From NCBI GenBank assembly GCA_001595915.1, contig LSSG01000074.1:1-32676 (forward strand): DNA of 32,676 nucleotides, read 5' to 3'. A model generated the notes under the pieces. It was not told the origin of the DNA, did no database searches, and saw nothing but the letters and a program-made list of their open reading frames with translations. A program made the position numbers and the translations under genes. Below are positions 1 through 32,676 of this stretch, in pieces; position 1 is the first letter of the stretch, and each line of letters begins with the position of its first letter. This DNA comes from Thermoplasmatales archaeon SG8-52-3. GTDB lineage: Archaea; Thermoplasmatota; E2; DHVEG-1.

Positions 1-350
1 ATTATTTCATATCAGCAACCGATCCAGATGATGATAATGTGTTTTATTATATAGACTGGGGAGACGGAACATTCGAGGATTGGGATGGACCATACCCATC
101 TGGTCTAAATATAACAAAGACACATTCTTGGCCACCAGCGACAAAAGTATATGAAATACAGGTTAAAGCAAAAGATATATATGGTCTTGAGAGTGATTGG
201 GGAACAATGTATGTATTTGTTTTGAAGGGTAGACCAACAACAAACTCTTTAATAATGCGACTTTTTATAAGATTGATTGAAAGATTCCCTATGTTTGAAA
301 AAATGCTTACATCTAGTTACATATTTAATTGGTTCATGAGATTTAACTAG
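1..350 (+). CDS. PKD-domain surface protein, C-terminal fragment (5' end outside window)
   Basis: The frame is open from base 3 with no start needed (YFISATDPDDDN...), so this is the 3' end of a longer gene. The visible part is one PKD/Ig-like module: the acidic DPDDDN turn, the WGDG signature, and the closing strand QVKAKDIYGLESDW, which closely matches the PKD modules of the papain-like protease at 12420-14849. After a basic linker (GRPTTNS) comes a roughly 30-residue hydrophobic/basic tail containing ERFPMFEKML, also shared with that protease. PKD modules usually serve extracellular adhesion or spacing. I infer a secreted, surface-held protein; the function of the missing N-terminal part is unknown. 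Confidence 0.85.
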   Translation, partial: YFISATDPDDDNVFYYIDWGDGTFEDWDGPYPSGLNITKTHSWPPATKVYEIQVKAKDIYGLESDWGTMYVFVLKGRPTTNSLIMRLFIRLIERFPMFEKMLTSSYIFNWFMRFN

Positions 351-473
351 AAATATACATTTTTTCTTCTTTTTCTTTTTTTATATTTTATAAGATTGTT
401 TATAATTCGAGATATCTAAAAGAATTTTATATGTATCTTTTTTAATATATATTATTAAATATTAAGCATAAGA

Positions 474-481
474 TTTAAATA
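474..481 (+). promoter_or_regulatory. TATA box for candidate small RNA
   Basis: TTTAAATA preceded by a purine-rich stretch (AAGA), a good archaeal BRE/TATA layout. A start about 25 bases downstream falls at about 501, exactly where a GC-rich island begins in otherwise very AT-rich DNA. Confidence 0.35.
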
Positions 482-500
482 ATTATACAAATATTATAAT

Positions 501-582
501 GTTAGGAGATGACATGCAATCGTCGGGACAAAGGGCGGACACCTAGAGGTAAATATATAAATTTTATCATTTTTTATTTTTT
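501..582 (+). ncRNA. Candidate small RNA or leader peptide transcript
   Basis: In the otherwise AT-rich gap between 351 and 721, bases 501-548 are much richer in G and C than their surroundings. A TATA box lies at the right distance upstream and a T-rich stretch (570-582) follows that could end transcription. The same island holds AGGAG (504-508) followed after 5 bases by ATG at 514 and a 10-codon frame (MQSSGQRADT, stop 544-546), so a leader peptide is the alternative reading. I could not match it to tRNA, 5S, SRP, RNase P or clear C/D box motifs. The rest of 351-721 holds only AT-rich spacer and the promoter below. Confidence 0.3.
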
Positions 583-674
583 AAGATTTAAGAATTAACT
601 CTACAGTTTGATTTAAAAACAATACAATAATTTTTTATTTATATTAATAGAAAAATATATATATCATAAGATAC

Positions 675-688
675 ACAATATATATTGT
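675..688 (+). promoter_or_regulatory. Palindromic TATA region of DUF6015/wHTH operon
   Basis: ACAATATATATTGT is a perfect 14-base palindrome with a TATATATA core. A start about 25 bases from its centre falls near 707, which is downstream of a possible TTG start at 698 and upstream of the ATG at 722. The position therefore also decides the start codon of the next gene. A palindrome over TATA is a typical place for an archaeal repressor to bind. Confidence 0.45.
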
Positions 689-721
689 CTATAAAAATTG
701 GATACTAAAAAATGGGATAAT

Positions 722-1132
722 ATGAGTATTATTACTTTGGATATTTTATCAAAAGCAATAGCAAATAGGGTGGGTATAGATATTGAAGAAGCGCGAAGAA
801 ACGCTGGTTTTGTCCTTGATATATTTGGTTTTGCTGATCGTGTTATTGATAACGTTTTAAATAATGAGGATAGACAATTATTTTATTTGTTAGAAGAAGA
901 AGGAATGTTAACAACAGATCAAGAAGATACAATATTATATGATGGAAGAGAATGGCGTACTCATTATTGGGTGCTTAAGAAAAAAACAATTATTAGATTT
1001 GCAAAAAATAAAAATAGCTGTTTAAAGAGTGTTATATCAGATAAAAAAATATGGGATATTTCAGATAGAAGCATATACGATTCTCTTACAGAAGATAATT
1101 GGGCTATAAGAAAAAGAGCTAAATATGAATGA
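722..1132 (+). CDS. DUF6015-like protein
   Basis: 136 aa from ATG 722. The frame could begin at TTG 698, but that lies upstream of the predicted transcription start, and MSIITLDILSKAI is how I recall this family beginning. It resembles DUF6015 proteins, small proteins of unknown function that I associate with Thermoplasmata; the recognisable stretches are IDIEEARRNAGFVLDIFGF, RVIDNVLNNEDRQLFYLLEE and DGREWRTHYWVL. No signal peptide or membrane segment is seen, so it is probably cytoplasmic. The helical, charged LEEEGMLTTDQED part suggests a protein-binding or regulatory role, but no catalytic motif is visible. It overlaps the following helix-turn-helix gene by 8 bases, so the two are likely co-translated. 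Confidence 0.7.
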   Translation: MSIITLDILSKAIANRVGIDIEEARRNAGFVLDIFGFADRVIDNVLNNEDRQLFYLLEEEGMLTTDQEDTILYDGREWRTHYWVLKKKTIIRFAKNKNSCLKSVISDKKIWDISDRSIYDSLTEDNWAIRKRAKYE

Positions 1133-1514
1133 TAATATGATGCAAAATTATACAAATAAGATAAGTCCATTTGATAGAAAAGCAATTAAGCTATTTACAG
1201 AGCTTGGAATGCAAAAAAATATTGCTAAAACTTTATTATACATTTCAAAAAATGGTGGATGTAAATCAGTTGAAATCGAACAAGAAACAAATCAAAGACA
1301 ACCAGAAGTATGTGCAGCAACTAATGAGCTTTTGAAAAAAGGATGGATAACTAAACGAGATTTTAAGAAAAAAAGAAAAGGAAGACCAGTTCAAATTTAT
1401 AAGCTTGCTTACTCAATTAACGAAATAATTGCACAAATTGAAATTGAGAAGATACAAGAGTTTGAAAAAATAAAGAAAGAATTTTCTTATCTAAAAAACC
1501 TTGTTGGTAAATAA
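1125..1514 (+). CDS. Winged-helix transcriptional regulator
   Basis: 129 aa. Residues about 17-95 form a winged helix of the MarR/TrmB-like type: LGMQKNIAKTLLYISKNGG (helix 1-2), CKSVEIEQETNQRQPEVCAA (recognition helix), then a basic wing KKKRKGRPVQIYKL. A C-terminal amphipathic helix (about 98-126, rich in I/E/K/L) probably dimerises. The gene overlaps the DUF6015-like gene, so they form one operon behind the palindromic TATA box at 675-688, making autoregulation plausible. The start is uncertain (ATG 1125, 1137 or 1140); no strong ribosome-binding site is seen, which fits translational coupling. Target genes are unknown. Confidence 0.75.
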   Translation: MNDNMMQNYTNKISPFDRKAIKLFTELGMQKNIAKTLLYISKNGGCKSVEIEQETNQRQPEVCAATNELLKKGWITKRDFKKKRKGRPVQIYKLAYSINEIIAQIEIEKIQEFEKIKKEFSYLKNLVGK

Positions 1515-1556
1515 TTAGAATTAAGTTTTTAATAAAGGGGTAAATGAAAGGAGTTA

Positions 1557-1584
1557 GCCATGGGATTTTCTAATATCCCATGGC
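1557..1584 (+). terminator. 10-bp perfect hairpin after wHTH gene
   Basis: GCCATGGGAT and ATCCCATGGC pair perfectly around the 8-base loop TTTCTAAT. It lies about 40 bases after the wHTH stop and is followed by A/T-rich DNA without a clean T-run, so it may be a terminator, an RNA-stability element or an operator. AAGGAG at 1548-1553 and ATG at 1560 would give a 9-codon frame (MGFSNIPWQ) inside the hairpin; I regard that as a by-product of the repeat. The rest of 1585-1696 is almost pure A/T. Confidence 0.45.
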
Positions 1585-1696
1585 AATAATATTTTGAAAA
1601 ATTTAAAAAATAAGCAAAAATATTTATATTATATATAATAATATATAATATATTGATGATAAATAATTATGTTTTGGATCCTTAGAGGTAGAATTT

Positions 1697-1990
1697 ATGG
1701 ATGAAAAAAATACTTCATCAATAAAAAATGCAATTGAAGATCTATTAGAAACAAGTATATTTAAAGAAATTTCAAAAAGAAACAACAAAAACTTTGCAGA
1801 AAAACTTGCAGTATGGCTGGTAAGATATATTTTAATGATTTCATCTATGAATGAATCATTAAAAATTGATTTAGAAGAAGTATTATATAATTTACATGGT
1901 GAAAAATTTAGAAAAATAATAGAAGTTACTGAAAAAACATTTTATAAAATTAAAAAAGATTCTGAGAATTTTGATAATTATATTTGGTAA
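1697..1990 (+). CDS. Hypothetical helical protein
   Basis: 97 aa, with GAGGT (1685-1689) 7 bases before the ATG, so probably a real gene. I do not recognise it. The sequence is predicted mostly helical, with a hydrophobic central segment (AEKLAVWLVRYILMISSM, about residues 34-51) that could be a buried helix or a weak membrane helix, and a basic/acidic C-terminal helix (GEKFRKIIEVTEKTFYKIKKD). No cysteines and no catalytic motif. It stands alone between the regulator operon and the pilin cluster on the same strand, and its composition resembles the neighbours. Confidence 0.6.
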   Translation: MDEKNTSSIKNAIEDLLETSIFKEISKRNNKNFAEKLAVWLVRYILMISSMNESLKIDLEEVLYNLHGEKFRKIIEVTEKTFYKIKKDSENFDNYIW

Positions 1991-2316
1991 AAAAATAGTC
2001 TATTTTTACTTACCAGTTACCATTACAATTTTATATCAAGAGGATTTAATAGAATGCTTGTGTATATAATGATAAAATAAATAAAAATATTTTTTAGATA
2101 ATACTATATATTTAAATATCAAATAAAGTATTAATGCTACTGAAGTGGATGGGATGTTTGCACTAGATTACCTTAGGCATATTTTTCTAAATTTGACTAA
2201 ATTATCAAACCTATTATCTAAAATGATTTATTTTTTCCTATTTGACATTTTGTCAAGGAATGTTTATATAGCATCATTAAGAGAATATAACATCAAAGGA
2301 GAGAAGAAGAAACATT
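1991..2316 (+). promoter_or_regulatory. Intergenic region with pilin promoter and operator-like palindrome
   Basis: This 326-base gap contains no convincing gene. Near its end is TTGAC-ATTTT-GTCAA (2242-2256), a perfect 5+5 inverted repeat, followed six bases later by the TATA box TTTATATA (2263-2270). The predicted start near 2293 is just before AAAGGAGAG (2295-2303), the ribosome-binding site of the large pilin gene at 2317. An activator or repressor binding the repeat would sit right beside the TBP/TFB site. Confidence 0.45.
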
Positions 2317-5300
2317 ATGCTAGAGGGTAAAAGGATTTTTAAAAAAATAAATAATTCTGCAGTATCTGAAGTATTAGGAACAGTTTTAATTTTAGCAATT
2401 TCTGTTGTAATTTTAACATCAGTATATATTGCTGCATTTACACTGCCCCAATCTAATAAGGCGCCGAAGATAAATGTTGTTGGTATGACTGCAAATGATG
2501 AAGATATAATACTTTCTCATCAAGGAGGGGATGATTTATCACTTGATTCAATATTAATTTTAACTATTGGCGGAAAGGAAATTAAATATAAAATTGAAGA
2601 TTTATTAGATGAAGAAGATAAAGAAGATGGATATTGGAATATTGGTGAAGAAATATTTATAAACTATGATATTAGAAATTTACTTGTTGAAGTAAAAATA
2701 ATTGACGCAGAATCTAGCTCAGTAGTTATGATGGGGCTTCTTCAGGAAGGAATGCTATTAAGAGACCCTTATACTTTTACCTTTAATGCAACAGACATTA
2801 CAGCAAATTCTGCCAAATTAATAATGAAATATAATTTTTGGGATAAATCTGGTTCAGTCAGATTTGCTTATAGAGTAACAGCTGGTGCATGGATCTATAC
2901 TTCGTGGGTAGTAAAATCAGGAGAAGATAATTATGAGTTAGTTATTAATGGACTAATTTATAATACTCAATATGAATATAAAGCAGAACTTAAATGGGGA
3001 ACTAATCAAACCGATGGTGGAGTTAAAACCTTTACTACTTTATCACCAACAGTTGACACTCTTGATGCAACAGATATAAAAACTAAAACAGCTAAACTTT
3101 GGATGCAATATGATTTCAAAGGACTTTCTGGATCAATTAGTTTTTCTTATAGACCTCAAGGTGGAAGTTGGATTAATACACCATGGGTTGCTATGTCTGG
3201 CCAAGGTACATATTCAGAGGAAATTGATGACCTAATACCAAAAAAAGATTATGAATTTAAAGCTAGAATTACCTATGATGTTGTAACAAAAGAGGGCAAC
3301 ATTAAAACATTTATTACTTGGTCAATTATAATGGGTATTTGGCATTTCTCAGAAGGAACAGGTACAATTGCTTATGACACTTCAGGACTTGATAACCATG
3401 GTACATTATTTGGACCACCCCAATGGATACCAGGTTTAAATTCAACTGGGTTAGGTTTTGATGGAATTGATGACTATTTAAGAGTGTTAGATTCAAATAG
3501 TTTAGATATTTCTGAAGAACTAACTGTAGAAGCTTGGATTAAACCTTTAGAAAAAAGTGAGGGATATATTGGAGATATAACTAATAGTTTAATTGATTCC
3601 TCATGGTTTGGTCCTAATTATGGTCGAGACTCAGACATAATTCACATATCTGGAACAATATATGCTGTTTGTTTTAGAGGAGATTATGATGATGGCTATA
3701 TTGCCACTATTTCGATAAAAAATGATGGAATTATAAAAAATGTTATTGACTACTTAGAATTTGATACCATTAATTGTTATGATCCTGATATAATTCATGT
3801 TACAAACAATATTTATGCAATTGCTTATGAAGGTCCTGATTTTGATGGATTTTTAAAAACAGTTGTAATAAATACAAACGGTCAAATAAATGATGCAGTA
3901 ATTGATACTTTAGAATTTGATACCATTAATGGACTAGATCCAAATATTATACAAGTGAATGGAAATAATTTTGCTATTGCATATTGTGGTTTGAATAATG
4001 ATGGTTATGTTACATCTATTGAAATCTTAGATACAGGTATGATTACTGATACGATTATCGATACAACAATCTTCTTTAATACCGAATCAGGAAGTTCAAT
4101 AGCCGAACCTAAGTTTATTCACGTTGGAAATAACTATTATGCAATAGTTCATAGAAACCCTGATGATGATGGTGAGGTTCGAACAATTATAATTTTAGCA
4201 GACGGAACCTTTACTAGCGCACTACATAGTGATGGATCTTATACAGATAAATTTGTATTTGACGGTTACGATGGTTGGGATCCTGATATTGTTCATATAA
4301 ATGGAAACATATATGCAACATCTTACAGAGGAAGAGATGGAAGAGGTGCATTGACGACAATTAATATTGATGCTAATGGAGTAATTCAAAAAGATATAAT
4401 TGATAAATTCTATTTCGATCCAAACAGTTGTTATGAAACAAGAATAGTGTATTTAACTGGTAATTATTATGTAATAGTTTATAGAGGACTTGATAATGAT
4501 GGTTTTATAATAGTTGTAGAAATTGCATTGGATGGTCAAATAACTGATTCTGTAATTTATTCAAATGAATTTGATACAAGTGATTGTTATAAACCAATAA
4601 TATCTCATTACACAGGAGATATATTTATAATTGCTTATACCAATTATAATGAAGGTTATATAAAAACAGTTAACATCACTTCAACACCTACTGTTTCAGA
4701 AATACAAGTTTCACGATATACTATTTTTGATTTTATTGACCCAGATATTATCAAAGTAAATAATGATATATATGCAATTGTTAGTCAAGATCTTGATGCA
4801 GATGGATACCTCCGAACATTACAAATTTTAGATGATGGAGATATTTCAAATTTATTTATTGATATTTTAGAATATGATTTAATAAATGGCCGAGATAACA
4901 AAATAATTAATGTATATGGAAATATTTTTGCAATAGTATATCGCGGACTTTATGATGATGGTTATGTTAAAACAGTTGAAATATTGAATGATGGAGATAT
5001 CAAAGACGATGCAGTTATTGATAGCCTTGAGTTTGATACTTCGAATTGTTTTGAACCAGACATTATTCATGTATATGGTAATATTTTTGCTATTGTTTAT
5101 CGAGGTACAAACAATCATGGTTTTATTAAAACAATAGAGATACTAAATTCTGGTCAAATTACTGATACATTAAAAGATTCACTTGAGTTTGAAACTAGTT
5201 ATTGTTATGAACCAGAGATTATACAAATATCAGGAAATGTTTATGCAATTGCTTATCGAGGTTATGATTATGATGGATTTTTAAAAACTGTTGTTATAAT

Positions 5301-6138
5301 GGATAATGGGGACATTGTAGATACGGTTGTTGACTCTTATGAATATGATACATCAAATGGTTATGAACCTGAGATTATTAATATTTATAATAATGTATAT
5401 GCAATTTTAAATTCATATCAATATGCAGGGGGATACATTTCAACTCTTGAGATAGCAAATGATGGAACAATTACTAAAAGCATCATAGATCGCTATAGAT
5501 TTGATACAAATAATCCAAGTGGCGATGATGACGCCTATGATCCGCAGATTATTCATATTGACGACTGGATTTATGCAGTAGTTTATCGTGGCGAATATAA
5601 TGCCTATATAAAAACTCTTAAAATTGGAAATTATGGTGACATTTCAGATGCAAATGATGACTATTTATTGTTTGACTCAAATGGCTATGTACCACAAATA
5701 ATACATTTAGATGGAAATATTTATGCTATAGCTTACACTGGAGTAAATTCAAATGCAGAAATTAAAACAGTCGAAATAATTCCAATAAACGCAACATGGC
5801 CAAGGCCAGTTGTTTATAAAACAAGTGCATATGGTCTTCAATCAGATGGAATATCAGTTTTTGCATACATAAATAATAATATTATAACAGCACCACTCTC
5901 ATCAGATTTTAACTATGTTGTATTAACATTTAATAGCTCTTTAAGTTCATATCAGATGAAATTATATATCGATAGTATTCTACAAGATGAAATTAATGTT
6001 TCTGGTTTAATAAGCATCAATAGTAATAATCTCATAATGGGAGATGATTACAATTGTATAATTGATGAAGTAACAATTTGGAATGTTGCATTATCAGAAG
6101 CGCAAATATTGGATAATTATAATTTATTCTCACCCTAA
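2317..6138 (+). CDS. Giant type IV pilin-like protein with split LamG and 14 propeller repeats
   Basis: 1273 aa. Residues 1-45 are an archaeal type IV pilin start: a basic segment, a class III signal peptide (KINNS|AVSEVLG, cleaved by a PibD/FlaK-type peptidase) and one hydrophobic helix that packs in a pilus core. Residues 50-145 form a beta domain shared with the gene at 7131. Residues 150-240 and 245-335 are two FN3-like modules. Residues 338-410 are the first half of a LamG/concanavalin-like fold (GIWHFSEGTGT, DTSGLDNHGTL, GFDGIDDYLRV, LTVEAWIKP). Residues 425-1163 are 14 repeats of about 53 aa, and 1164-1273 supply the other LamG half (FNYVVLTFNSS, MKLYIDS, IIDEVTIWNVALS). LamG domains often bind sugars. 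Probable role: a surface adhesin, tip pilin or minor pilin; this is inferred. Same-strand neighbours 6171 and 7131 are also pilin-like. Confidence 0.85.
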   Translation: MLEGKRIFKKINNSAVSEVLGTVLILAISVVILTSVYIAAFTLPQSNKAPKINVVGMTANDEDIILSHQGGDDLSLDSILILTIGGKEIKYKIEDLLDEEDKEDGYWNIGEEIFINYDIRNLLVEVKIIDAESSSVVMMGLLQEGMLLRDPYTFTFNATDITANSAKLIMKYNFWDKSGSVRFAYRVTAGAWIYTSWVVKSGEDNYELVINGLIYNTQYEYKAELKWGTNQTDGGVKTFTTLSPTVDTLDATDIKTKTAKLWMQYDFKGLSGSISFSYRPQGGSWINTPWVAMSGQGTYSEEIDDLIPKKDYEFKARITYDVVTKEGNIKTFITWSIIMGIWHFSEGTGTIAYDTSGLDNHGTLFGPPQWIPGLNSTGLGFDGIDDYLRVLDSNSLDISEELTVEAWIKPLEKSEGYIGDITNSLIDSSWFGPNYGRDSDIIHISGTIYAVCFRGDYDDGYIATISIKNDGIIKNVIDYLEFDTINCYDPDIIHVTNNIYAIAYEGPDFDGFLKTVVINTNGQINDAVIDTLEFDTINGLDPNIIQVNGNNFAIAYCGLNNDGYVTSIEILDTGMITDTIIDTTIFFNTESGSSIAEPKFIHVGNNYYAIVHRNPDDDGEVRTIIILADGTFTSALHSDGSYTDKFVFDGYDGWDPDIVHINGNIYATSYRGRDGRGALTTINIDANGVIQKDIIDKFYFDPNSCYETRIVYLTGNYYVIVYRGLDNDGFIIVVEIALDGQITDSVIYSNEFDTSDCYKPIISHYTGDIFIIAYTNYNEGYIKTVNITSTPTVSEIQVSRYTIFDFIDPDIIKVNNDIYAIVSQDLDADGYLRTLQILDDGDISNLFIDILEYDLINGRDNKIINVYGNIFAIVYRGLYDDGYVKTVEILNDGDIKDDAVIDSLEFDTSNCFEPDIIHVYGNIFAIVYRGTNNHGFIKTIEILNSGQITDTLKDSLEFETSYCYEPEIIQISGNVYAIAYRGYDYDGFLKTVVIMDNGDIVDTVVDSYEYDTSNGYEPEIINIYNNVYAILNSYQYAGGYISTLEIANDGTITKSIIDRYRFDTNNPSGDDDAYDPQIIHIDDWIYAVVYRGEYNAYIKTLKIGNYGDISDANDDYLLFDSNGYVPQIIHLDGNIYAIAYTGVNSNAEIKTVEIIPINATWPRPVVYKTSAYGLQSDGISVFAYINNNIITAPLSSDFNYVVLTFNSSLSSYQMKLYIDSILQDEINVSGLISINSNNLIMGDDYNCIIDEVTIWNVALSEAQILDNYNLFSP
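3589..5805 (+). repeat. 14 tandem beta-propeller-like repeats inside the LamG fold
   Basis: Fourteen protein repeats of 50-58 aa can be read by eye. Each follows PDIIHVxGNIYAIVYRG - xxDDGYIKTVEI - xxDGxITDxVID - xLEFDT, i.e. four short beta strands as in a propeller blade. Fourteen equals two seven-bladed propellers, the commonest size, so a double propeller is a reasonable model. The later blades (9-11) are the most alike, suggesting recent duplication; blades 3, 4, 7 and 14 have diverged most. The DNA is not a perfect tandem repeat. Confidence 0.8.
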
Positions 6139-6170
6139 ATTTAATTATAAAATATAATGAAGGTGGACAG

Positions 6171-7058
6171 ATGAAGAAAGGAAGAATCAAAAAAATCTTT
6201 AGAATATCAGATAATAACGAAGGAGCTGCCGGAATAATTGTTGCAGTGATGCTAATAGGACTTTTTTTTACCTTTTTATCTGTAATTCAATTAACATATA
6301 TACCTGATTGGTCAGAAGAAAGAGAAGCTGAACATATGGAAAAAGTTGCGGAGCAGTTCACACAATTAAAATTTGCAGTAGACGTCTTATCAAGTATTGA
6401 GCAAATTGGTAATAAAATTACAACAGCCGTAACATTAGGAACAAATGAAATTCCTTTACCACTATTTCTAAAATCAGAAAAATCATTTGGTTATCTTAAA
6501 TTGATATCAGATGAATGTATGATTAATATCACTGATAAAACTCCATCATCTTATAATTATATCCTAGGAAGTATTAGATATTCACCAAGAAATTCAAGAT
6601 ATATCGAAACAGATTATATATATGAAGCAGGTGGTATTATTACTAGTCAGAAATTAGGTAATACAATGTATATCATGCCTTATTTTTCTGTTGACTATTC
6701 AGGAAATGTTGTTATAACTTATGAAACGATAGATTTTATTGATATCGCAGGTAAAAAATATACCACAGGTCATGGTATTAGCCAGATACAGCTTGAATAT
6801 AAAAGTAAAAATACTGATACAATAAATAATGTTGATGATCTCATAATTTCAACACATTATATGGGAGCATGGCATAATTTCTTTAATGACACTCTTGGAT
6901 CCGCGGGTCTTACATATGGTGCAGCAAATGATTTTGAAATTATTGAAAATGAAATTGATAACGAAATTACAATAGATTTCAACGATGCGCTAACAGTTGA
7001 TCTAACCTTAATTATTACTGAAATTAATATCCAAATAGGTCCAGGATGGAGTAATTAA
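6171..7058 (+). CDS. Pilin-like membrane-anchored surface protein
   Basis: 295 aa with GGTGGACAG just before the ATG, 32 bases after the giant pilin gene. A basic N-terminus (MKKGRIKKIFRISDNNEG) precedes one hydrophobic helix (AAGIIVAVMLIGLFFTFLSVIQL, about 20-42), then a short helix EEREAEHMEKVAEQFTQLKFAVD and a beta-rich extracellular domain with repeated I/T/N-rich strands to the end. This layout (class III-like start, helix, heptad-type segment, beta sandwich) is typical of archaeal pilin-like proteins encoded next to pilins, which I know from other euryarchaea. I infer a minor pilin or assembly partner in the same operon; no enzyme motif is seen. Confidence 0.65.
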   Translation: MKKGRIKKIFRISDNNEGAAGIIVAVMLIGLFFTFLSVIQLTYIPDWSEEREAEHMEKVAEQFTQLKFAVDVLSSIEQIGNKITTAVTLGTNEIPLPLFLKSEKSFGYLKLISDECMINITDKTPSSYNYILGSIRYSPRNSRYIETDYIYEAGGIITSQKLGNTMYIMPYFSVDYSGNVVITYETIDFIDIAGKKYTTGHGISQIQLEYKSKNTDTINNVDDLIISTHYMGAWHNFFNDTLGSAGLTYGAANDFEIIENEIDNEITIDFNDALTVDLTLIITEINIQIGPGWSN

Positions 7059-7098
7059 TTATTTATCATATTCAAATAATTTGATTTGAAATTAAAAC

Positions 7099-7123
7099 AC
7101 CTTATATAATTCGATAATAAGGT
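7099..7123 (+). promoter_or_regulatory. TATA box inside inverted repeat before second pilin gene
   Basis: ACCTTAT (7099-7105) and ATAAGGT (7117-7123) are perfect inverted arms around 11 bases. The left arm runs into the TATA box TTATATAA (7102-7109). The start about 25 bases downstream falls on the ATG at 7131, so the mRNA may be leaderless, with a repressor site over TATA. Confidence 0.4.
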
Positions 7124-7130
7124 TTATAAT

Positions 7131-8738
7131 ATGTATAAAAATAATATAAATACTAGAAAAAATAATGCAGTTTCAGAGATAATTTCGCTACTTCTTCTAA
7201 TAACAATTACTATAGTGGTATTTGTTGGATTACATCAAATTATTGTAAGTGACTCTGGACCTGAAGCTCAGCAAACAGTAATATTATCAGGTAAATTAGT
7301 AGGTGACACATATATTGTTGAACATTGTAGGGGTCCATCCCTAGATTTAAATACTAAATGTATTGTAGAAATAGGAGGATTTTCTTATAATTATTATATA
7401 AAAAATCTTCTCAACTCAAAATCAAAAGAGGATAATTTATGGAGTATAGGGGAAAGACTTGTTTGTAAACTTGAAAATATAACATATTTAAAAGTATCCT
7501 TTTCAATAGTAGATACTGAAAATAACTTAGTTTTATTTGATCAAACGATTCAAGATGGGTTGATTAGTGAATATCCATATATTGTATTAACATTGAATCC
7601 TACTGAGATTGAAGGTGGCTCAACAAAATTATGGCTAGGCTACAATTTCAGAAATTATTCAGGATCAGTAAGATTTTCTTATAAAAAATTAGGAGAAAGT
7701 TGGGTAAATACTCCTTGGGAATCTAAAACAGGAGAAGGATTATATAACAAGACTATTAGTAGTTTATTAGATGAAATATATATCTATCGAGCAGAGCTTA
7801 GCTGTGAATCAAATATATTAAATGGTGAAGAAATTCCAATACTACAAGATGAGATTACATCAGTTGATAAAATATCTCCTTATCAAATTTTATCATCACC
7901 TATAACTATCAATGTTACAGGAAATTCACAATTAGATGGTGTTAAATTATATTATAGATGGAGTGATGATAATACAAGTTGGGGATCTGAATCAGAATCC
8001 ACAAGTTGGTCAGCTGAACTACTAACAAATCCTAGCTTTGAAACTGGCGATACAACTGGATGGTTAAATGCTGGAGGAGGTACTATGACAGTTGGCACAG
8101 ATTGTCCGTGGGGTATAGAATCCCCCTATGAAGGCACATACTATTCATATTGGTTAGCTGCTGGAGAAAAAGTAAATGCTTATGCATATCAGAATGTAAG
8201 TTTAGCTAGCTATGCAAGTTATATTGATTTAGGAAAAGCAAAAATAAATGTTACAGGCTGGCTTGTTTCAGACGAATACCATATTCCAGTATATGATGAG
8301 TTCTTTATGCATGTAAATTTTTATGATGCTTCCAATGCATTAATGAGTGGTTATAGTTATCAATCAGGTGGAACTAATCCTGTATCACAGGGAACCGGGA
8401 ATAACGTTAATAATTGGGCTCAATATGGTATAACAAACTATACAATACCAACCGGAGCTAGAAAAGTACAAGTTAAATATTATGCATGGGAATATATCGA
8501 CGGATCAAGTTGGTGGGATGCTGGTTCAGCAGATAACTTTTCTATAAAAGTAGGGGTTATTAACAGTATTGGAAATGATAACTGGAATATTTTTGGAACA
8601 GATTACAATAGTCCATGGACCTGGAATTTTAATTTCCCATTTAATGAAGGTTATTACCAATTTTACAGTATTGGAATCTATAGTAATACTTCGGAAATAA
8701 AACCCTCAAATCCTGATACAATATGTCAAAAACAATAA
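7131..8738 (+). CDS. Type IV pilin-like protein with FN3 and inserted jelly-roll domain
   Basis: 535 aa. Residues 1-38 are a pilin start (NN|AVSEIISLLLLITITIVVF), close to that of the gene at 2317. Residues 45-145 repeat its beta domain (IVEHCRGPSLDL..., WSIGERL) and 150-235 its FN3-like module (SGSVRFSYKKLGESWVNTPW), so the two genes are paralogues. From 250 an Ig-like domain begins (ISPYQILSSPITINVTG, VKLYYRWSDDNTSWG) but is interrupted at about 290 by a jelly-roll resembling carbohydrate-binding modules (LLTNPSFETGDTTGW to WDAGSADNFSIKV, about 297-473). It resumes at about 484 (WNIFGTDYNSPWTWNFNFP, YYQFYSIGIY). Cysteines are few. Probable surface adhesin or pilus subunit; the ligand is unknown. 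Confidence 0.8.
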   Translation: MYKNNINTRKNNAVSEIISLLLLITITIVVFVGLHQIIVSDSGPEAQQTVILSGKLVGDTYIVEHCRGPSLDLNTKCIVEIGGFSYNYYIKNLLNSKSKEDNLWSIGERLVCKLENITYLKVSFSIVDTENNLVLFDQTIQDGLISEYPYIVLTLNPTEIEGGSTKLWLGYNFRNYSGSVRFSYKKLGESWVNTPWESKTGEGLYNKTISSLLDEIYIYRAELSCESNILNGEEIPILQDEITSVDKISPYQILSSPITINVTGNSQLDGVKLYYRWSDDNTSWGSESESTSWSAELLTNPSFETGDTTGWLNAGGGTMTVGTDCPWGIESPYEGTYYSYWLAAGEKVNAYAYQNVSLASYASYIDLGKAKINVTGWLVSDEYHIPVYDEFFMHVNFYDASNALMSGYSYQSGGTNPVSQGTGNNVNNWAQYGITNYTIPTGARKVQVKYYAWEYIDGSSWWDAGSADNFSIKVGVINSIGNDNWNIFGTDYNSPWTWNFNFPFNEGYYQFYSIGIYSNTSEIKPSNPDTICQKQ

Positions 8739-8837
8739 GAACCTAACATTAAAAATTTACAAAATTTTTTATTTACAATACCAAAAAGCTTATATTCATA
8801 TAAATTATAAATATGAAAAATTAGAAGGAGATGGGAT

Positions 8838-9398
8838 ATGCGAGTTGATAACCCGAATGAATTAGTTGGAAAAGAAGTTTTTGACGCAAATGGAACTCCA
8901 ATTGGTTGGATTGACAAGACTTGGAACAGCTGGAATCAAGAATATCCAGGATATTTCTTTGGAATAAAACCAAGCGAAAACACAAGATGCAATTATTTCA
9001 GAGGCACATACAAACTCATACCAGTAAGCAGTGATTACATAAGAGAAGCGTACGACCGTGTCACTCTTAATAAAACTATAGAGGAATTAACAAAATACTG
9101 GAACAAAACCATACCTTGTGGACCTACAACATGGCCAACAGATCAATTAATTGATATGCCAATATATGACAGGAATCATTCAAGAGTTGGAACACTCTAT
9201 GCTTGGGCAGAACAAGGTGGAACACTCCAAAATTATGGATGTTTCGTTGATCCTTATCTATGTCAAACCTGGAACATACCCTACAACACACTAATGCCAA
9301 TACCAACCCAATACATATATCAAGTATCTGATGCAGTTACTCTTGATAAATCTCTTGACGAACTAAGAGAATATTGGAAACAGCATCAGAAATACTAA
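8838..9398 (+). CDS. Tandem PRC-barrel-like protein
   Basis: 186 aa with AGAAGGAGATGGG just before ATG. It holds two copies of a PRC-barrel-like unit: residues 5-83 (NELVGKEVFDANGTPIGWIDKTW ... LIPVSSDYIREAYDRVTLNKTIEEL) and 100-182 (QLIDMPIYDRNHSRVGTLYAW ... MPIPTQYIYQVSDAVTLDKSLDEL). Each ends in the same YI-VTL-K(T/S)-EL-YW helix. PRC barrels are small beta barrels found in RNA maturation factors (RimM), reaction-centre H subunits and many archaeal proteins of unknown role. No membrane segment or signal peptide. It is a single gene with its own promoter (TTATATTC near 8791) and terminator. Confidence 0.7.
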   Translation: MRVDNPNELVGKEVFDANGTPIGWIDKTWNSWNQEYPGYFFGIKPSENTRCNYFRGTYKLIPVSSDYIREAYDRVTLNKTIEELTKYWNKTIPCGPTTWPTDQLIDMPIYDRNHSRVGTLYAWAEQGGTLQNYGCFVDPYLCQTWNIPYNTLMPIPTQYIYQVSDAVTLDKSLDELREYWKQHQKY

Positions 9399-9423
9399 AA
9401 AAAAAAAAATCTTTATACATTGT

Positions 9424-9463
9424 CTGAAGAAGCTATAAAAAGCTCTTCAGCTCGTTTTTTTTT
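9424..9463 (+). terminator. Hairpin terminator of PRC-barrel gene
   Basis: CTGAAGAAGCT and AGCTCTTCAG pair around ATAAAA with a single bulged base, followed after CTCG by nine T (9455-9463). It separates the PRC gene from the ribosomal protein operon. Confidence 0.75.
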
Positions 9464-9486
9464 ATATATTTTATTCTCCTAAATGC

Positions 9487-9496
9487 TTATATATAA
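9487..9496 (+). promoter_or_regulatory. TATA box of alpha operon
   Basis: TTATATATAA about 90 bases before the uS13 start; the predicted transcript begins near 9516 and carries a leader of about 60 bases before GAGGT (9564-9568). Confidence 0.5.
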
Positions 9497-9575
9497 CTTC
9501 TCTTATTTATGGCAATACTTTCTCCTATAAACTGGAAGTATAGATTAAAATAGTTATTAATTAGAGGTTATAAAA

Positions 9576-10289
9576 TTGGAAGATAAATCTAAACAAGAAG
9601 ATTCAGAATTTGATAATTCATCAACAGATACTAATGAAGAGAAACCAACAGAACAAGAATCCAAAATTGAAGAAATAGAAGATGATAAATCTGAAGAGAC
9701 AACAAAAACAAAAGATGAGGAAAAAGCAGAACAAATATCTAAAGAAACCGATGAAATAGTACCAACTAAAGAAAAAAAGGTTGATGCAAAAAAACCAGAG
9801 GGAATAAAAGAAAAATCTAAGAAAAAAGTTGATAGAGGAAAGGACTTCAAATATATAGTAAGACTTTCCAACACAGATATTGATGGAGAGAAAAATATTG
9901 TCTATGGACTAGCAAGTATAAAGGGTATTGGGGTGCATATGGCATCTCTAATTGCTAATGAAATCGGAATAGATAGAAAAACAAAATTTGGTGATTTAAA
10001 AGATCAACAAATTGAAAAAATTCAAGAAGTTATTGATAAAGTTGGTTCAAATGCTCCAAAGTGGATGCTTAATCATCGTAAAGATTTAGAAACTGGGGAA
10101 GATATTCATTTAATCGGTGTAGATATTGACATGAGCTTAAGAGATGAGATTAATCTTTTGAAAAAAATAAGGTCTTATAGAGGTATAAGACATGAACGTG
10201 GACTTCGTGTAAGAGGACAAAGAACAAGGGCAAACAACAGAAGAGGACTTGCTCTTGGTGTATCAAAAAAGAGAGAAATAAGTAAGTGA
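9576..10289 (+). CDS. rps13: 30S ribosomal protein uS13 with long acidic N-terminal extension
   Basis: 237 aa from TTG 9576, set by GAGGT 7 bases upstream. Residues about 88-237 are archaeal uS13, in the head of the small subunit contacting 16S rRNA and the uL5 bridge: FKYIVRLSNTDIDGEKNIVYGLASIKGIG (H2TH part), KVGSNAPKWMLNHRKDLETG (archaeal/eukaryal insertion) and the basic end RSYRGIRHERGLRVRGQRTRANNRRG. The first 85 residues are almost only E, K, D, S, T and look disordered; archaeal uS13 is usually about 150-170 aa, so this tail is extra. No other in-frame start explains the core better. First gene of the alpha operon, 4 bases before uS4. Confidence 0.95.
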   Translation: MEDKSKQEDSEFDNSSTDTNEEKPTEQESKIEEIEDDKSEETTKTKDEEKAEQISKETDEIVPTKEKKVDAKKPEGIKEKSKKKVDRGKDFKYIVRLSNTDIDGEKNIVYGLASIKGIGVHMASLIANEIGIDRKTKFGDLKDQQIEKIQEVIDKVGSNAPKWMLNHRKDLETGEDIHLIGVDIDMSLRDEINLLKKIRSYRGIRHERGLRVRGQRTRANNRRGLALGVSKKREISK

Positions 10290-10293
10290 TTGC

Positions 10294-11064
10294 ATGGGTA
10301 AACCAAAATTTTCAAGAAAAAAATATGAAACTCCAAGTCATCCTTGGCAAGAAGATCGTATTAAAGGTGAAAATGAACTTATAAGAAAATATGGTCTTAA
10401 AAACAAACGAGAGGTTTGGAAGTCTCAAACAAAATTGAGAAAATACCGTGGCCAAGCAAGAGAACTTCTTGCAAAGGTGGCTACTGGTGATATTCAAAGT
10501 AAAAAGGAAAGTCAACAATTACTAATTCATTTAAACAGACTTAATATACTTCCTCCAAATTCAACTCTTGATGATGTTTTAACTCTTGACACTGAATCAA
10601 TTTTATCTCGTAGATTACAAACTCTTACATATCTCAAAGGCCTTGCAAACACATCTTATCAAGCAAGACAATTGATTTCTCATGGTCATATCGGAATTAG
10701 TGAAAGAAGGGTTACTGTACCAGGTTATATAGTTACAAAGGATGAGGAAGGTGAAATTGGTTATACAAGTGATTCTCCATTAAATGATGTAATGCATCCA
10801 GCACGACCTCGTGCAGATTTTAAATCAGCTCCTATTATAAAAAAGGATATAGCAAAAGAAGAGAAAAAACCTATTGAACCTTCGAAAAAAGAAGAAAAAG
10901 AAAAATCTGCTGAACCTTCGGAGAAAAAAGGAGATAATAAGGATAACTCAAATAAAAAAGATGATAACAATACAGAAAAATCAACAGATGAACCTATTGA
11001 AAAATCCAAAGAACAAATTTCAGATAATGATAAAAAAGATGAAAAGAAATCAACAGGTGAATAA
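10294..11064 (+). CDS. rps4: 30S ribosomal protein uS4 with acidic/basic C-terminal tail
   Basis: 256 aa, start supported by AAGTGAT upstream. Residues 1-185 are archaeal uS4, a primary 16S rRNA binder in the body of the small subunit: [34 protein letters not shown], and the S4 RNA-binding domain [28 protein letters not shown]...RVTVPGYIV. From about residue 190 the protein is a K/E/D/S/N-rich low-complexity tail ([17 protein letters not shown]...) that looks disordered and mirrors the N-terminal tail of uS13. Such tails are uncommon at this length in uS4. Spacing to uS11 is 2 bases. Confidence 0.95.
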
Positions 11065-11066
11065 AT

Positions 11067-11450
11067 ATGGGTAGATGGGGTATAGCTCACATTTTTGCTT
11101 CTTTTAACAATATAATTATTACAATCACAGATTTAACGGGTGCAGAAACAATAGCACGATGTTCAGGTGGAATGGTAACCAAATCTGCAAAAGATGAAGG
11201 TACACCTTATACTGCTATGAAAGTAGCACAAACTGTTGCTGAGGCTGCCCAAGAAAAAGGAATTGACCGAGTAAATGTTAAAATTAGAGGTCAAGGTGGA
11301 AATAAAGCTTTAACACCTGGTCGAGGGGCACAAGCAGCAATTAGAGCACTTGTTAGAAGTGGTTTTAAGATAGGTAAAATTGAAGATGTTACTCCTATTC
11401 CTCATGATGGTTGTAGAAAGAAAGGTGGAAGACGAGGAAGAAGAATTTAG
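11067..11450 (+). CDS. rps11: 30S ribosomal protein uS11
   Basis: 127 aa, the usual archaeal length. Typical motifs: [73 protein letters not shown] and the conserved end [23 protein letters not shown]. It sits in the platform of the small subunit and binds 16S rRNA near the E site. It is translated 2 bases after uS4 and followed 11 bases later by rpoD, the classic archaeal order. Nothing unusual seen. Confidence 0.97.
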
Positions 11451-11461
11451 GTGAAATACAG

Positions 11462-12256
11462 ATGAAGGTGGATATTAAAGAACTGAAACCTAAAAAGGCA
11501 ATTATTAAAATTGAAGAAGTAAAACCCTATTTTGTAAATGCCTTAAGAAGAATAATGATTTCAGAATTACCAAAACTTGCTGTTAATGATGTAGTAATAT
11601 ATGATAATACCAGTGCACTTTTTGATGAAATTATTGCCCATAGATTAGGTCTAGTTCCAATTCCAACAGATTTAAGTCTTATATCATTTAGAGCTGAATG
11701 TGTTTGTAAAGGCAAAGGTTGTCCAAATTGCACAGTAAGATATACATTAAGTAAGGAAGGGGAAGGAGCAGTATATTCTGGCGATCTACAACCTGCAGAA
11801 AAAAGCTGGGCAATAACAGAGGACAAGATACCAATAGTAAAATTATATGGCGACCAAAGACTAATTCTTGAGGTCGAAGCAGTACTTGGACGAGGAAGAG
11901 ATCATGCAAAATGGCAGGCTATCCAAGCACCAGCATACAGGATGGAACAAATCATTGAGTTTGATAAGACAAAATTAAATGAAGTTAAAGAATTTGTCAG
12001 TAAGATACCTGAGAATCTTGTTACAATAAAAGGCGATAAGCTTATTTTAAAAGATGAAACAAAACTACCAATCCTTGAATCTTTCATAAATAAGGAACAT
12101 ATTGATTTTATTTCTATTAAAAGAGATCCTACAAAATTTTTATTTCATTTTGAAACTGATGGTTCATTTTCTGCTAAAGATGCAATAGTTGAATCAGTAA
12201 ATATTCTTCAGAAAAAATATGAGGAACTCGGTAAACTTCTTAAAGATTTGAAATAA
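11462..12256 (+). CDS. rpoD: DNA-directed RNA polymerase subunit Rpo3 (D)
   Basis: 264 aa with GGTGA just upstream of ATG. Rpo3 pairs with Rpo11 to form the assembly platform of archaeal RNA polymerase (equivalent to bacterial alpha and Rpb3). Visible: YFVNALRRIMISELPKLAVNDVVI (dimer core), DEIIAHRLGLVPIPTD (RNAP D signature), and a loop C-x-C-x4-C-x2-C at residues 80-90 resembling the Rpb3 zinc loop. The inserted ferredoxin-like domain (about 168-225) has no cysteines, so it cannot bind the iron-sulfur cluster found in some archaeal Rpo3. The genes often following (eL18, uL13, uS9, rpoN) are absent here; a T-rich stretch at 12286-12300 probably ends the operon. Confidence 0.95.
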   Translation: MKVDIKELKPKKAIIKIEEVKPYFVNALRRIMISELPKLAVNDVVIYDNTSALFDEIIAHRLGLVPIPTDLSLISFRAECVCKGKGCPNCTVRYTLSKEGEGAVYSGDLQPAEKSWAITEDKIPIVKLYGDQRLILEVEAVLGRGRDHAKWQAIQAPAYRMEQIIEFDKTKLNEVKEFVSKIPENLVTIKGDKLILKDETKLPILESFINKEHIDFISIKRDPTKFLFHFETDGSFSAKDAIVESVNILQKKYEELGKLLKDLK

Positions 12257-12319
12257 AAGAATAAAAAACCAATACTAATTAAAACTTTTTTCTATTTTCT
12301 TATTTTAATTTGTAATTTA

Positions 12320-12392
12320 GGGCCTGTAGGGTAGCTTGGTATCCTTGTAGCTTCGGGAGCTATAGACTTGAGTTCAAATCTCGGCAGGCCCA
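12320..12392 (+). tRNA. tRNA-Pro (anticodon CGG)
   Basis: A complete cloverleaf of 73 bases: acceptor GGGCCTG with CAGGCCC (7 perfect pairs), D arm with AGCTTGGTA loop, anticodon stem GTAGC/GCTAT with loop TTCGGGA (anticodon CGG at 12354-12356), T arm TTGAG/CTCGG with loop TTCAAAT, discriminator A. The 3' CCA is not encoded and no intron is present. It decodes CCG, a rare proline codon in this AT-rich DNA. Confidence 0.95.
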
Positions 12393-12419
12393 TTAGTATA
12401 AGTATTGGTAGGAAATAAT

Positions 12420-14849
12420 TTATATTCCAAAGTTTAAGATTTTTAGGAGTCTTTCAATCATTGGAAAACGTTCTAAAATCCAAATGTACCACAATTTATT
12501 TGTTCCTCTAGACCTTGGTATAGTAATTTCTAACTCAGACCAATCACTCTCGTTACCATGAATATCTTTTGCTTTAGCTTTTATTAAATAAATTCCTTGT
12601 TCATACCAAGTATGATTTGCAATTACTTCTTCACCAGAAGCATATGGACCATTAATAGTTACTTCACCAGAACTGTCACCCCAGTTAATAATATACTCTG
12701 AAATATCATCTCCATCTGTATCAACAGAAGTAAAACCATATTCATATAAAATTCCTGCATTTCCAATTGATGGACCATTAATTATTGGATCTTCAGGTGG
12801 GTAATTTTCAATAATAATTTCAATTGGGTCCGACCAGTTACTAACAGCACCATGTATATCCTTTGCTTTTGCTTTTATGTAATAAACTCCTGGCCCAATC
12901 CAATCATGATCGATTATAACCTCTTGTCCAGAAGGATAATAGTCTGTTTGAGTAATAGTTCCATCTCCCCAATCAATAAAATACATAACAAAATCTTCTT
13001 CAGGGTCAATTGTATAAATAATTAAAGAATTGTTTTCATCAATATTTATTGTTGGAGTATAAGGTGCAGAATTTCCAGTATCATTGCATTCTAAAATTGA
13101 AGCATTAAAAGCATCAATACCAGCTTCAACAACCGACCCAGCATCAAGATCTGAAGCTTCAAAACGTACTTTTACTATATCAGTTGGCGTAACAAAATCA
13201 CTAATTAAAAATTTGTATTCCTTCCACCCGTAGGGACTTGGTGTTGCAGGACCAATCTCCTCAACCAAAACCCAATCTGTGCCGTCATTATTTGAAACAA
13301 AAACATTAAATAAATCATTGTTTGGGTCATTTCCAAAATCATTTGTATACCATAATGCGTATTTAATGAAACCATCTTGTCCCTCACTTAAATCAATTGA
13401 AGGAGATATTAACCAAGTATATCCATCATCAACATCGCAATTTTCATTATAGGGATCATTGTCGGTAAGATAGCAATTACCTGATCCATCATAATCATTG
13501 GGCGGATCACCCCTATTCCAATCTACAGGAACCCCACGTTCCCATTCACCATCAGAACAATCGTTTTCAACAGTCCATCCAAGATCGTTTTCAAAATCAT
13601 CAAAAAATATAGATGTTAGTTCTCCAACAAGCGAAGAATAAACACTGTTAGGTGCATCATATGGACTATAAATTGTTCCTGATTCTTCACCTTCAGCACT
13701 GAAATAGAATTCAGGTTTATCACCGCAATTTGCAGGTGGTAATGTAGCCTCATAAAGATCTCCACTAATAAATTCTAAAGATGAATTTTGATAGGACCCT
13801 CCATCGAATCTATAATATATTTCTCCTGAACCTGGAACATATGTATCGGCAATCTCTTCGATTTGAACAAGAATACTTGTGGATTGTCCCGGAGGTATTG
13901 TATCTGGTACACCTTCAGGGAGATTTATTCTTATAGAATCTCTATATTTTATGCGAACTGTTCTATAGCCCACATTACAAACTCCATATTCAATTCTCAT
14001 ATAACCATCCTCACCCCAATTCGGCCCCCATGAATTACGAAGGAACCATACGCCTTCCGTTCCTTGATTATCATCCCAACCAACTAGAGCAACAGCATGA
14101 TTAATACTATCACACGTAGGTCCAGTAAAGATACCTCCATTATATTCTGAAAATGCTGTGTTCACACAAACAGCAACTGACACTACTCCATAATCTAGAA
14201 TTGCCTGTTTTATTTCATCAACTTCTGCTACACCATTTGGATCGCCTACATAAGCCCAATCTTCTATAAAATATTCATGCGGATATGGGCAATTACATGG
14301 TGCATTATATGCTACATAAGGAAAATCTTCTTCTAATACAGCACCAGAATCTCCACATGGATCTGTTTTTCCATTTTCCATGAAATAATCATGGCACCAC
14401 CAACCGCCACCGCAACCATATCCATCTTGATTACAACTTACAAGCCATTGTTCAGATAAATCCACTTCAACTCCATCCTTAATTTTAATATTACACTCCA
14501 ATGATGCAATTGTTCCAAATGCCCAACAACTACCACAACTACCCTGATTTTTTATTGATGGTAAACCACCTTCAATTTCATCTCGCCAGTCAAAAGAATC
14601 TGGTAAATCACCTCTTGGGATACAGGGATCAAATTTTGCATTTATATACCAGTCTTCGGGTTCAACTAAACCGCACAATTCATCTATTTTATATTCTTCA
14701 GCAAGATTTTTTTCAGGACTTTTAGACAAGATATTACTTTCCATTAAGTTATAATCTGTTTCTTCGCAATCACACGCACTTACGCTTGTTATAACAAATA
14801 AAAAAACTGTTATAAAAACAAATATTTTTTCCATTGAGACTGTTTTCAT
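12420..14849 (-). CDS. Secreted papain-family (C1A) cysteine protease with PKD domains
   Basis: 809 aa; GGAGGTT lies 8 bases before ATG. Residues 1-25 are a Sec signal peptide, then a short propeptide. The C1A domain (about 83-300) has the full catalytic set: Gln102 and Cys108 in NQGSCGSCWAF, His251 in NHAVALVGW, Asn272 in RNSWGPNWGEDGY, so it should be active. Residues 305-400 are a beta domain; 412-585 a MAM/jelly-roll-like domain (FFDDFENDLGWTVEN ... WLISPSIDLS ... FNVFVSNNDGTDW). Residues 597-680 and 685-778 are two PKD modules (YFIDWGDGT, INWGDSSG). The end, NKLWYIWILERFPMIERLLK, matches the tail of the protein at 1-350. Role: degradation of external protein, probably held at the surface. 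Monocistronic by appearance. Confidence 0.93.
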   Translation of the reverse strand: MKTVSMEKIFVFITVFLFVITSVSACDCEETDYNLMESNILSKSPEKNLAEEYKIDELCGLVEPEDWYINAKFDPCIPRGDLPDSFDWRDEIEGGLPSIKNQGSCGSCWAFGTIASLECNIKIKDGVEVDLSEQWLVSCNQDGYGCGGGWWCHDYFMENGKTDPCGDSGAVLEEDFPYVAYNAPCNCPYPHEYFIEDWAYVGDPNGVAEVDEIKQAILDYGVVSVAVCVNTAFSEYNGGIFTGPTCDSINHAVALVGWDDNQGTEGVWFLRNSWGPNWGEDGYMRIEYGVCNVGYRTVRIKYRDSIRINLPEGVPDTIPPGQSTSILVQIEEIADTYVPGSGEIYYRFDGGSYQNSSLEFISGDLYEATLPPANCGDKPEFYFSAEGEESGTIYSPYDAPNSVYSSLVGELTSIFFDDFENDLGWTVENDCSDGEWERGVPVDWNRGDPPNDYDGSGNCYLTDNDPYNENCDVDDGYTWLISPSIDLSEGQDGFIKYALWYTNDFGNDPNNDLFNVFVSNNDGTDWVLVEEIGPATPSPYGWKEYKFLISDFVTPTDIVKVRFEASDLDAGSVVEAGIDAFNASILECNDTGNSAPYTPTINIDENNSLIIYTIDPEEDFVMYFIDWGDGTITQTDYYPSGQEVIIDHDWIGPGVYYIKAKAKDIHGAVSNWSDPIEIIIENYPPEDPIINGPSIGNAGILYEYGFTSVDTDGDDISEYIINWGDSSGEVTINGPYASGEEVIANHTWYEQGIYLIKAKAKDIHGNESDWSELEITIPRSRGTNKLWYIWILERFPMIERLLKILNFGI

Positions 14850-15006
14850 ATTTTAATAACCTCCACTAAATATAAAATGTATAATAGAGGTATTCGGAAT
14901 AAATCTTTCTATTATTTTTTTAATAAGGAGAATGTATATAAAAATTTTATTTTATATTGAAAATCTTAACTAAAAGAATGAAAACGCCCATAAAAAATCT
15001 AATTTT

Positions 15007-15669
15007 CTACATATTCCATTGTAATTCCATTATATTATCAATAAAAGTATAAGGAGTTCTAAAACTAATTACACCAACATGTCCAATCTCAGGAACAACC
15101 CTGCCCCATACATCAGTATTTTCAGAGATATTGTTAAATGAGGCAGTTAAATTTACACACAAAAATAGTTTATCACCTCGATTAATTACAGGATTTGCTT
15201 GAGAGATCGAATTATCAAAATCTTCTAAAACAAGTATTCCAAATTGTGAAGCTAAATCGGGAAAAACATTTGCATTAAAAATATTACTTAATCCATCTGG
15301 ATTTGAATAATAACTAGTTGTATAATTAAAGATAATTTTTTTATTAGTATCTGATAACTCAATAAAACTAGTTGATATGTCAATTTCTTCAGTTCCTGCT
15401 AAGGGTCTAATCATAATAGCCAACTTTGAAATATCTTCACCAGTTGCAGCATAGCCCTCTACACTAAAAACAGATATCCCAGCAGAAACTTCAGTTTGAG
15501 TCTTACTACCAGTTGAAAAAGCTTGTGATTCAAGTGTAGAACTTGTTTGAATTAATACTGATCCAGCGATACCTGCAATCAATACCATAGCAATAAAAAC
15601 GATTAACCCACCTATACCTATCGATGCTGAATTTTTAAACTTAATAAATTTACACAAGTATTTTAGCAT
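15007..15669 (-). CDS. Archaellin (archaeal flagellin)
   Basis: 220 aa. The N-terminus is diagnostic: a basic leader MLKYLCKFIKFKNS, a class III cleavage site (S|ASIGIGG) and the conserved helix LIVFIAMVLIAGIAGSVLIQTSSTLESQA that forms the archaellum core. The remaining beta-rich domain carries several N-x-S/T sequons typical of N-glycosylated archaellins. Length matches the family. No other archaellum genes (arlCDEFGHIJ) are in the window, so this is either a detached filament gene or a related pilin. Upstream AGGAG and a TTAAATAC TATA-like box (about 15700-15708 on this strand) fit a divergent promoter with queE. Confidence 0.88.
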   Translation of the reverse strand: MLKYLCKFIKFKNSASIGIGGLIVFIAMVLIAGIAGSVLIQTSSTLESQAFSTGSKTQTEVSAGISVFSVEGYAATGEDISKLAIMIRPLAGTEEIDISTSFIELSDTNKKIIFNYTTSYYSNPDGLSNIFNANVFPDLASQFGILVLEDFDNSISQANPVINRGDKLFLCVNLTASFNNISENTDVWGRVVPEIGHVGVISFRTPYTFIDNIMELQWNM

Positions 15670-15764
15670 CTTATATCATCCCACTCCTATCTATATACTT
15701 ATGAGTATTTAATCGATTATATATGTGATAGTATAATTACATTATTACCTTTTTATGTAGTTGA

Positions 15765-15795
15765 ATATGCAGCTATATATGCAGATGTATATGCA
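15765..15795. repeat. Three ATATGCA direct repeats with exact 12-base spacing
   Basis: ATATGCA occurs at 15765, 15777 and 15789, each start exactly 12 bases after the last, between the archaellin and queE. The queE TATA box (ATATATATAG, about 15809-15818) follows at once, so these look like binding sites for a regulator of either divergent gene. Confidence 0.5.
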
Positions 15796-15844
15796 TTTTA
15801 CAAAAAAAATATATATAGATATGTTAAATCTTATTTGTGATTAA

Positions 15845-16474
15845 ATGAAAATAAACGAAATATTCTATTCATTGCAGGGAGAAGGAAAGTGGTCAGGGCG
15901 TCCAAATATTTTCATAAGAACAACAGGTTGCAATCTGAGATGCTCATATTGTGATACAAAGTATGCATATGATGATGGAAAGGATATGGAAATTGATGAT
16001 ATTTTAAGAGAGATAAAAAAATATCAATGTAGATATCTTTGTATAACAGGAGGAGAACCTTTATTACAAGAAGATATAGATGATTTGATAAAGAGTCTTC
16101 TAAAAAAGAAATATTTTGTAATCATTGAAACTAATGGTAGTAAAAGTATTAAGAATTTTATCGAGTATAAACATCTAATAATATCATTAGATATTAAGTG
16201 TCCTACATCAGAAATGCATAAAAAAAATCGATTAGATAATATCGAATTAATAAGAAAACACGATCAAATTAAATTTGTAATAAAAAACAAAGATGATTAT
16301 ACTTATGCAAAAAATATTTATTATGTTTATAAACCAACTTGTGAAGTATTTTTTCAACCGGTTTGGGGAAGGAATCCTAAAAAAATTGCTGAATGGATAA
16401 TATCAGATGGATTGAATGTTAGATTAAATTTACAGTTACATAAGCTAATTTGGGGGTTAAAAAAAGGAGTCTAA
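15845..16474 (+). CDS. queE: 7-carboxy-7-deazaguanine synthase QueE (radical SAM)
   Basis: 209 aa. QueE turns 6-carboxytetrahydropterin into 7-carboxy-7-deazaguanine, the core step toward archaeosine in tRNA D loops. The N-terminal EIFYSLQGEGKWSGRPNIFIR is the QueE substrate region; the cluster motif is C29-x3-C33-x2-C36 (CNLRCSYCDTKYAY); ITGGEPLLQ (67-75) binds SAM, and ETNGS follows. The C-terminal part (EVFFQPVWGRNP) also fits. Length is normal. The predicted transcript starts within a few bases of the ATG (near-leaderless). No other queuosine or archaeosine genes are adjacent. Confidence 0.92.
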   Translation: MKINEIFYSLQGEGKWSGRPNIFIRTTGCNLRCSYCDTKYAYDDGKDMEIDDILREIKKYQCRYLCITGGEPLLQEDIDDLIKSLLKKKYFVIIETNGSKSIKNFIEYKHLIISLDIKCPTSEMHKKNRLDNIELIRKHDQIKFVIKNKDDYTYAKNIYYVYKPTCEVFFQPVWGRNPKKIAEWIISDGLNVRLNLQLHKLIWGLKKGV

Positions 16475-16503
16475 AAAAAACTATTAATAATAGGGTTAAC
16501 ACA

Positions 16504-16530
16504 AAGTATATACACAATTAGTGTATACTT
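16504..16530 (+). promoter_or_regulatory. Palindromic promoter region of proteasome/exosome operon
   Basis: AAGTATATACAC (16504-16515) and GTGTATACTT (16521-16530) pair around AATTA with one two-base bulge. The left arm contains a TATA-like GTATATAC; a start about 25 bases on gives a leader of about 60 bases before psmA. It could also be the queE terminator hairpin, but no T-run follows. Confidence 0.4.
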
Positions 16531-16595
16531 GGTTGAAAAATTAACATAGATAAATTCAAAATTATTAGATAGAATAGATGAGGTGAAATTTAAAT

Positions 16596-17318
16596 ATGCA
16601 ACCAGCAAATATGGCTTATGATAGAGCAATAACTGTCTTTTCACCAGATGGTAGACTATTTCAAGTTGAATATGCCAGAGAAGCAGTAAAAAGAGGAACT
16701 ACAACTGTAGGTTTAAAATACAAAACCGGTGTAGTATTAATTGTAGATAAAAGAATATCATCACGGTTAATAGAACCAGGATCAATTGAAAAAATATTTG
16801 AAGTTGATGATCACATAGGTTGTGCAACATCTGGACTTGTTGCAGATGCTAGAGCATTAATTGATAGAGCACGCTTAGATGCGCAAATAAATGAAATAAC
16901 ATATAATGAGAAAATCCAAGTAAAAACTCTTGTTAAAAGGATATGTGATTTTAAACAAACTTATACGCAATATGGTGGGGTTAGACCATTTGGTACTGCT
17001 TTGCTTATTGCAGGTGTTGATGATACTGGACCACGATTATTTTCAACAGATCCATCAGGTGCTTTAATGGAATATAAAGCTAGTAGTGAAGGATCTGGTC
17101 GAAATGGAGCAATGAGCTATTTTGAAAGTAATTATAAACAAGATCTTTCTATGGATGAAGCAATTGATATGGCAATAAAAGCACTTCATAAAGGAACAGA
17201 AGGTAAATTAAATCCAGATGCAACAGAGATTGGAGTTGTAGATAAGAGTGTTAAATTTCATATATTATCTCCTGAGAAAACAAAAGAATATGTTACAAAG
17301 GCAATTGGAGGAAATTAG
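16596..17318 (+). CDS. psmA: Proteasome subunit alpha
   Basis: 240 aa with GAGGTGA 9 bases before ATG. Alpha subunits form the outer heptameric rings of the 20S proteasome, gate the chamber and dock the PAN/Cdc48 ATPase. Seen: N-terminal [31 protein letters not shown] (the alpha signature and H0 gate helix), then [32 protein letters not shown], and [30 protein letters not shown]. It lacks the N-terminal catalytic threonine, as expected for alpha. First gene of the well-known archaeal superoperon; SBDS follows after 2 bases. Confidence 0.97.
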
Positions 17319-17320
17319 AA

Positions 17321-18016
17321 TTGGTAAGTCTTGATGAGGCCGTTATTGCAAGATTAAAAAAAGGGGAGGAACACTTCGAGGTGTTAGTAGACCCATATGC
17401 AGCGGCTGATTTAATCGATGGTAAGGAAATAGATATTGTTCAAAATCTAGCAATTGATGCAATATTTAAAGATTCGAAAAAAGGGACTCATGCGTCTGAA
17501 GAATCTCTCCAGAAGAATTTTGGAACAAATAATTTAACAGATATTACAAAACAAATAATTCTTAAAGGTGATATTCAACTTACAACAGAACAACGAAACA
17601 AGATGCAAAAAAATAAGAGAAATAGGATAATTGAAACAATTGTTAAAAATGCAATGGATCCAAAAACCAAAGCTCCTCACCCTCGTCAAAGAATTGAACT
17701 TGCTATGGAGCAAGCTGGAGTACATGTTGATCCTTTTAAACCTGTAAATGAGCAGGTTAAATTAATCATTGAAATTTTAAGACCAATAATTCCAATTTCT
17801 ATGGAAAACATTAAAATATCTATAAAAATACCTGCTGAGCATATTGGTAAGGCTTATGGAACAGTTAGAAACTTTGGTACACTTGAAAGAGAAGATTGGC
17901 AATCAGATGGTTCTTGGATTGGAATTATTAGGTTACCTGCAGGAATGCAGAATGATTTTTACGATAAATTAAATGATGTTACAAAAGGTAATGTATCAAC
18001 AAAGATTTTAAAATAA
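17321..18016 (+). CDS. Ribosome maturation protein SBDS (Sdo1)
   Basis: 231 aa from TTG 17321; GGAGG at 17308-17312 inside the end of psmA supports this start. SBDS works with an EF-2-like GTPase in eukaryotes to release an anti-association factor from the large subunit, and is thought to act in ribosome biogenesis in archaea. Domains: FYSH (1-90; VLVDPYAAADLIDGK, NLAIDAIFKDSKKG), central helical domain (about 95-160; NAMDPKTKAPHPRQRIELAMEQAG) and C-terminal ferredoxin-like domain (about 165-231; SIKIPAEHIGKAYGTVRNFG). Normal length. Between psmA and rrp4 as in other archaea. Confidence 0.95.
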   Translation: MVSLDEAVIARLKKGEEHFEVLVDPYAAADLIDGKEIDIVQNLAIDAIFKDSKKGTHASEESLQKNFGTNNLTDITKQIILKGDIQLTTEQRNKMQKNKRNRIIETIVKNAMDPKTKAPHPRQRIELAMEQAGVHVDPFKPVNEQVKLIIEILRPIIPISMENIKISIKIPAEHIGKAYGTVRNFGTLEREDWQSDGSWIGIIRLPAGMQNDFYDKLNDVTKGNVSTKILK

Positions 18017-18037
18017 TTATTAAGAGGTCATATTTCT

Positions 18038-18718
18038 ATGGATCAAGATAAACGTGAGATAGTTATTCCAAGTCAGTTCTTAGGTGAGATAAAAAATAAA
18101 AAAGCAGGAAAAGGAACTTTTGTAGAAAATGGAAAAATTTATGCAGAAGTTTTAGGTGTGTTAAGTGATAATTCAAATTATATCAATGTTATTGCCTTAA
18201 AAGGCCGTTATGATCCAACAGAAAAAGATTTTGTTATAGGAATTATAATTGAGGCAATGCAATCAAGTTGGTTGGTTGATATTAATGCAGCATATCCTGC
18301 ACTTTTACATGTAAATGAAGTACCATGGGATATAGAATTTGGAGAGACCGAAAGGTATTTAAATAAAGGCGATTCCATAATGGCAAAAGTTTTACAAGTT
18401 GACCAAGAAAAGAAATTACAAATTACATTAAAAGATCATAATCTCTATAAGATTAAAGGAGGATTTATATTTCATGTAGAACCCTCTAAGGTTCCAAGAA
18501 TTATTGGAAAAAAGGGTTCTATGATATCCCTACTTAAAAAATACACTAAATGCCGAATTTTTGTTGGCCAAAACGGAAGAATATGGATTGATGGCGACGA
18601 AGTCGGTATAAAAAAAGTAATTGAAACAATTGATATGATTGAGAATGAATCTCTATCATATGGTTTAACTAATAAAATAGAAGAACTATTGAAAAAAGAT
18701 TCAAAGGATGTACATTAA
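18038..18718 (+). CDS. rrp4: Exosome RNA-binding subunit Rrp4
   Basis: 226 aa with GAGGT before ATG. Rrp4 forms part of the cap on the Rrp41/Rrp42 ring and feeds RNA into the archaeal exosome. Seen: N-terminal domain (1-55), S1 domain (about 60-135; YPALLHVNEVPW, YLNKGDSIMAKVLQVDQEKKLQITLKD) and a KH domain (about 145-210) with the GxxG loop in VPRIIGKKGSMISLLKK. The stop is immediately followed by the rrp41 ATG, so translation is likely coupled. Normal length and order. Confidence 0.95.
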   Translation: MDQDKREIVIPSQFLGEIKNKKAGKGTFVENGKIYAEVLGVLSDNSNYINVIALKGRYDPTEKDFVIGIIIEAMQSSWLVDINAAYPALLHVNEVPWDIEFGETERYLNKGDSIMAKVLQVDQEKKLQITLKDHNLYKIKGGFIFHVEPSKVPRIIGKKGSMISLLKKYTKCRIFVGQNGRIWIDGDEVGIKKVIETIDMIENESLSYGLTNKIEELLKKDSKDVH

Positions 18719-19444
18719 ATGAAATCGGAAACCAAATTATTTGAAAATGGAAAGCGATTAGATGGCAGAATGCCTGATGAACTAAGGAAAATAAAAATTA
18801 AGGCAGGAGTTCTGCATAGAGCTGAAGGATCTTGCTACCTCGAATGGGGTGGAAACAAGGTAATGGTTGCTGTTTACGGACCTAGGGAAGCAATCCCTAG
18901 ACATACTCAAAATCCATTGAGAGCAATTGTAACTGCCAGATACAATATGGCAGCATTCAGTGTAGATGATAGAAAACGTCCAGGGCCAGACAGACGCAGT
19001 AGAGAAATATCAAAAGTAATATCTGAAGCTCTAGAAAATGTTATTTTAGTTGAAAAATTTCCAAGAGCAACAATTGATGTTAATATTGAAGTCCTTGATG
19101 CAGAAGCAGGTACTAGATGTGCAGGTCTCACCGCAGCAGCAGTAGCTCTTGTTGATGCTGGAATCCCAATGAAAGACATACCTGTTGCATGTGCAGCTGG
19201 TAAAATTGAGGATCAGATTGTTCTAGATTTAGGAAAAGACGAGGATAACTATGGATCTGCTGATCTACCAATTGCTATTTCACCTCGAACTGGAAATATT
19301 CTACTTTTGCAGATGGATGGTCATTTAACTCAAGAAGAGTTTGACAAAGCATTTGATTTGGCACTTAAAGGATGTTACATTATTTCTGATTTACAAAAAC
19401 AGGCAATTTTAGAAAAATATCAAACTAAAATAGGAGTTGAGTAA
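18719..19444 (+). CDS. rrp41: Exosome catalytic subunit Rrp41
   Basis: 241 aa, RNase PH fold. Rrp41 carries the phosphorolytic 3'-5' exonuclease active site of the hexameric exosome ring. Seen: [62 protein letters not shown] (phosphate/RNA-binding arginines), [29 protein letters not shown]-type core, and [24 protein letters not shown] with the catalytic acidic pair (D182-region). Start follows directly on the rrp4 stop; ends 1 base before the preferred rrp42 ATG. Confidence 0.96.
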
Positions 19445-19445
19445 G

Positions 19446-20228
19446 ATGACAATTATACCAGCAATAAAAAAGGATTATTTGATAAATCTTGCAAAAAATG
19501 GAAAACGAGAAGATGGAAGAGGATTTGATGATTTTAGAAATATTGAAATTGAGACAGGAGTTGTTTCTAAAGCAGAGGGTTCTGCAAGGGTAAAAATTGG
19601 TAATACACAGGTACTTTCTGGAATAAAAATGGACATTGGTGAACCATACCCTGATACACCAGAAACAGGTGTAATGACAACTGCTGCTGAACTTATTCCT
19701 CTTGCATCACCTGATTTTGAAGCAGGTCCTCCAAGAGAAGATGCAATTGAACTTGCAAGAGTAGTTGATAGAGGAATTAGAGAGTCTCAACTTATTGAAG
19801 TTGAAAAATTATGTATTGAACCAGAAGAAAAAGTTTGGATGGTTTTTATTGATATTCATATCCTTGATTATGACGGAAATTTATTTGATGCTGCATCTCT
19901 TGCATCACTTGCAGCTTTGATGACTACAAATGTTCCTGCCAAACGTTTTGAACTTGGGGATGATTATCCTTTACCTATTAAAGAGCCGCCCATCTCATGT
20001 ACGTCTGTAAAATTTGATAATGTTGTTGTTATGGATCCATCACTTGATGAAGAGGAAATTGCTGAAGTAAGACTTACTGTTGCAACTGATAAAAACGAGG
20101 ATATCAGAGCTATGCAGAAAGGTTTAAATGGTAGTTTTACAAGAGATGAGATAAAAAAAGTTATTAAGGCATCTATAGATAACGGCAAGAAAATTAGAGA
20201 GCAATTATATAAAAGTATAGGAAAATAA
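19446..20228 (+). CDS. rrp42: Exosome subunit Rrp42
   Basis: 260 aa from ATG 19446. A TTG at 19437 is in frame, but AGGAG (19432-19436) touches it and is 9 bases from the ATG, so the ATG is preferred. RNase PH fold, inactive partner of Rrp41 that helps bind RNA. Seen: NGKREDGRGFDDFRNIEIETGVVSKAEGSARVKIGNTQVLSGIKMDIGEPYPDTPETG, PLASPDFEAGPPREDAIELARVVDRGIRES and FIDIHILDYDGNLFDAASLASLAALM. Length is normal. eL43 follows after 2 bases. Confidence 0.95.
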   Translation: MTIIPAIKKDYLINLAKNGKREDGRGFDDFRNIEIETGVVSKAEGSARVKIGNTQVLSGIKMDIGEPYPDTPETGVMTTAAELIPLASPDFEAGPPREDAIELARVVDRGIRESQLIEVEKLCIEPEEKVWMVFIDIHILDYDGNLFDAASLASLAALMTTNVPAKRFELGDDYPLPIKEPPISCTSVKFDNVVVMDPSLDEEEIAEVRLTVATDKNEDIRAMQKGLNGSFTRDEIKKVIKASIDNGKKIREQLYKSIGK

Positions 20229-20230
20229 AT

Positions 20231-20551
20231 ATGGCAAAAAGAACAAAAAAGGTCGGACCAGCAGGACGATTTCAATCTAGATATGGTGTGAAAGCAAGAA
20301 CACAACTAAGAAATGTTGAATTAGCACAAAGGGAAAAACATATCTGTCCAAGTTGTGGCTATAAAAAAGTTAGACGAGTTAGTACTAGTATTTGGCAATG
20401 TAGAAAATGTAATATAAAATTTGCAGGTGGTGCTTACTTACCAAAGACAGAATCCGGTCAAAACATTGAAAAAATATTGAAAGGGGAAATAGCATCAACT
20501 CAAGCCACACCAAAAATACAAGAAGAAAAAAAGGAAGTTGAAAAGAAATGA
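20231..20551 (+). CDS. rpl37ae: 50S ribosomal protein eL43 (L37Ae)
   Basis: 106 aa. Zinc-ribbon ribosomal protein of the large subunit: KKVGPAGRFQSRYGVKARTQLRNVE, then C39-x2-C42 (ICPSCG) and C57-x2-C60 (QCRKC), IKFAGGAYLPKT. The last 25 residues are a charged extension (TPKIQEEKKEVEKK). Overlaps the rpoP ATG by 4 bases (ATGA). Confidence 0.95.
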   Translation: MAKRTKKVGPAGRFQSRYGVKARTQLRNVELAQREKHICPSCGYKKVRRVSTSIWQCRKCNIKFAGGAYLPKTESGQNIEKILKGEIASTQATPKIQEEKKEVEKK

Positions 20552-20688
20552 CTGGATACAAATGTGGACTTTGTAAAAAAAGTGTAAAATTTGATGTAAA
20601 AAATATTGGTATGCAATGTCCCTATTGTGGAAGTAAAATATTTTATAAAGAGAGACCAACAATTGCTAAGCGCATTAAATCAAAATAA
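20548..20688 (+). CDS. rpoP: DNA-directed RNA polymerase subunit Rpo12 (P)
   Basis: A 46-residue protein starting in the ATGA overlap with eL43. It has the zinc ribbon C6-x2-C9 (YKCGLCKKSV) and C24-x2-C27 (MQCPYCGSKIFYKERP), which is the Rpo12/Rpb12 signature; the end is basic (TIAKRIKSK). Rpo12 helps anchor the Rpo3/Rpo11 platform to the polymerase. Usual length and usual place in the superoperon after eL43. Confidence 0.95.
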   Translation: MTGYKCGLCKKSVKFDVKNIGMQCPYCGSKIFYKERPTIAKRIKSK

Positions 20689-20697
20689 TTTGTTTTT

Positions 20698-20934
20698 ATG
20701 AAAAGTGCTAGATTTGTTTTTAATTTTGATTCGGAAAAAGAAGCAAAAATTATTGCTGAAACACTAAATCCTGAGATAAAACATAAAATACCAAAAACAG
20801 ATATAAAAATATCACTTGAAGGAAGTAAATTTACTCTTGAAATCAGTACAAAAGACATAAGTTCTTTAAGAGCTGCATGTAACTCTTATCTTCGTTGGAT
20901 AAATACTGCACTGAAAGTTAAAAAAACAGTTTAA
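20698..20934 (+). CDS. pcc1: KEOPS complex subunit Pcc1
   Basis: 78 aa, 9 bases after rpoP. Pcc1 is the small dimerisation and tRNA-binding subunit of KEOPS, which makes t6A37 in tRNAs with Kae1, Bud32 and Cgi121. The sequence has the family layout: strand SARFVFNF, helix SEKEAKIIAETLNPE, strands IKISLEGSKFTLEIS and final helix ISSLRAACNSYLRWINTALKV. Conserved end gene of the superoperon in many archaea; the prefoldin subunit often following is absent. Its stop overlaps the purA stop on the other strand by 4 bases. Confidence 0.9.
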   Translation: MKSARFVFNFDSEKEAKIIAETLNPEIKHKIPKTDIKISLEGSKFTLEISTKDISSLRAACNSYLRWINTALKVKKTV

Positions 20935-23408
20935 ACCTCTATTGTTTCACTTCTTCCAGGTCCAATTGAAACAAGGGCAAATGGTATTTTAAGTTCTTTT
21001 TCAATAAAATTAAGATATTCACGAACTTCTTTTGGTAAATCTGAAATTTTTTTAGAAGACCCATCAATTTTTTCCCAGCCATTAAATTCCTTATAAACTG
21101 GTTTACATTTTTTTACATCTTCGATATTTGCTGGAAAATAATCTATTTCCTTTCCATTTAGTCTGTATTTTATACAAATTTTAACTTTTTCAAGTCCATC
21201 TAAAACATCAAGTTTCATTATTGCAATCTTACTTATACCAGAAATAAGACAAGAGTGCTTTACAACAACCAAATCAAGCCAACCACATCTTCTTGGTCTG
21301 CTGGTCGTTGTTCCAAACTCGTGTCCCTTTTCTTGTAAATGTTTACCATCTTTATCAAAAAGTTCTGTTGGTAGAGGTCCCTCCCCAACCCTAGTTGTAT
21401 ATGCTTTCATAATACCAATTATTTCATTAATATGATGTGGCCCAATTCCTGTTCCAATCAATGAGCCACCAGATATGGTATGCGAAGAAGTAGTATATGG
21501 ATAGGTGCCAAAATCCACATCAAGCATTGTTCCTTGGGCGCCCTCAAATAAAATATTTTTACCTGATTTTATCGCTTTATTTAGTTCTATGTGTGTTGGT
21601 ATTATGAATTCTTTTAAACGTTTTCCAAAACTTATGTAATTATCCAATATTTCTTGTTTATCAAGTTTATCTTCAATTTTATATACATCAAATATTTTTT
21701 GCTTTAATGGTAGTATTTCATCTAATTTATCACTAAGTGTTTTTCTATCAGTAAGATCAATTGCACGTATACCTTTTCTAGCTATTTTATCACTATAACA
21801 AGGTCCAATACCTCTTTTTGTTGTACCAATTTTTTTACTGCCAAGTTTTTGTTCTTCAGCGCCGTCAAGAATCTTATGATAAGGCATAATAATATTTGCT
21901 CTATCACTGATTAAAAGTTTAGGGCTAATTCCACGTTTAGATAATTCTTCAATTTCCTTAATCAATGTCTCAGGGTCAAGAGCTACTCCATTTCCAATTA
22001 TCCCAATCTTTCCCTGAATTACACCAGATGGAGTTAAATGAAGTTTGTATACCTCGTCCCCTACTTTAATTGTATGTCCTGCATTACTATTGTGTAGTAA
22101 AATCGGACTAGGCCCTCCAAAAAATGCTTCATTATCACAACCACAAAGATCATAGACATAACCAGAATATGTTTCCTTAGTTATTTTTAAAATTCTTCGA
22201 AGATAAAAACAATTTTTTCTTTTAGGATTTCGTTTTAAAAAAGGATTACTAGATTCACCAATTTTAATAGTATATACTTTTGTACTATGTAAAATATGAC
22301 CTTGAAGGGCTTTTCCTTTTTTTGTAATTTTTTGCATTAAAGTACATTTTATACCATGAATATTTAATAACCAATTCAATTGGATAGCTAATTGTTTTGA
22401 GACTGTACTAACCTCAATTTGACCACTTTTATGAATGTGACCATCACCTGCAATATAGGACTCAAAAAAATTTATAAATTGACTTTTTGATAATTTAAAA
22501 AAGAAATCTGGTAATTTTTTCTCTCTTGCTCCTTTACCAAATAAATCCTTAAATAAAATTGCTAGATACTTTTTAGAATATCTTATGCAAGTCTCAGTTT
22601 TTTCATTAGGAGGTGAAAAAATATTTGTATTTTCTTCCCCAAATATTGATTCCATAGCATTCTTAACAAAATCTATTATTTCTTTTTCTTTTGAGTTAAA
22701 CGAAAAAGTTAAATCATAATCTGTTGAGGAGGATTTTCTATATTTCTCTTTTCTTTGTCTTTTTCTGATACCAACATTTCCTTCAGCAATATAATATCCA
22801 AAAAGTTTTAGTAAAACATCAGATAATTTTAAAATCTGTAACTTTCCATTTTTCTTAAATTGTAATTCTATGTTTTCATTTGAATAAAAATCAGAAACAA
22901 ATACATCTCCTTTATTGTGGAATCTTAAAATATTTTTATGAGGAATACTAATTAAGATATCACCAACTTTAAGATCAGATGTTTTTTTACAATAAGGTCT
23001 CCCGATATTTTTATTATATAAAAAAATAGAATGATCTGCTGTTAGAGATAGTGTTCCACCATTATATTTAACATTAAAAATATGTTCTACTTTATGTCTA
23101 TAAACTGCTGAAATATTAGCAATTGAAAAGTTAGTTATCCCTGGATTTTTTGAAAATTTTGCACCAAGTGTTGAAGTTTTATTTATTTTTTTAATACCAT
23201 CTTCATCATCTTTATAGAATTGATCAACAAAATCCTTTATGTTAACAATATTAGATTTTGAACCATTTTTAATAAATATTGGAGTATCTCCTGTAACACT
23301 ACCTCCTTGAAATCGAACAACATATTCAGCATCTCTTGAATAAAAATCAACAACCTTACCTTTCCCTTCATCTCCCCATTGGGTACCTAATACAAGATTA
23401 ACTGTCAT
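20931..23408 (-). CDS. purA: Adenylosuccinate synthetase PurA with in-frame intein
   Basis: 825 aa precursor; the mature enzyme after splicing would be 421 aa. PurA joins IMP and aspartate with GTP to give adenylosuccinate on the AMP pathway. Extein motifs: GTQWGDEGKGKVVDF (8-22, GTP/IMP site), RFQGG|SNAGHT (interrupted by the intein after residue 36; NAGHT holds the catalytic His), DRANIIMPYHKILDG, IGTTKRGIGPCYSDKIARKGIRA, EGAQGTMLDVDFGTYPYTTSSH, TRVGEGPLPTELFD and GRPRRCGWLDLV-type STRPRRCGWLDLVVVKH. All are intact, so the enzyme should work only after splicing. Near-leaderless start is likely; no ribosome-binding site seen. Confidence 0.96.
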   Translation of the reverse strand: MTVNLVLGTQWGDEGKGKVVDFYSRDAEYVVRFQGGSVTGDTPIFIKNGSKSNIVNIKDFVDQFYKDDEDGIKKINKTSTLGAKFSKNPGITNFSIANISAVYRHKVEHIFNVKYNGGTLSLTADHSIFLYNKNIGRPYCKKTSDLKVGDILISIPHKNILRFHNKGDVFVSDFYSNENIELQFKKNGKLQILKLSDVLLKLFGYYIAEGNVGIRKRQRKEKYRKSSSTDYDLTFSFNSKEKEIIDFVKNAMESIFGEENTNIFSPPNEKTETCIRYSKKYLAILFKDLFGKGAREKKLPDFFFKLSKSQFINFFESYIAGDGHIHKSGQIEVSTVSKQLAIQLNWLLNIHGIKCTLMQKITKKGKALQGHILHSTKVYTIKIGESSNPFLKRNPKRKNCFYLRRILKITKETYSGYVYDLCGCDNEAFFGGPSPILLHNSNAGHTIKVGDEVYKLHLTPSGVIQGKIGIIGNGVALDPETLIKEIEELSKRGISPKLLISDRANIIMPYHKILDGAEEQKLGSKKIGTTKRGIGPCYSDKIARKGIRAIDLTDRKTLSDKLDEILPLKQKIFDVYKIEDKLDKQEILDNYISFGKRLKEFIIPTHIELNKAIKSGKNILFEGAQGTMLDVDFGTYPYTTSSHTISGGSLIGTGIGPHHINEIIGIMKAYTTRVGEGPLPTELFDKDGKHLQEKGHEFGTTTSRPRRCGWLDLVVVKHSCLISGISKIAIMKLDVLDGLEKVKICIKYRLNGKEIDYFPANIEDVKKCKPVYKEFNGWEKIDGSSKKISDLPKEVREYLNFIEKELKIPFALVSIGPGRSETIEV
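22089..23300 (-). mobile_element. Intein with LAGLIDADG homing endonuclease in PurA
   Basis: 404 aa inserted between Gly36 and Ser441 of the precursor. It begins with Ser (block A, SVTGDTPIF), has block B LTADHSIFL (Thr and His), and ends with block F VYDLCGCDNEAFFGG and block G ILLHN, followed by extein Ser. Both endonuclease motifs are visible: LFGYYIAEGNV (block C) and FFESYIAGDGHI (block E), each with its acidic residue. Splicing residues are complete (Ser1, penultimate His, terminal Asn, Ser+1), so it should splice, and the homing endonuclease looks intact. Composition is as AT-rich as the host gene. Confidence 0.95.
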
Positions 23409-23470
23409 ATTTTTTCACTTAAGGAGGATAAAAAAAGGAATAAATAAAGATGATGGCTTTTATCAAAGGT

Positions 23471-23478
23471 TTTATAAA
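23471..23478 (+). promoter_or_regulatory. TATA box of site-2 protease gene
   Basis: TTTATAAA centred about 28 bases before the ATG at 23503, so the transcript is probably leaderless or nearly so. Confidence 0.45.
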
Positions 23479-23502
23479 ACTATTTCTATATGACCTGAAG
23501 AA

Positions 23503-24642
23503 ATGTCTGATAAATTTGAATCATTTGATATTAAAACTGATGAAACTTCTTTAGATATTGAACTCTTGAAGCGTGAAATTGGCCAGCAATTTCCTTTTTA
23601 TGACTTGAAATATAATTTAAAAACTGCAGCATTTTACTGTAGAATAGATGAGGAAACCTTAGAAGAAAAATTCGATTTGCTTAGAAGATCACTATCAGAG
23701 AAAGGTTACATCCCAATGCTGAGATATGAGAAAGGCGAACATATCATATATGTAGTTAAAAAGATTAAAAGAAAAGAAAAACCTGTTTGGATAAATATTT
23801 TCCTTTTAGTTGCAGTTGTTATTACAACAATACTAACAGGTTCAATTTTAAATATTGGATTTTTTGATATTTGGAGTTTGTCAGACCCATTTGAAATCTT
23901 TGCTGCAAATAACTTATTTAATGGAGCAATATTTTTTGCTTTACCATTAATGAGTATTTTAATAATCCATGAGATGGGACATTACTATGTTTCCAAAAAA
24001 CATGGTGTTGCATCATCACTGCCTTTCTTTTTACCGATTCCTCCGATTCTTCCTGCCTTTAATATTGGAACCTTTGGAGCACTTATATCAAGTAGAGACC
24101 CTATGCCAAATAAAAAAGCATTATTTGATATCGGAATAGCTGGACCACTTGCTGGATTTATTGTTGCAATACCAATAACTGCAATAGGAATTGCTACTGC
24201 AAAAATTGTTCCGATGCCACCATTAGAACAAATTCAGGGTGAACAGATTATTTTTGGTAGTTCATTTCTTATAGAAATATTAGCAAAGGTAATTTTAGAC
24301 ATACCAAAGGGATTTACAATTGATATGAATCCGATTTTATTTGCAGGATGGGTTGGACTTCTAATTACTTCGATTAATCTTTTACCAGCAGGTCAACTTG
24401 ATGGAGGTCATATTTTTCGCGCAGTTCTTGGAGAAAAGCAAAAATATGCAGGTTGGATAGCAATTATAATTATGATTTTAACAGGCTGGTGGTTTTTTGC
24501 ATTTATTATTGTTTTTGTAATGGGATTGATGCATCCACCACCATTAAATGATGATACAGACATTGATATTAAAAGAAAATTGTTATTCATTGCAGCAATT
24601 ATAATTTTGATATTATGCTATATTCCACTTCCCATTATGTAG
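23503..24642 (+). CDS. Site-2 protease-like M50 intramembrane metalloprotease
   Basis: 379 aa. Residues 1-95 are a soluble N-terminal domain (LKREIGQQFPFYDLKYNLKTAAFYCRID). Membrane helices follow from about 97. The zinc site is complete: H156-E157-x2-H160 (IIHEMGHYYVSKKHG) and the third ligand Asp300 in NLLPAGQLDGGHI. SLPFFLPIPPILPAFNIGTFGALISSRDPMPNKKALFDIGIAGPLAG is the usual M50 linker. About seven membrane segments are seen. Such proteases cut membrane-bound regulators or clear signal peptides; the substrate is not shown by context. Divergent from purA. Confidence 0.92.
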   Translation: MSDKFESFDIKTDETSLDIELLKREIGQQFPFYDLKYNLKTAAFYCRIDEETLEEKFDLLRRSLSEKGYIPMLRYEKGEHIIYVVKKIKRKEKPVWINIFLLVAVVITTILTGSILNIGFFDIWSLSDPFEIFAANNLFNGAIFFALPLMSILIIHEMGHYYVSKKHGVASSLPFFLPIPPILPAFNIGTFGALISSRDPMPNKKALFDIGIAGPLAGFIVAIPITAIGIATAKIVPMPPLEQIQGEQIIFGSSFLIEILAKVILDIPKGFTIDMNPILFAGWVGLLITSINLLPAGQLDGGHIFRAVLGEKQKYAGWIAIIIMILTGWWFFAFIIVFVMGLMHPPPLNDDTDIDIKRKLLFIAAIIILILCYIPLPIM

Positions 24643-24712
24643 GATTATAAGATTTTGATAGTATCGCAAAAGATTAATACCTTTATTTCAATTTACTTTT
24701 GAAACGATTTAA

Positions 24713-24937
24713 ATGAAAACATACTTAACAATAATATTTAATAGTGAAGGAAGTTCTCCATCTCAGGTAAGAGATCAATTATTAAACCTTGGGTTTCAGG
24801 TTACAAAAGGAAACTATGATTTTGTTTATGATTGGGGAAAAGACAGTGCAAGTAAAGATGAACTTATTTGGTTTGCAGATAAGGTTCATTCTAGCTTAAA
24901 AAAGGCAAATGTATATTTTACTATAGAAACAGTCTAA
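24713..24937 (+). CDS. Small conserved-looking hypothetical protein
   Basis: 74 aa starting at ATG 24713 without a clear ribosome-binding site. The pattern beta-alpha-beta-beta-alpha-beta (MKTYLTIIFNS, PSQVRDQLLNLGF, NYDFVYDWG, DELIWFADKVHSSLKKA, VYFTIETV) suggests a ferredoxin-like fold. I recall similar short proteins in Thermoplasmata but know no function. It lies after the site-2 protease on the same strand, and its stop overlaps the convergent TrmJ stop by 3-4 bases (CTAA). Confidence 0.65.
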   Translation: MKTYLTIIFNSEGSSPSQVRDQLLNLGFQVTKGNYDFVYDWGKDSASKDELIWFADKVHSSLKKANVYFTIETV

Positions 24938-25644
24938 TTCTTTTTATTTTTGATTTTCTCAATACTTTTACTAAAAACTCCCATAAGAGTGTGGTATTCC
25001 CATTTTGAAGGTATTGCTCGCCCCATTATCCTTTTAAACATAATTTCAGTTTTTTCTTTTTTATGTTCAGGATATTTAATTTCTTTCAATAACTCTGAAA
25101 AATAATTGTAAAGTTTTTCCTTTTCAATATTTCCAATTTTTATCTTTTTTCTTGGTTCATATTTATGTTTAATATATAGTGAATATAAAACTAAACCTAC
25201 AGAATGTGATAGGTTTAAAGAAGGATATGAGTCACTTGTTGGGATCCTAAGCATAATATCACATAATGCTATTTCTTTGTTAAAAAGACCATAATCCTCT
25301 CTTCCAAAAACAAATCCGACCTTCCCATTTATTTTATAAACATCCTCAACTAGATTTTCAAGAAATACTGAATTTCTTAGATGTCTTTTGTCATTTATAC
25401 TTTCAATTGATGATGTGGCAATAAGGTAATCTAGATTTTTTATTGATTCCTCAAATGTCTTAAAAAATATTACATTATCAATTATTTTATATGCATGCAT
25501 TGCTCTAGAGTAACACTCATCATCAAGTTTACATGGATTTACTAAATATAACTTATCAAAATCAAAGTTGGCCATAACTCTTGCAACAGCACCAATATTT
25601 CCACCGAATTTTGGTTCAACAAGTATGACGTAAAACTCTGGAAT
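24934..25644 (-). CDS. trmJ: TrmJ-like SPOUT tRNA 2'-O-methyltransferase, probable ATT start
   Basis: 236 aa if translation begins at ATT (25644-25642). The first in-frame ATG (25575) would delete EFYVILVEPKFGGNIGAVARVM, the conserved SPOUT start that binds RNA and SAM. Reading upstream the frame gives ATT-CCA-GAG (family MPEF...), preceded 5 bases earlier by GGGGAG; an in-frame TAG lies further up and no ATG, GTG or TTG is available. The knot motifs are present: GFVFGREDYGLFNKEIALCDIMLRIPTS and YPSLNLSHSVGLVLYSLY. Archaeal TrmJ methylates C32 of tRNAs. Last gene of the eL40-proS operon. Confidence 0.88.
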   Translation of the reverse strand: MPEFYVILVEPKFGGNIGAVARVMANFDFDKLYLVNPCKLDDECYSRAMHAYKIIDNVIFFKTFEESIKNLDYLIATSSIESINDKRHLRNSVFLENLVEDVYKINGKVGFVFGREDYGLFNKEIALCDIMLRIPTSDSYPSLNLSHSVGLVLYSLYIKHKYEPRKKIKIGNIEKEKLYNYFSELLKEIKYPEHKKEKTEIMFKRIMGRAIPSKWEYHTLMGVFSKSIEKIKNKKN

Positions 25645-25668
25645 GCTATCTCCCCATAAATAAAACTA

Positions 25669-26049
25669 TTATTTAATGTTTAATTCTTCTTCTTTTTCAT
25701 TTAACATTTTTTTATATTTTGAGGGTAAATGTTTAACAACAGATTTCAGTTCAGCATGCATTTTTATTATTTCTGAACGTTTATTTGTCTTTATTTCTTC
25801 CAATATGAATTTTCGATTTTTATAATATGAATACAAATACCATATACCTGTTCCGAGTATTATAAAACCAATTATTAAAAAATAAAGGTTCCAACTTAAA
25901 ATATCGTCTGAAATATTTAAGAAGTTTAAAGGATGATCTTCAAAAAAACCAATAATTCCAATAAAAAGGACAAAAAATCCAATTATTGCCAACAAAATAC
26001 TAAAAATAACTACATATTCTCTAAAAAATTCTGTTATTTTACTAGCCAT
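25669..26049 (-). CDS. Two-helix membrane protein of unknown function
   Basis: 126 aa, 14 bases after proS. Two hydrophobic helices (about 13-34 VVIFSILLAIIGFFVLFIGIIG and 52-71 LYFLIIGFIILGTGIWYLYS) separated by a short loop, then a basic/acidic cytoplasmic C-terminal helix (KRSEIIKMHAELKSVVKHLPSKYKKMLNEKEEEL). The final part looks like a coiled coil or DNA/protein-binding helix. No catalytic motif. I do not recognise the family. Ribosome-binding site AGAGAGGTTAGAG upstream supports the start. Confidence 0.7.
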   Translation of the reverse strand: MASKITEFFREYVVIFSILLAIIGFFVLFIGIIGFFEDHPLNFLNISDDILSWNLYFLIIGFIILGTGIWYLYSYYKNRKFILEEIKTNKRSEIIKMHAELKSVVKHLPSKYKKMLNEKEEELNIK

Positions 26050-26063
26050 TTTCTCTAACCTCT

Positions 26064-27482
26064 CTAATACGATTTAGCATATCTCATCCAAGTTTTTGCA
26101 GGATTGTTGCAAACTGGACAAGAATTATTACATTCATTATCATCTATTGGTTCTCCAAGAGTATTGCCATCTATAATATTTTCTATTTCAAGGGCACAAT
26201 CCTTAATTCCACACCATGGAAGTTCTACAATTCCTTTTATATTTTTTGCTTCATCAACGGTATTTACTCTTTTTATGTTTTCATTGAGAAGTTTTTTTGC
26301 AGTATCATACAAGCTTTTTGATATCATATTTAGTTCTTCTTTTATTTTATTTACTGCTGTATCTTTTGCCAATGATTGTTTTTCAGAATTATCTCTTCTA
26401 ACAATGACAATTTGATTATTTTTAATATCTCTTGGACCAATTTCAACCCTTAATGGAACTCCTTTTAATTCCCAATCATAAAATTTATTGCCTGGGGTTA
26501 TGTCACGCTTGTCAACAAATGATTTAATACACTCATTTGATAATTTTAAGCTAAGATCATCACATGCGTCTAAAACATTCTTTTCTTCCCCTTTAAAAAT
26601 TATTGGAATTAGAACCACTTGAATTGGAGCAACTTCTGGTGGCATAACAAGTCCTTTATTATCCCCATGAATACCAACAAGAGCTCCAAGAATACGTTCG
26701 CTCATTCCATAAGTTGTTTGATGACAATAGTTATGCTTTCCATCTTCACCTTCATAAGAGATGTTATATGGTTTTGAAAAATTATCTTTATATTGGTGAA
26801 TTGATCCGAGTTGCAATGTTCTGAAGGAGGGCATTAATACATCTATACTAATTGTATAAAATGCTCCAGCAAATTTATCCCATTCTGGTCTTTTACTTAG
26901 AATGTAAGGTAAACTAAGTTTGTCAAATAGTCTTTTTGCAATTTCTTTGTCTTCCTGTATTTGTTTTTCTGCATCATTAAAATCTACATGACAGGTATGG
27001 GCTTCAAAGAAATGTATTTCTCTAACACGAATAAATGCCCGAGTTTGTTTAGTTTCATATCTAAATGTATTAACTATTTGAAATGTTTTAAGTGGTAAAT
27101 CAGCATGTGATCTTATCCAAATTGAAAAAATTGGATACATTGCTGTTTCGGAGGTTGGTCTAAGAAGCCATCTTTCTTCAAGTTTATTTAGACCAGCATG
27201 ACTAATCCAGTAGACTTCGCTTCCAAACCCTTCAATATGTTCTTCTTCTTTTTTAAAAGAGGATTCTGGTATTAATAATGGAAAATTTACTTCTTGATGA
27301 TTAGTTAGACTCATTTCATCTCTAATTAGTTGATCCACATGGGTCATTAATTTCCAACCATATGGTCTCCAAACATTCATGCCTTTAATTGGATATCTTT
27401 TATCACATAAATCAGCAAGCTCAACAATTTCGTTGTACCACTCATTAAAATCTTTGGTTTTTTTGACCTTTGTCTCAGGCAT
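26064..27482 (-). CDS. proS: Prolyl-tRNA synthetase, archaeal/eukaryal type
   Basis: 472 aa with GAGGAG before ATG. Class II synthetase charging tRNA-Pro. Motif 1 region (GMNVWRPYGWKLMTHVDQLIRDEM ... NFPLLIPES), motif 2 FRYETKQTRAFIRVREIHFFEAHTCH, the proline pocket RPTSETAMYPIFSIWIRSHADLPLK and motif 3 HQTTYGMSERILGALVGIHGDNKGLVMPPEVAP are clear. The anticodon-binding domain (about 285-385) and the C-terminal zinc-type domain with Cys424, Cys429, Cys455 and Cys458 ending in MRYAKSY identify the archaeal type; no editing domain is inserted. Second gene of the eL40 operon. Confidence 0.96.
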   Translation of the reverse strand: MPETKVKKTKDFNEWYNEIVELADLCDKRYPIKGMNVWRPYGWKLMTHVDQLIRDEMSLTNHQEVNFPLLIPESSFKKEEEHIEGFGSEVYWISHAGLNKLEERWLLRPTSETAMYPIFSIWIRSHADLPLKTFQIVNTFRYETKQTRAFIRVREIHFFEAHTCHVDFNDAEKQIQEDKEIAKRLFDKLSLPYILSKRPEWDKFAGAFYTISIDVLMPSFRTLQLGSIHQYKDNFSKPYNISYEGEDGKHNYCHQTTYGMSERILGALVGIHGDNKGLVMPPEVAPIQVVLIPIIFKGEEKNVLDACDDLSLKLSNECIKSFVDKRDITPGNKFYDWELKGVPLRVEIGPRDIKNNQIVIVRRDNSEKQSLAKDTAVNKIKEELNMISKSLYDTAKKLLNENIKRVNTVDEAKNIKGIVELPWCGIKDCALEIENIIDGNTLGEPIDDNECNNSCPVCNNPAKTWMRYAKSY

Positions 27483-27546
27483 AGGGCTCCTCTACCTTCA
27501 AATCAAAAAAGAAAGATTGCTATTAAATATGACGGTTTATAAGAAA

Positions 27547-27696
27547 TTAAACTCCTCTTCCTTCCCTTGCTTTTATTCGTAGTTCTTTTGATCTACATCT
27601 TCTACATCTTTCAGCTTTTGGTGCATTTAATGCTCCACATTTCATACATACCTTTTTGTTTAGCAACCGAGCTTCTGCTTCAGGAAATCTTGCCAT
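27547..27696 (-). CDS. rpl40e: 50S ribosomal protein eL40
   Basis: 49 aa: [24 protein letters not shown] then [21 protein letters not shown]. The zinc site is C17-x2-C20 and C31-x2-C34. This is the ubiquitin-free archaeal eL40, which binds the large subunit near the factor-binding stalk. AAGGCGGTT lies before the ATG. First gene of the minus-strand operon with proS, 64 bases apart. Confidence 0.93.
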
Positions 27697-27855
27697 TTTA
27701 TAACCGCCTTTTTAGTGTATCGGAATAATAGAATCATTATTTAAACATAATGTAACAAAAAATTTAATGAAAATTAAAGAAAAAATATAACAATCTCTAG
27801 AATTTATAGAAATATACTTAACCAAGTATGTATATTTCTCAGCGGTGGAACACTA

Positions 27856-28680
27856 ATGAAGGGGAGGACAATATGTCCAAAATGTAAACATGAAATACTT
27901 TTGGATATACCTGACAAGGAAAAACATGATATTGTTTGCCCCAAATGTGATAATAAATTTGCGATTCAAGCAAAATGTGATGATTCCAAGTCAATTGAAG
28001 AATGCTCTTGGGAAGAACATGGTGAACCCCGTAAAACTGTTTTATCATCATTAAAACCAAAGACAAAAATGCCAAGGATTGCAGCAATAATTCTTGCATG
28101 TGTTTTTGTAATAGGAATTACAACAGCGGTTCTTTCAGAAAGTTTTATTGAATCCTCACTTGATGTTGCTTCATTTGCTGGATTGACAGGTTCTGTGAAA
28201 ATTTTAGTTACTGATGAATCTAATAATACTCTAAATAATGTTGATATTAAAATTGATGGAAAAGATGGTTTCACAAATTATAATGGATATTTTACTAAAG
28301 ATAATTTAGAACTAGGGATTCAGGAATTGGTAATCTCAAAAGAAAATTATAAAAATCAAACTCTTGAAATATTGATTACCCCTTTTATAAGATATGAAAG
28401 TACAATAATCCTTGAAGATTTAGGTGGTAAAGAAAAAAATATACAATTTAATAGTGCTGGTTGTACAATTATTTTAGTAATTTTTTCAATTATTGCATTA
28501 ATTGGTACAATATCTTGTCTGAAAAGACAATATATCGACATTGCAATTGTAAGTTCATTTCTTGCTATTTTTTCATTTGGATTTTTCTTGATAGGATCAA
28601 TACTTGCAATCATTGCATTTATAATCATTTTTAGATCAAAGGATGAATTTGAAAATGGAAAAAAGGGGAAAATCTTCTAG
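27856..28680 (+). CDS. Zinc-ribbon membrane protein with extracellular carboxypeptidase-regulatory-like domain
   Basis: 274 aa. Residues 5-35 form a zinc ribbon (C7-x2-C10 and C28-x2-C31, MJ0042-like), with two further cysteines at 41 and 50. A membrane helix (about 74-94) is followed by an external beta domain (about 111-188; VKILVTDESNNTLNNVDIKIDGKDGFTNYNGYF) like carboxypeptidase regulatory domains that carry small beta sandwiches. Then come three helices (about 203-258) ending SKDEF. The last module recurs in the protein at 29205-29675. Overlaps the following DUF2085 gene by 38 bases. Function unknown; possibly a membrane sensor. Confidence 0.75.
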   Translation: MKGRTICPKCKHEILLDIPDKEKHDIVCPKCDNKFAIQAKCDDSKSIEECSWEEHGEPRKTVLSSLKPKTKMPRIAAIILACVFVIGITTAVLSESFIESSLDVASFAGLTGSVKILVTDESNNTLNNVDIKIDGKDGFTNYNGYFTKDNLELGIQELVISKENYKNQTLEILITPFIRYESTIILEDLGGKEKNIQFNSAGCTIILVIFSIIALIGTISCLKRQYIDIAIVSSFLAIFSFGFFLIGSILAIIAFIIIFRSKDEFENGKKGKIF

Positions 28681-29203
28681 ATTAATCCTACTTTTCTTTA
28701 TCCCATTTCTAATCTGGATTTTACTTCAATTTATTGCTCCTTTTGCAATTCCTTCAAACAGCATTGAAAATCTATCAGGAATCGTTGGAATAGCTGATAA
28801 TGAGCATTTTGTAAATAAATTACCTTGGCCATGGGACGCAATTTATAGTAGTGGGGATAGATTATGTCACCAACAAGCAGAAAGATCTTTTTTTATTAAT
28901 GGAAATCAAATGCCTTTTTGCAGTAGATGTACAGCTATTTGGCTTGGTTTTGCTGTTGGCTTAGGTTTCATGGTTTTTTACAAAATTAAACTAAATGAGA
29001 AATTTTTAATTTTATTAATAGTTGGTATTGTCCCTATTGGAATAGATGGAATTGGTCAACTATTTGGTTTTTGGGAAAGTACAAACATAATTCGATTGCT
29101 AACTGGTCTTTTGGTTGGTATTGTCTGTGGTATTGCTATTGCTTTGATAATTGATGAATTGATTGAATTGAAAATAGAAAAAAAGAAAAAAATAATAAAT
29201 TGA
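28643..29203 (+). CDS. DUF2085 family membrane protein
   Basis: 186 aa with AAAGG close upstream of ATG 28643; ATG 28655 is an alternative. Signature of DUF2085: CHQQAERSFFINGNQMPFCSRCTAIWLG (C75, H76, C93, C96), IDGIGQLFGFWESTNIIRLLTGLLVG. Four or five membrane helices. DUF2085 is of unknown function; the conserved Cys/His and Asp suggest a metal or redox site. Overlaps the previous gene, so probably co-translated. Confidence 0.85.
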   Translation: MNLKMEKRGKSSRLILLFFIPFLIWILLQFIAPFAIPSNSIENLSGIVGIADNEHFVNKLPWPWDAIYSSGDRLCHQQAERSFFINGNQMPFCSRCTAIWLGFAVGLGFMVFYKIKLNEKFLILLIVGIVPIGIDGIGQLFGFWESTNIIRLLTGLLVGIVCGIAIALIIDELIELKIEKKKKIIN

Positions 29204-29204
29204 T

Positions 29205-29675
29205 TTATTGAAAGTTTTGTTTTGATAAAACTAATAAAATTAAACCGATTAGTGATAGAACACTTGATGTAAATATAATACCAATTGTAAATAATCCAAT
29301 AACACTTGTTGCTATTGCAATATAATATTGTTTCTTTTTAATTGCTAGAATTCCACCTAATATTGGAAAAATTGAAATTATAATTCCTATTATTGCACAA
29401 GTTTGAAGAAATCCTAGAATTTGATCATAAGTTATTGATGGATTAATTACTTGTATTTGACTGATATCAAAAAAGGATTCAATTGTTGTAGCATCCAATA
29501 AGAAAAACTGACCCCAATTAAACAATGCAAGTATTCCTGCGATAATTAAAAGTATTCCAGCTATCAAAGGATACGAATTTTTATTTGATGGTTTTTGAGA
29601 AAAAGGTTCAAGATTTAAAGAATCATTTGGTTTTTCAGCACCAATTTCTGTATCAAATTCTTTATTTAATTCCAT
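29205..29675 (-). CDS. Four-helix membrane protein of unknown function
   Basis: 156 aa. An N-terminal polar stretch (residues 1-33, D/E/N/S-rich) precedes a helix (36-55 YPLIAGILLIIAGILALFNWG), an external loop with TTIESFFDISQIQVINPSITYDQ, and three helices (about 90-150). The part from residue 92 on (GIIISIFPILGGILAIKKKQYYIAIATSVIGLF ... LLVLSKQNF) matches the C-terminal module of the protein at 27856. No enzyme motif. It is convergent with the DUF2085 gene and 12 bases downstream of the PrsW-like gene, likely an operon. Confidence 0.65.
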   Translation of the reverse strand: MELNKEFDTEIGAEKPNDSLNLEPFSQKPSNKNSYPLIAGILLIIAGILALFNWGQFFLLDATTIESFFDISQIQVINPSITYDQILGFLQTCAIIGIIISIFPILGGILAIKKKQYYIAIATSVIGLFTIGIIFTSSVLSLIGLILLVLSKQNFQ

Positions 29676-29687
29676 CTAATCTCACAT

Positions 29688-30350
29688 CTATTTTTTATTT
29701 GAATATTCTTCTTTTTTATTTTTTTCTAGAATCCTAGGCATTATCTTTTTTGTTGCATACCAATAAAGAATTAATCCATATGCAACAAGAATCACTTGTA
29801 AATATCCTATGTTATAAAATGCTGTTATAAAAATCGTAGCAGTTACTGGAATATAAAATAATATTGAAAACATAAGATATTTTCTCATTTTATATTTGTA
29901 TACACCATATGCAATACTTATTCCAGTTGCAGCATGTGCTAATATTATTCCTAATGAGCCTATTGCTACTAACAATACAAAATAATCATTACCACCTTGT
30001 ATTTCTGTCAAAATTATTGAGAACGGAGTAAAAATTGAACCAAATCCAAGACCTAGGGAAAGACCATAGACTACTGTTTCTTTTTTACCATGGAATCTAG
30101 AAATATTTAGAATAATTGTTTTAAAAAGCTGCTCTAAAACTGGAAACAAAATAATGAACCAAATTCCAATTCCTGCAGAAGTAAACCATTCAATTATATT
30201 TGATATAAATCCTGCAATTATTCCTGAGATAAAAGTAAGAAAAACAATTTTATCTTTATAATAGTCGTCATATCCTTTTAAGCTTATAAATAAAAGTATA
30301 AGGGCAGGAATAATACCTATAAAAAGTAATGTTTGAGGTAGAACGTCCAT
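29688..30350 (-). CDS. PrsW-like multi-pass membrane protein, probably non-catalytic
   Basis: 220 aa, about eight membrane segments. The layout recalls PrsW-type intramembrane proteases: LFPVLEQLFKTIILN (E73, K77) in place of the EExxK motif, then YGLSLGLGFGSIFTP without the usual glutamate, and a conserved-position His139 in LAHAATGISIAYGVYKYK. Because the second glutamate of EExxK is Gln74 and the acidic residue after GLGFG is missing, it is likely a non-catalytic relative or another transporter-like family. First gene of a short minus-strand operon with 29205-29675. Confidence 0.55.
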   Translation of the reverse strand: MDVLPQTLLFIGIIPALILLFISLKGYDDYYKDKIVFLTFISGIIAGFISNIIEWFTSAGIGIWFIILFPVLEQLFKTIILNISRFHGKKETVVYGLSLGLGFGSIFTPFSIILTEIQGGNDYFVLLVAIGSLGIILAHAATGISIAYGVYKYKMRKYLMFSILFYIPVTATIFITAFYNIGYLQVILVAYGLILYWYATKKIMPRILEKNKKEEYSNKK

Positions 30351-30740
30351 TTAGAATCGCAGGTGAAATAGGAAAGAATATATTAAATATTGTTCCAAAA
30401 TTTCAAATAAAATCCCCGATATTCTTGACAAAATTTTACTAAAACCTTTCTTTTATTTTTTCTCAACAATCAATCTTTTTTTAAAATAATTCAAATGTAA
30501 CTTTTGATTTTATTAATGATGATAATTATTGAAAATGTCCGAAAATCGACATTTATCGTAAAAAATATCATAATAGTTAAATAGTGAAAACAATAATTAT
30601 TTCATGTAGATTTGTGGGAGGATTGAAAAGAATACATATCAACTGTTTAATTATTAGATGTTGTTTGCTTTTGACGACCGAGACGTGAAAGCTAAAAATT
30701 GTCCTACTATCTCGTAAGGTAGAAAGAGGGAGGAAGATAG
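30351..30740 (+). other. Gene-free region with long leader for secreted protein
   Basis: 390 bases between divergent genes. AT-rich up to about 30590, with a possible TATA box (GTTAAATAG near 30576) that would give a leader of about 140 bases. Between 30671 and 30735 composition shifts to more G and C (GACGACCGAGACGTGAAAGC). CTATCT (30707-30712) can pair with AGATAG (30735-30740), closing over the ribosome-binding site GGGAGG (30728-30733) of the next gene. A 21-codon TTG frame at 30624 was rejected. Confidence 0.3.
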
Positions 30741-31286
30741 ATGAAAAATAAATTAACAATATTTGTTACATTAGCAATTTTTCTATTTTCAATAATTGGA
30801 AGTCCTACTGTATCTGCAATTGATGAGACAACCATACTTCCCTTTGGAATCTATGACCAATATAGAAACTATTGGGACACATATCCTGAATATATGGTTA
30901 ATCAAGATGAAGAAGATTATACAAATACAACTACTATTGACGATTCAGAGTTTATAAGTACAGATATTATGTTAGAAGATCTTGGCACAATAACAAAGGT
31001 AGAACTTAGGGCAAATGGATATTGGACTGATGCTCAACGTAGTATTGTTCTGCAACCATATTTCAGTGGTATATATCCTGGAGATGACCATACCTTTAAT
31101 CCACCTGAAAATGAAGGTAATTGGTCAAATTGGATGGAAATAACATCGGATACCAATGCACATGCATATTGGGATTGGACAGATTTTGAGGATTTATGTT
31201 GCCTTGTTAGAGTGGGCGGTGGTAACAATGGATTTAATCTGTGGTGTTCTCAGGTTGAAATACGCATTACATATACACCAGAGTAA
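30741..31286 (+). CDS. Secreted beta-rich protein of unknown function
   Basis: 181 aa with GGGAGGAAG before ATG. Residues 1-25 are a signal peptide (KLTIFVTLAIFLFSIIGSPTVSA). The mature part is acidic with aromatic residues and beta strands (DTYPEYMVNQDEEDY, LGTITKVELRANGYW, VEIRITYTPE), suggesting an external beta sandwich. Four cysteine-containing sites are limited to CC and C near the end, perhaps one disulfide. I do not recognise the family. It precedes the beta-helix gene on the same strand but with 137 bases between. Confidence 0.65.
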   Translation: MKNKLTIFVTLAIFLFSIIGSPTVSAIDETTILPFGIYDQYRNYWDTYPEYMVNQDEEDYTNTTTIDDSEFISTDIMLEDLGTITKVELRANGYWTDAQRSIVLQPYFSGIYPGDDHTFNPPENEGNWSNWMEITSDTNAHAYWDWTDFEDLCCLVRVGGGNNGFNLWCSQVEIRITYTPE

Positions 31287-31423
31287 AGTGAAAAACTATA
31301 GGATATCGTACTAATTGGAGATTTCACCTTCTTCTTTTATTTTTAGCTTTCATTTGTCACATTTCTAATCATTAAAAAGTTTTATTAACCAAATATAGAT
31401 TTATATTTAGGGAGGAATTAAAA

Positions 31424-32676
31424 TTGTATAGGAGAGCAATTGGATTAATAATTTGTATATTAATAATAAGTGCAATTTCATCATCTGTTATTGGAACTAA
31501 ACTTGTTGAAAATACCAACAATGTAGTTTTTTATAATAGAGATATTCTTTATGTTGGTGGTAGTGGTCCTAACAATTACTCAAAGATACAGTATGCAATA
31601 GATGATGCATCTGATGGAGATACTGTATTTGTTTTTGAAGGAAAATATTATGAACAAATCTATATCAATACAACAATTAATCTCATTGGAGAGAACAAAG
31701 CAACTACTGTTATAAACGGTTCTAAAATTGGTAATGTAATCACTGTTAATGCTGGTTATGTTAATATCAATGGTTTTAAAATTGAGAAAAGTGATAGATA
31801 CGGAAATGGAGTTGAGGTTAAATCATATAATTGTAATATTTCAGATAACATCTTTGATGACAATGGGTACGGTATAAAAACTACTGATACGAATAATCAT
31901 ACCTTTACAGGGAACACATTTCAAAACCAAGCAGAGAGATGTATACGAATCGATAATTCACATAATAACACTATATCAGATAACTATTTTATTGACACAC
32001 CTGGCGCAATTTCAATAACATATAGTAATTATAGTATTATTTCAGATAATTTGTTAAATTGGAACTATTTTAATATTGGAACAGGTTGGTGCTACTACCT
32101 TGAAATCACAAACAACATTATAGTTGGTAAAGGAAGAAGAGCAGGTATTGATTTATATTATTCAGATTACTGCAATATATCAGGAAATAGTGTTGGTAAT
32201 TGTGATTGGGGTTTATGGTTAGAGTATAGTAAATATAACAATGTTTATGGTAATGAGTTTACAAACTGTGATTATGATGGTATATTCTTCTATCAGAGAG
32301 CTAAATTTAATGTAGTTTCAAACAATATTGTGTCAGGTAATGAAGATTGTGGTATCAATATTTGGGATGTATCAGATAATAACACTATCTACTGTAACAC
32401 TATTAGTTCAAACACCTATGGCATATATATCAAATTTGATACAAACTGCAATAACAACATAATATATCATAACAATCTCATCGACAACAATCAAAACGGT
32501 TTAGATGGTTGTTCTAATAATTGGAATATTGATTATCCTTTTGGAGGTAATTATTGGGATGATTACACTGGAGATGATAAAAATCGTAGTCAAAATCAAG
32601 ATATTCCAGGCTCAGATGGAATAGGAGACACCGAACATAATCTCCCTGGTGGTGGAGGAAACAAGGATTATTATCC
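31424..32676 (+). CDS. Secreted NosD-like parallel beta-helix protein (3' end outside window)
   Basis: Open from TTG 31424 (GGGAGG 8 bases upstream) to the window edge, 417 codons visible. It begins with a signal peptide (MYRRAIGLIICILIISAISSSVIG) and then DILYVGGSGPNNYSKIQYAIDDASDGDTVFVFEGKYYEQIYI, the usual start of PbH1 proteins. About ten helix turns follow, each with an N-x-(I/V)-x-x-N-x-F/I ladder (NISDNIFDDNGYGI, NTISDNYFIDT, YNNVYGNEFTNCDYDGIFF). The end of the visible part, GNYWDDYTGDD ... DGIGDTEHN, is the common cap of these archaeal surface proteins. Probably binds or modifies polysaccharide; later domains are not visible. Confidence 0.88.
   Translation, partial: MYRRAIGLIICILIISAISSSVIGTKLVENTNNVVFYNRDILYVGGSGPNNYSKIQYAIDDASDGDTVFVFEGKYYEQIYINTTINLIGENKATTVINGSKIGNVITVNAGYVNINGFKIEKSDRYGNGVEVKSYNCNISDNIFDDNGYGIKTTDTNNHTFTGNTFQNQAERCIRIDNSHNNTISDNYFIDTPGAISITYSNYSIISDNLLNWNYFNIGTGWCYYLEITNNIIVGKGRRAGIDLYYSDYCNISGNSVGNCDWGLWLEYSKYNNVYGNEFTNCDYDGIFFYQRAKFNVVSNNIVSGNEDCGINIWDVSDNNTIYCNTISSNTYGIYIKFDTNCNNNIIYHNNLIDNNQNGLDGCSNNWNIDYPFGGNYWDDYTGDDKNRSQNQDIPGSDGIGDTEHNLPGGGGNKDYY

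Follow-up and report, generated by a model that had tools for sequence, protein, structure and literature searches.

The gene at positions 2317-6138 of the window (the whole stretch of DNA analysed, 32,676 nucleotides of contig LSSG01000074.1 from Thermoplasmatales archaeon SG8-52-3) encodes a protein that is best explained, with a probability of roughly 0.6, as a modular type IV pilin with an adhesin head, most likely incorporated as a minor or tip subunit. The protein is probably a pilus-borne adhesin because the same design, always with 7, 14 or 21 propeller blades, is found again next to pilus-assembly genes in related archaea. Modular pilins account for the way in which pili acquire functions, and the survey that describes them concerns bacteria (PMC8179133); lectin or propeller domains are not mentioned in the archaeal pilus paper PMC4858521. 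With the present family, archaea gain a clear modular-pilin counterpart with an operon context and testable gene sets.

Domain architecture of the pilin

Table 1. Coordinates of the propeller-pilin gene, its parts and its two neighbours in the window
Feature	Residues	Position	Strand	Basis
Modular pilin gene, 1273 aa		2317..6138	+	Uninterrupted ORF; orthologues L008 4984-8805, L009 4684-8829
Pilin moiety	12-146	2350..2754	+	Family HMM
Pilin_N, archaeal type IV pilin N-terminus	14-83	2356..2565	+	Pfam
FN3-like module 1	153-243	2773..3045	+	Family HMM, PDB profile search
FN3-like module 2	246-334	3052..3318	+	Family HMM, PDB profile search
LamG, first half	338-411	3328..3549	+	Laminin_G_3 profile, alignment, uninterrupted-LamG model
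Putative propeller 1, repeats 1-7	412-790	3550..4686	+	Alignment to stand-alone seven-repeat propellers L122-L124
Predicted propeller 2, repeats 8-14	793-1160	4693..5796	+	AlphaFold2, Foldseek
LamG, second half	1162-1273	5800..6135	+	Laminin_G_3 profile, alignment, uninterrupted-LamG model
DUF7289-like companion, N-terminal hydrophobic helix		6171..7058	+	Conserved adjacency to propeller pilins in other genera
Second modular pilin, pilin moiety and one FN3-like module		7131..8738	+	Family HMM, Pfam, orthologues

The product runs from a Pilin_N start through two FN3 modules and the N-terminal half of a LamG domain to 14 repeats and the C-terminal half of LamG (Table 1). This is the order that the initial annotation had read from the letters, and profile searches reproduce it, including its class III pilin start (Pilin_N, E 9.8e-12, also 4e-13; Pfam) and, by the similarity described below, its two FN3-like modules; the insertion that it placed within LamG is also present, at about 750 residues (412-1161) rather than the 739 first given. 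Two orthologues (L008 and L009 in Table 1), with 75-76% identity, have the identical domain layout, one of them in a single-contig chromosome, so the nested arrangement is not an assembly artefact; the genomes compared include MAGs.

Sequence features that mark a modular type IV pilin are found in this protein. At the N-terminus there is a class III-type signal followed by a pilin helix (...NNSA|VSEVLGTVLILAISVVIL), for which, by analogy, prepilin cleavage is assumed after Ala15, and additional functional domains (LamG, propellers and FN3) are grafted behind the pilin moiety. Pfam searches with the sequences of the single FN3 modules (153-243 and 246-334) gave no significant FN3 match; a profile of 12 modules of the family, compared with the PDB, matched designed FN3 consensus proteins (FN3con entry 9ot8, E 4.2e-6).

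A LamG domain interrupted at one site

Against the Pfam profile Laminin_G_3 (PF13385, cut-off 27.6 bits), the N-terminal half scores 14.8 bits and the C-terminal half 30.7. The initial annotation had proposed a profile search with the two halves joined, and the score then rises to 47.8 bits over profile positions 1-150 of 151 in one stretch; a single full match arises only upon joining 338-411 to 1162-1273. With a model made from 35 uninterrupted LamG domains, the joined halves reach 107.0 bits (model positions 1-193) and the separate halves 67.7 and 39.1, compared with a best score of 80.8 among 400 half-shuffled controls, a test that is not fully independent because the 35 sequences were gathered with the family model. 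Judged by profile, the two segments remain LamG, yet interrupted: in place of the contiguous Laminin_G_3 domain, the insert sits at one fixed site.

Alignment places the insertion point at the identical position in eight split members, and five uninterrupted LamG domains run through it continuously. The break falls between a strand of the form T-x-E-A-W-I-K-P and a strand of the form (I/V)-x-x-K-x-x-x-Y, represented here by TVEAWIKP and VVYK. One of these five (L117) belongs to a pilin-FN3-LamG protein that has no propeller. The packing of the two halves into one domain is argued from sequence evidence, because the structural model of the head (338-1273, from three sequences) was poor (pLDDT 54.8, pTM 0.42), with regular strands in the repeats and LamG lacking a resolved fold; adding rows of uninterrupted LamG to the head alignment misplaced about 30 residues or made the alignment collapse. 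The Foldseek matches of this model, mostly tandem-propeller proteins, are not relied on because their TM-scores are low.

Fourteen repeats and two propellers

The insert contains 14 repeats of about 52 amino acids at a spacing of 49-58 residues, starting near residues 439, 490, 542, 598, 656, 708 and 760 (repeats 1-7) and 809, 861, 914, 966, 1018, 1076 and 1126 (repeats 8-14). That these make up two seven-bladed propellers, as first proposed, agrees with the model obtained for propeller 2 and with the alignment that is the basis for propeller 1. The AlphaFold2 model of propeller 2 (793-1162, nine-row alignment; pLDDT 88.1, pTM 0.89) is a closed seven-bladed ring of 28 strands, seven blades of four, in which a D strand comes first and strands A-B-C last, the usual manner of ring closure. 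Its best PDB matches by Foldseek are the Photorhabdus PLL/PHL lectins (TM-score normalised to the target up to 0.79), and glycoside hydrolase propellers such as BT3686 are also among the matches. For propeller 1, the seven-bladed ring is supported by stand-alone seven-repeat proteins from viral contigs, which align with exactly this stretch over the whole length of the propeller; its first strand is designated D0, and its final blade has no D strand of its own. An FG-type motif is common to strands D0 and D7, most of the other D strands having FD; the difference is clearest in other genera, and this motif marks the start of each propeller. Similarity between repeats at an offset of seven, as expected from a clean block duplication, gave a weak signal. 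A weak sequence match to ricin B (E 0.41) was judged to be due to chance.

Blade counts and distribution of relatives

Among 39 split-LamG proteins in the loci examined, insert lengths fall into three groups that do not overlap: 374-452 residues (7 blades), 745-856 (14) and 1089 (21), the last class being a single protein. Automated counting returned 7, 14 or 21 blades in 33 of the 39 proteins and 6, 8 or 13 in the other six, which we read as counting errors because their insert lengths lie within the 7- or 14-blade group. For the evolution of nested domains the family provides a natural series: the host domain has received one, two or three complete propellers at a single site, and relatives with an empty site serve for comparison.

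The repeats were found in 25 of the 45 genomes searched in the family to which the window belongs, representing 11 of its 23 genera, and in none of the genomes searched from other families of the class; the nested form occurs in two further families across the wider phylum. A search for the same order in other Thermoplasmata, suggested at the outset, thus recovered the nested propeller-LamG arrangement in related genera. The 7-blade split LamG of L106, from another family of the phylum, lies in a non-pilin protein, and pilins with seven blades that lack LamG are also present (L113-L116; L046 8520-10022). The 21-blade insert (L105 3773-9859) lies in the LamG of a NosD-type beta-helix surface protein from another Thermoplasmatota family. 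Putative viral contigs from IMG/VR (L122-L125) encode single seven-repeat propellers within large ORFs, and the propeller of L123 begins at a methionine. Relatives on viral contigs have either LamG alone or a single propeller alone, none having the nested form, and the plasmid and phage records searched gave no match.

Genomic context

About eight genera have the propeller-pilin gene next to genes for the type IV pilus ATPase and platform and to a conserved DUF7289-like partner. In g4, g5, g10, g11, g13, g20 and g23 the order is ATPase, platform, platform, propeller pilin(s) and DUF7289-like gene. In a second operon type the order is ATPase, fused platform, pilin, DUF7289-like gene and 7-blade pilin; some of the loci compared are incomplete. 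In L047, L048, L050, L051, L053, L054 and L055, as many as three tandem propeller pilins (7, 14 and 14 blades) come immediately after the platform genes.

The locus in the window has no ATPase or platform gene adjacent to 2317-6138, whose only neighbours are the DUF7289-like partner and the second modular pilin. The same genome has the second operon type on another contig (C65), where a propeller-pilin paralogue, cut by the contig end, comes immediately after genes for an ATPase, a platform protein, a small pilin and a DUF7289-like protein. An ATPase, a platform protein and a prepilin peptidase, as a modular type IV pilin needs, are therefore all encoded in this genome: there are four T2SSE ATPases, a PibD-type peptidase (Arc_PepC_II) and the platform gene beside the paralogue.

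Gene neighbourhoods indicate that the DUF7289-like protein is the constant partner of the propeller pilins. Its homologues (window 6171-7058, L041, L045, L047 and L120) share 36-38% identity across genera and have a pilin-like N-terminal helix. The second modular pilin (535 aa) corresponds to L008 9807-11882 (691 aa) and L009 9815-12814 (999 aa); the pilin moiety and first FN3 module are conserved among the three, the C-terminal part is very variable, and the L008 form carries DUF2341 and an uninterrupted LamG.

Comparison with known systems

Bacterial modular pilins with PF13385 have been described (PMC8179133), and PilC of Streptococcus sanguinis is a modular minor pilin whose ConA-like lectin module binds glycans (PMC9934059); bulky modules on a pilin make PilB and PilC of this species tip adhesins (PMC8179133, PMC9934059). 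The window protein resembles these in having a pilin start onto which a ConA/LamG-like binding domain is grafted and in being a proposed tip adhesin. It differs in that the lectin domain of PilC is not described as interrupted and has no propellers, and in its pilin family, which is the archaeal Pilin_N rather than IPR012902. The initial annotation knew of no described family with this order; the nested pilin-LamG-propeller order itself was indeed absent from the literature searched (open-licence papers), but ConA/LamG-like lectin pilins are known in bacteria (PMC8179133, PMC9934059), and the new part is therefore the nested insertion of propellers, seven blades at a time.

Other likenesses extend to parts of the protein. 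PilY1/PilC are, like it, large pilus-associated adhesins or candidates, and PilY1 employs a beta-propeller but is not a pilin; DUF2341 proteins have been proposed as the archaeal counterparts of these pilus-tip adhesins (PMC4858521). Membership in the PilY1 group was rejected, the window protein having a pilin start and no Pfam match to a PilY1-type propeller or to DUF2341. The closest solved fold is that of the seven-bladed, fucose-binding Photorhabdus PLL/PHL propellers (TM mostly 0.66-0.79 over about 365 columns), in which the binding sites lie between blades (PMC6943638). Unlike in these lectins, however, the Trp-based sugar sites are not conserved, identity is about 10%, the two propellers contain 2 and 1 Trp (3 in 14 blades), and the repeats gave no match to PLL lectins at the sequence level; membership in the PLL family was rejected in spite of the shared fold. 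The nesting of one domain in another has precedents in prolyl oligopeptidase, in which a propeller lies inside an alpha/beta hydrolase, and in Vibrio cholerae sialidase, in which a lectin domain lies inside a propeller. In the window protein the host is LamG, and in the family one, two or three whole propellers are inserted.

Proposed function and alternative explanations

In other genera the gene is linked to those for the pilus ATPase and platform, which lends support to the earlier suggestion of a ligand-binding adhesin displayed on a pilus, in which ligand binding is the inferred part. To judge from sequence, the PibD-type prepilin peptidase would cleave the pilin signal, the ATPase and platform would pack the helix into a filament, and the FN3 modules would form a short stem. 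The LamG loop TVEAWIKP/VVYK would then carry two complete seven-bladed propellers, one of them predicted by structure modelling. Each propeller would be self-closing because the strand ahead of its first repeat fills the gap in the final blade; the two ends of the propeller would then lie side by side, so that it could be spliced into a loop with LamG left unbroken. LamG and the faces of the propellers may bind an extracellular ligand, most likely a glycan on the surface of a cell, virus or particle, and several binding sites would provide avidity. Both the LamG domain and the fold match to PLL hint at a glycan, though the Trp-based sites of PLL are absent. The head may have grown at a single fixed site by whole propellers, first from 7 to 14 blades and then to 21. 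For the window protein, assembly into filaments, a place at the tip and the ligand are proposals, the reading as a minor or tip pilin with a ligand-binding head being drawn by analogy with PilB and PilC of S. sanguinis.

The propeller pilin might instead be the chief component of a short fibre or coat on the cell surface, its head serving for spacing or packing and not for ligand binding. Propeller pilins are the sole pilins between the platform and DUF7289-like genes in the ATPase-platform-platform operons of several genera, often as three tandem copies (7, 14 and 14 blades), but a head of 1100 residues would clash in a helical pilus, the modular pilins of S. sanguinis having been modelled only at the tip owing to such a clash (PMC8179133, PMC9934059), and the second operon type also includes a small pilin. 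A purely structural role is therefore unlikely; nevertheless, two-propeller operons without a small pilin exist in several genera, so the protein could exceed a minor-subunit role. We consider it quite improbable that the protein is a membrane-anchored surface receptor with a retained pilin-like helix that is never assembled, for example a sensor acting with the DUF7289-like protein. Such a receptor would fit the conservation of this companion alongside it across genera and a window locus without assembly genes, but not the linkage to ATPase and platform genes seen in about seven other genera as well as for the paralogue in its own genome.

Still more doubtful is an enzymatic head, a glycosidase or lyase displayed on the pilus that would use LamG to bind carbohydrate. 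Enzymes acting on carbohydrates are often accompanied by LamG, and the fold matches include glycoside hydrolase propellers such as BT3686; against this, the repeats have no match to Pfam enzyme families, the blades share one generic motif in which no blade-specific catalytic residues were recognised, and 7, 14 or 21 near-equivalent blades suit binding better than a single active site. For the preferred reading, that of a pilus-borne adhesin, chances seem about even that the family constitutes an undescribed archaeal class in which a lectin-type LamG would act as a fixed socket for whole propellers, reach or valency would be stepped through 7, 14 and 21 blades and through tandem copies, and the cassette would have been exchanged between pilins and surface proteins that are not pilins.

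Other features of the window

Elsewhere in the window, an intein interrupts the adenylosuccinate synthetase gene (20931-23408, minus strand). A papain-like C1 peptidase gene (12420-14849, minus strand), whose product has a choice-of-anchor J match and sub-threshold PKD-like matches, adjoins an archaellin gene (15007-15669).
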